DNA from: a virus
Strand: one strand, 5' to 3'
Virus record (IMG/VR): IMGVR_UViG_3300033145_000262
Span: 1 to 38,079 of that record
DNA: 38,079 nucleotides
Shown here: piece after piece, positions 1 to 38,079 of the stretch
Layout: each line of letters begins with the position of its first letter
How positions within the stretch are numbered: position 1 is the stretch's first letter
Program-made: the position numbers and the translations under genes
Notes under the pieces: model-generated
Database searches by the model: none
What the model was told of the DNA's origin: nothing
Seen by the model: only the letters and a program-made list of their open reading frames with translations

Positions 1-321
1 GCCTTTCTCTTCAGCATACTCAGTGTAGGCATCTCCCTCCTCAAAGAAATTAAGATCCTTTCTGTGTAGGTTCTCAACAATCTTTAGTGCCTGCAGATCA
101 CTGTTTCCAGTTACAACAACAGGAACCTCTTTGAGTCCAGCAGCTTTTGCAGCTGCAAATCTTCTATGGCCAGCAACAAGCTGAAATCCATTTGTAGTCG
201 CAAATACTACTAAAGGTTCTATTATTCCATACTGCTTGATACTTGCAGTAAGCTCTGTTAGATCTCCAAGATCTTGTCTTGGATTTCCGCTTAATTCTAT
301 TTTACTTATTTTTTTCTCCAT
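1..321 (-). CDS. ParB-like nuclease/CTPase-fold protein, C-terminus cut by window edge
   Basis: The first 107 codons are visible, from ATG at 321 with GGAGG six bases upstream; the rest lies outside the window. Residues 13-15 (NPR) and 51-54 (GHRR), followed by FAAAKAAGL, match the ParB/Spo0J N-terminal domain, which binds CTP in true ParB proteins. The family includes chromosome-partition proteins and many phage regulators or nucleases; which applies cannot be told from this fragment. It is the last visible gene of the operon starting at 2338. A second, quite different ParB-like gene sits at 30387-30983. The fold assignment is firm; the role is open. Confidence 0.85.
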   Translation of the reverse strand, partial: MEKKISKIELSGNPRQDLGDLTELTASIKQYGIIEPLVVFATTNGFQLVAGHRRFAAAKAAGLKEVPVVVTGNSDLQALKIVENLHRKDLNFFEEGDAYTEYAEEKG

Positions 322-352
322 TTTTTCCTCCGAAGGATCTAGTCCTACTTTT

Positions 353-577
353 CTAATAATTTATATCCAGATCAAAACAATATGCTCCTGCAAGAGTCTC
401 ATACTTCTTTTTCAACTGCATATAATTATCATAACTTTGTTTAGACCATTTCTCTGTCTCTTGTGCAACCTCTTTGATATGAAGCAAAGAATTGATTACT
501 TGATTTGAACATTTCTCTTTTTTGAGATGTCTTATCTGAATATCAATCTCTTTGATTAATCTTGTTTTCTTTTTCAT
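353..577 (-). CDS. Small coiled-coil protein, unknown function
   Basis: 74 residues from ATG at 577, chosen because GGAGG lies just upstream; a TTG at 589 would give four more residues but has no ribosome site. The protein is charged, mostly helical and lysine/glutamate rich, with one cysteine near the C-terminus. No family is recognised. It starts 3 bases after the stop of the zinc protein at 580-882, so it is probably translated from the same message. Confidence 0.6.
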   Translation of the reverse strand: MKKKTRLIKEIDIQIRHLKKEKCSNQVINSLLHIKEVAQETEKWSKQSYDNYMQLKKKYETLAGAYCFDLDINY

Positions 578-579
578 TT

Positions 580-882
580 CTACCTCCAAATATCTCCATC
601 ATCTGATGTATCATAATACATCATGCTCTTTGCACATTTCTTATGATATAATGTTCCGTCAGGATCCATTGCAAGATCATGCCCTTTGTAAATTCCCTCT
701 TTACAAAAAGGACAATCAGCAATCTTACAATCTGGCTCTTTACATTCTATCTTATTATTGATCATTTGATTGATCATTTGATTGATCAGTTGAAGCTGAT
801 CCTCATTTGCTTTGTCCAACAAATTTGTTATCTGCTTTATTTCTTTGTCAATCAATCCTTTTATCTCAATCTTATTTGCCAT
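580..882 (-). CDS. Small zinc-binding protein with N-terminal helix repeats
   Basis: 100 residues. The N-terminal half is helical and contains the repeated residues INQMINQMINN, encoded by a 12-bp DNA repeat (757-789). The middle carries C-x4-C-x4-C-x2-C spacing (CKEPDC, then CPFC), and a later histidine-cysteine pair (YHKKC) could complete a metal site. This suggests a small zinc finger that might bind nucleic acid or protein; no family is recognised. The start at 882 overlaps the end of the previous gene (ATG within its last codons), with AGGAGG inside that gene. Confidence 0.65.
   Translation of the reverse strand: MANKIEIKGLIDKEIKQITNLLDKANEDQLQLINQMINQMINNKIECKEPDCKIADCPFCKEGIYKGHDLAMDPDGTLYHKKCAKSMMYYDTSDDGDIWR
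757..789. repeat. 12-bp tandem repeat containing TGATCA palindromes
   Basis: The unit attgatcatttg occurs at 757-768 and 769-780, followed by a partial third copy (781-789). It lies inside the gene at 580-882 and encodes its repeated INQM helix. Each unit contains the palindrome TGATCA, so a protein-binding role for the DNA is conceivable but not shown. Confidence 0.7.
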
Positions 883-1033
883 ACTTACCTCCTAATTTTT
901 GTATTAAAACATTCAACTGAACATCCAACTCAAGCCATCTCTCTCTATGATACCTTTGTTTTGCTTTTATTCTCACAATATCTAAAGCAATCTCCCTCTC
1001 TTTCCTAGTGTACTTTGTATTAATCGCCATCAC
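872..1033 (-). CDS. Small basic helical protein, unknown
   Basis: 53 residues from ATG at 1033; upstream in-frame starts at 1042, 1060 and 1063 exist, the last two behind an AGGAGG. I prefer 1033 because it overlaps the preceding Cys-rich minigene by only 14 bases, as is usual here. The protein is highly charged with one amphipathic helix and ends LGGKYGK. No family is recognised. It overlaps the next gene by 11 bases, which implies translational coupling. Confidence 0.5.
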   Translation of the reverse strand: MMAINTKYTRKEREIALDIVRIKAKQRYHRERWLELDVQLNVLIQKLGGKYGK

Positions 1034-1118
1034 AATCATCCATATATCTAGGGCAATCATCACATGACTCTTGTCCTCCTGGACATTTACTTCTTGCTTC
1101 TTGATCAGTCACTCCCAT
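1020..1118 (-). CDS. 32-residue Cys-rich microprotein (zinc knuckle-like)
   Basis: The ATG at 1118 overlaps the stop of the winged-helix gene (TGATG), and the reading frame runs to TAA at 1020-1022. The peptide has four cysteines spaced C-x6-C-x2-C-x6-C and several aspartates, which fits a single bound zinc or iron. It is too small for normal gene callers, but the precise stop/start overlap and the cysteine spacing argue that it is real. Function is unknown. Confidence 0.5.
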   Translation of the reverse strand: MGVTDQEARSKCPGGQESCDDCPRYMDDCDGD

Positions 1119-1417
1119 CATTCCACCACATCATGATCTTTAATTTCATAATCAAATCCATCAGGAATATTCTCTACTCTATCAATCAATCCTTTCCAGA
1201 CATGAATTATAATCTTTTTCTTCTCTTTGTTTACTGCAACAAACTCATACTTTCCCTTAATCCTTTTCATTATATCAAATACTGTTGATACAGGTATTCC
1301 TGTCTCTTTACTAATTTTTGTTAATTTTGTTCTAGCATCTATTTTTAAAATCTCAAATATTTTGTTAATTCTTTGTTGTTGTTGTTCTCCTCTTTCTGTA
1401 AAAAAATTCTCCATCAT
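1118..1417 (-). CDS. Winged-helix DNA-binding protein, Lrp/AsnC-like HTH
   Basis: 99 residues. After a Gln-rich N-terminus (EQQQQR), residues ~17-50 form a winged helix-turn-helix resembling the Lrp/AsnC DNA-binding domain (ILKIDARTKLTKIS, then GIPVSTVFDIMKRIK). The C-terminal part is strand-rich and ends in an acidic tail. It lacks the full RAM ligand domain, so it is a stand-alone DNA-binding unit, probably a viral transcription regulator. The start at 1417 overlaps the upstream stop (ATGA) with GGAGGG six bases away. Confidence 0.7.
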   Translation of the reverse strand: MMENFFTERGEQQQQRINKIFEILKIDARTKLTKISKETGIPVSTVFDIMKRIKGKYEFVAVNKEKKKIIIHVWKGLIDRVENIPDGFDYEIKDHDVVE

Positions 1418-1653
1418 GCTCCCTCCAATTTATGTTTTAATTTTACGATCATAGAATTTCGTCTACCATCAATATTATTAACCTTCATCAAGTACAACAA
1501 ATGCTCATCAGGATTATTTTCTAACTCAAAAAATAAGAAATCATCAACATCATTAAACAATCTCTGAAATAAAAATCCTGCTCCACATTCACAAACTCTT
1601 TTTTTTGTGTTTCTTTCTGTCCATGATCTACATTCCATACAAACACTTATCAT
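1414..1653 (-). CDS. Small zinc-ribbon protein, unknown
   Basis: 79 residues. The N-terminus has two cysteine pairs (CMEC near residue 5 and CEC near residue 21), spaced as in a compact zinc ribbon. The remainder is a helical/strand domain rich in Asp, Asn and Leu with the motif NNIDGRRNSMIV. No known family is recognised. It sits between two short basic ORFs and the winged-helix gene, in the operon from 2338. Confidence 0.6.
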   Translation of the reverse strand: MISVCMECRSWTERNTKKRVCECGAGFLFQRLFNDVDDFLFFELENNPDEHLLYLMKVNNIDGRRNSMIVKLKHKLEGA

Positions 1654-1655
1654 AA

Positions 1656-1796
1656 TTATCCCTCCAGTTTAATTTTAGTATCACAAGGAGCAACCTTATC
1701 AAGCCACTCTTCAAATCTGATTGATGATACTGGTTGTCTCCCCATTGCATAAGCACATCTCAATAATCTCCTTTTCTTGTAATTTTTTCTTATCAT
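1656..1796 (-). CDS. 46-residue basic microprotein
   Basis: Starts at ATG 1796 (or 1799), with GGAGG at 1802-1806, and ends 3 bases before the next gene. The N-terminus is strongly basic (RKNYKKRRLLR); the middle contains FEEWLDKV, and there are two cysteines. It could be a small nucleic-acid binder, but no family is recognised. It was found by reading the gap between larger genes; good ribosome site and tight packing support it. Confidence 0.5.
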   Translation of the reverse strand: MIRKNYKKRRLLRCAYAMGRQPVSSIRFEEWLDKVAPCDTKIKLEG

Positions 1797-1805
1797 CATA
1801 ACCTC

Positions 1806-1910
1806 CTATACATCTGTTATGCCATGCGATCCATCACAATACTGCACAAGCTTGTATTTAGATCCTAAGTGCACTGTCTCTGTTATGAACCATCCATCCT
1901 TATCAATCAT
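1806..1910 (-). CDS. 34-residue microprotein
   Basis: The ATG at 1910 overlaps the upstream stop (ATGA), and TAG at 1806-1808 immediately adjoins the GGAGG of the next gene. The peptide reads like a small beta-hairpin (W-F-I-T, then YKLVQYCDGSHGI) with one cysteine. Function is unknown. Gene packing is the main evidence. Confidence 0.45.
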   Translation of the reverse strand: MIDKDGWFITETVHLGSKYKLVQYCDGSHGITDV

Positions 1911-2338
1911 TTTGAACCCCTTGCTTTTTCTAGATAGATCTTGAACTGCCTTAGACTTAGATTATAATTAAATTTATTATTAAAAAATTTCAAAACTCCC
2001 TCAGTTGTATGTGTCTGTGTCCTTTCTAATCCATCTGTATTGATCCAGTCATTGGCCTCTTTGCTGATCGTTGATTTCTTCTCAATGTTCTGCATGAGCT
2101 TGATATGTTTCTCCCATTTCTGTGCTTCTTTGGAATGATACTGCAGTCTTTCCATTGCCTTGTCTATTTCCATGAACTCCTCTGGGTATCTCATATTGAT
2201 CCAATCACTAAAATTCTTGATCTCAGGATTACTTTTTACATGCTCTAGAACATCCTCAAATACATAGACTGTAGTTGTTACTTTCTTTCTTTCTTTTTTG
2301 CTTCCCATCTTTTTGCTCAAATAATCAATATTACGCAT
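1907..2338 (-). CDS. First gene of the left operon: charged helical protein, possible RHH-type regulator
   Basis: 143 residues. After a basic N-terminus, a strand (TTTVYVFEDV) followed by helices (NFSDWINMRYPEEF) resembles the entry of ribbon-helix-helix-like archaeal regulators; the centre is a long coiled coil. The family is not certain. ATG at 2338 has no ribosome site but lies 24 bases downstream of a TATA box, fitting a leaderless message. Position at the head of an operon of small DNA- and zinc-binding proteins suggests an early regulator. Confidence 0.6.
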   Translation of the reverse strand: MRNIDYLSKKMGSKKERKKVTTTVYVFEDVLEHVKSNPEIKNFSDWINMRYPEEFMEIDKAMERLQYHSKEAQKWEKHIKLMQNIEKKSTISKEANDWINTDGLERTQTHTTEGVLKFFNNKFNYNLSLRQFKIYLEKARGSK

Positions 2339-2612
2339 AGGTAATACTAACTGATATAAATACTTTTCCGTTTTGTCATAGATTATTTAGATTTTGATAA
2401 TTCTAGAATTATTTATTTTAAATAATCCTGTCATATATACACCCCCCTTGATTTCCACTCCAAAACCACATCCTTTCTATCATTCCTTTCTTGGATTATT
2501 TATTTATAAATAAATGATTTATATCTTTTTATATATATATATACAGCTTTTCCATAGGAAATGATGGGGGGTTGGTTACAGCACTTCTATATATAAAAGC
2601 ACTATACTTTAA
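2339..2612. other. AT-rich intergenic region with nested inverted repeats (possible origin or structured RNA)
   Basis: No convincing gene is present. Seen here are a 16-bp perfect palindrome (2397-2412), an 18-bp perfect palindrome (2498-2515), inverted arms AAATAATCC (2420-2428) / GGATTATTT (2493-2501), and inverted arms ACCCCCC (2441-2447) / GGGGGGT (2566-2572). An alternating TA run lies near 2529-2542. Two minus-strand peptides of 15 and 22 codons have ribosome-site-like sequences but are too short to trust. The region separates late (tail/lysis) and left operons. An origin or regulatory RNA is possible; neither is shown. Confidence 0.5.
2355..2370 (-). promoter_or_regulatory. Archaeal BRE/TATA promoter for the left operon
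   Basis: On the minus strand CGGAAAAG (BRE-like) is followed by TATTTATA, whose first T is 24 bases before the ATG at 2338. That spacing puts the transcription start at or next to the start codon. The gene has no ribosome site, which agrees with leaderless translation. Confidence 0.65.
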
Positions 2613-2642
2613 AGAATAAAAGGACCTTGTTTTACCAAGGTC
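2613..2642 (-). terminator. Hairpin terminator after the lysis genes
   Basis: Minus strand: a perfect 7-bp stem GACCTTG/CAAGGTC (2636-2642 with 2623-2629) and a six-base loop, followed by CCTTTTATT. It lies 25 bases after the stop of the holin-like gene and would end the tail/lysis transcript. Confidence 0.65.
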
Positions 2643-2666
2643 AATAACCTAGGTATCCCTAAGTAA

Positions 2667-2966
2667 TTATCTGATTGGTTTACTCTGCTTCAAAGCATTA
2701 AACAGCTTGTCTACAAAGAATGATCCTATTGCAGCTGCAACCAAAGCATTATCTACTCCTGCAACATTCAATCCTACAAAACCCATCAAACCCATTGTAC
2801 CAACTCTAATCACTGTCTGAGCTAATTGTCTCCATTCAAACAATGTCACTCTGTTGTCCTTAAGAGCTTTAACACCCCATGCACTGACACTCCTACAAAC
2901 TGGTATCAATACCACTATCCCTGCTGCCTTTACAACAGGCCATATACTTGCTATATCTATCTCCAT
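2667..2966 (-). CDS. Putative holin (two membrane segments)
   Basis: 99 residues. The N-terminus is a hydrophobic stretch from about residue 7 to 28 (ending VVLIPVCRSVSA), then a basic turn, a conserved-looking FEWRQLAQTVIRVG, and a second hydrophobic stretch (~58-85, GLMGFVGLNVAGV). Size, two-helix topology, a short basic tail and its place directly downstream of a papain-like endopeptidase fit a phage holin that releases or activates the lysin at the host membrane. GGAGGAG precedes the start. Known archaeal virus holins are diverse, so this rests on context and topology. Confidence 0.55.
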   Translation of the reverse strand: MEIDIASIWPVVKAAGIVVLIPVCRSVSAWGVKALKDNRVTLFEWRQLAQTVIRVGTMGLMGFVGLNVAGVDNALVAAAIGSFFVDKLFNALKQSKPIR

Positions 2967-2978
2967 ATTATCTCCTCC

Positions 2979-3092
2979 TTAAATTAATAAGCTTGATGTG
3001 GCCTGGTACGCTTGTGTGGGGTGGTATCCAGGCCACAGAATGGATTTATGATTATTAATGCTTATGTTAGTTATTCCACCCTTTATTAACAT
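2979..3092 (-). CDS. Possible 37-residue ORF between peptidase and holin
   Basis: ATG at 3092 is preceded by GAGGTTTAA, and TAA at 2979-2981 touches the GGAGGAG of the holin gene, which is the packing expected of a real gene. However, most of the frame covers a perfect 10-bp hairpin, and the peptide shows no domain. The hairpin rather than the peptide may be the functional element. Confidence 0.25.
   Translation of the reverse strand: MLIKGGITNISINNHKSILWPGYHPTQAYQATSSLLI
2997..3037. other. Strong RNA hairpin, 10-bp stem
   Basis: TGTGGCCTGG (2997-3006) pairs perfectly with CCAGGCCACA (3028-3037) around a 21-base loop, between the peptidase and holin genes. There is no T-run after it on the minus strand, so it may be an RNA-processing, stabilising or translational-control element. 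Its stem core is shared with the hairpin at 19085-19112. Confidence 0.6.
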
Positions 3093-3107
3093 TTAAACCT
3101 CTTTTCA

Positions 3108-3869
3108 TTAATATATCTCAATTCTCCATGCCTCAAAAACATGCTCCCATTGATCATAAGGCAGCACAGCTCTCCCTAACTTGCCCCAGCTTGGTCCCCA
3201 GCTGTTCTGATCTAAAAGACCTATTGAGTTCCAGCCATATAGATACATGGCATGCCCCCCTATCTCCTTGCCTTTTGGAGCTAATATGACACCATCTGGG
3301 GCATTTAATCTATCAGCATGCACTTTCATGCCAAATATAACTGGATAGCCACCATGCAATGCTTTCTTAGCCTCAGCTATTCCATTGACTCTATGATATG
3401 ATTTGATCCTGAAAAACCTAGCTCCATAATATGATCCCCATCCAGGCTGATCATTCCATTTATCAGTATCATATGGCCATGATACCTCCATGGCAATCCC
3501 ATGCTTTCTTGCATATTCAAGAGCTTCTCTGATATAGCCACCGCTTCCAGGCTGATCCTTGATCCTTGTATTAAACCATAAGAAAAGCTCAGATAGATTA
3601 AGAGGTCTATTTCTTTTAATCCTGTTCATATGTTCATGTGCACTTGCTATGGCAAATGCATAACAAGATCCTAGAGATCCTTGATGCTTTGTTTCTGGAG
3701 TTCCAGGCAGAATGAACTCATCAGGCAGATCATCTGATGCTACTGGCAATGCACTGATCCAATCTCTTTTGTCTTTTGGGCTTGGTACTGTACCGCAAAT
3801 TTTTTCATTGCCTGCATTTCTGTATGATCTTTTTCTCCCAATGATCCTTAATAACCAATTGATTAACAT
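3108..3869 (-). CDS. Papain-family (C1A) cysteine endopeptidase, putative lysin
   Basis: 253 residues from ATG 3869 (GAGGT five bases upstream; a TTG at 3884 is rejected). All papain landmarks are present: oxyanion Gln63 in HQGSLGSCYAF, nucleophile Cys69, His206 in GGHAMYLYGWN, and Asn222 in NSWGPSWG. The N-terminus has a short hydrophobic-basic segment (LINWLLRIIGRKR), then a charged spacer; there is no long inhibitory pro-domain. Lying beside the holin at the end of the tail operon, it probably degrades the host protein envelope (S-layer) for exit, or acts at entry. Catalytic family is sure; substrate is inferred. Confidence 0.88.
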   Translation of the reverse strand: MLINWLLRIIGRKRSYRNAGNEKICGTVPSPKDKRDWISALPVASDDLPDEFILPGTPETKHQGSLGSCYAFAIASAHEHMNRIKRNRPLNLSELFLWFNTRIKDQPGSGGYIREALEYARKHGIAMEVSWPYDTDKWNDQPGWGSYYGARFFRIKSYHRVNGIAEAKKALHGGYPVIFGMKVHADRLNAPDGVILAPKGKEIGGHAMYLYGWNSIGLLDQNSWGPSWGKLGRAVLPYDQWEHVFEAWRIEIY

Positions 3870-3876
3870 TGTAACC

Positions 3877-4947
3877 TCATTCAATAAAATTCATTGTTGT
3901 AAATTTTCCATTCATGTTTAGAACCAATGTATTATCAGCAGCCTCAATCAATGTTGGAACTGTTCCAGTTGGATCTCCAGCTATTTTCATATCATCAGCT
4001 GGGGTTATTTTACTTCCCAAACCAATATTTTTCTGATAAATATCTGTTCCATCATATCTGAAAAGAGTTAGATTAGATGTCATTGCATTTACAGCATCAC
4101 CTCCAGAAGCAACAACAACATAATAATTCCCATTGGTTGCCTGAATTATATTAGAAGTTCCAACTCCAGAACCAGTTAAACCAATAGAGAATATTGTTTT
4201 TACTGTATTGGTTGAGTTCTTATAATGATACAAAACAGAACCTGACCAAGTTGTATAAAAAACTTCATCTGTACTTATAGCAAATAAGTTCCCAGGAGTA
4301 GTTGTTGTATTGTCTGTTGTGTCAGTCCAATCAACACCTGCGTTTGTTGTTTTCCAAATGTCTCCTGCATTGTCAATAGCATAACCTATATTTGCACTGC
4401 ACATCACAATAGCATTTACAGCAAAACCACCAGCTCCTGTTGGCCCACTTGTTGCCTGAGTCCAATTGTCCCCACTGTCAGAAGTAAACCATATTAAAAC
4501 ACCAGCTCCAGCTTTTCCACCTATGACTCCAAAAGTTGTGCTGAACATATGAACACAAGCACCTTTAGTTATATTTGGTGGCCCTACAGATGCAGCTTGC
4601 CAATTAGCACTGCTATCATCTGTGTACGCTACACTTCCATCATCTTGATGGACTGACACTGCAGTAGCTCCACTTACTCCTGCAATATCTTCTGTATCTA
4701 CTTGACCAAAACCACCACTACTCCAAGTACCACCACTATTTGTTGTTCTTGCACTTGTTGATACCCAAATACTTGCACTATGCCTTAATAATCCTTTTCC
4801 AATAGTAACTCCAGATGTTCCCTCATCATATTTATTAAATCCAGCCTCATTCATTATATTATTGAGTGTATCATTCTGATCTAAATATATCAGGCCCTCT
4901 CCAGTACCCCAATCTGTTCCACCAAATCTTAAAAGTCTAACTGTCAT
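3877..4947 (-). CDS. Tail-tip/receptor-binding protein with Asp-box (BNR) propeller repeats
   Basis: 356 residues. The N-terminus (RFGGTDWGTGEGLIYLDQNDT) looks like the tail-attachment start of phage fibres. The body contains several Asp-box motifs, S/T-x-D/N-x-G-x-x-W: TTNSGGTW (~69), TSDSGDNW (~155), TTNAGVDW (~200), spaced as blades of a beta propeller, as in sialidases and photosystem assembly factor HCF136. No sialidase catalytic residues can be confirmed. It probably binds host surface glycans or glycoproteins. GGAGG precedes ATG 4947. Last large structural gene before the lysin. Confidence 0.7.
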   Translation of the reverse strand: MTVRLLRFGGTDWGTGEGLIYLDQNDTLNNIMNEAGFNKYDEGTSGVTIGKGLLRHSASIWVSTSARTTNSGGTWSSGGFGQVDTEDIAGVSGATAVSVHQDDGSVAYTDDSSANWQAASVGPPNITKGACVHMFSTTFGVIGGKAGAGVLIWFTSDSGDNWTQATSGPTGAGGFAVNAIVMCSANIGYAIDNAGDIWKTTNAGVDWTDTTDNTTTTPGNLFAISTDEVFYTTWSGSVLYHYKNSTNTVKTIFSIGLTGSGVGTSNIIQATNGNYYVVVASGGDAVNAMTSNLTLFRYDGTDIYQKNIGLGSKITPADDMKIAGDPTGTVPTLIEAADNTLVLNMNGKFTTMNFIE

Positions 4948-5212
4948 TTTTTGCCTCCTTGGATTTCCTTTGATGGATCACACTCTTTCCTTTCTTGATC
5001 TTCTTTACTCTAGTTTCTTGTAGATCAGTATGGAAATTCTGCAATGCTTTCAGCATCTGCTTTGATCCAATATCATTAATATTTGCATTGAACTTATTTT
5101 TATACTTGTCTGCAGCCTGCTGCAATACCTGCCCAAATTTAAGATTAGGGTATCTGTTATTTATGATCTGCAATTCAGCAATCACATTCTTGAATTTTAT
5201 ATCTTCTCCCAT
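4937..5212 (-). CDS. Small phage-type helical protein of the tail module
   Basis: 91 residues from ATG 5212, preceded by GGAGAG; the longer in-frame start at 5293 would overlap the fibre gene and is rejected. The central motif INNRYPNLKFGQVLQQAADKY resembles short proteins often found among phage tail genes, but no function is known for them. The C-terminus is very basic. It lies between two fibre/baseplate genes and may be an assembly helper. Confidence 0.55.
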   Translation of the reverse strand: MGEDIKFKNVIAELQIINNRYPNLKFGQVLQQAADKYKNKFNANINDIGSKQMLKALQNFHTDLQETRVKKIKKGKSVIHQRKSKEAKNDS

Positions 5213-5213
5213 T

Positions 5214-6062
5214 CTAACTCTCCGTAATAGTAATTGTTGTTGTTGTATCAGCATACAGAGCAATATCATCTGTCTTATCAACTTCAATGACAATGTTTCT
5301 CATCCATAAGTTTCCGCCAAATATTTTAATATAATCCATGATGAGATCTCCATCACTCCAGGTAACTGCTGCTCCTGTTGCTTCTATTCCAATATAAGTA
5401 TAATCCATTTCTGTCAGCACTGGTGTTCCTGTTGTTGAGTCTGCATTTGCAGATGATAACATAGTGAGCACATTCTTTCCTACTGCAAGATCAGCAAGAT
5501 CAAAATTCCACTGATAATAATTTCCAGAACCTGATCCAAATCTTACAACAACTGCATTTGATACTGCTAGCTTTGCCAGCATTGTTGCATCTTTCACATA
5601 AATTATTAAGCTCAAAAAATTATTTGTAAAATCAAGACTTGGTGTTGTCTTTGCAGTAGATGCAACAACACCACCACCTGCATCTTTTGTCAAATCAATA
5701 GATCCTGTTCCCTGCCAGAATGTTGTATTATTAAGATGTGTTGTCATATCTACATTATCTGACCATCCTGCTATTGCATCACATCCATCCACAAGAGTCT
5801 CTGCCTCATCACCCCATCCTATCTCAACAATAGAGCTATCATTTCCTAGAGTAACAGGGACACTTCCACTTGCGACAATTGTTGATCCTCCAGATTTATC
5901 AACAGAGTCTATGGATCTTCTCAATATTTCTGCTCCCATTTCTGTATCTCCAGCTGTCGCTGCTGTATTGTCTGAACCTATCAAAAAATATAATAAGATT
6001 GCTTCCATATCATCTTTTACATCAGATTTTATCTGATCCAATAAAATACTTGTTAATGCCAT
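5214..6062 (-). CDS. Tail/baseplate beta-sandwich protein
   Basis: 282 residues. An N-terminal helical segment (LDQIKSDVKDDMEAILLYFLIG) precedes a beta-rich domain (~85-260) resembling a carbohydrate-binding jelly roll: GWSDNVDMTTHLNN, then FWQGTGSIDLTKD, then YYQWNFDLADL and YTYIGIEATG. The C-terminus is Thr-rich. It is downstream of the large baseplate protein and upstream of the propeller, so a tail-fibre or adhesin role is likely. No catalytic motif is visible. Confidence 0.6.
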   Translation of the reverse strand: MALTSILLDQIKSDVKDDMEAILLYFLIGSDNTAATAGDTEMGAEILRRSIDSVDKSGGSTIVASGSVPVTLGNDSSIVEIGWGDEAETLVDGCDAIAGWSDNVDMTTHLNNTTFWQGTGSIDLTKDAGGGVVASTAKTTPSLDFTNNFLSLIIYVKDATMLAKLAVSNAVVVRFGSGSGNYYQWNFDLADLAVGKNVLTMLSSANADSTTGTPVLTEMDYTYIGIEATGAAVTWSDGDLIMDYIKIFGGNLWMRNIVIEVDKTDDIALYADTTTTITITES

Positions 6063-6063
6063 T

Positions 6064-8067
6064 TTATGTTATTGTTACCCTCGCAGTATAGTTATCATCC
6101 ATAACCGGATCATCCATTGAAAGATACAACACTGATCCTGAAAAAACATGATGTTTTGTATATATACTATTTGCTTCTGTACTATCTAATGCTCTTGTGA
6201 AAAGTCTAACCTCATCAATAAATCCATTAAAATAATCAGCCCCATAATTTCCAACTAATACATCTACTGCATTTGTTCCTGCAGCTGCATCTCCTGATCC
6301 AGTATTGTCTGATGCTCCTTGAACATAAACAATTAGATCTGTTCCTGATTTTGTAAATATTACATGCTGGAAAGTGTTTGCTGTCAAAGCTGTACTTGCA
6401 GCTATCACACTATCAGATCCTGAATTGGAATAGATCAACTCTACCTGATCGCTTGCATTGATCCTTATGGCCCATCCATCTGTACCATCATACTTGCTCA
6501 TAATATATTTTTCTGCTCCAGGTAAACTGGCAACCTTTATAGCAAGACAAATTGAGAAATCACTTGCTAAATCAAGATCTGCATGATCACCAACTGTTAT
6601 CTTTCTGTCAGATCCATTGAACTCTCCTGCTGAAAGTCTCTGTCCTGTTGTTGTAAATTGAGCTCCATCTATTCCTGTCCCAGTCCATAATCCTTGATGG
6701 CCTGCTCCTGAACAATCAACCTCATGATTTCTATTATTTGCGTCTTTCATTCTGCTGAGTGTTGTATGGCTTAAAGCAAAAGTATTCTCTGGACTGTTCT
6801 TTTCCCATACATCCGCTATACTAAGATCTACATTCATATTATGTTTTATTTTCCTGCCAATATTGAGTGTCTCTGTATTTGAAAATCTCCTTTCCAATGC
6901 CTTGATCCTATCCTGCACACCAACTTGCCAATCAAGGATCACTGCCTCTCTATCTCCCATCTCAAATGTTGTCTCTCCCATCTCCCCAACATATGTAATT
7001 TTAGTTATAACCATGACCTCATTTTTACTCCTTTCATTATCAACAACTGTGACAGTCTCTCCAACATCAACATCAACATTAAATCCTCTCTGTGTTGCAA
7101 GACAAGTCACTGGTGGTATACTGAATGTTTCCAATAATTTTGCAGCATATCTTTTTACATCATCAAATACATTCAGCCATGGTGCCTGAACTTTCCTAAA
7201 TATTTCTTGGTCATTGTCATTGATACTATCATCATCCTGATCAGTAAATGTTATCGGTCTCAGATAATTATAATCATAGATTGGATTTGTCACAGATGCA
7301 TCATGCACTACTTGTTGATCCTCTGCATTCACAACATAAGTATCAGGATCTATTGTTACAGTAGGTGTTGCAGAAAGCCTTGCTCTCATATTCCCTGATG
7401 GTTTCTGATCAAGGGCCCATGTAGTATTGGCTCCTGCTTTCGTCTCTCCATTGACTGCATAATCTTCAAAGCCACCAATGACTTTTACTTTGTTGAACAT
7501 CTTTGTCTGATCTGTATCCCAATCTGTAACCTCAAACTCATCTGATCCTTGAGTAAATGTAACACCATTATTCAGATTTCCTAAAGGCTCAAAATAAACA
7601 TTATCAAGCTCATCCATTCTTATCTGCCATCTAAGAACATTCACCATATCTCTGATAACATCAATAAGATAACCATCAGCAATATACTTGGTTATTACAA
7701 CACCACTTGTTGCTGTGCTTGCATATGTTAGATTTCTTGAATATGTATTTATGATGTCCTCAACAATCGCCTCTGGAGATTGATTGGTATATACATTCTC
7801 AACATAGATATTTGTAAGTTCATATCCATTTGTCATTAATCTTAATGCCCACATCAATGACTCTTTTATTCCTGTTACCTTAGAGCTGAATATTGTAGTT
7901 GATCCATCTTTTAATTTTATATCAATGACACTGGATTGAGTCACATTTGCATTTGCTTCTATCTCTGCAAAACCACTATTGACAATCTCATCATAGGTCT
8001 TTACAATAGAGCATGTGCTATAATCAAGTTCAGTCCCTCCTCTGTAAAGCCTAAATCTTTCTGCCAT
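6064..8067 (-). CDS. Siphovirus-type baseplate/tail protein with C-terminal LamG domain
   Basis: 667 residues. The N-terminal ~380 residues resemble the hub-type tail proteins of siphoviruses: short beta repeats, then VEDIINTYSRNLTY, a DELDNVYFEPLG segment, and VGETVTVVDNERSKNEVMVITKI. Residues ~460-640 are a concanavalin-like LamG domain (YIMSKYDGTDGWAIRI, then FNGFIDEVRLFTRALDS), a fold used for sugar or protein binding. It probably forms the tail tip connecting tube to receptor-binding proteins. The start overlaps the upstream stop (TAATG). Confidence 0.75.
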   Translation of the reverse strand: MAERFRLYRGGTELDYSTCSIVKTYDEIVNSGFAEIEANANVTQSSVIDIKLKDGSTTIFSSKVTGIKESLMWALRLMTNGYELTNIYVENVYTNQSPEAIVEDIINTYSRNLTYASTATSGVVITKYIADGYLIDVIRDMVNVLRWQIRMDELDNVYFEPLGNLNNGVTFTQGSDEFEVTDWDTDQTKMFNKVKVIGGFEDYAVNGETKAGANTTWALDQKPSGNMRARLSATPTVTIDPDTYVVNAEDQQVVHDASVTNPIYDYNYLRPITFTDQDDDSINDNDQEIFRKVQAPWLNVFDDVKRYAAKLLETFSIPPVTCLATQRGFNVDVDVGETVTVVDNERSKNEVMVITKITYVGEMGETTFEMGDREAVILDWQVGVQDRIKALERRFSNTETLNIGRKIKHNMNVDLSIADVWEKNSPENTFALSHTTLSRMKDANNRNHEVDCSGAGHQGLWTGTGIDGAQFTTTGQRLSAGEFNGSDRKITVGDHADLDLASDFSICLAIKVASLPGAEKYIMSKYDGTDGWAIRINASDQVELIYSNSGSDSVIAASTALTANTFQHVIFTKSGTDLIVYVQGASDNTGSGDAAAGTNAVDVLVGNYGADYFNGFIDEVRLFTRALDSTEANSIYTKHHVFSGSVLYLSMDDPVMDDNYTARVTIT

Positions 8068-8537
8068 TATAAATCTCCTATCCTGCCTCTCTGGAATGAC
8101 ATAGATCCAATTATTATATTTCCAGCATAACCTTGATTGTGATCAAATTCTAAATTTACAATTACTCCTATCATAGAATTTGATGAGTTCAATGCTGCAA
8201 AACCTGATCCTGCTGCAGCAAGTTCCCAATCAACATCAAAATCCTCTCCATAAATCTGCTCCAAAAGATGTATCTTTTGCTCTGATGCTGTTGTAACAGC
8301 AGCTGCACCTGTTCCCTCAGCAACATCTGTGCCATCATCAAATAATGCAAAAGTAAATGTGACCTCTTCTGACTGACCTATAAACCTGAACAAGATTGTA
8401 TTTGTAGATGATGTATTGACAAGAGGGATTGCTATTGGTGGTTGGAAAACCTTTTGTTTCATTGGGGCAACAGCTCTAAGCAGAATTGTCTTACTATTAT
8501 CTCTGTTTGTTATTTTCAGATCATTTGGTGCTGCCAT
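8067..8537 (-). CDS. Probable distal-tail/minor tail protein
   Basis: 156 residues from ATG 8537, which overlaps the tape-measure stop (TGATG), behind GGAGGT. The protein is beta-rich with a conserved-looking core (ILFRFIGQSEEVTFTFALFDDG) and an ending FQRGRIGDL. In siphoviruses the gene between tape measure and hub encodes the distal tail protein, and the size fits, but the sequence alone does not prove it. Confidence 0.55.
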   Translation of the reverse strand: MAAPNDLKITNRDNSKTILLRAVAPMKQKVFQPPIAIPLVNTSSTNTILFRFIGQSEEVTFTFALFDDGTDVAEGTGAAAVTTASEQKIHLLEQIYGEDFDVDWELAAAGSGFAALNSSNSMIGVIVNLEFDHNQGYAGNIIIGSMSFQRGRIGDL

Positions 8538-9649
8538 CAATATCTACCTCCAGTATTTACTCCTTTTCCTTGTTGAGCATTAATTATATTGATCATCCTT
8601 TGTGGTGTAACTCCATAGAAGTTCATTGTTGTTCCACCCAATCCTCCAGGGTTCTTTGTGCCTATGATTGTATCCTGATTACTGAAAGGTTGAGCAGGCT
8701 GACCTGGTCGGCTTATGAAATCATTGAGTGTCCCTGGACTTGTCATGCTTCCCATAAAAACATTATCTCCAGATTGAGGACCTCTTGATTTTTTCTTACT
8801 GTCTCCTCGTCCACCAAATGGATTTGCTGCAGCAACAGCTGCTGATATTGCTCCCTTAATTATATCTCCAAGAGCTTTCATTTTGTCCCAGATTTTCTGA
8901 GGCAATTCTTTGAACCATTCACCCACTTTAGTTTTCCATTCATCAAACTTAATTTTTAATGTCTCTTTCCACTCATCAAACTTAGTTGCTAATTTTTCTT
9001 TCCATTCATCAAACTTAATTTTTAATGTCTCTTTCCACTCATCAAACTTAGACTTTAATATCTCTTTCAGACTTTCAAGTTTTTCAAGTAAAAAATTCTT
9101 AACAACACCTAGTTTTTCAACAAGCCAATTAAAGCCTTGAACAATATAACCCCAGATAAGACCAGGTAATGTTTTAAGAAATTCCCAAAGTTTACCAGGT
9201 AATGATTTAATCCATTCCCAAATACTAGTAAGTATAGGACTTAAGAAACTCCAGATTTTTCCAGGCAATGATTTCATAAACCCCCAGATTTTTCCAGGCA
9301 ATGATTTCAACCATTCAACAATAGTCGTCCTTAATTTCTTTATAGTCTCAGGAAGATTTTGAATAAACTTAATCATCTTTAGAAAACCCAACATAATAAA
9401 ATTTGTCAGAATTTTAAGCAAATCAGCAATTGGCTTAAGGCTCAAAAGAACACTGAGAGGACCTAATCCTTTCAGAATACCTCCAAGAAGTCCAGCAACT
9501 TTGCCTCCTCCTTTGCCAACTTTTGCACCACCACCTTTGCCTCCAGATCCTCCACCGCCATCTAAAGATATGGTGCTATTGACTGCTTGCTTGATCTGTT
9601 TTTTCAGATCTTCTATATCAATTTTTATCTTAAATTTCAAGTCTGGCAT
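8537..9649 (-). CDS. Tail tape measure protein
   Basis: 370 residues, short for a tape measure. The N-terminus is a charged helix followed by a Gly-rich linker (GGGGSGGKGGGAKVGKGGGK), a hydrophobic region (~50-95), then two families of 11-residue repeats: SLPGKIWxF (~114-165) and KFDEWKETLKI (~200-245). Repeats of this length form long helical rods. Position between tail chaperone and distal-tail genes is diagnostic. The tail is Gly/Pro/Gln rich. If the usual ~1.5 A per residue applied to the whole chain, the tail would be roughly 50 nm. Confidence 0.85.
   Translation of the reverse strand: MPDLKFKIKIDIEDLKKQIKQAVNSTISLDGGGGSGGKGGGAKVGKGGGKVAGLLGGILKGLGPLSVLLSLKPIADLLKILTNFIMLGFLKMIKFIQNLPETIKKLRTTIVEWLKSLPGKIWGFMKSLPGKIWSFLSPILTSIWEWIKSLPGKLWEFLKTLPGLIWGYIVQGFNWLVEKLGVVKNFLLEKLESLKEILKSKFDEWKETLKIKFDEWKEKLATKFDEWKETLKIKFDEWKTKVGEWFKELPQKIWDKMKALGDIIKGAISAAVAAANPFGGRGDSKKKSRGPQSGDNVFMGSMTSPGTLNDFISRPGQPAQPFSNQDTIIGTKNPGGLGGTTMNFYGVTPQRMINIINAQQGKGVNTGGRY
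8933..9051. repeat. Exact 53-bp direct repeat with 66-bp period inside the tape-measure gene
   Basis: Positions 8933-8985 and 8999-9051 are identical, giving a 66-bp (22-residue) period made of two 11-residue KFDEWK units. A second pair with 33-bp period is at 9251-9276 and 9284-9309, encoding SLPGKIW. These are recent in-frame duplications that would change tail length. Confidence 0.85.
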
Positions 9650-9650
9650 T

Positions 9651-9893
9651 TTATTTATCTCCTGCTTGTGATCTCCCTCTTAATACAGCAAGATAGATCT
9701 CTTTTCTTGCTGGATCCAGTTCTCCTGTAATGTACTTATCTGTCCATCCAAATGTCTCTGCAAGATTTACATCCTCCAAAGCTTTAACAATATCTCTTTT
9801 GAATGGCTCTAAAGGCATGCCCTCTCCAATCAGGAGCTGGACTGTGGCTGTGTGTCCTTTTGCGCAGAGTCTGGCTGCTTCTGTGAGGGCTTC
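9651..9893 (-). CDS. Tail-assembly chaperone second domain, made by -1 frameshift (GT-type extension)
   Basis: An open frame in -1 relative to the upstream chaperone gene starts at the slippery site and runs 80 codons to TAA at 9651-9653, just before the tape-measure ATG. Read as a fusion join(10174..9893, 9893..9651) it gives 174 residues. It encodes a good protein sequence (FEALTEAARLCAKGHTATV, then FGWTDKYITGELDPARKEI). An internal ATG with GGAG upstream (MPLEPFKRD) could allow separate synthesis, but the frame is protein-like right back to the slip site. Position and layout match lambda G/GT. Confidence 0.75.
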   Translation of the reverse strand, partial: EALTEAARLCAKGHTATVQLLIGEGMPLEPFKRDIVKALEDVNLAETFGWTDKYITGELDPARKEIYLAVLRGRSQAGDK

Positions 9894-10174
9894 AAAAAAT
9901 CTGCTTTTCCCTGGATTTTGTTTGCCACATACTCAAGTATTTTATTTTTATCATCTGAGTACAGATTTCCCATATCCTCTGCTGACAACCCACTGACTTT
10001 CTGAGCTAGATTTTCAACATAGTCCATGAAATCATTAAATGTTTTCAGCTCTTCTCCCTCTTTTGCATTCTGCAACTCTACAAATTTATTGAAACCTGGA
10101 TCTGTTTCTCTAGCAAACAATGGCCTTAGTGTTATTGTTTGTTCTCCTTTTTCTCCATTTACTTTTAATTCCAT
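9830..10174 (-). CDS. Tail-assembly chaperone (G-type), contains -1 frameshift site
   Basis: 114 residues in the zero frame, from ATG 10174 behind GGGGGT. The N-terminal ~90 residues (LRPLFARETDPGFNKFVEL, then DFMDYVENLAQKVSGL) form the expected small chaperone domain; after codon 94 the zero-frame tail is a low-complexity Lys/Gln/Ser run, typical of the unimportant end of G proteins. It sits between tail tube and tape measure, as in lambda and most siphoviruses. It should bind the tape measure during tail assembly and be absent from the virion. Confidence 0.75.
   Translation of the reverse strand: MELKVNGEKGEQTITLRPLFARETDPGFNKFVELQNAKEGEELKTFNDFMDYVENLAQKVSGLSAEDMGNLYSDDKNKILEYVANKIQGKADFLKPSQKQPDSAQKDTQPQSSS
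9893..9912 (-). promoter_or_regulatory. Programmed -1 frameshift signal T_TTT_TTG with SD-like stimulator
   Basis: Codons 93-94 of the chaperone gene read T_TTT_TTG (9899-9893), a canonical X_XXY_YYZ heptamer. AGGGA (9912-9908) lies 8 bases upstream, as in the dnaX-type SD stimulator. The -1 frame then stays open for 80 codons. Frame was checked: the TTG codon begins 279 bases (93 codons) from the ATG. Confidence 0.75.
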
Positions 10175-10192
10175 ATTTATACCCCCATCTAT

Positions 10193-11116
10193 TTATAATA
10201 GACCATTAATATTATCAACTCCATATGCATTACTATATGTTCCCTCTGCAGCAAGTTCAACAACAGTGATGTTTCCTACTGTACTGATTTCATTGTTTGC
10301 ACTCAATATGCAATTTGAAAGTGAAAAATAAACCTTTCTTTGTCCACTTCCATATGCTACACCATTATCTCCAGTGAGTTCAAAGTTATGTGCTGTTGCA
10401 TCTACAAACAGATCATTGAAAGCTTTTGAGTCAAATGCAAGTGTTGCTTTGTATTCAAATTTGAGCTCTAAAGGATTTCCACTTACTGGTGCTGCTGTTC
10501 CTAGTCCATGTGTCAATCCCTCTCCTGTAGATGTTACTGTAACACTTGCACTCTGTATCTGTGTAGCTGCTACATCATTTATTTTTATTTCCATCAATAG
10601 TTGTGGAAATACTGGCAATGTACTGACTGATGCTGTTCCTGCACTTGTTCCTGTTGTTGGTGCTTTTCCTTTGAACTCCATGGTTTGTTTTAAAACTCCA
10701 TTGAGTTCAATACTTAACTCCATGCTCTGAAATAACATACCTGTGAATTGTTCTGTTGAGTCTACTGTTGCATTGTTTCCTATGTCAAATAATGCTGTCT
10801 CAACAGTTGATCCTACAATAGAATATGTATGTGTATAATCAGATGCACTGTTTGTCTCTACCTCTGTTCCAAAAGCAAAGATCCATAATCTTGTGTTCTG
10901 GAAATCTCCTGTAAGTGTAACTCCTCCTATCTCACTGCCTCTTGTTATTGCAACAGGTGCTCTTGAACTTATGCCTGTACTGTTGATAACTTCTGCTGTC
11001 TTTGGAGTTCCAACATCTGATGTGACTGTTCCAACTCCTTTGTTAGCAGATCCGCCTGTTGCCCAACTGGTTTCTTTTCCAACTAGAGCATATTTTTGTG
11101 GTGCACCGTATGCCAT
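10193..11116 (-). CDS. Major tail tube protein
   Basis: 307 residues, beta-rich, beginning MAYGAPQKYALVGKETSWAT, a typical start for tube proteins of siphovirus and archaeal-virus type. Signature segments include GGVTLTGDFQNTRLWIFAFG and the late LSNCILSANNEISTVGN. It follows the neck genes and directly precedes the chaperone pair, which is the normal tube position. The second half may hold an extra Ig-like domain (SVTVTSTGEGLTHGLG). The start overlaps the upstream stop (TAATG). Confidence 0.78.
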   Translation of the reverse strand: MAYGAPQKYALVGKETSWATGGSANKGVGTVTSDVGTPKTAEVINSTGISSRAPVAITRGSEIGGVTLTGDFQNTRLWIFAFGTEVETNSASDYTHTYSIVGSTVETALFDIGNNATVDSTEQFTGMLFQSMELSIELNGVLKQTMEFKGKAPTTGTSAGTASVSTLPVFPQLLMEIKINDVAATQIQSASVTVTSTGEGLTHGLGTAAPVSGNPLELKFEYKATLAFDSKAFNDLFVDATAHNFELTGDNGVAYGSGQRKVYFSLSNCILSANNEISTVGNITVVELAAEGTYSNAYGVDNINGLL

Positions 11117-11307
11117 TATTGATCACCCTTTTCTTTTTTTGTGTTGCTGACTTTCTTGATATAGTCAAATTCGTTTAGTATTATTTCTGCATGTTCTGCC
11201 TCTACTTCACAAACTCCATCTATAAATATGTATTCAAATGCAGGATTTGCTGATCGTACAAGCTTGATGCTTGGTTCACTTTTGCTGATTAATTTTACTT
11301 TTGTCAT
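11116..11307 (-). CDS. Small protein between tail terminator and tail tube
   Basis: 63 residues: two or three strands (AFEYIFIDGVCEVEAEHA) then a helix (EIILNEFDYIKKV) and a Lys-rich tail. Similar short strand-helix proteins, with a pattern of value followed by E-x-A-x-x-L, occur in phage structural modules, but no role is known. It is coupled to the tube gene by TAATG. Confidence 0.55.
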   Translation of the reverse strand: MTKVKLISKSEPSIKLVRSANPAFEYIFIDGVCEVEAEHAEIILNEFDYIKKVSNTKKEKGDQ

Positions 11308-11318
11308 AATATCGCCTC

Positions 11319-11975
11319 CTAGCTTTCCATTATAAACATGATCTTACCATCCTGGTTCCTTTGGATAACTTTGTTCTGACCGGTTGGTGCAGGGATCATT
11401 GGCCCTATCTTTGATAGAACTATGTAATTGAAATAAAAAAAGCCTGATGTCCTGTTATCTCTCAAGTTTGATCTAATGCTTGCGATGATTTCATTGACTC
11501 TAGATTTTTTCTGATCATAAGCAACAAAAGATACATCATAACTTGTATTGTCTATTGGCCCTGTAAGACCTAAAGGCACTGTATCTCCTCCGATTATATC
11601 AAAACCTATCCTTGGAAAGGATCCTATTTTCACATCATCCTTTGGCCAATCACTAAAGATCCTGTCTGATCCATAATCATATGGTATAGAATAAGCTCCT
11701 GTCTGAGCAACTGTAAATGTGATTTTACATTGAGTATTTGAATTAAAATCTGTATCCACTGTGTAATCTGTTCCAAAAGTAAGTGGTGATCCTGCAACTG
11801 TTATTGATCTTATATTCTTTACATTAGCAACATTTATTACTAGGCTTGAGTCTGATGCAAATGTTCCTGTTGCAGTTGCAGTTTGCACTCCTCTCTCTGT
11901 AATTGTCAGAATATCCTTGTTTCTAAGGAAGAACTCCAGCTCTTGGTTTATATTGTCTATGCTTATATCTGCCAT
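11319..11975 (-). CDS. Tail terminator/completion-like protein with inserted beta domain
   Basis: 218 residues. Residues 1-28 and ~105-218 look like a tail-terminator fold (DWPKDDVKIGSFPRIGFDI, then YDQKKSRVNEIIASIRSNLR). Between them a beta domain of about 75 residues is inserted (SITVAGSPLTFGTDYTVDTD). First gene of the tail operon, behind promoter 12043-12064, hairpin 11999-12014 and a GAGGT ribosome site. The function is inferred mainly from order: connectors, this gene, tube. Confidence 0.6.
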   Translation of the reverse strand: MADISIDNINQELEFFLRNKDILTITERGVQTATATGTFASDSSLVINVANVKNIRSITVAGSPLTFGTDYTVDTDFNSNTQCKITFTVAQTGAYSIPYDYGSDRIFSDWPKDDVKIGSFPRIGFDIIGGDTVPLGLTGPIDNTSYDVSFVAYDQKKSRVNEIIASIRSNLRDNRTSGFFYFNYIVLSKIGPMIPAPTGQNKVIQRNQDGKIMFIMES

Positions 11976-11998
11976 CCTTTGACCTCTTTTTTAGTCAC

Positions 11999-12014
11999 GC
12001 ACTGGCTCCAGTGC
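11999..12014. other. Perfect hairpin GCACTGG-CT-CCAGTGC in the tail-operon leader
   Basis: A 7-bp perfect stem with a two-base loop lies in the ~50-nt leader between the promoter at 12043-12064 and the ATG at 11975. On the minus strand it is followed by GTGACTAAAAAAG, not by T, so it is not an obvious terminator for the tail message; it may protect or regulate the 5' end. Confidence 0.5.
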
Positions 12015-12042
12015 TTGAACGCAATAATGTTTTATGTATTTA

Positions 12043-12064
12043 CATATATATACTTTGTTATGCT
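12043..12064 (-). promoter_or_regulatory. Shared late-type promoter, copy D (tail operon)
   Basis: Minus strand AGCATAACAAAG followed by TATATATA, starting directly after the stop codon of the gene at 12065. The predicted start is near 12026, giving a 50-nt leader to ATG 11975, which has its own GAGGT site. One mismatch in the AGCTTAACAA element compared with copies A-C. Confidence 0.7.
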
Positions 12065-12466
12065 TCAGCCCAAATGCTGGACAATATTTTTTACTAGGAT
12101 CTCAGGCAAATCCTGGCTAAAAGTATTTCTTATGAATGGAAATGGTCTTGTCCCATATTTCTTGATATGCATGGCAAGAGCCCAGGCAAGTTTCTCATCT
12201 CCCCATTTTCTCCTGGCCCATCCTTTGAGCTCATCAACTGGTGGCATATGTGGTGGTGTTCCATACTCAACATATTTCATTTGCTCTGGAAGTATAATAA
12301 TGATCTCATCTCCATGGATCTCAAATCTGATCCCACTCTTTCCTGCAGCAGTATCAACTCCATGACTCTTGTCTAATTTATCTTTCAATGACTCTGTTAC
12401 ATCTAGGCCTATTCCAAACAGCATGCCTGCTTGCGCCTTATCTATCTCATGTGCATTAATCGTCAT
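12065..12466 (-). CDS. HK97 gp10-like neck/tail-joining protein
   Basis: 133 residues from ATG 12466, behind GGAGG; the longer in-frame start at 12532 lies inside the upstream gene. The family signature is clear: YVEYGTPPHMPP, then ELKGWARRKWG, then GTRPFPFIRNTF near the C-terminus, as in HK97 gp10 and related minor structural proteins. It follows the head-closure gene, so it acts in connecting head and tail. Confidence 0.78.
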   Translation of the reverse strand: MTINAHEIDKAQAGMLFGIGLDVTESLKDKLDKSHGVDTAAGKSGIRFEIHGDEIIIILPEQMKYVEYGTPPHMPPVDELKGWARRKWGDEKLAWALAMHIKKYGTRPFPFIRNTFSQDLPEILVKNIVQHLG

Positions 12467-13061
12467 TTGCATCAGCCTCCAGGAATAAGTTGCATGCAGT
12501 ATATTGATATGTAAAACTTGTTCCTGCCTCATCTGGCCCTCTTCTATTCAATGCTTCTTTTACTCTGAATGTTTTGTATTTTCCATCAATCTCTCCGCTT
12601 GTTTCTGCAGCAACATCATGGGAGTTATCTGTAATTGTTAATGTTGTTGTTGTCGGTGCAGTAGCTACTGTGTAGCTACCATCATAATTTGTAGTGCCTA
12701 TTATGATCAAGAGATCTCCTGCACTCAGTCCATGAGCTGCACTTGTTGTTATTGAGATTGTTGTTGCATTGCCATCAATAGTTGAGATTGAGGATCTGAT
12801 CCCATTAGCTTTGATCTTGTCATTGAATTTCAGGCTGTCAGAATATTTTGAGAGCAGCAATGCATCTCCTACTTTTATAAATCCAGATTTCTCATAAGTT
12901 CTTTTATTTACTGTTCTCAAGAAATAGACTTTTATTGTTGCTTCTGTTCCATCTGTAAGAAACTCATCTCCGCCTTTGTTTGTCTTTCCAGTTGTCACTG
13001 GCACATGCCTTACATTTATTCCAGGCAAGTCATTTAATACTGTCTCAAAATCTGATGTCAT
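12456..13061 (-). CDS. Head-closure-like connector with inserted beta domain
   Basis: 201 residues. N-terminus (FETVLNDLPGINVRHVPVTTG) and C-terminus (FRVKEALNRRGPDEAGTSFT) bracket a central beta domain of ~65 residues, with AAHGLSAGDLLIIIGTTNYD, typical of small decoration domains in phage structural proteins. Order between gp6-like and gp10-like genes suggests a head-closure/stopper protein. It overlaps the neighbour genes by 1 and 11 bases. Confidence 0.55.
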   Translation of the reverse strand: MTSDFETVLNDLPGINVRHVPVTTGKTNKGGDEFLTDGTEATIKVYFLRTVNKRTYEKSGFIKVGDALLLSKYSDSLKFNDKIKANGIRSSISTIDGNATTISITTSAAHGLSAGDLLIIIGTTNYDGSYTVATAPTTTTLTITDNSHDVAAETSGEIDGKYKTFRVKEALNRRGPDEAGTSFTYQYTACNLFLEADANDD

Positions 13062-13894
13062 TATGATGTCATGATTAAAGGTCTTGGCTTGATCCTGTCT
13101 TTTCTCATCTTTCTCTCTTTGATGAGTTTATCATAACTCTCTCTCCAATGGGTATATGGAACTCCTTTTACTACAGAAAGTTCAGGTAAATTATATGATG
13201 CATTGAATGTATATGTTGCTCCTATTGCATTTATTGCCACTGCTATTGCTGCCTCAATTACCATGTATCTCCTTATATAATCTGGAATTATCATCTTTAC
13301 TATTCTTGATGATGCCTCATGATCAAAGACAATCTCATCAACTGTAATGCTTGTATCAGCAACAAGTGCTGTTATCTTGCAGACCTCTTGATTGCCATCC
13401 ATTCCTGAGATCTTGATCCAATCTCCATTAGTAAATCCTGTTGTGCTTGGGACTTCTATTGTCACAGATGTTGCTGCTGTTTCAGCATTAGTGTTTGCCA
13501 TTGCTGTAATGCTAAAATCCTCTATGACCATCCCATAAATATATTTGCAGACAATGCTGTTCTGCTTTTCAACAAATATGCTTGAGTCTGAGTCTGTTCC
13601 AAGAGATACTTTTCCGCTGTCAAAATATATCTCTAATGTGCTTACATCTTCTTGATTATCATCTGAATAAAGATCTCTTACAGAAAGCAATGGATTTCTC
13701 TCAACAAAGAACCTATTGGATCCTGTGCCATCCAGTCTCATAATTGTCTCTGTTGGCTCAAATCTTGTGTTGAGCCATCTTTCCATTTCAGGCTCTACAA
13801 AATCAATGAAACCATTGATCTCAGAGTCACTTATCAAAGTAGTTGGAGCTCCTGATGCTTCTCTTACCTCATCAGCTGTTATATAATTTGGCAT
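13061..13894 (-). CDS. Head-tail connector (gp6-like adaptor) with inserted beta domain
   Basis: 277 residues. The N-terminal helical start (ITADEVREASGAPTTLISDS, then INGFIDFVEPEMERWLNT) is typical of gp6/gp15-type adaptors that bind under the portal. Residues ~130-200 hold an extra beta domain (STTGFTNGDWIKISGMDGN), and the helical C-terminal part resumes with YIRRYMVIEAAIAVAINA. The sequence ends very basic. Confidence 0.7.
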   Translation of the reverse strand: MPNYITADEVREASGAPTTLISDSEINGFIDFVEPEMERWLNTRFEPTETIMRLDGTGSNRFFVERNPLLSVRDLYSDDNQEDVSTLEIYFDSGKVSLGTDSDSSIFVEKQNSIVCKYIYGMVIEDFSITAMANTNAETAATSVTIEVPSTTGFTNGDWIKISGMDGNQEVCKITALVADTSITVDEIVFDHEASSRIVKMIIPDYIRRYMVIEAAIAVAINAIGATYTFNASYNLPELSVVKGVPYTHWRESYDKLIKERKMRKDRIKPRPLIMTS

Positions 13895-13895
13895 A

Positions 13896-14108
13896 TTAAT
13901 TCCTCCCTATCAAAGACAATAATTTTGATACAGTAATAGTTACCACTCCTCCTAATGTTCCTGCAATGAATATTATTGCTGCTGCAAATCCTTTGGCCTG
14001 CAACCTGAATGCATTGTTTAATTTAACATCAGTCTTGATCTCTTTGAGATCACTGTGCATATTATTTATCTGATTAGATAATACTGCTAGAGTTATTTTA
14101 GGAGCCAT
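13896..14108 (-). CDS. Small membrane protein with coiled coil (XhlA/holin-like)
   Basis: 70 residues: a short amphipathic helix or coiled coil (LSNQINNMHSDLKEIKTDVK), then one membrane span (~40-63, AAAIIFIAGTLGGVVTI) and a basic end. This matches the layout of XhlA-type haemolysin/holin partners. It is misplaced inside the connector genes, away from the lysin, so it could be a second holin component or an entry-related membrane protein. Starts at 14108, overlapping the upstream gene by 16 bases. Confidence 0.55.
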   Translation of the reverse strand: MAPKITLAVLSNQINNMHSDLKEIKTDVKLNNAFRLQAKGFAAAIIFIAGTLGGVVTITVSKLLSLIGRN

Positions 14109-14503
14109 CCTGTTTTAAACCTCTTTTTTATTAAAGGCACAAGATCATCCCTGATTGGAAGCTCAACCTTTTCTTTGACTGCATCCTTTAGATCCTTTTC
14201 TGTTGGATAGATCCTGGTAATATCCCTTGCTGTTTTAATGCCAACACCATTAATACTGATTAGTTTTTCCCAGTATTTTTTTTCCACTGCTTGGATTGTT
14301 TGTTTAGCATCCGATTGATCTTTTTTCTTCTCTGCTGTTTCTGTCTCTTCTTGATATAATAATGTAAATCCATATGCCTGTCCATGATCAATAGGGAGAT
14401 CAATCTCATCCTGATCCTTAACAGTGATCCAGGAAAAACCAAGAGGATCCTTAGATTTGACTTTGACATTTTCTGCCTTTCCTGTTTTGTTCTTAAAAAG
14501 CAT
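14093..14503 (-). CDS. Head-module protein with C-terminal helix-hairpin-helix
   Basis: 136 residues. The N-terminal ~55 residues are strand-rich (NVKVKSKDPLGFSWITVKD); a charged Glu/Lys linker follows; residues ~82-110 form a clear helix-hairpin-helix (LISINGVGIKTARDITRIYP), and the C-terminus is basic. HhH motifs bind DNA backbone non-specifically. Placed between capsid and connector genes, it may contact the packaged DNA end or the neck. The HhH is secure; the role is speculation. Confidence 0.65.
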   Translation of the reverse strand: MLFKNKTGKAENVKVKSKDPLGFSWITVKDQDEIDLPIDHGQAYGFTLLYQEETETAEKKKDQSDAKQTIQAVEKKYWEKLISINGVGIKTARDITRIYPTEKDLKDAVKEKVELPIRDDLVPLIKKRFKTGWLLK

Positions 14504-14514
14504 TTAGATCCCCT

Positions 14515-14889
14515 CTAATACTCCTCAACATTGATATACATTGTTACAACTTGTGTAGCTGTTCCAGAAGAAGCTACTAATTTGAGTCTTCCAATTACAA
14601 CAAATTCAGTTGGAATTTTTCTAGTTGCATCATATGTTAGATCTGTTCCTGCTTCATCTTCTTGATATATTCTAGGGTATCTTACTACATCAGTATTGGC
14701 AGCTCCTAGATTTAGAACTGTTTGAGCTATAGGTCCTTCTGATGTAAGAACAAGTGTTACATTAGCTGCAGGATAATCAATCTCTATTGATTTGATTTTC
14801 CCTCTGATAGGTTTGTTTGTGTAAGCTGTAAATCCACCGCCTGCTGCAATGGTTCCTGTTATTTTATATCTGCTTATAGTTCCTGGCAT
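14515..14889 (-). CDS. Structural beta protein (decoration/neck type)
   Basis: 124 residues from ATG 14889, preceded by GAGGT; a TTG six bases upstream is rejected. Entirely beta-rich: TAYTNKPIRGKIKSIEIDYP, then EFVVIGRLKLVASSG. This resembles small phage decoration or fibre-base proteins. First gene after the T-tract at 14936-14950. No exact family is recognised. Confidence 0.55.
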   Translation of the reverse strand: MPGTISRYKITGTIAAGGGFTAYTNKPIRGKIKSIEIDYPAANVTLVLTSEGPIAQTVLNLGAANTDVVRYPRIYQEDEAGTDLTYDATRKIPTEFVVIGRLKLVASSGTATQVVTMYINVEEY

Positions 14890-14935
14890 TTTCAACCTCG
14901 CATGTTTTGTTTGCTGTTAGTTGTTCCCATAAGGG

Positions 14936-14950
14936 AAAAAAAATAAAAAA
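14936..14950 (-). terminator. T-tract terminator after the capsid operon
   Basis: Minus strand reads TTTTTTATTTTTTTT (14950-14936) one base after the stop of the 27-residue ORF. A bare T-tract of this length is a typical archaeal RNA polymerase terminator. It separates the abundant capsid transcripts from the connector genes. Confidence 0.65.
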
Positions 14951-14951
14951 G

Positions 14952-15035
14952 TTATTCTGCCTTTTTCTTAGACTTCTTCTTGCCCATATTTCTCTCTGGG
15001 CCCATCCATAGTTTTTCTTGATCCATCTTAATCAT
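14952..15035 (-). CDS. 27-residue basic microprotein downstream of the beta-helix gene
   Basis: ATG 15035 is two bases after the upstream stop; TAA is at 14952. The peptide has LWMGPERNMG followed by a Lys-rich tail (KKKSKKKAE). It lies directly in front of the T-tract terminator. It may be a capsid-cementing or DNA-contact peptide, or a non-coding tail of the operon; no ribosome site stronger than AGAG is visible. Confidence 0.35.
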   Translation of the reverse strand: MIKMDQEKLWMGPERNMGKKKSKKKAE

Positions 15036-15037
15036 CT

Positions 15038-15970
15038 CTAACTATTCGGATCAACAATGACTGGTGCTGCACTGTCTCCATAGGTACCGTTATTCACTAG
15101 TCCTGCATCACTCTTATCTTGAGTAATTAATGTTGCACAGTTTGTCACATCATTGTTTACAACCATCAATGTTCCGTCAGTTGGCTCTGTAGCAGCAATC
15201 TTGATCCCAGTATCTCCTGAGTTGCTTCCAATAATCCTATTATCTGCAACTAATGTGTCAGGTCTGTTTCCTCCAGTCTGAACACAATTAATGCCGATAG
15301 CTGATGCATCAACCCAGATTGTATTACCTTTATACATACCTCTTGTTGCATTATGGTAAATACCACCTGTAGCCCATGATCTCATCAAGCAATTAATAAC
15401 AGTCAAGTCTGGCTGGTCTTGTGTATCATCACACTTGATAGCATAACCAGTATTGCCCCATCCATCTAATCTGCAATTTTCAATATGCAATTTATAGGAT
15501 GCTGTAGTTCCAGCTATTGCTATACCGTGACCATTTCCTCCTGCTGCACTTAATCCAACGCCAATAATAGTGACATTGTTTGCATCAACATCAAACAGGT
15601 TCATTGCTGCATCTGAATAAATCAAGCATTTATAATCATTGCATGATCTATTAGGTCCAATGATTGTCAAACCATGATGACTTGAGGTTATTGCCAAAGC
15701 AGCTGAAATCTCATAATCTCCTGGTGCAATATAGATTACATCATTCTCTCCTGCAGCAGTTAAAGCTTCTGCAATAGTAAGAAATGCTGCATCCCATGTA
15801 AGTCCATCTCCACTTACTGCAGGTGATGTTTTTCCAGAGTCCACATACCAAATTTGTGAATCTTTAATAACCTGGACTCCAATACCTGCTGCTCCTTGTG
15901 CAAAAGAAACAGGACCTAAAAACTTCTTAGATCCTGTTATTTTTCCACTTACTTCTCCAAAGTTAGACAT
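15038..15970 (-). CDS. Right-handed parallel beta-helix protein of the head module
   Basis: 310 residues. After an N-terminal tether (FGEVSGKITGSKKFLGPVSF) the sequence shows pectate-lyase-type beta-helix coils: FLTIAEALTAAGENDVIYI, then NNVTIIGVGLSAAGGNG, HIENCRLDGWGN, LTVINCLMRSW and VADNRIIGSNSGD. In tail fibres such folds bind or cut polysaccharides; here the gene sits immediately after the capsid and small decoration genes, suggesting a head spike or decoration. No catalytic residues can be assigned. Confidence 0.7.
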   Translation of the reverse strand: MSNFGEVSGKITGSKKFLGPVSFAQGAAGIGVQVIKDSQIWYVDSGKTSPAVSGDGLTWDAAFLTIAEALTAAGENDVIYIAPGDYEISAALAITSSHHGLTIIGPNRSCNDYKCLIYSDAAMNLFDVDANNVTIIGVGLSAAGGNGHGIAIAGTTASYKLHIENCRLDGWGNTGYAIKCDDTQDQPDLTVINCLMRSWATGGIYHNATRGMYKGNTIWVDASAIGINCVQTGGNRPDTLVADNRIIGSNSGDTGIKIAATEPTDGTLMVVNNDVTNCATLITQDKSDAGLVNNGTYGDSAAPVIVDPNS

Positions 15971-15981
15971 TTTGTTTCACC

Positions 15982-16314
15982 TTAGATGGAGCTTGATGGA
16001 TTAGGTGTTGCAAATCCAACTATCTCATAGTATCTTTGTTTGTTATCTGTGCTTCCACCTACTGTTAATGTAAGTGTTCCACTAGACACAGCTGTTGTTG
16101 GTGCTTCTGCTGCCATTATAGAGTTTGCAGTTGTATGTATATATCCAGTTACAGACCTAAGACCTGTTGCTGATATTCCATACTTTGTCAAATCAACAGC
16201 AATAGTATCTCCATCATCAACTGTGTTAATAGTTCTGATGTTGATCCTACTTACATTGCCTGCTGTTTCAACTCCTACAATTTCATAATCAGTCCCTTCT
16301 ACTAATAATCCCAT
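15982..16314 (-). CDS. Small beta-rich capsid decoration-like protein
   Basis: 110 residues, all beta: LLVEGTDYEIVGVETAG, then INTVDDGDTIAVDLTKYG, and SGTLTLTVGGSTDNKQRYYE. It lies 11 bases downstream of the major capsid gene, the usual place for a decoration (head-fibre or cement) protein. GAGG precedes the start. The G-x-DYxV pattern recurs in the proteins at 11319 and 24084. Confidence 0.6.
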   Translation of the reverse strand: MGLLVEGTDYEIVGVETAGNVSRINIRTINTVDDGDTIAVDLTKYGISATGLRSVTGYIHTTANSIMAAEAPTTAVSSGTLTLTVGGSTDNKQRYYEIVGFATPNPSSSI

Positions 16315-16324
16315 TTTGAGCCTC

Positions 16325-17536
16325 CTAAGCTATATTATCTAAAAACGCATTGAAAGGTGGTGATCGCACTAACAGGCATTCATAGATTTTTAGCATAAAC
16401 TTCATGCTATCATTTGTCTTTGCTAGATCTTCATATGTCATGTCTTGAAGGACACGCATCTCTATGAAATCAGTATCAAGGAACCAAAGCTGTTTAGCTC
16501 CTGATGTGTTGCTCAAGAACATACTTGGCAAGCATGGAATTGCTCCAACCATAGTCTGCAATACAAGCTGTGGTGGCACACCAAATGGTAACTCTGCTCC
16601 AGCAACTAGCTGATCAGGGCTATATCTGAATGTGTCAATCATGATCTTTCTTAGATCAGTGATTACTTTTGATGATCCTACAGCAAGTTTTGGCCTGCCT
16701 CCATCATCATATGCCATCCTCACAGTATCCTCAACATCATCCCATACCATAGCAGCTCCATCTAAATCGTTCTGATTTGTTGTAGACTGCTGTTGTATGA
16801 TCCCATTGAACTGTGTTGCATCAGTTGATACATTTCCGTTCCATATCAAGTTTTCCTCAAGCTCTTTCATAGCTCTTGATTTTGTTAGAACTTCTTTCTG
16901 TTTTGCACTAGGTGCTCCTGCAGGTGAAAAAACAGATCCTCCTACCATGCCTGCTCCTGATGGGTTAAAACCCTCAAGGATATATGATGGCATTGCAGCC
17001 TGCATTGGGCCTAAAATTCTACCAACAGAATATAGGTACTTTATGTTTTGTGTTTGCCTATCTTCTGTATCATCATTCTCTGGCAATGGTGCATCAGGGT
17101 TAGCTGTGTATCCACTACCTTTTGCAGTGATTATGTTATAATCAGCTGTTGTCCCCTGGTTGGTGACTCTTGGGATCATCTCAACCATTGGAGTGTACTT
17201 TCTGGATTGATCAACAATTCTTGGATCAACATACACTGGAACTAGTGCAAATCCTGCTGTACCTGCTCCGCCTGACTCTGGGCCTAAAGCTTTCTGATGG
17301 ATGCTTGTGATCCCTCTCTTTACAGCTTCATTAAATGTTGGCCTAAGATCCAAACCTTTTCCTTGAACTTCTTGCCATCCATCCATGTACACTGTTTTGT
17401 TTGGAACATGACCAAAAGAATGCTCATAATTTGAGTTAGCATTATATCCTTTTCCAGACATTCTTGCCATCTCTTTGTCCATATCTCCTGTCTCAATGAT
17501 ATGGGTTTGTCCATTTATATTAGTTTCTTCTTTCAT
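16325..17536 (-). CDS. Major capsid protein, HK97 fold
   Basis: 403 residues. The N-terminal ~85 residues are charged and helical (delta-type scaffold, probably cleaved by the upstream protease). Then the HK97 pattern: YVDPRIVDQSRKYTPMVEMI, ADYNIITAKGSG (E-loop region), RAMKELEENLIWNGN, FNGIIQQQS, and a late A-domain with FLDTDFIEMRVLQDMTYEDL. Length, order after protease/scaffold, and these segments fit a T-number shell protein that assembles on the portal. Confidence 0.88.
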   Translation of the reverse strand: MKEETNINGQTHIIETGDMDKEMARMSGKGYNANSNYEHSFGHVPNKTVYMDGWQEVQGKGLDLRPTFNEAVKRGITSIHQKALGPESGGAGTAGFALVPVYVDPRIVDQSRKYTPMVEMIPRVTNQGTTADYNIITAKGSGYTANPDAPLPENDDTEDRQTQNIKYLYSVGRILGPMQAAMPSYILEGFNPSGAGMVGGSVFSPAGAPSAKQKEVLTKSRAMKELEENLIWNGNVSTDATQFNGIIQQQSTTNQNDLDGAAMVWDDVEDTVRMAYDDGGRPKLAVGSSKVITDLRKIMIDTFRYSPDQLVAGAELPFGVPPQLVLQTMVGAIPCLPSMFLSNTSGAKQLWFLDTDFIEMRVLQDMTYEDLAKTNDSMKFMLKIYECLLVRSPPFNAFLDNIA

Positions 17537-17549
17537 TTGGGCACCTCAT

Positions 17550-18101
17550 TTATACAAAATCCAATGATCCTGTTGCAGGACTAGATTTTATCTCTGTTTG
17601 TGCAGCTTTCACTGCTGGGTTTGCTGGGCCTGTTCCTGTAGGAATTACCTTAGCAAGCACTTTCTCAATATTCTCAACAGACTTAGTTAGCACATCTAAC
17701 TGACTCTTGAATTGAATAATTGATTTTGCCTCTGTATCTGGAGTTGCTGCTGGAGCATCTCCTGATCCGTCTCCAGTTGGAGCTGGAGTTTCTTTGCCAT
17801 CTTCTGGCTTACTCTCTCCTGGCTTTTCTGCAGGATCTACAGCTTTTGCAGGTTCTGCAGGTGTTGCAGGAGTTTCTTTATTTTCTTCTGTCATATTACC
17901 ACCTGTTTTGTTTTTTGATTTTCCCATCATTGGGCTATCCTCTGTAGGATTATGAACTTCTGATATTCTTTCTTTTACTTCCCATATACTATCCCAGATA
18001 CGGCTTATCTCTTTTTCTATTTCTGGATGATTATGTTCCCCTATTGGATTATCTGCCGGGTGTGCATGAGCTCCATCCTTATCATATGATTTCTTTTGCA
18101 T
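17550..18101 (-). CDS. Nested in-frame scaffold protein (alternative start)
   Basis: Inside the protease gene, ATG 18101 (residue 204) is preceded at eight bases by AGGAGG (18110-18115), the best ribosome site of the gene; it would give a 183-residue scaffold without protease. A second in-frame ATG at 17894 follows GGTGG by four bases (114 residues). Lambda makes Nu3 scaffold from gene C in the same way. The parental start has no clear ribosome site, so the nested product could be abundant. Confidence 0.6.
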   Translation of the reverse strand: MQKKSYDKDGAHAHPADNPIGEHNHPEIEKEISRIWDSIWEVKERISEVHNPTEDSPMMGKSKNKTGGNMTEENKETPATPAEPAKAVDPAEKPGESKPEDGKETPAPTGDGSGDAPAATPDTEAKSIIQFKSQLDVLTKSVENIEKVLAKVIPTGTGPANPAVKAAQTEIKSSPATGSLDFV

Positions 18102-18710
18102 ATTTCCATCCTCCTGATTTTTTAAGTAATCAAGGCTCTTGGCCATAACACTTGTCATTGATGCAGCTGGATTTATTGGATTGCCTGTCAGAGCAATATT
18201 AATCACATTGACCTTATCCAAGATCCTTGCAACAACACCATTGATTGATTTTGATGCTGTTTTAACCGGAACATAAGCAATAGAGAATGCATCAAGAAAT
18301 CCTCCTTTTATCTCTGCCCATATTTCTGAGAATGATTTTGTGATATTACCTTTTGCATCAAATTGTTTCCAGTTCTCATTGAGTTCAAATTCAACATAAT
18401 TGCCTTTTGCATCAATACCTTTGCTGATCTGTTTGCCTAGTGGTGATTTTGTCAATGCAAGTTTTTTATCAAGATCTGACTTTCCTTTGATAGTCTCATG
18501 GTCATAATCAAGCTTTAGAACTCTGCCTCCCATCTGACTATCAATATCTTTCATGCATCCTTTTGTTAGAATATCATTGACAAGATCCAGATCACCTGAG
18601 GTCACATATCCTTTTACAGAATATTTCTTTTTCTTTGCCTTTTGATCAAAGTATGATTTAGCCTCAATCTTATCTGAATAGAATACAAATGGTTTATTGG
18701 GTGGTGCCAT
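17550..18710 (-). CDS. Prohead maturation protease fused to scaffold
   Basis: 386 residues. Residues 1-195 are a U35/S78-type prohead protease: VKGYVTSGDLDLVNDIL, His71 in DYDHE, Ser143 in DAFSIAYVP, then VINIALTGNPINP. A His-rich stretch (HAHPADNPIGEHNH, ~215-228) links to a helical and Pro/Glu/Ala-rich scaffold (~230-386), with a predicted coiled coil near 331-355. The protease should cut the scaffold and the capsid N-terminus during maturation. Preceded by promoter 18731-18752 with almost no leader. Confidence 0.85.
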   Translation of the reverse strand: MAPPNKPFVFYSDKIEAKSYFDQKAKKKKYSVKGYVTSGDLDLVNDILTKGCMKDIDSQMGGRVLKLDYDHETIKGKSDLDKKLALTKSPLGKQISKGIDAKGNYVEFELNENWKQFDAKGNITKSFSEIWAEIKGGFLDAFSIAYVPVKTASKSINGVVARILDKVNVINIALTGNPINPAASMTSVMAKSLDYLKNQEDGNMQKKSYDKDGAHAHPADNPIGEHNHPEIEKEISRIWDSIWEVKERISEVHNPTEDSPMMGKSKNKTGGNMTEENKETPATPAEPAKAVDPAEKPGESKPEDGKETPAPTGDGSGDAPAATPDTEAKSIIQFKSQLDVLTKSVENIEKVLAKVIPTGTGPANPAVKAAQTEIKSSPATGSLDFV

Positions 18711-18730
18711 AATATAAGATAACTCAGGAT

Positions 18731-18752
18731 TATTTATATAGTTTGTTAAGCT
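18731..18752 (-). promoter_or_regulatory. Shared late-type promoter, copy B (protease/capsid operon)
   Basis: Minus strand AGCTTAACAAAC then TATATAAA (18740-18733). It begins four bases after the stop of the gene at 18757. The TATA box lies 30 bases before ATG 18710, so the message has at most a few leader bases. Confidence 0.75.
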
Positions 18753-18756
18753 CTAA

Positions 18757-19071
18757 CTATAACGCATCAATGAGCTTTTTTAGCTTCTTATGGTCCAGAT
18801 CAGCTGAGATATTGTATTCTACAATGTTTTCCTTATCAAAAGGAGCATAGAGATCCAGATTGTGGGTGGCGATCTTAGAAATAGCTGCCTGGATCTCATA
18901 GCTCATTGTTTTCTGCTGAATAATAGGACTGTAAAACATTATAGTGAGATCTTTTTTGACCTCAATCTTTCTCTTTGGTCCCCATATCTCTAGATCACAT
19001 TCTGCACCATAGCCCCAGCTAGGTATTTTCTGGCATCTTGTTGCATATCCCCATATGGGTAGGTTTGTCAT
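18757..19071 (-). CDS. Unknown protein isolated between terminator and promoter
   Basis: 104 residues from ATG 19071; a TTG start at 19104 lies inside the upstream hairpin and is rejected. The N-terminus repeats Trp-Gly motifs (IWGYATRCQKIPSWGYGAE, then LEIWGPKRKIEV); the C-terminal half is helical and charged. No family is recognised. No ribosome site is visible, and the gene starts 13 bases after a terminator-like hairpin, so expression may depend on read-through. Confidence 0.5.
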   Translation of the reverse strand: MTNLPIWGYATRCQKIPSWGYGAECDLEIWGPKRKIEVKKDLTIMFYSPIIQQKTMSYEIQAAISKIATHNLDLYAPFDKENIVEYNISADLDHKKLKKLIDAL

Positions 19072-19076
19072 TTTGA

Positions 19077-19112
19077 GTATAAAAGTGGCCTGCAATGAAG
19101 ACAACAGGCCAC
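19077..19112 (-). terminator. Terminator/attenuator hairpin with alternative pairing
   Basis: Minus strand GTGGCCTG (19112-19105) and CAGGCCAC (19092-19085) form an 8-bp stem with a 12-base loop, followed by TTTTATAC. Just upstream, CACCTC (19133-19128) can pair with GAGGTG (19115-19110), which overlaps the stem; the two structures exclude each other, as in an attenuator. It ends the portal-fibre operon. Confidence 0.6.
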
Positions 19113-19134
19113 CTCACAAGTTTTTAAGAGGTGA

Positions 19135-19542
19135 TTATGGTATTCTTTGATACACTTCTTTGCTTGATGGCGCTCCTCTTCTGTCTTTCAAGTCCCAAGT
19201 GTATAATACAGTTGTCCCATCATCATCATAGATAGTCATTATATTTTTATTAATGATCATCTTATTCTTTAGGATCTTCAATGCATTGTCTGCATTGACT
19301 CCTTGATTAGATCCAAACACATATCTATCTGATCCTGTGAGTGTCACACTATCTGCCCTTATTGCATAATCTTCTGAGCTGTCATATGCTGCAAAATTAT
19401 AAAAGTAAAATCCTCCTGCAGTTTCTGTCATAGCAGCTGCATTAATAACTAGTGTTCCATCTAATTTCCATATATTTATTTTTGGACTCAGTCCTGTCTT
19501 TGGTGTTCCTTTCTCTGTGAAAAAGGCTATAATGTTTGTCAT
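19135..19542 (-). CDS. Structural beta-sandwich protein (fibre/accessory)
   Basis: 135 residues. The beginning (GLSPKINIWKLDGTLVINAA, then TETAGGFYFYNFAAYD) is a recurrent phage structural-protein fold, and AIRADSVTLTGSDRYVF follows. The C-terminal 45 residues contain ADNALKILKNKMIINK and a short beta hairpin with DDDGTTVLYTWDLKDRRG, a pattern common in minor virion proteins of phages. Last gene of the portal operon. Function is not known. Confidence 0.6.
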   Translation of the reverse strand: MTNIIAFFTEKGTPKTGLSPKINIWKLDGTLVINAAAMTETAGGFYFYNFAAYDSSEDYAIRADSVTLTGSDRYVFGSNQGVNADNALKILKNKMIINKNIMTIYDDDGTTVLYTWDLKDRRGAPSSKEVYQRIP

Positions 19543-19554
19543 AATATCTCCTCC

Positions 19555-22140
19555 TTAGTATAGTTTGATTGTTCCATTCTCATACAACTTAGTTGTACCA
19601 TTCTCATATAAATAAATTACTCCATGCTCATATGGAAACACTCCTATATTCACTGTTGCATTTGTTCCGAACTTGAAGCCATCAAATGGTCTGATTGTCA
19701 TATTTGTAGTGCCTAACTTTACAACTATAGATCCATTGATCTCAATGGTTCCGATCTTAGATCCTGATGCATTCACATCATAAGTTATAAAGTTCTGAGA
19801 GTCTTGTGGTGTAAAATTAACGGATATTGTCCTCCTAAATGTAGTATTGTCTGTTATATTTATCTGGCCACAATCTCCAGGTGTTGGTGTGAGACTTTCT
19901 TCATAGAAATTGCCTAATCCATTTACGCAGAAACTATTGGCTATTCCTGCATCAGACACTCCTCCAAAATAAAAGTTGTTCAGCATAACATCATTTGATG
20001 CAGAGTCAGATGTTAAAGTCAATGATTGTATAATGCCTATTCCTTTAGTATGATTATGGAATGTATTGCCTGAGATATTATTGTCCTCTCCTATTATATT
20101 GATTGGTGAACTGAGTTGTATATTTTCAATTGAGAACCTTATATATGGTGGATCTTGGAACCCTTGAATGATACCATCACAATCCCCTAATCCTCCTACT
20201 GAATAATTTGCAGCTCCATTGCCTGTAAGATGTATTGGTTCACTACTGCATGACTTTGAGCCACCATTCAATGCTATGACTGTTGCACAATCAAAAGGTA
20301 ATGCTGTATCAATCTCTGATGTGAAATCTCCCAATGCTGCAATACTGCCTACGCAAAGATAGAAATCATTGGATCCTGTTGGTGTTACTACAGTCTGATC
20401 ATTTGCTGTAACTGCATCACCAACTCCTCCTGCAAATGTCACATAAACAAAAGTATCATTATGCATTGTTCCACTATCATTTATCGGAAAATATCCTGTC
20501 TTATACAGAATAGATTGAGTTGAATTTCCTGTAAAATTAAATATATTGTTTGCTATGATGCTATTGCTTAGATTGTTCTCATCAATGACTCCTCCTTGTG
20601 TAGCATTGAAGAAATAATTATCTGTTATATTCACTATTTTATGCTCTGTTCTTATTCCTTTCAGGACTTGTTGTATTGTGCAATTATCTATACTCTGATC
20701 TCCTTTTACATCTCCTTGAAAGAATATGCCATCATTGGCTGCATTGCCTGTCATTGTACAGAATGATAGACTTACATTCATTGACTCATCATCTATCTCA
20801 AATAACTCAACATTGCTGCTCTCATTCTGGCTCATAGTAAAATTGGAAAAATTAATATATTCGCAAGCATCACAAAGAAAAACAGAGCCTTGTGTTGATA
20901 CTGAATTCTCATGTATAAAATCTTTAAAATACCATTGATCAGTTGAGATTGTATTTCTACGATTAAAAGACACTCTCCCTGAGTAATTCCAACCACCACC
21001 TGTAAAGTTTATCTGATAATAATTTCCACTGCCTCCAAAGTTTGCTCCGTTTGTATTGTTGAAAAACACATCCACAAAAGAGAGATTTCCATTAGCTCCT
21101 GTATTCAATCCATTCCCTGCAAAATCCTTGAAGCTTCCATCTCTCACAGTTATATTATTCTTTACAGACTGTATCTGCAGGCCAGTATCTGATCCTGAGA
21201 AATCACCCCTTATTATTGATCCATTAAAATTAAATATCACATTGTCTGTATTGATCAAGATAGCAGAACCATTGACATCATACTCATCTCTTGCAGTTAT
21301 ATTTACATCTGTCAAGTTCACTATAATAAATGGTTGTTGAGTTGCACTACCTGTCTGTGCTGATCTAAAACTTATCTGTTCAGTTGTAGCTCTCTGCCCA
21401 TCTCTTCTATAAGTCATTCTAAAACCATCATTCTCTCTACTTCCATTGAACCATTCTGTGATCCATGAATTTGGCACAGTCCAATTATAATATTTATTAA
21501 CTGTTGCAGAGTTCGTAAAGTTTCTCTCTGGATCTCCATCACTCCATGCAATATAATCTGTTCCTGAAACATTGCATCCTTTTTGTGGCTCTCCAGCCCA
21601 ATCAACATTAGTGCTTGCATTATTCCATGTAACTAATATCTCAACCCAATGATTATTTATAATTCTCTCAAGTATCACAGACATATTCCCTGTAAGAAAT
21701 ATACTCTCACTTACTAAATAAGCATGAAATCTTGTGCTTGTCACAGTTCCATTCAGAACTGGATTATTTATTGTACTATTCTTGTATCTTATAACTTCTC
21801 TTCTTGTTTCATTAGAACTGAAAGCATGGCCAACACTTATATCATGACCTCCTCCTCCAAAATTCTGATCTTGTCTGCCATCAATCAATATAGCATCCTC
21901 TGTTTTTGTCTCTCCAATGATTGTAAGATCAGTGATATTTATTCCAACACAGTCCACATTCTCATAGATCCCTGTGGCATTCCCTACACATCTATCTGTG
22001 CTGTTCTCTATCCATATAAGGCATGCAGCAAGACAACCATCAAAGTTATCATTGATGGAATAATCAAAAGCTGATACAGAACTAGCCAATACTAACAACA
22101 AAAGTCCTATTATTGAGATATATAGTCCTATTTTTTTCAT
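19555..22140 (-). CDS. Secreted, heavily glycosylatable DNRLRE/beta-helix surface protein
   Basis: 861 residues. A clear Sec signal (KKIGLYISIIGLLLLVLASS, cut likely after AFA-type VSA) is followed by ~75-285, a DNRLRE/CBM96-like domain (DGRQDQNFGGGG, WVEILVTWNNAST, WITEWFNGSRENDGF), then parallel beta-helix repeats to ~780 and three short YENGT repeats at the end. There are over 40 N-x-S/T sequons. Such proteins are common on DPANN-type cell surfaces. In this operon it may be a virus-encoded host-surface protein or an exported adhesin. Folds are fairly sure; the role is open. Confidence 0.7.
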   Translation of the reverse strand: MKKIGLYISIIGLLLLVLASSVSAFDYSINDNFDGCLAACLIWIENSTDRCVGNATGIYENVDCVGINITDLTIIGETKTEDAILIDGRQDQNFGGGGHDISVGHAFSSNETRREVIRYKNSTINNPVLNGTVTSTRFHAYLVSESIFLTGNMSVILERIINNHWVEILVTWNNASTNVDWAGEPQKGCNVSGTDYIAWSDGDPERNFTNSATVNKYYNWTVPNSWITEWFNGSRENDGFRMTYRRDGQRATTEQISFRSAQTGSATQQPFIIVNLTDVNITARDEYDVNGSAILINTDNVIFNFNGSIIRGDFSGSDTGLQIQSVKNNITVRDGSFKDFAGNGLNTGANGNLSFVDVFFNNTNGANFGGSGNYYQINFTGGGWNYSGRVSFNRRNTISTDQWYFKDFIHENSVSTQGSVFLCDACEYINFSNFTMSQNESSNVELFEIDDESMNVSLSFCTMTGNAANDGIFFQGDVKGDQSIDNCTIQQVLKGIRTEHKIVNITDNYFFNATQGGVIDENNLSNSIIANNIFNFTGNSTQSILYKTGYFPINDSGTMHNDTFVYVTFAGGVGDAVTANDQTVVTPTGSNDFYLCVGSIAALGDFTSEIDTALPFDCATVIALNGGSKSCSSEPIHLTGNGAANYSVGGLGDCDGIIQGFQDPPYIRFSIENIQLSSPINIIGEDNNISGNTFHNHTKGIGIIQSLTLTSDSASNDVMLNNFYFGGVSDAGIANSFCVNGLGNFYEESLTPTPGDCGQINITDNTTFRRTISVNFTPQDSQNFITYDVNASGSKIGTIEINGSIVVKLGTTNMTIRPFDGFKFGTNATVNIGVFPYEHGVIYLYENGTTKLYENGTIKLY

Positions 22141-22631
22141 TTTTCATTTTGAATTATCATATCTTTTGTATTGCAGATAGTGATATGTTTTCCTATAAGT
22201 TCTTCTTTAGTCTCATTACCTATTAAAGGATTGCAGTCTGCAACAGAAGATACATAGATCTTTAGGTTTTGGCCATCTGCTTCTATACCACAATAAGTCT
22301 TATTGAGCATGCATTCTCTCATTTCTCCAAAGTCTTTGACTGTATTTAGATCAACTTCTTTGAATGGCAGGCCTATGCCATCACTCACAAATATTGTATC
22401 TGACATCTTTTCTATCTTCTGCCATCCTGATCTGCATAGCTTATTTGGCAAAGTGTTATGTATACATTTGCCATTTGGTAGATTATAATATTTAGAAAGA
22501 CTGTCACAATGATATGTCATATATTCTCTTGCTTTGCAATAATGTGTATCATCAGGTGCAACATTGACACCCATGCTGATCAGCAAAGCTATTGTCACAA
22601 TAGCAAATGCTCCGTCTTTTATTTCAACCAA
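22137..22631 (-). CDS. Cys-rich signal-anchor protein of the secreted cluster
   Basis: 164 residues. One N-terminal membrane span (FAIVTIALLISMGVNV) is followed by an extracellular Cys-rich module: DDTHYCKAREYMTYHC, then GKCIHN, KLCRSGWQKI, further paired cysteines (ECMLNKTYC, ADC, IC) and sequons. The DDTHYC...GW(Q)-I arrangement is, from memory, typical of small proteins in DPANN proviruses. Role unknown; membrane-displayed, disulphide-bonded. Overlaps both neighbours (ATGA-type), so the three exported proteins are translated together. Confidence 0.65.
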   Translation of the reverse strand: MVEIKDGAFAIVTIALLISMGVNVAPDDTHYCKAREYMTYHCDSLSKYYNLPNGKCIHNTLPNKLCRSGWQKIEKMSDTIFVSDGIGLPFKEVDLNTVKDFGEMRECMLNKTYCGIEADGQNLKIYVSSVADCNPLIGNETKEELIGKHITICNTKDMIIQNEK

Positions 22632-24087
22632 TTAGATCACCTATCCTTACAAGATTAATATTAACAGAATGAATTATCATATCTCTGTTAGTATTCTCAT
22701 TTTCAACTTGTATGCTTACATTATCACCTTTATTCAAATCTATTATACAAACAACTCCCATGTTTCCAACAGCAGTTGCTGCAGCTCTTCTTGAATAACA
22801 ATCACGGTGCATTGTAACATCATAATTCTGAACTATTGCCGCACTGTATAATCCACCGACATTCTCACTTAAAAAACTTATTGCAAAGTTTGCATGATAC
22901 ATCCCCTCTACTTGTGCTGTAAGATAACTTCCCCTTTCAGGATCTCCTCTTGTGAATGTAAAGCCATTAAGTTCTCCAGCAGTCATATTAGTCAAATTAT
23001 AATATATATCTGCTGCATCTATATTAAATTCCCATGGATCATCTGCTGAGGTATAATTCCACATCTCACCATAGATCTGATTTCCAGTAAAGTTTCCAGA
23101 CACATTAAGATCTCCACCAATAAAGGTATCATTAATAACACTTAAACTTTTTACAACAACACCATCTCCTATATCTATCTCTGGAAGCACAAGAACTATT
23201 CCAGAACTTGCATGAACTCTTGTTACAATACCCATTTCTATATTATAATCAGGATAGTTTGTTGTTTCATTGCTCATATTTCCATAAGGTGTAAGATAAA
23301 GTTTATCTCCCTCTGTCCACATGCTTGTGTCTAAGTCATGTACATATCCAAAAGTTGTCACAGGACAGATAGCATTATCATTACAGAATGGTATAGTTAC
23401 AACAGCAGGACTGTGAAATTTAGTACCATTACTTGCATTAGCAAGAGCTATTGTTGGCATTTCTCCTTGTGAACCTACAAGATAAACAACATCTCCTGCA
23501 TAGATAATATCTCCTTGTATGTTCTTTCCAACACCAGTAAGTTCCTGACCGACCTGATAAACATTTCCAAGGCCAGTTACTACATTGAGTGTTTGTTGAT
23601 CTGCATTCCAACAAACTAACCCCTCTGTTGTATCATCAGTACATCCAGAAGTATTGAATATCATTGTATTTATATTTGTGATGTTTGTATTGTTCATTTC
23701 AAAATTACTGTTTACAATTATATCAGAGAGTCCTGTTATGATATGTACAAATAGATCAACAAAATATCCTTTTTTCCATAATCTATCAGCAGATCCTATT
23801 GACTCAGTATTGTTTGCACCAGGTAATATACTCACATTATATGTTACATTCTGAGAGCATTCCCAATTATAATATGTCCCATCACTTGCTCCTCTGCATG
23901 CAAGAGGATCTGTAATGCCTCCAACACTCAATGTTGAATTAGCATAAACATGATTTCCTGATAGATTGCTTGCATTGATCAACTCATAATAATTGTCAAA
24001 GTCCCAATCGTCATATGGCACATCATATGCAATGACTCCTGCAATTAGTATCAACATGATTGTTAATAATATTAATTTCCTTTTCAT
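22624..24087 (-). CDS. Secreted fibre-like glycoprotein with C1q-like C-terminal domain
   Basis: 487 residues. Signal peptide KRKLILLTIMLILIAGVIA, then about 20 sequons. SIGSADRLWKKGYF is the fibre-type strand repeat of phages; residues ~165-300 (VYQVGQELTGVGKN, AGDVVYLVGSQG, YLTPYGNMSNE, GIVTRVHASSGIVLV) match a widespread phage head/tail-fibre domain. The last ~120 residues (GMYHANFAISFL, YSAAIVQNYDV, IDLNKGDNVSIQVEN) resemble a C1q/TNF jelly roll. A fibre with a Sec signal is unexpected, since virions assemble in the cytoplasm. Confidence 0.68.
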   Translation of the reverse strand: MKRKLILLTIMLILIAGVIAYDVPYDDWDFDNYYELINASNLSGNHVYANSTLSVGGITDPLACRGASDGTYYNWECSQNVTYNVSILPGANNTESIGSADRLWKKGYFVDLFVHIITGLSDIIVNSNFEMNNTNITNINTMIFNTSGCTDDTTEGLVCWNADQQTLNVVTGLGNVYQVGQELTGVGKNIQGDIIYAGDVVYLVGSQGEMPTIALANASNGTKFHSPAVVTIPFCNDNAICPVTTFGYVHDLDTSMWTEGDKLYLTPYGNMSNETTNYPDYNIEMGIVTRVHASSGIVLVLPEIDIGDGVVVKSLSVINDTFIGGDLNVSGNFTGNQIYGEMWNYTSADDPWEFNIDAADIYYNLTNMTAGELNGFTFTRGDPERGSYLTAQVEGMYHANFAISFLSENVGGLYSAAIVQNYDVTMHRDCYSRRAAATAVGNMGVVCIIDLNKGDNVSIQVENENTNRDMIIHSVNINLVRIGDLIG

Positions 24088-24347
24088 TTAATATACCTCA
24101 CATCAATCTTATGCCTATCCAACAACCTGCTCAGGAATGTTATATTATTCCCTGAGACTGTATAATCGTCTGTCTTTCTCAATGTCTGCTTATCAAGAGT
24201 GACTGTGATCTCTCCTTTTGCTTGAGTAACATTTGTTGCAGCTAATACTCTATTTGTATCTCCATCAGATCCTGATGCATTGGCTCCAGTGAATTGCTCT
24301 AAAGCCATTTCAACTCCAAACACTGGCTGTAACATTATATTACTCAT
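24084..24347 (-). CDS. Small beta-domain structural protein
   Basis: 87 residues. The C-terminal half (GEITVTLDKQTLRKTDDYTV, then ITFLSRLLDRHKIDVRYI) is a compact beta domain with the DYTVSGNNITF pattern found in many phage fibre and decoration proteins. It is coupled to both neighbours. It may form a head fibre base or accessory together with the gene at 24347; function unproven. Confidence 0.55.
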   Translation of the reverse strand: MSNIMLQPVFGVEMALEQFTGANASGSDGDTNRVLAATNVTQAKGEITVTLDKQTLRKTDDYTVSGNNITFLSRLLDRHKIDVRYIK

Positions 24348-24649
24348 TATGTCACCATATATTTTATTTGTATCTTAATGCTGCCTTTAATCGGCTGCAT
24401 CCTAGTAGTTTTAGGGCTCATTATGATCTCAACTGCCTGACTTGTTTTTGGCTTGATCTCTTCAATGCCAAGTGTTATGGAAAGGTCTGATCCTATGATC
24501 TCTAATCCAACACTAATTGGGAATTTGATATTATTATAGAGATAGATTGTTTTTGTTGAGCTCTGGCCTGCTGGAATAGGATCAAATTCTATTGATCCCT
24601 CAATTGGCTCTGACATATTCTTATCATGGAACAGACTTATTTCATTCAT
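24347..24649 (-). CDS. Ig-like beta-sandwich protein
   Basis: 100 residues, a single immunoglobulin-like sandwich resembling MSP/ASPM-type domains: EFDPIPAGQSSTKTIYLYNN, then GLEIIGSDLSITLGIEEI and QAVEIIMSPKTTRMQPIKG. The pattern (value, P-x-G, strand, x-N-x-x) is that of intracellular Ig folds. It lies between the minor head protein and exported fibres; probable virion accessory. The start overlaps the MuF-like gene by eight bases. Confidence 0.6.
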   Translation of the reverse strand: MNEISLFHDKNMSEPIEGSIEFDPIPAGQSSTKTIYLYNNIKFPISVGLEIIGSDLSITLGIEEIKPKTSQAVEIIMSPKTTRMQPIKGSIKIQIKYMVT

Positions 24650-25496
24650 TAATATCAGCCTCTAGCTTATCAAGAACTCTGCTTTTTCTTTCCAAAATCT
24701 CTAGTTCTTTCTCTTTGATTTCTTGATCAACATTACTCTTGACCTCATTCTCTTTCTTCTCAACTTGCATGATCATAGCTTTTGTTTCATGAGCCTTATT
24801 CTGTAGATCCTTTTTTATCTTTGCCAATCTATCAAGACTTGCCTTTTGTTCTATATCTTCTTTTCTAGCATACCTGGTTACTGTCCTGCAATAGGGATGG
24901 AATGGTGGTGTCTGCGCATGGATTGTATCTCCTTTCACAATAACACTGAACTCCTCATCAACTGGTATGGCCTTGTGCTTTGCTCCATATTTTGTGTCCA
25001 TCTTGTTGCATATCTCTGAGGTATTCTTATCCTCCAGGACATCTAGATACTTGAACAGATCCAGGCCTGATTGCATTGCTCCTTGATATGTTCCGGCTTC
25101 GCTTGCTCTTTGGCCCTCAGTCCTTAATACTGTTTTGAGCCTGTTTGAGTATTTGTTCTCTTTGAAAATACTCTTTACTCTCTTCTTTAGTACCTCAGTA
25201 GTCTCTCCATTCAATAATCCTCTAGAGATCTCCTGCCTTATATCATTTCCAATCTGATCTGTATTCTGCTCCAGATTGTTGAAAACATAATCTTGTAAGA
25301 AATTGAGCTCTCTATCATTAGATACAAAGTTCATATCAAATTTGATGCCTGCAACTTCCAAACCCCCTTTATATTCATTGGCCACCCATTCATTGATCTG
25401 GGATTTAAACCTAGCAAGATTAATTATCTTAGAGAACTTGCTAACAAGATAGTCAATTATATCCTTTCCCTCAATCTTATTGATCTCCATAATCAT
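24642..25496 (-). CDS. Minor head protein, Mu F / SPP1 gp7-like
   Basis: 284 residues. Family core at ~125-210: VLRTEGQRASEAGTYQGA, YLDVLEDKNTSEICNKMD, and TPPFHPYCRTVTRYARK. In SPP1 the homologue gp7 binds the portal and travels with the DNA. A long coiled coil rich in Lys and Glu forms the C-terminal ~75 residues. It directly follows the portal (ATGA overlap), which is the canonical order. Confidence 0.85.
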   Translation of the reverse strand: MIMEINKIEGKDIIDYLVSKFSKIINLARFKSQINEWVANEYKGGLEVAGIKFDMNFVSNDRELNFLQDYVFNNLEQNTDQIGNDIRQEISRGLLNGETTEVLKKRVKSIFKENKYSNRLKTVLRTEGQRASEAGTYQGAMQSGLDLFKYLDVLEDKNTSEICNKMDTKYGAKHKAIPVDEEFSVIVKGDTIHAQTPPFHPYCRTVTRYARKEDIEQKASLDRLAKIKKDLQNKAHETKAMIMQVEKKENEVKSNVDQEIKEKELEILERKSRVLDKLEADINE

Positions 25497-27238
25497 GCTT
25501 GTGGTGTTTTGTCCAACTCTTCAACAATCAGATCCCCAATACTGTCAATATAATCATCCAACTCTTTTAATTGGATATTCGCCCTTTTCTCTATATCATC
25601 AATATTCTCTTTTGGAGTTTCTTCTGGATCAGCTTTGCTGCTCCAATCAGCTCCTTTTGATTTTGTCTGTTTCTCTGTTTTCTTTGCAGACTTATCAGGC
25701 TCCTCATTATCTGGCAGCTTATCTTTGTCCTTGTTTGTATCTGGATCATCATCTGTAATATCTTCATTCTTTTTTGGATCAACTGGATTATTAGGATCTT
25801 GTCCTGGCATATTCACATTGAATGTATTTGCTCCTGCAGCCCATTGTTGTGGTGGTTGATCTCCCCATTCAACAGGATCTAAACCCTCTTGCTGTCTAAC
25901 TTCATTTACAGTCCTCTGGCCTGACTTGATCTGCAGATCAAATAACTCTGTCTTGGATCTCTCAAAATCAACATCTGGAGCTTTATACTTAAACTGATAT
26001 TTTGGTACTTCAATATCCTCTCCTTTTTCATTCTTGATTGTTGCATTATATCCAAATTCACTCACAATGTCAGCATTATATCTGTTCTCAAGAAGTCTAA
26101 GCTTTGGATTGATCGCTTTCTTTCTGAACACTTTTGATTGTACAATCTGATTAGCAGATCCTTTTGCATCCTCAGTATAACCTAGCTCTACTGGTGTAAC
26201 ACCTAATACAGCCCAGACCATCTTGGTCCACCATTTCTGTTTTTCAAGAAGCTCTAGCTCTACACTTGTGAACTCTATCCTTTCAAATTTAGGAATATAA
26301 TTTACTATTGGCACTTTATGCTGTTGCTTTCTCCAGTTGCCAAACTCATCCTTTGTCCTCTGTATTTCAAACCATTGATCCTTGAAAGCATTGAGTTCTG
26401 ATACATCACCTGCATCTATTCCTATGATCCCTTTAGGCACATTGTTGTCATTGAAGTATTCAAGATCACTGTCAATCATGTAAAGCAATGTCTGGATATT
26501 CTTAGCCAATACCTGCACTGCACTGTATCCATAAATATCATCTGATCTTATAAGATCCTGCAGCCATACTAATTCTTTAAGTCCGAATGGAATTGGCAAC
26601 GGACCTGCTATCCATCCATACTGGAAATAAGCAGCTGTCTCTCTGACTATATGCTGTGGAACATGCTGGAATGGATTAACTACTTCTGATGGATTATCAA
26701 CAATTTTCTTTGGTAGAATAAGATCATCTCTAAATGTCATCATGCCATGTATGTCTGGGTTCTTTGTGAATGTTGCTGCATCTCTTGCAACAATCTCTGA
26801 CATCTCTCCTTTGAGATTGAACATCTTGATTAGAACTCCAGTGTTTGTCTCAATTAGATCTCTGATAACTGGCTTTACGAATACATCCTCATAGCTTTCA
26901 TTATTGCTGTTCGGGTTCAAGAAGAAGTTTTTAATATGATTTCTTTCTGATGGATTATCTTCTTTCTCATCAAGAAGTGGATTAAGAATAATGTCCCATT
27001 CAACGCTTGCTATCTCTGCTGTGATTGTGCTTGTGCACATCTCAACATATGGTGTTTGCGCCAGATACCTGACATAATCCATGTTGGCAAATCGTGGATA
27101 GCCAAATGGTGGCTTGTATAAGAATTTTGGAATGTAAGCTTTATGCAGGCCAGCCCTTTCCTCTCTTGTATTTTGTCCTATGAGAGATATTGCTGGTACT
27201 GCTTTTTGTCCGAAAATGAGTGATTTAAGTGATACCAT
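25493..27238 (-). CDS. Portal protein
   Basis: 581 residues from ATG 27238 (VSLKSLIFGQK); a GTG at 27262, placed 26 bases after the TATA box, would give a leaderless 589-residue form. The body matches HK97-type portals: DYVRYLAQTPYVEMCTSTI, LEYFNDNNVPKGIIGID, WTKMVWAVLGVTPVELGYTE, and LRLLENRYNADIVSEFGY. The C-terminal ~110 residues are acidic and disordered, ending in a helix. It forms the dodecameric DNA gate that docks the terminase. Confidence 0.86.
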   Translation of the reverse strand: MVSLKSLIFGQKAVPAISLIGQNTREERAGLHKAYIPKFLYKPPFGYPRFANMDYVRYLAQTPYVEMCTSTITAEIASVEWDIILNPLLDEKEDNPSERNHIKNFFLNPNSNNESYEDVFVKPVIRDLIETNTGVLIKMFNLKGEMSEIVARDAATFTKNPDIHGMMTFRDDLILPKKIVDNPSEVVNPFQHVPQHIVRETAAYFQYGWIAGPLPIPFGLKELVWLQDLIRSDDIYGYSAVQVLAKNIQTLLYMIDSDLEYFNDNNVPKGIIGIDAGDVSELNAFKDQWFEIQRTKDEFGNWRKQQHKVPIVNYIPKFERIEFTSVELELLEKQKWWTKMVWAVLGVTPVELGYTEDAKGSANQIVQSKVFRKKAINPKLRLLENRYNADIVSEFGYNATIKNEKGEDIEVPKYQFKYKAPDVDFERSKTELFDLQIKSGQRTVNEVRQQEGLDPVEWGDQPPQQWAAGANTFNVNMPGQDPNNPVDPKKNEDITDDDPDTNKDKDKLPDNEEPDKSAKKTEKQTKSKGADWSSKADPEETPKENIDDIEKRANIQLKELDDYIDSIGDLIVEELDKTPQA

Positions 27239-27278
27239 AAGTATGATCAGGGGTGCATACACAGAATTATTGATTATA

Positions 27279-27300
27279 CATTTATATACTTTGTTAAGCT
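27279..27300 (-). promoter_or_regulatory. Shared late-type promoter, copy A (portal operon)
   Basis: Minus strand AGCTTAACAAAG followed by TATATAAA (27288-27281), four bases behind the terminase stop. First T of the box is 26 bases from the GTG at 27262 and 50 bases from ATG 27238. Nearly identical to copy B. Confidence 0.75.
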
Positions 27301-27304
27301 CAAG

Positions 27305-28813
27305 CTATACAAAACCCCATGCCAGCTCTTTTCCTTTCCAGATCATATAAGTTAAGGCATCATTGAAATCTGGGCTTTTATCCTCTGGATCCTTTACTTT
27401 TTTCTTGCTAGTTCCACTCATCATCTCCCATTTCATTGCCAGCAACTGATTTTTTAATCTTCTGTATTTCATATCATCTTTGATATGATACAGACTTATG
27501 TTGTTATGAGCAAGTAGATCTTTGAGTCTAAAGTTATTCTCTGCTTTCTTATTGATAAACTCTTCTTTCTTTATTGCACTCTCTCCATAATGACATCCAT
27601 TAACAACAATATTGTTCATGTTCCAATCATCTCTGATCTCTTTGCTTCTTGATAATGCACCTGCTCCTATGCCTATCCGGTCCCAATTTATTCTACCGGG
27701 AACAGTTGGACCAATGAACTTTTTAGCTTTGTTCATTGTTCTACCAACAATCTGCATCTGTTCACTCTTTGGTTCTGAGAACATTCCATATAGCTCATAT
27801 TTCTCTTTGTAATTAACTCCCCACATGATAACTGTCTCATCAATTCCTTTGTCTGCTGGATCGCAACTGATGATCCTTTTATAATCCATGACATCCTTTT
27901 TGGCTTTGACTACCTCACTACTTTTATATTTATCTGGATGCAAAAGGATCTCTTCTATAGCAATGAGCTCATCTTCAAGATTAAATACTCTGTTCTCTGC
28001 TTTCTCTATATCACTCAGTTTATGCAAACTGTCTGGAGCCTCATCTGGAAATCGTGACTCATACAGAACAATAAACTCTAGTGTCTCTTTGCCTCCAAGC
28101 TCTTCTGCCATCTCATCAATGAATGCTTTTGTTGTCCTGCCCTCTTTGATCCCAACTTTATATCCTATCTCTATTCTTTCAAATCTATTGCTGATGCTAT
28201 GATCAAATGCTTTTGTATCTCTGTCCCATGGATTGAATAATTCAATGAGTATTGCATTCTCTGGATCATCCCCAAGCATTCTTGTGATCTTGGCATATGC
28301 TTCTCTGCTGATCATTGCTGCCTCATCCATAATCACTAGATCTCCACCATGGCCCATTGCTGCAAATCCTTTGCCGAATGCACTTACAACTCTATACTCG
28401 CATCCATTGCTAAATGTCATTCTGTCTCTGCTTGCCTGTTGTTTTATTCTTTCTGCTCCTCTTGCAGTGAGCTCTGCTATGCTCAATAGCTCAGGGCAAG
28501 ATAGAATAAGCTCAGTCATGTAATCCCTAATCAATCCAGCCTGTTCTTTCTCTGGACCAATAAATTTTATCTTTTTGTTTTTATTGAGCAAGATATATAT
28601 TGCCACTCCTACTGCTACGCATTGTGTCTTGCCATATCTTGTATATGCACTGATGTTTAGTCTTTTGACTTCAGAAAAACCTATCTTTCTCACTAGCAAG
28701 CATTGTGTTGGTGTCAGGTTCTGTGCTGCCTTTACATTATCAAATAGAAGCTTGCAGAGGTTCTTTACATCCCTCCTCTCCAGCAATATTCTGATCAGCT
28801 CTTTTCTTTTCAT
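27305..28813 (-). CDS. terL: Terminase large subunit
   Basis: 502 residues from ATG 28813, behind GGTGG (a GTG at 28852 adds 13 residues). ATPase: Walker A-like TRYGKTQ (58-64), Walker B DLVIMDEAAM (~158-167), then a coupling region near LFNPWDRDT. RNase H-like nuclease: CDPADKG (317-323), a central Asp in RINWDRIGIG, and DFNDALTYMIW near the C-terminus. It packages DNA through the portal using ATP and cuts concatemers. Order TerS-TerL-portal is canonical. Confidence 0.9.
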   Translation of the reverse strand: MKRKELIRILLERRDVKNLCKLLFDNVKAAQNLTPTQCLLVRKIGFSEVKRLNISAYTRYGKTQCVAVGVAIYILLNKNKKIKFIGPEKEQAGLIRDYMTELILSCPELLSIAELTARGAERIKQQASRDRMTFSNGCEYRVVSAFGKGFAAMGHGGDLVIMDEAAMISREAYAKITRMLGDDPENAILIELFNPWDRDTKAFDHSISNRFERIEIGYKVGIKEGRTTKAFIDEMAEELGGKETLEFIVLYESRFPDEAPDSLHKLSDIEKAENRVFNLEDELIAIEEILLHPDKYKSSEVVKAKKDVMDYKRIISCDPADKGIDETVIMWGVNYKEKYELYGMFSEPKSEQMQIVGRTMNKAKKFIGPTVPGRINWDRIGIGAGALSRSKEIRDDWNMNNIVVNGCHYGESAIKKEEFINKKAENNFRLKDLLAHNNISLYHIKDDMKYRRLKNQLLAMKWEMMSGTSKKKVKDPEDKSPDFNDALTYMIWKGKELAWGFV

Positions 28814-28861
28814 TGTCCACCGTCTGTATTGCCATTTTGTCCGTCGTTTCACCGGCTGTAC

Positions 28862-28999
28862 TCAATCCTTTAAAAACCCTCTTTTCCACTTGCCTCCCTC
28901 TGAACACCAACACTGCTTACAGCAACCACTATTATTCAATATTCTCCTCGTTCCACAATAGCCACAATTATCTCTGATCAGCTTTTTTGTCTTTTCCAT
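28862..28999 (-). CDS. 45-residue zinc-ribbon microprotein between TerS and TerL
   Basis: ATG 28999 lies inside the end of the TerS gene in another frame, and the stop is 9 bases before the GTG of TerL. The peptide has C-G-Y-C-G, 10 residues, then C-C-K-Q-C-W-C, a credible zinc ribbon, and a basic C-terminus (KWKRGFLKD). It overlaps TerS by 32 bases. It may help packaging by binding DNA; function is not known. Confidence 0.5.
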   Translation of the reverse strand: MEKTKKLIRDNCGYCGTRRILNNSGCCKQCWCSEGGKWKRGFLKD

Positions 29000-29465
29000 C
29001 TTTCTCTTTTTCCTTAATCTCATCCCAAATATCATCAACCCTCTGATCAGTAACATCCTCAACCTGAGTTGGTGCTCTCCTATTAACTCCAGCATCAAAG
29101 AGCCAGTCATTCCATTCTTTCATGAGCTTAGCTGCATTATACTTGTCCTTATTATTCGGACTCTCCAAGAGTTCGGTAACAACCTTATTGAAAGTAAGCT
29201 CTGTTCTTATGGCCACATCCTCTCCTATCTGGCTGAACAATTCTTTTTTTAATACCTTAATATCATGGCTGATCTGGGAATGTGTCACACCATACCTACC
29301 TGCCAGTTTAGTTGGGCTTACAGCTCCAGGGCTTCCAACAGTTTTTATCATGCCCAGTATCTCTGCTCTCCTGACTTTGTAAGTGTATGTCTTTGGATCT
29401 ATCTTTTCTTCTTTCTCTGGAATTGGAACCTTTGAATATATAATTTTATTTTTCTCGTTAGCCAT
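28968..29465 (-). CDS. terS: Probable terminase small subunit
   Basis: 165 residues. Residues ~45-75 hold a helix-turn-helix (VSPTKLAGRYGVTHSQIS, then HDIKVLKKELF), followed by a helical oligomerisation-like segment and a charged C-terminus (DIWDEIKEKEKDG) that could touch TerL. Small terminases recognise the pac or cos DNA and are poorly conserved; HTH plus position just upstream of TerL is the evidence. Starts at 29465, overlapping the methyltransferase stop. Confidence 0.72.
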   Translation of the reverse strand: MANEKNKIIYSKVPIPEKEEKIDPKTYTYKVRRAEILGMIKTVGSPGAVSPTKLAGRYGVTHSQISHDIKVLKKELFSQIGEDVAIRTELTFNKVVTELLESPNNKDKYNAAKLMKEWNDWLFDAGVNRRAPTQVEDVTDQRVDDIWDEIKEKEKDGKDKKADQR

Positions 29466-30390
29466 TGTTATTCTCCAAGCACTTCTTTATGCTCTTTGCC
29501 AGATGGTATGCCATGTTTACTGGCACTGCATTTCCTATCTGGCCATACATGTCATTGAGGCTGCCTGCAAACATATAATTATCTGGAAAGGTTTGTATTC
29601 TTGCTGCTTCTCTTACGCTGATCAGTCTGTCATATATTGGGTGCACATACCTGCCTGATTTGGTTATTGTGCATGCATATGTTTTCTTGAGCTTTATTCC
29701 TGCGCTTCCAAATGTGCTTATCTTTTGTCCCTCTTTGAGAAATGTAAATTTTTTCATTTGCTTTCTGCTTTTTGAATATATATGCTGCATGGTCTCGTCC
29801 TCTTCATATGGTAGGTCCATGACGTCCATTAGATATTTTTTATGTTGGATTGGTTCTGGATATTTGTAGTCCTGTTTTATTCTTTTTGCTATGATGATCA
29901 CTCGTTGTCTTTTTTGTGGTACATTATAATTGAAGCTGTTGAGTATCTTTGCTTGCACTGAATATCCTCTTTTTCCAAAGTCCTCTACTATCTGATTGTA
30001 CACAAAGCCTCCCTCTCTTGTTTTCATTGTATACAGTCCTTTGACATTCTCTATAAGACATATTTTGGGCCTTGTTATGTCAACTATATTTAGGTAGTCC
30101 ATAAACAATGTGTTTCTTGCATCTTTAGGATCTCTTTTGCCTGCCATGCTGAACCCCTGGCATGATGGCCCTCCTACCATCACATCAATCTTTTTGAGAC
30201 CATCAAAGTCTTTCTCTGTTGCTTGGGTTATATCTTTCTTGATCAGTCTCTTGTCCTTGTCGTTCTTAAGGATGGTCTCTATTGCTGGCTTCCAGTTCTC
30301 AATAAATCCTTTGTTCTCAAAGTCTGCCTTTTCAAGTCCTAAACTGAGCCCTCCTGCTCCTGCAAACACATCTATGTATTTATATTTCAT
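29458..30390 (-). CDS. DNA (cytosine-5) methyltransferase
   Basis: 310 residues, with all main motifs: I DVFAGAGGLS (7-16), IV GGPSCQGFS with Cys77, VI ENV (114-116), VIII QKRQRV (159-164), IX RLISVREAARIQTFPDNY (255-272), X QIGNAVPVNMA (284-294). Motif IV has Ser where most enzymes have Pro before Cys. It is slightly shorter than M.HhaI. The target sequence cannot be read. It probably modifies viral DNA to evade host restriction; no partner nuclease gene is seen. The start overlaps the ParB-like stop (ATGA). Confidence 0.9.
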   Translation of the reverse strand: MKYKYIDVFAGAGGLSLGLEKADFENKGFIENWKPAIETILKNDKDKRLIKKDITQATEKDFDGLKKIDVMVGGPSCQGFSMAGKRDPKDARNTLFMDYLNIVDITRPKICLIENVKGLYTMKTREGGFVYNQIVEDFGKRGYSVQAKILNSFNYNVPQKRQRVIIIAKRIKQDYKYPEPIQHKKYLMDVMDLPYEEDETMQHIYSKSRKQMKKFTFLKEGQKISTFGSAGIKLKKTYACTITKSGRYVHPIYDRLISVREAARIQTFPDNYMFAGSLNDMYGQIGNAVPVNMAYHLAKSIKKCLENNNG

Positions 30391-30983
30391 TTGTCCACCA
30401 CTATAAAATAATCAACTATCTCCAGGATCATGTTTGTGTCTCCGAATTTCTCCTTGATCTTGTCCAGTTGATCTGGCAATAATGCTATCTTGAGCTGCCT
30501 TATGTTCACTCCTTTGTCTTTCAGATCCTCGTCCATCTTTCTCAGCACTAGATATTGTTCCATCTCTACATCTTTGAGCTTCATTATATCATCAAAGTAT
30601 TGCTCTTTCTTTCCCATGAGCATAGCAAGATCTTTGAAGCTTCCGCTTACTGCTAGTATCTTATCAAAATCCTGTATGTCCTTGTCTATGTTATGCTGTC
30701 CCTTAAGCTTGTTCATGATCTGCCTTAGCATCAGCCTATCAACTTCTTTTACATTCAGGACAAAAACAGATACATATTCCATGCCAAGCTCTTTTGCTGC
30801 TTTCCATCTATGGAAACCATCAGCTATGATCATATCCTTGTTTGTTATGATCGGCACAATAAATCCAAATCTCTTTATGCCCTCTTTCAATGCTTCAAAC
30901 TCCTCCTTGCCCATTATATTTGGGTTTGTCTCATCTGGAATTATATCATCAACCTTTACTTTTCTTATCTCTGGAATTTCCAT
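30387..30983 (-). CDS. ParB-like protein beside methyltransferase and terminase
   Basis: 198 residues from ATG 30983, behind GAGGT. The N-terminal domain matches ParB/sulfiredoxin: KVDDIIPDETNPNIM, EALKEGIKRFGFIVPI, IIADGFHRWKAAKELG. The rest is helical (LKGQHNIDKDIQDFDKIL) with a possible helix-turn-helix region, and ends EIVDYFIVVDK. Such proteins often accompany phage methyltransferases and terminases; they may bind DNA and CTP. Only distantly similar to the gene at 1-321. Confidence 0.82.
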   Translation of the reverse strand: MEIPEIRKVKVDDIIPDETNPNIMGKEEFEALKEGIKRFGFIVPIITNKDMIIADGFHRWKAAKELGMEYVSVFVLNVKEVDRLMLRQIMNKLKGQHNIDKDIQDFDKILAVSGSFKDLAMLMGKKEQYFDDIMKLKDVEMEQYLVLRKMDEDLKDKGVNIRQLKIALLPDQLDKIKEKFGDTNMILEIVDYFIVVDK

Positions 30984-30985
30984 CT

Positions 30986-31210
30986 TCAAAACCTCTTAGG
31001 ATTATCTACAGGCTCTACTATAGTAAATAATAAATCATCTCTGATCTCATAAGCAGCTCTGCCCCCTATAGTCCATACATCCATAAGCATTTGATTAATT
31101 CTAACTAATGTAATCTTATCCCTATATGTTGCTCCTATTAGCTTTCTGATCTTGTCCATTGGTATTGTTACTGTTCTTGTTTTTTCTAATGTCTTTATTT
31201 CTTCTGCCAT
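30986..31210 (-). CDS. Small protein upstream of ParB-like gene
   Basis: 74 residues: a basic helix-strand start (KTRTVTIPMDKIRKLIGATY), then LVRINQMLMDVWTIGGRAAY, and a strand with acidic end. AGGAGG precedes the start. No family is recognised. Located just before the ParB/methyltransferase/terminase set, so possibly a regulatory subunit or adaptor. Confidence 0.55.
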   Translation of the reverse strand: MAEEIKTLEKTRTVTIPMDKIRKLIGATYRDKITLVRINQMLMDVWTIGGRAAYEIRDDLLFTIVEPVDNPKRF

Positions 31211-31224
31211 GATCTCAGCCTCCT

Positions 31225-31470
31225 TTAGATCTTATTGATCTCATTGATTACATCTTTCATTGTGATTGGTCTCTCTTTGTCTCCTGCCTTGATCTTTCCA
31301 TACTTAATGAAATCAGACAGTCTTTCTTTTATTCCTTTGATAGTCACAGCCATATGATCTGATACCATCTCACTCTTTTTGAAATACTTATCAAAAAATG
31401 CCTGTTTCTCATCCTTATCTTTCCAGTCAATGTTTTTCCATAGCTTCTTTGGTTCTTTTGGTTCTTCCAT
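31225..31470 (-). CDS. Small charged helical protein, unknown
   Basis: 81 residues from ATG 31470, behind GGAGGG; the longer frame upstream overlaps the zinc-ribbon gene and is rejected. Rich in Lys, Asp and Glu, with helices around DWKDKDEKQAFFDKYF and GIKERLSDFIKYGKI, and an ending MKDVINEINKI. No family is recognised. Confidence 0.55.
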   Translation of the reverse strand: MEEPKEPKKLWKNIDWKDKDEKQAFFDKYFKKSEMVSDHMAVTIKGIKERLSDFIKYGKIKAGDKERPITMKDVINEINKI

Positions 31471-31702
31471 GTTTATCCCTCCTCTTGTTGTATCTAATCT
31501 TAGGCCTTGATTGTAACTTCTTAACCATAACCTCAGCATCATCATAATCATGAGAAACCTTTGCTCTTGTAAAGGATCCATTCTTTTCAAAATCTTTCTT
31601 ACAATCTCTGCATACTTCTTTGCCATTGATCTCCTGCAACTTAGATGTATGAATATCGCAATGATCACACTTGATTGGTTCAAAACTCTTAGCTGATGTC
31701 AT
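31427..31702 (-). CDS. Zinc-ribbon protein with basic tail
   Basis: 91 residues from ATG 31702 (overlapping the upstream stop, ATGA). Residues ~12-36 have CDHC and CRDC, the usual two knuckles of a zinc ribbon. The C-terminal half is strongly basic (KIRYNKRRDKHGRTKRTK), which suggests nucleic-acid binding. It overlaps the next gene by 44 bases. Confidence 0.6.
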   Translation of the reverse strand: MTSAKSFEPIKCDHCDIHTSKLQEINGKEVCRDCKKDFEKNGSFTRAKVSHDYDDAEVMVKKLQSRPKIRYNKRRDKHGRTKRTKEAMEKH

Positions 31703-31887
31703 TTCTTCTTGCCCCAAATTAATTCAATAGTGTAATTCCAGACCTGAAATAAAGCTCTTAGCCATAATATCCATATCTCTGATATTATAGTGAGAACTGC
31801 ATAAAGACAAAGAACTATGATAATCAATATAACTGGTGAAAATGCAAATAAGAGTATCCCCAATAATAAATAGTCTATCCATATCAT
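31699..31887 (-). CDS. Small membrane protein, two spans
   Basis: 62 residues from ATG 31887 (ATGA overlap). Two hydrophobic segments run from about residue 5 to 45 (LLLGILLFAFSPVILIIIV), then an aromatic stretch and a basic end (LIWGKKK). It looks like a small integral membrane protein; function unknown. Confidence 0.55.
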   Translation of the reverse strand: MIWIDYLLLGILLFAFSPVILIIIVLCLYAVLTIISEIWILWLRALFQVWNYTIELIWGKKK

Positions 31888-32054
31888 TTTGTATATGTCT
31901 GTCCGCAAACCATGCAAAAGCCATCCTTGATAGATGTACTATTGCATTCAGGATTTGGGCATCTTTTCAACTTCCCCCTTTCTTTTCTTGGCAATACTAA
32001 ATGATATGGTTTTCCATCCTCCCCCATTCTCTTAGTCTCAATCTTTATTGTCAT
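31884..32054 (-). CDS. Zinc-ribbon protein, 56 residues
   Basis: ATG 32054 overlaps the stop of the TFIIB-like microgene (TAATG); a start at 32087 would overlap it by 34 bases. Basic N-terminus (RKERGKLKR), then a zinc ribbon C-P-N-P-E-C, 10 residues, C-M-V-C. Probably another nucleic-acid or protein-binding microprotein. Confidence 0.6.
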   Translation of the reverse strand: MTIKIETKRMGEDGKPYHLVLPRKERGKLKRCPNPECNSTSIKDGFCMVCGQTYTK

Positions 32055-32155
32055 TATTCTATCACAGTACCGCATCTGCTGCACCATGCCTCATTTTGAT
32101 TTTTCCTTATATCTGTACACCCACATGATGGGCATTTCCAATCTGTAAATATCAT
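32054..32155 (-). CDS. 33-residue TFIIB-like zinc ribbon
   Basis: ATG 32155 overlaps the upstream stop (ATGA). Cysteines: CPSCGC near the N-terminus, 12 residues later CSRCG followed by TVIE. This resembles the TFIIB/transcription-factor zinc ribbon (CPxCG ... C-x2-CGxVIE), which in archaea touches RNA polymerase. Only the ribbon is present, with no cyclin-fold core, so if it acts on transcription it could be a decoy; it may equally be a generic ribbon. Confidence 0.5.
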   Translation of the reverse strand: MIFTDWKCPSCGCTDIRKNQNEAWCSRCGTVIE

Positions 32156-32280
32156 TCTTTCATTGCTTTTCTTATAGCATGACTCCAGATAACTCTATAG
32201 ATATACACTCCACCCAAAGTAAAAACGCATGCTAATATGTACACTATATTGTCCAATGTTGTTGCTTCTTTAATTTTCAT
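32152..32280 (-). CDS. 42-residue single-span membrane protein
   Basis: ATG 32280 follows AGGAGG by eight bases, and the stop overlaps the next start (ATGA). One membrane segment (IVYILACVFTLGGVYIY), short N-terminal tail and basic C-terminus (HAIRKAMKE). Found by reading the gap. Function unknown. Confidence 0.5.
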   Translation of the reverse strand: MKIKEATTLDNIVYILACVFTLGGVYIYRVIWSHAIRKAMKE

Positions 32281-32284
32281 ATTA

Positions 32285-32866
32285 TCAACCTCCTGCCTCT
32301 ATAGCTTTCATTGCCTTTTTTATCCTGTTGAACTCTTCATTAGCATTCTTTGATTTATTTACATCAGGATGATACTGCTTGCTTAAATGCTTAAACCTGC
32401 TCTTTGCTTCTTCTAGAGTTGCATCCTTATTCAGATTTAGAATATCATAAGGATCATTGCTTGTTGGATCAGGCAGAGACTCATATCCTTTGAAAGCCTG
32501 CTCTACACTTTCAATGCCTCTCTCTATGCCTAAAACTCTATAATGCAAGAACTGCTCTACTGCAGCAAGATTGTTAGTGATATTATTCTGCAAATGGCTG
32601 CTAAAACAATACATGGTCTTATTCAATACATACTCAACCTCTGATCTCTCTCCACCACTTGATATTTTTATCTCATTCTGCTGCACACCAATCCTAGCAA
32701 GCCAATTCCTTATGTCTCTTTTCAATTGTTCTGATGTTCTCTTGGTCTTTATAGACTTGAAATTGACCTCTGCTGTGATTATCTCTGTCAATTTGTTTCC
32801 ACAATCTAAGCAGAACTTTCCCTCTTTCTGTGTTCTATTACAGCTGTCACATTTAAATATCTTCAT
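32285..32866 (-). CDS. J-domain protein with N-terminal zinc ribbon
   Basis: 193 residues from ATG 32866, behind GGAGGG. N-terminus: C-x2-C at 6-9 and C-x2-C at 19-22. Residues ~138-190 are a J domain (DPYDILNLNKDATLEEAKSR, HPD at 166-168, then ANEEFNRIKKAM). The middle is helical. J domains stimulate Hsp70 ATPase, so it could recruit host DnaK (if present) for virus assembly or replication. It lacks DnaJ's Gly/Phe and CxxCxGxG regions; a separate CxxCxGxG gene lies 0.8 kb upstream. Confidence 0.8.
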   Translation of the reverse strand: MKIFKCDSCNRTQKEGKFCLDCGNKLTEIITAEVNFKSIKTKRTSEQLKRDIRNWLARIGVQQNEIKISSGGERSEVEYVLNKTMYCFSSHLQNNITNNLAAVEQFLHYRVLGIERGIESVEQAFKGYESLPDPTSNDPYDILNLNKDATLEEAKSRFKHLSKQYHPDVNKSKNANEEFNRIKKAMKAIEAGG

Positions 32867-33042
32867 ATTAATCCCTCCACACATATTCTATGATACTGAT
32901 CGCAATTCTGATAATCTTTGTTACAGCAATTGTCTGAACCATAATGTCCATACTCACATCCATCTGCCATTGGGCAGATCTCTCCATCTAAAGTAGTAAA
33001 AATATTACTTTCTAAGATCTCAACTAGATCAGGCTCAGTCAC
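32863..33042 (-). CDS. 59-residue Cys-rich protein
   Basis: GTG start at 33042 behind GGAGG, overlapping the upstream stop (GTGA); its own stop overlaps the J-domain start (ATGA). Cysteines: C, C-x5-C pattern near the middle (CPMADGC), then a CC pair, C and C (NCDQYHRIC). Six or seven cysteines and two histidines can bind two metal ions or form disulphides. The N-terminus is acidic. No family is recognised. Confidence 0.55.
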   Translation of the reverse strand: MTEPDLVEILESNIFTTLDGEICPMADGCEYGHYGSDNCCNKDYQNCDQYHRICVEGLI

Positions 33043-33359
33043 TTTAGATCCTCCTCTTTAAGATTAAATCTGTCTTTCCACTTCTGTCTTTGTTGAACAA
33101 TAAAATTATGTATTACTCGCCCAGGTTCTCCTTGAGGTAAATTTAAATTAATTTTTCTATAATCTTCAATATCTTCTTTTACCCACTTGATTGCTTCTTG
33201 TTTTAGCATCTCTCTGAACTTAGGGGTAAACCATACTATAACATTCATGGGGCAATTCTTTGCTTGATGTGCTGCAGCCCAATCTAAAAATATCTTCTCT
33301 AAATCTTTTCTCTCTTTGAAATAAAGAGTTATATCATTGAGTGTTTTTAATTCAGTCAT
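33039..33359 (-). CDS. Helical charged protein of accessory cassette
   Basis: 106 residues: helix-rich (FKERKDLEKIFLDWAAAHQA), a strand (CPMNVIVWFTPKFREMLKQE), then a helix (WVKEDIEDYRKI) and a basic tail. Starts at 33359 with ATGA coupling. Function unknown. Confidence 0.55.
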   Translation of the reverse strand: MTELKTLNDITLYFKERKDLEKIFLDWAAAHQAKNCPMNVIVWFTPKFREMLKQEAIKWVKEDIEDYRKINLNLPQGEPGRVIHNFIVQQRQKWKDRFNLKEEDLK

Positions 33360-33706
33360 ATGATCATCTCCTTTAATTCTAGTATCATAATGTCAATGTC
33401 CTTATCAAGCTTTGACAGATCAATAACCTTGATGTCCTCTAATGGTGCATACTCCTGAACGCACTGCATCATCTCCTGGCTTTTTTTCTTGATACCTTTT
33501 GATTGTATCTCATAGCCATAGATCTGACCATCATCTAGAAACTGCACAACATCAATGATCCTTGATCCAACATTATACTCTATCTTGCTTTTAGATCCTT
33601 TCTCTATGATTAATTTATGCAGCAATACTTTGGCCAGGTAATGTCTCCAGGACTCTCTTTTTTCTGTGATTACATTTCCCTCTCCAATCTTATTTGATAA
33701 TGTCAT
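33356..33706 (-). CDS. Nuclease-like (PD-(D/E)XK-type) protein, possible
   Basis: 116 residues from ATG 33706, with GAGG upstream. The central segment YNVGSRIIDVVQFLDDG then YGYEIQSKGIKKK has the form of a restriction-type nuclease core: Asp in RIIDVV, then E-x-Q (instead of E-x-K) in YEIQSK. This matches the competence-nuclease/transposase-fold family only loosely. It may be a divergent or inactive nuclease. Confidence 0.5.
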   Translation of the reverse strand: MTLSNKIGEGNVITEKRESWRHYLAKVLLHKLIIEKGSKSKIEYNVGSRIIDVVQFLDDGQIYGYEIQSKGIKKKSQEMMQCVQEYAPLEDIKVIDLSKLDKDIDIMILELKEMII

Positions 33707-33795
33707 AAATCCTCTAATTCCCCTGTGCCATTGCATGCTCTGCATGGATCTCCACACCATAGCTCTCCTGTTCCATCACATCTACTGCATTTCAT
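33703..33795 (-). CDS. 30-residue DnaJ-type zinc finger (two CxxCxGxG)
   Basis: ATG 33795 overlaps the upstream stop (TAATG) and follows GGTGG by four bases; the stop overlaps the next start. The peptide contains two copies of CxxCxGxG (CSRCDGTG and CRACNGTG) separated by eight residues; this pair is half of a DnaJ zinc domain and could hold one zinc. It is separate from the J-domain gene at 32285. The pattern is specific enough that chance is unlikely. Confidence 0.65.
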   Translation of the reverse strand: MKCSRCDGTGELWCGDPCRACNGTGELEDL

Positions 33796-33929
33796 TATAC
33801 CACCTTTTTTAATTTTGATAACACTGTTACATTCCTAGTTATGAATGCATCAACCTTAGCATAAGCTTCTGTCTCATTCTCTGCTGTGATCTCTATTTCC
33901 TGTTTTGGTATCTCAAAGTAATATATCAT
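33795..33929 (-). CDS. 44-residue microprotein
   Basis: ATG 33929; TAA overlaps the next start (TAATG). A strand (MIYYFEIPKQEIEIT) then a helix (TEAYAKVDAFITRN) and a basic end. It resembles a small alpha/beta regulator. No clear ribosome site, and it overlaps the upstream gene by 17 bases. Function unknown. Confidence 0.45.
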   Translation of the reverse strand: MIYYFEIPKQEIEITAENETEAYAKVDAFITRNVTVLSKLKKVV

Positions 33930-34176
33930 CTTTATAGCAGCTCATCATTTTTGCTCCTGGCTGTCCAATACAAGTTACATCTTTGATGCCTTGTACTTCT
34001 TTCTCAATAACTATTGTATCATTGATGATCACTTGTTCTTTTATGATCTTCACTGGCATTGTTATATCATCACTCTTGTGATCTTGATAATAATTCACTC
34101 CTAGAGTAACACAAAATAATACAAGAACAATAAAAAATATTATTACCAACTCTTTATATGTTATTTCAAACTTCAT
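33913..34176 (-). CDS. Signal-anchor protein with extracellular tail
   Basis: 87 residues. One N-terminal membrane span (LVIIFFIVLVLFCVTLGV) then an extracellular region of short strands (IIKEQVIINDTIVIEKEV), with two cysteines (TCIGQ and SCYKD). It could be a phage spanin-like or superinfection-exclusion protein. Family not recognised. Confidence 0.55.
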   Translation of the reverse strand: MKFEITYKELVIIFFIVLVLFCVTLGVNYYQDHKSDDITMPVKIIKEQVIINDTIVIEKEVQGIKDVTCIGQPGAKMMSCYKDDILL

Positions 34177-34496
34177 GATCTCAACCTCCTTTTATCTTGG
34201 ATCCTAAAATATCTCCTGCCAATAGGCTTGGTCCATCTCATTACAATCAACTCCTCAGAAACAACATCACTCTCTAATCTAGATACAGGAAATATCAGCA
34301 AGTAAATACCAAAGATCTTGGCAACTAATATCTGTCTCCTCTCTGATTTTCCCATGAACCACTGGATCCATCCAGGAACGCATTGCTCAAGAAGTTGATC
34401 AAAAGCTTTCTTTCTCATTGTGGCAATCTTGATCATCATATCTGCTTTAGCTCTTGTAAGAGCATCAACTGGTGTAGGACTTAATATCATATTCAT
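34173..34496 (-). CDS. Membrane-associated small protein
   Basis: 107 residues: an amphipathic N-terminal helix (TRAKADMMIKIATMRKK), a motif CVPGWIQWFMGKSERRQ, then a hydrophobic stretch (~59-73, LVAKIFGIYLLIFPV) and a basic end (RRYFRIQDKRRLRS). Probably membrane-attached. Starts at 34496, overlapping the previous microgene (ATGA). Confidence 0.55.
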   Translation of the reverse strand: MNMILSPTPVDALTRAKADMMIKIATMRKKAFDQLLEQCVPGWIQWFMGKSERRQILVAKIFGIYLLIFPVSRLESDVVSEELIVMRWTKPIGRRYFRIQDKRRLRS

Positions 34497-34630
34497 TTAA
34501 TACCCCCCTTTATAAGAATGTACTCTCTCCATCCAATAGGCCTGCCAAGCTTGCTTGAAAGCTTCTGTTTGTCCTTTACTAGCTTTGCATGATCTGCATC
34601 CTCAAATACTTCATTAATTCTTTTTACCAT
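34493..34630 (-). CDS. 45-residue RHH/antitoxin-like microprotein
   Basis: ATG 34630 overlaps the upstream stop, and TGA overlaps the next ATG. The peptide contains EVFEDADHAKLVKDKQ and then GWREYILIKGG; the W-R-E-(Y/F)-I-L ending is seen in short archaeal ribbon-helix-helix/antitoxin proteins. Could be a DNA-binding dimer. Found by reading the gap. Confidence 0.5.
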   Translation of the reverse strand: MVKRINEVFEDADHAKLVKDKQKLSSKLGRPIGWREYILIKGGIK

Positions 34631-34875
34631 TTTATAAACATAGCCAGAGGGATATTGCCATTCAGCTCCTGCATCTTCTCCTCAATGCTCTTTATTGCTT
34701 TTGCTTCATTGAACTGATTTGGATTTATCTTTTGATCCTTAAAATATGCATAAGTAGTTGGAGGATCTGTTCTATAATCCCTATACAGTTTTGTGTTCTC
34801 AGTTATATTTTTCATAAATAACCTAGACTTGATCTCCTCAAATCCCATATCCTTTAATTGTTTTTCAGGTATCAT
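34624..34875 (-). CDS. First gene of the accessory operon, unknown
   Basis: 83 residues. Starts with KQLKDMGFEEIKSRLF, then YRDYRTDPPTTYAYFKDQK, and a helix rich in Lys/Glu. ATG 34875 lies at the end of a 4x GTAA repeat and about 27 bases from a TATA box, so the message has almost no leader. No family is recognised. Confidence 0.55.
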   Translation of the reverse strand: MIPEKQLKDMGFEEIKSRLFMKNITENTKLYRDYRTDPPTTYAYFKDQKINPNQFNEAKAIKSIEEKMQELNGNIPLAMFIKW

Positions 34876-34894
34876 ACTTACTTACTTACTTACT
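34876..34894. repeat. Four-unit tetranucleotide repeat in the promoter/start region
   Basis: Minus strand GTAA is repeated four times directly in front of ATG 34875 and overlaps the predicted transcription start. It is a short microsatellite between TATA box and start codon. Confidence 0.75.
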
Positions 34895-34895
34895 A

Positions 34896-34917
34896 AGTAT
34901 ATAAATATTGTTAAGCT
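34896..34917 (-). promoter_or_regulatory. Shared late-type promoter, copy C (accessory/packaging operon)
   Basis: Minus strand AGCTTAACAA followed by TATTTATATA (34907-34898). The stop codon of the Hjc gene (TAA, 34911-34913) is part of the element. Upstream of the gene starting at 34875 and through it the operon down to terminase. Confidence 0.7.
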
Positions 34918-35261
34918 AGACCACTAAGATCTTTATAATCTACATCACAAAAAAGGATCTTTCCTTTAGGTCCCTTATATGCTATTACTGGGATCATACC
35001 ATACTCTTGATCTAAAGCTAATAACTTAGCTTTTTCTTCTTTGTTTATTCTCTTTGCCATCTTGCACTCAACAGCCCAGACTATAGTAACTCTTAAAACA
35101 TCTGGATAGTTCACAGCAATTAAATCAGGAAAAGCAGAGGCTGATTGTCTTACTACAAAAAGACCTTTGTCCTGCAAATGCTTCTTTACTCGTCTTTCAA
35201 AAGCATCTCCTTTTTTTCTTGGAGCTGCTCCTCCTCTACGAACTCGCTTAGTTTTCGGCAT
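34911..35261 (-). CDS. hjc: Archaeal Holliday-junction resolvase (Hjc-like)
   Basis: 116 residues. KGDAFERRVKKHLQDKGLFV with Glu22, ASAFPDLIAV with Asp46, and AVECKMAK with Glu65-Lys67 give the PD-(D/E)XK active site of Hjc/Hje enzymes. Length and basic N-terminus (RRGGAAPRKK) fit. It would resolve branched replication or recombination DNA before packaging. GAGGG lies upstream of ATG 35261. Assignment is firm. Confidence 0.85.
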   Translation of the reverse strand: MPKTKRVRRGGAAPRKKGDAFERRVKKHLQDKGLFVVRQSASAFPDLIAVNYPDVLRVTIVWAVECKMAKRINKEEKAKLLALDQEYGMIPVIAYKGPKGKILFCDVDYKDLSGLA

Positions 35262-35289
35262 TTCTGTCCCTCATCATATGATACCTTGC

Positions 35290-35808
35290 TCATTTCTTTC
35301 TTTTCCCTGCTCGGATCTGCTTCATGATCTCAAGCTTGACCTTTACAAAATCATTCTTGATCTTATCACTCAATCCATTCTCTATGATCTCTCTGTCATT
35401 TTCCTTAAGATTAGTCCACACAGCATACAGCCAGTCATTATTCCTCTCTGCAGGTGGCTTAGCGAACTCCTCCTCAATCTTCTTTATGACACCATCCCTT
35501 TTCTCTTTCTCATAATGGACCTTAGCATTCTCCTCAGATTGCTTATGGAATGGTTCCAGTTCTTTGATATACTTCTCTATTTTAACTATTTCCTCTCTAG
35601 ACTTTTTCAGCACTTCTTCTGATAAAGATTTCTTATGCTCATCTTTTTCTACTTCATGACTCCTGATCCAACTTGTGAACTCTCTTGATGGTAGAGTAAC
35701 TACATTTCTCATTACTTCTGTCACTTCAACATCCCCATTACCTAAAACCTTGAATGTTCTCTTTGGATCATCTTGCACTATTTTACTTGCTTGTGGTTTC
35801 TTAACCAT
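35290..35808 (-). CDS. Coiled-coil protein upstream of the resolvase
   Basis: 172 residues from ATG 35808, behind GGAGGGG. A basic N-terminus, a short beta segment (FKVLGNGDVEVTEVMRNVV), then a long charged coiled coil (~65-125) and a helical end (DREIIENGLSDKIKNDFVKV). It could be a recombination or DNA-binding accessory. No family is recognised. Confidence 0.6.
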   Translation of the reverse strand: MVKKPQASKIVQDDPKRTFKVLGNGDVEVTEVMRNVVTLPSREFTSWIRSHEVEKDEHKKSLSEEVLKKSREEIVKIEKYIKELEPFHKQSEENAKVHYEKEKRDGVIKKIEEEFAKPPAERNNDWLYAVWTNLKENDREIIENGLSDKIKNDFVKVKLEIMKQIRAGKRKK

Positions 35809-36343
35809 TTTTATCCCCTCCTGCTGGTGTGATTTTTGGCTCATCATCTTTTATGATCTCTTCTGCCTTTTCTTCTGCATCCTTATTTGTCTGTATAGCT
35901 TCGTCATTTGCTGCTGTTTCTTCTGCTTTAGTTTCTTCTGGATCAGCTATATCTTTCTCAGGTACCTCATCCTCATGGCCTGATTTCCCTGCTCTCTCAA
36001 AATTGTTCCTTGCCTTTTCCTGCAATCTCACATCTTTGGGATCAACAGGATCCTCAACTTTCTCCTCTTTCCAAGTCTCTATAGTCTTTTTGATACTTGC
36101 AAAATCCTTAATCAAAGCCTTTCCTTTTTTAGTAAGTGTTATCTTATAGCTGTTCTGCTGCATATCCCTGTTTATTATTCCCTCCTCTTCAAATGCTTGC
36201 AGCACACTGTTGAGATGATAATAATTTATGTTCACTGACTCAGCAAGCTCTCTTATCTTTTTTCCATCCCCCATCTCTAGATTGAGCATCAGATTAAGAT
36301 AATTACTCTTGATTACAAATCTATATATTCCTGGACTTTTCAT
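35801..36343 (-). CDS. Winged-helix protein with acidic tail
   Basis: 180 residues. Residues ~10-85 form a winged helix of MarR/PadR kind (NLEMGDGKKIRELAESVN, YYHLNSVLQAFEEEGIINRD, YKITLTKKGKALIKDF). The last ~80 residues are a disordered acidic tail rich in Glu, Asp and Ala. Probably a transcription regulator; the tail may contact RNA polymerase or a histone. GGAGG before 36343. Confidence 0.72.
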   Translation of the reverse strand: MKSPGIYRFVIKSNYLNLMLNLEMGDGKKIRELAESVNINYYHLNSVLQAFEEEGIINRDMQQNSYKITLTKKGKALIKDFASIKKTIETWKEEKVEDPVDPKDVRLQEKARNNFERAGKSGHEDEVPEKDIADPEETKAEETAANDEAIQTNKDAEEKAEEIIKDDEPKITPAGGDKNG

Positions 36344-36687
36344 TGTTTTGCCTCCTTAGACTCTTTTATTTTTTTCTGCAGAGCATCTAATTTCTCTTGT
36401 GTAATCTTCTCAAATGGCTCTGTAAGAATAAGTATATTTGGTATTGTCCACTTCATTTTAGTTTTTGCATGATAAAGAAGTTGTTTAAAATTAGCAACTG
36501 ACTCTGCAGGAACTACAATATAATAAAGTTTGTTCTGTTCAAGCTCTTCTAACTTACCTACAAACTTATGCAATTTATCATCAGCAACACTTGTCATAAA
36601 CTTTGCATGTTCTTTCCATGCTTTTTTAGATCTAAAGTGATCCTTGATCCTTGCCAATACTTTTTTAATAGTTTCTTTTCCTAGCAT
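36340..36687 (-). CDS. Small alpha/beta protein, unknown
   Basis: 115 residues from ATG 36687, behind AGGAGGG (upstream in-frame ATG at 36717 rejected). Basic helical start (KKVLARIKDHFRSKKAWKEH), then an alpha/beta core (KLYYIVVPAESVANFKQLLY, PNILILTEPFEKIT), and a helical end. The core looks like a small Rossmann-type or nuclease-like fold but no motif is diagnostic. Confidence 0.55.
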   Translation of the reverse strand: MLGKETIKKVLARIKDHFRSKKAWKEHAKFMTSVADDKLHKFVGKLEELEQNKLYYIVVPAESVANFKQLLYHAKTKMKWTIPNILILTEPFEKITQEKLDALQKKIKESKEAKQ

Positions 36688-36811
36688 CTTTTCCCTCCTT
36701 TGACTTATGATCAACAATCTTGATTATTATATTGTCTTTCTTGCTCTCAAGCTTTCCATACCTAAGCAATCTTTCTGCATCAACTCTGGCTATTAATATC
36801 TCTTGAACCAT
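36665..36811 (-). CDS. 48-residue basic microprotein
   Basis: ATG 36811 follows AGGAGG by seven bases and the frame ends in TAA 36665-36667, overlapping the next gene by 23 bases. The peptide has two strands (EILIARVDAERLLRYGKLES, then NIIIKIVDHK) and a basic end; fits a small beta/alpha regulator. Found by reading the gap. Function unknown. Confidence 0.45.
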   Translation of the reverse strand: MVQEILIARVDAERLLRYGKLESKKDNIIIKIVDHKSKEGKDARKRNY

Positions 36812-37007
36812 CCTGCATCCTCCTCTTTATTTTCTGATTGTACTTGATCTCATCAATAGCATTGGCATGTCTTGCCAGTTCCTGCTTTCTGTATTCAGCA
36901 TGATTTATCCTGCTCTGCTCCATCTTTCCATCATGCCATTGGTTGATCAGCTTCTTTCCATACTCAAAAGCCTGATCCAATAAATTTCTAATATCATCTT
37001 TATTCAT
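36780..37007 (-). CDS. Small charged helical protein
   Basis: 75 residues, nearly all helix: RNLLDQAFEYGKKLINQWHD, then INHAEYRKQELARHANAI and a basic segment (KIKRRMQDG). Possibly nucleic-acid binding. The start at 37007 is coupled to the upstream gene (ATGA). No family is recognised. Confidence 0.55.
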   Translation of the reverse strand: MNKDDIRNLLDQAFEYGKKLINQWHDGKMEQSRINHAEYRKQELARHANAIDEIKYNQKIKRRMQDGSRDINSQS

Positions 37008-37324
37008 TGTAAATAAAACCCCTCAATATTATCATCTACAATAATTTCTATTCCAAAAACTGAGATTGTTTTATATTTGCAAGAAGTATGGACAACCCTA
37101 TGTGTATCTAATATAAGCTGTTGTATAAAATCATAACTCTCTGAACTCACAACAAGCTTTTTAGGTTCTCTACCTTTTGCTTTATTTTTATCAATCAATA
37201 ACTGTATCTCTTGTAGTGTTAAAAATCCTGATGATATTCTTTTGATTTCATTATGAAGATAATTTATTTTGCTCAGAAGATTATAATATTTTGATTTTTT
37301 AATTAACTTATATCCTAACATCAT
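37004..37324 (-). CDS. Unknown protein of the right operon
   Basis: 106 residues: basic helical start (YKLIKKSKYYNLLSKINYLH), a linker with DKNKAKGREPKKLVV, and an alpha/beta C-terminal part (ESYDFIQQLILDTHRVVH, SVFGIEIIVDDNIEGFYL). The C-terminal GIEIIVDDNI pattern resembles the end of small phage proteins that present a strand to a partner. Function unknown. Confidence 0.55.
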   Translation of the reverse strand: MMLGYKLIKKSKYYNLLSKINYLHNEIKRISSGFLTLQEIQLLIDKNKAKGREPKKLVVSSESYDFIQQLILDTHRVVHTSCKYKTISVFGIEIIVDDNIEGFYLQ

Positions 37325-37521
37325 TACACCCCTTTGTATCTTGTCACATCTCCTGCTTTGTTGATCTCTTTGATCTTTTTCTCTTTGAGTAAATAGGCAA
37401 GAACATCTAGAACAACAGTATAATTGAACCCCAACTCATCCCTGATCTGTGTCTTGCTATAAGACTGATCTGGATTGTCATTAAACAATTTCTCTATTAA
37501 TCCTAGATGTTTCATGCCCAT
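37324..37521 (-). CDS. Small winged-helix regulator
   Basis: 65 residues forming a complete winged helix: GLIEKLFNDNPDQSYSKTQI, RDELGFNYTVVLDVLAYLLK, then wing KEINKAGDVTRYKG. Resembles stand-alone archaeal regulators of the MarR/ArsR kind. Probably controls viral or host promoters. A GGGGTG site lies upstream. Confidence 0.68.
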   Translation of the reverse strand: MGMKHLGLIEKLFNDNPDQSYSKTQIRDELGFNYTVVLDVLAYLLKEKKIKEINKAGDVTRYKGV

Positions 37522-37538
37522 TTATGCACCCCAAATGA

Positions 37539-38012
37539 TCATTTGTTTACATACTCCAGGATCTTATCTGCAAGATCACATGCAACCTTGAAAGTTCCCT
37601 CTCTAGTCGGAGCTTCGTTTGCTGTGCTGAAATCTCCTGGTGTTATCTTTATGATCTCAATAGCAGTATTCAAAGCACCATGTCTTGAGATCTTTTTCTC
37701 TTTCTCTATGTCTCTAGCTTCTTTGTTTGTCCAATAATCATCCTTGTCCATTGTTGTATGCAGATCTTTTTTGACTATTGGATTTGCTATGCTGCCTTTT
37801 GGTTCAGGATCAGGCCAACTGAATGTCTTAAAATAGCCCTTGTCATTTGCATCTATCTCAATGACTCTGCCTTTGGCATCATCTTTGAGCTCTAGAAACT
37901 GAGCCTTAATACTCCTGTCTGGATTGAACCATTTATCGTTGGGCTCTCCCTCAAGAATTATCCCTCCAAACTTGGAGAACTTCAATATCTTTCCTTTCTT
38001 TTTTTCTGTCAT
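37539..38012 (-). CDS. Putative single-strand DNA-binding (OB-fold) protein
   Basis: 157 residues. N-terminal ~65 residues form a small OB-like barrel (KGKILKFSKFGGIILEGEPN, DKWFNPDR, GRVIEIDANDKGYFKTFSW), as in short phage SSB-type proteins. The C-terminal part (ISRHGALNTAIEIIK, then ACDLADKILEYVNK) is a helical domain often fused to phage replication proteins. Likely a ssDNA-binding protein; homology is from pattern only. GGAGGAG upstream; promoter near 38063. Confidence 0.6.
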   Translation of the reverse strand: MTEKKKGKILKFSKFGGIILEGEPNDKWFNPDRSIKAQFLELKDDAKGRVIEIDANDKGYFKTFSWPDPEPKGSIANPIVKKDLHTTMDKDDYWTNKEARDIEKEKKISRHGALNTAIEIIKITPGDFSTANEAPTREGTFKVACDLADKILEYVNK

Positions 38013-38054
38013 TCTTACTCCTCCTATGGTTATACACCATATTACATCTAGGTA

Positions 38055-38079
38055 ATATAGCTACTATTTAAATGTTTCT
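38055..38079 (-). promoter_or_regulatory. Promoter of the right operon (partly at window edge)
   Basis: Minus strand ACATTTAAATAG is a plausible TATA box near 38063-38074, followed by a leader of about 30 nt ending in GGAGGAG before ATG 38012. It lacks the AGCTTAACAA element of the other operons, so it may belong to an earlier expression class. Confidence 0.4.

What the first reader, a model, noticed from the sequence alone, without database searches (positions are those of the whole stretch)
9651..10174. Programmed -1 frameshift fusing a tail-assembly chaperone in an archaeal virus
Seen in sequence: T_TTT_TTG in the correct phase at codons 93-94, AGGGA 8 bases upstream, and an 80-codon open -1 frame ending just before the tape-measure ATG. 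The zero-frame tail after the slip is low complexity while the -1 frame is protein-like. Established: lambda G/GT uses the same logic at the same gene position. Inference: this archaeal system uses a T-rich slippery site with an SD-like stimulator. Gene annotation would normally miss the 80-residue part.
Basis: partly seen in the sequence, partly recalled or inferred. Interest (0 to 1): 0.78.

Follow-up and report, generated by a model that had tools for sequence, protein, structure and literature searches.

The report
Viral tail chaperone made by frameshifting
In a virus that probably infects tiny uncultured archaea, some ribosomes slip back one base on the sequence T-TTT-TTG and so make a longer version of a protein that helps build the viral tail; the trick is known from many phages (phage P2 uses the same seven letters), and here it is shown by comparison to be conserved in viruses linked to DPANN archaea.

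Summary
On the minus strand, between the tail tube gene and the tape-measure gene, a 114-codon ORF carries T_TTT_TTG in phase at codons 93-94. The -1 frame then stays open for 80 codons and stops one base before the tape-measure ATG. The tail module is found only in very distant relatives, so the comparison is a strong test. Of seven distinct relatives, window included, all keep both frames; five keep T_TTT_TTG exactly, one has T_TTT_TTA, and one (L138) has lost the heptamer. The -1 domain is conserved from the slip site onward, has no conserved start codon of its own, and is homologous to the -1 domain of related viruses that slip on A_AAA_AAN. In the wider virus group, all 38 overlapping pairs found with an in-phase heptamer join to the -1 frame. 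A relative of the zero-frame protein matches Pfam Phage_TAC_7, the family of phage P2 gpE, and P2 uses the same T_TTT_TTG. The SD-like stimulator is not conserved; it overlaps a second in-phase heptamer, G_GGA_AAA. A downstream RNA stem is a better stimulator candidate. The mechanism is known, also from haloarchaeal viruses. The DPANN host is inferred, not proven.

The parts
9830..10174 (-). Zero-frame ORF 'G': tail assembly chaperone, 114 aa (94 codons up to and including the slip site, then a 20-residue zero-frame tail)
   Evidence: ORF; four-way homologue alignment; AF2 model of residues 1-94, pLDDT 91; Foldseek named viral hits near the top are tail assembly chaperones; homologue L095 matches PF10109 Phage_TAC_7, 25.8 bits vs cut-off 25
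9893..9899 (-). Slippery heptamer T_TTT_TTG (codons 93-94), the proposed -1 slip site
   Evidence: In phase; identical in L089, L095, L120, L141; same heptamer at the end of P2 gene E and five P2-like relatives
9651..9893 (-). -1 frame 'T' domain: 80 codons read after the slip (9893..9654) plus stop TAA (9653-9651); open frame starts at 9932
   Evidence: Open frame; conserved in relatives from the slip site on; hhalign 94% to the T domains of A_AAA_AAN-type relatives
9905..9911 (-). Second in-phase heptamer G_GGA_AAA, 12 nt upstream; possible auxiliary slip site
   Evidence: also in L095 and as G_GGA_AAG in L142; absent from L089 and L120
9908..9912 (-).
   Evidence: Present; in relatives absent (L089), at other spacing (L095) or AGGG only (L120)
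9885..9890 (-). 5' arm (GCCCTC) of a predicted downstream RNA stem, starting 3 nt after the heptamer
   Evidence: Predicted fold -25.1 kcal/mol; more stable than synonymous-codon controls, p = 0.027
9819..9824 (-). 3' arm (GAGGGC) of the predicted stem
   Evidence: L089, L120 and L141 have a longer stem CCUCGUUG../..CAACGAGG in almost the same place, one base out of register with the window
8537..9649 (-). Tape measure protein gene (370 aa), starts one base after the T stop codon
   Evidence: PHROG tape-measure matches, best E = 3.8e-10
10193..11116 (-). Tail tube gene, directly upstream of G
   Evidence: PF18906 Phage_tube_2, 51.6 bits vs cut-off 27

Best explanation
[quoted passage not shown] Most ribosomes read G to its TGA stop. 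A minority, with the tRNAs for TTT and TTG in the P and A sites at T_TTT_TTG, slip back one base and continue in the -1 frame, making a G-T fusion of about 174 residues (...ADFL-EALTEAARL...). By analogy with lambda and P2, many G and few G-T copies coat the tape-measure protein, and the T part recruits tail-tube subunits. A downstream RNA stem starting about 3 nt after the heptamer may stimulate the slip; a second in-phase heptamer 12 nt upstream may add to it. Shown here: the anatomy, conservation of both frames and (mostly) of the heptamer, family match of a homologue and fold of the G part, gene position. Inferred: that the slip occurs in vivo, its efficiency, the stimulator, the chaperone function, and the host.
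For: Anatomy between tail tube (PF18906) and tape measure. G and T both found, in -1 relation, in L089 and L095 at 28% (G) and 37% (T) identity, with T_TTT_TTG at the same place; further cases L120 and L141. TTT-TTG among Phe-Leu codon pairs is expected at only about 3-13% per genome from their codon usage. The T frame is conserved immediately after the heptamer, upstream of any start codon, with most substitutions at its third codon positions. In the wider group 38 of 38 overlapping pairs with an in-phase X_XXY_YYZ join to the -1 frame: 33 A_AAA_AAN, 4 T_TTT_TTG, 1 G_GGA_AAG; the 9 pairs joining to the +1 frame have none. The window's T profile matches the T of A-type relatives (hhalign 94%, E 1e-7), so the same -1 domain is joined through different heptamers. 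PF10109 match of L095 G; P2 gpE belongs to PF10109 and carries T_TTT_TTG at GFL; P2 slips at TTTTTTG (PMC3091744). Fold of G matches viral tail assembly chaperones. RNA downstream more stable than synonymous-codon controls in window, L089, L120 (p = 0.027, 0.002, 0.001) and L141 (p = 0.003).
Against: No expression or proteomic data. L138 (identical in L139) keeps the -1 frame but has T_TTT_ACC instead of a full heptamer; L108 (no heptamer) and L043 (+1/-2) are exceptions in the wider group. The window's own G and T give no Pfam match above cut-off; hhalign of the window's G set against P2-like gpE is not significant. No match in solved structures; Foldseek E-values in the viral library are modest (0.003-0.04). 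The stem is not predicted in L095, L138 or L142, and in the window it is one base out of register with the others. Relatives are few.
Confidence: 0.93

Rival explanations
1. The slip happens mainly at the upstream heptamer G_GGA_AAA (9911..9905), of the lambda/haloarchaeal-virus type, and T_TTT_TTG is secondary or both are used in tandem.
For: It is in phase and inside the open -1 frame; also present in L095 and as G_GGA_AAG in L142; this class is used by HCTV-1, HCTV-5 (PMC5009743) and proposed for Hardycor1 (PMC7911831).
Against: Absent from L089 and L120, whose -1 frames open only 6 nt before TTTTTTG; T_TTT_TTG is kept in 5 of 7, GGGAAAR in 3 of 7.
Confidence: 0.12
2. T is a separate small gene started inside, at ATG 9818 (preceded by GGAGAGGGC), by reinitiation or coupling, with no frameshift.
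For: An ATG with a purine-rich upstream stretch lies just past the G stop in the T frame.
Against: That ATG is not present in L089, L095, L120 or L141 (K there); 31 of 38 related pairs have no ATG anywhere in T up to 45 nt past the G stop; the T protein is conserved upstream of the ATG.
Confidence: 0.04
3. RNA polymerase slips on the T6 run, giving a mixed mRNA, rather than the ribosome slipping.
For: The run of six T is homopolymeric; transcriptional slippage can produce the same fusion.
Against: Six T is short for polymerase slippage (general knowledge); the phase of the heptamer to the reading frame is constant although slippage by polymerase would not need it; relatives use other X_XXY_YYZ heptamers in the same phase, one of them G_GGA_AAG, which is not a homopolymer.
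Confidence: 0.04
4. T is decayed or chance open sequence; there is no second product.
For: Opposite-strand ORFs of over 100 codons are common in this window.
Against: T is found at 36-39% protein identity in relatives, in -1 relation every time, and profile-matches T domains of other families.
Confidence: 0.01

Closest known systems
Phage P2 gpE / gpE+E' tail chaperone (PF10109 Phage_TAC_7 with PF06528 Phage_P2_GpE)
   [quoted passage not shown] T shares a short F-x-W-x-P-like motif with E' (PMC3091744).
   Different: Archaeal rather than enterobacterial virus; a non-contractile tail appears likely because no sheath gene was seen; G and T too divergent for a direct profile match; predicted RNA stem downstream, none reported for P2 (PMC3091744).
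Phage lambda G / G-T
   Same: Same logic and gene position (general knowledge; PMC5009743).
   Different: Lambda uses G_GGA_AAG (general knowledge); no lambda sequence was compared here.
Tail chaperone frameshifts of haloarchaeal tailed viruses HVTV-1, HCTV-1, HCTV-2, HCTV-5, Hardycor1
   Same: Archaeal tailed viruses with a proposed -1 shift in the tail chaperone gene (PMC8211752, PMC5009743, PMC7911831).
   [quoted passage not shown] T_TTT_TTG is not among those reported in the texts read; halophilic archaea as hosts.
Related uncultivated viruses L035-L119 of this study (A_AAA_AAN type)
   Same: Shared capsid or tail-completion genes, T domain homologous, -1 shift.
   Different: Other heptamer, often at the very end of G; G shows little or no similarity.

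Membership tests
Tail assembly chaperone with -1 programmed frameshift (lambda G/GT, P2 E/E' kind) | Small gene between the tail tube and the tape measure gene | tested here: met
   PF18906 upstream, tape-measure PHROGs downstream
Tail assembly chaperone with -1 programmed frameshift (lambda G/GT, P2 E/E' kind) | Overlapping downstream frame in -1 relation without its own conserved start | tested here: met
[quoted passage not shown]
   T_TTT_TTG in 5 of 7 and T_TTT_TTA in 1 of 7 distinct relatives; lost in L138
Tail assembly chaperone with -1 programmed frameshift (lambda G/GT, P2 E/E' kind) | Fold of the zero-frame domain is that of tail assembly chaperones | tested here: met
   AF2 pLDDT 91; Foldseek viral library, the named hits among the first ten are tail assembly chaperones, probability 0.97-1.0, E 0.006-0.04, TM about 0.5-0.6; no PDB match
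Tail assembly chaperone with -1 programmed frameshift (lambda G/GT, P2 E/E' kind) | Fusion protein made in vivo at a fixed low ratio; G and GT bind the tape measure; T binds the tail tube | not testable with these tools
   Needs expression and binding assays
PF10109 Phage_TAC_7 (P2 gpE family) | Score above the Pfam gathering cut-off | tested here: inconclusive
   Met by the homologue L095 (25.8 vs 25 bits), not by the window's own G; hhalign against P2-like gpE not significant
PF06528 Phage_P2_GpE (T part) | Score above the Pfam gathering cut-off | tested here: not met
   No match for the four T domains tested; hhalign to P2-like E' 3%. Not claimed as a member
Virus of DPANN archaea | Close relatives in archaeal genomes or archaeal marker genes | tested here: inconclusive
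   Capsid relatives at 66-71% in contigs binned as Nanoarchaeota, Woesearchaeota and 'archaeon', at 63% in a WOR-3 bin; archaeal Hjc resolvase PF01870 in the window; the Nanoarchaeota contig has nearly all genes on one strand and looks viral, so the link is by binning only

The most novel reading that the evidence does not exclude
Archaeal (DPANN) ribosomes use U_UUU_UUG as a programmed -1 site, with a downstream RNA stem as stimulator and a second, lambda-type heptamer 12 nt upstream acting in tandem, so that two slip sites set the G to G-T ratio.
Probability: 0.2. Interest if true: 0.5.

Novelty: new member of a known kind. Interest (0 to 1): 0.36.

Why it matters
Frameshifting in Archaea is thinly documented: a 2021 review counts one proven case plus predictions in haloviruses (PMC8211752). 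The set assembled here, 38 overlapping gene pairs in viruses related to one whose capsid relatives lie mostly in DPANN-binned contigs, suggests that the tail-chaperone frameshift is the rule in this group and gives ready test sequences. It also shows that simple gene calling misses the T half of the chaperone, and that the slip site switches between A_AAA_AAN and T_TTT_TTG while the -1 domain stays homologous.

Tried and rejected
Direct protein search of viral contigs with G or the fusion found no usable relative (L001 is an unrelated short match). Searches with the tail tube alone and the baseplate-like protein found nothing useful. Profile search of the fusion in 371 genomes of the phylum of one MAG with a capsid relative gave only weak matches inside larger open frames, and in solved structures only enolase-type matches, taken as chance. 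SD-like stimulation was considered and set aside, not being conserved. A strict covariation claim for the downstream stem was rejected: three relatives share nearly identical arms and the window's stem is one base out of register; its 6-bp helix alone is not unusual (two thirds of random 80-mers have one as long). The second sequence folded was mistyped by me and is to be ignored; searches use the true L089 sequence. The T model (pLDDT 73, models disagree) was judged too weak for a fold search. One search failed for a stop codon in L014; one search stopped at L138 after giving the L141 and L142 results.

Full report
What was checked. The finding lies on the minus strand of a 38,079-base IMG/VR virus record. 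ORF G (10174..9830, 114 aa) sits between a tail tube gene (PF18906, 51.6 bits) and a tape-measure gene (PHROG matches). The codons around the site read CAG GGA AAA GCA GAT TTT TTG AAG CCC TCA. T_TTT_TTG is in phase at codons 93-94 and the -1 frame is open from 9932 to 9654. It stops one base before the tape-measure ATG. Such an open frame arises in 0.4-0.5% of dinucleotide shuffles.

Finding relatives. The window's tail genes have no close relatives, so I came in from the side. The capsid protein (SU10-type, PF17236) found 40 viral loci, and a gene next to the tail module found 59 more. Two of these, L089 and L095, carry the same tail module: G at 28% and T at 37% identity, T in the -1 frame both times. 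A profile of the fusion added L120, and a profile of the tail tube added L138/L139 (identical over the region), L141 and L142.

The slip site. L089, L095, L120 and L141 carry TTTTTTG in phase at the same point. L142 carries TTTTTTA, with GGGAAAG 9 nt upstream. L138 carries T_TTT_ACC, so the four-T core remains but not the heptamer. All seven distinct sequences keep the -1 frame. TTT and TTG are not forced by the Phe-Leu pair: given codon usage the pair would be written so in about 13%, 6%, 3% and 9% of cases in window, L089, L095 and L120 (products of the fractions). In L089 and L120 the -1 frame opens only 6 nt before TTTTTTG, which leaves no room for the upstream heptamer.

The -1 domain. 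T is conserved from the first codon after the slip (E[AVI]L....L) to near its end. Differences concentrate at third positions of the -1 frame. The ATG inside the window's T (9818) is not conserved. The T profile matches T domains of relatives that slip on A_AAA_AAN (hhalign 94%, E = 1e-7). An automatic scan of the fetched loci found 63 overlapping pairs of suitable size, downstream of a 220-460-codon gene and upstream of a long gene. All 38 with an in-phase heptamer shift to -1 (33 A_AAA_AAN, 4 T_TTT_TTG, 1 G_GGA_AAG); none of the nine +1 pairs has one. The Nanoarchaeota MAG contig has A_AAA_AAC directly before the G stop. The scan's filters are mine, and most pairs without a heptamer are other overlapping genes with a start at the junction; two exceptions that look like tail chaperones are L108 (no heptamer) and L043 (+1/-2).

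Family. L095 G matches PF10109 Phage_TAC_7 just above the curated cut-off (25.8 vs 25), and an A-type relative (L079) matches PF08890 Phage_TAC_5 (32.3 vs 27). P2 gpE belongs to PF10109, and P2 with five of seven P2-like relatives carries T_TTT_TTG at the same ...FL position; the other two have TTTTTTT and TTTTTTC. The literature states that P2 slips at TTTTTTG (PMC3091744). The AF2 model of the window's G has pLDDT 91. Its viral Foldseek hits include several named tail assembly chaperones near the top, at modest E-values and TM-scores of about 0.5-0.6; no PDB match was found. The window's own G does not reach a Pfam cut-off, and T does not match PF06528, so full membership in the P2 family is not claimed.

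Stimulator. AGGG at 8-9 nt is present in the window and L120 only, among the four compared. The 80 nt after the heptamer fold more stably than synonymous-codon controls in the window (p = 0.027), L089 (0.002), L120 (0.001) and L141 (0.003), but not in L095 (0.08) or L142 (0.74). In the window this is the most stable of 950 80-nt windows sampled on that strand. L089, L120 and L141 share a 9-11 bp stem, CCUCGUUG../..CAACGAGG; the window has GCCCUC/GAGGGC, one base out of register. I regard a 3' stem as the likelier stimulator, at about 60% (judgement, not a test).

Host. Capsid relatives at 63-71% identity occur in four genome contigs: Nanoarchaeota, Woesearchaeota, 'archaeon' and a WOR-3 bin. 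The window encodes an archaeal-type Hjc resolvase (PF01870, 36.1 vs 21.1 bits). A DPANN host is likely, not proven.

Known or new. The tail-chaperone frameshift is established in phages and proposed for haloarchaeal viruses with G_GGA_AAx and A_AAA_AAC sites (PMC5009743, PMC8211752, PMC7911831). I found no paper in the held library on this feature in viruses of DPANN archaea, nor U_UUU_UUG for an archaeal virus in the texts read. It is therefore a new member of a known kind, in an under-studied host group.

Noticed in passing
window 3108-3884 (-), with 2667-2966 (-): A papain-family cysteine protease (PF00112, 58.6 bits) near one end of the record, followed by a small protein of 99 aa with hydrophobic stretches; possibly an entry or lysis pair suited to a host without peptidoglycan.
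   Followed up: no
L043:17102-17603: Tail chaperone pair in a related virus with the second frame in +1/-2 relation; the overlap holds GGA AAA AAA AAT (eight A), so a -2 slip or transcriptional slippage is possible, a different solution from its relatives.
   Followed up: partly
L142:4282-4297 and window 9911-9893: Two in-phase slippery heptamers 9-12 nt apart (GGGAAAG then TTTTTTA; GGGAAAA then TTTTTTG); tandem slip sites may be real.
   Followed up: partly
L138:4193-4444: Tail chaperone with the -1 frame conserved but T_TTT_ACC instead of a heptamer; possible P-site-only slip.
   Followed up: no
window 34911-35261 (-); 29458-30390 (-); 30387-30989 (-): Hjc Holliday junction resolvase, C5-cytosine methyltransferase and a ParB-domain protein.
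   Followed up: no
window 6064-12532 (-) compared with L004-L043: Module exchange: capsid relatives up to 75% identical have tail genes with little or no similarity to those of the window, so head and tail modules seem to recombine in this virus group.
   Followed up: partly
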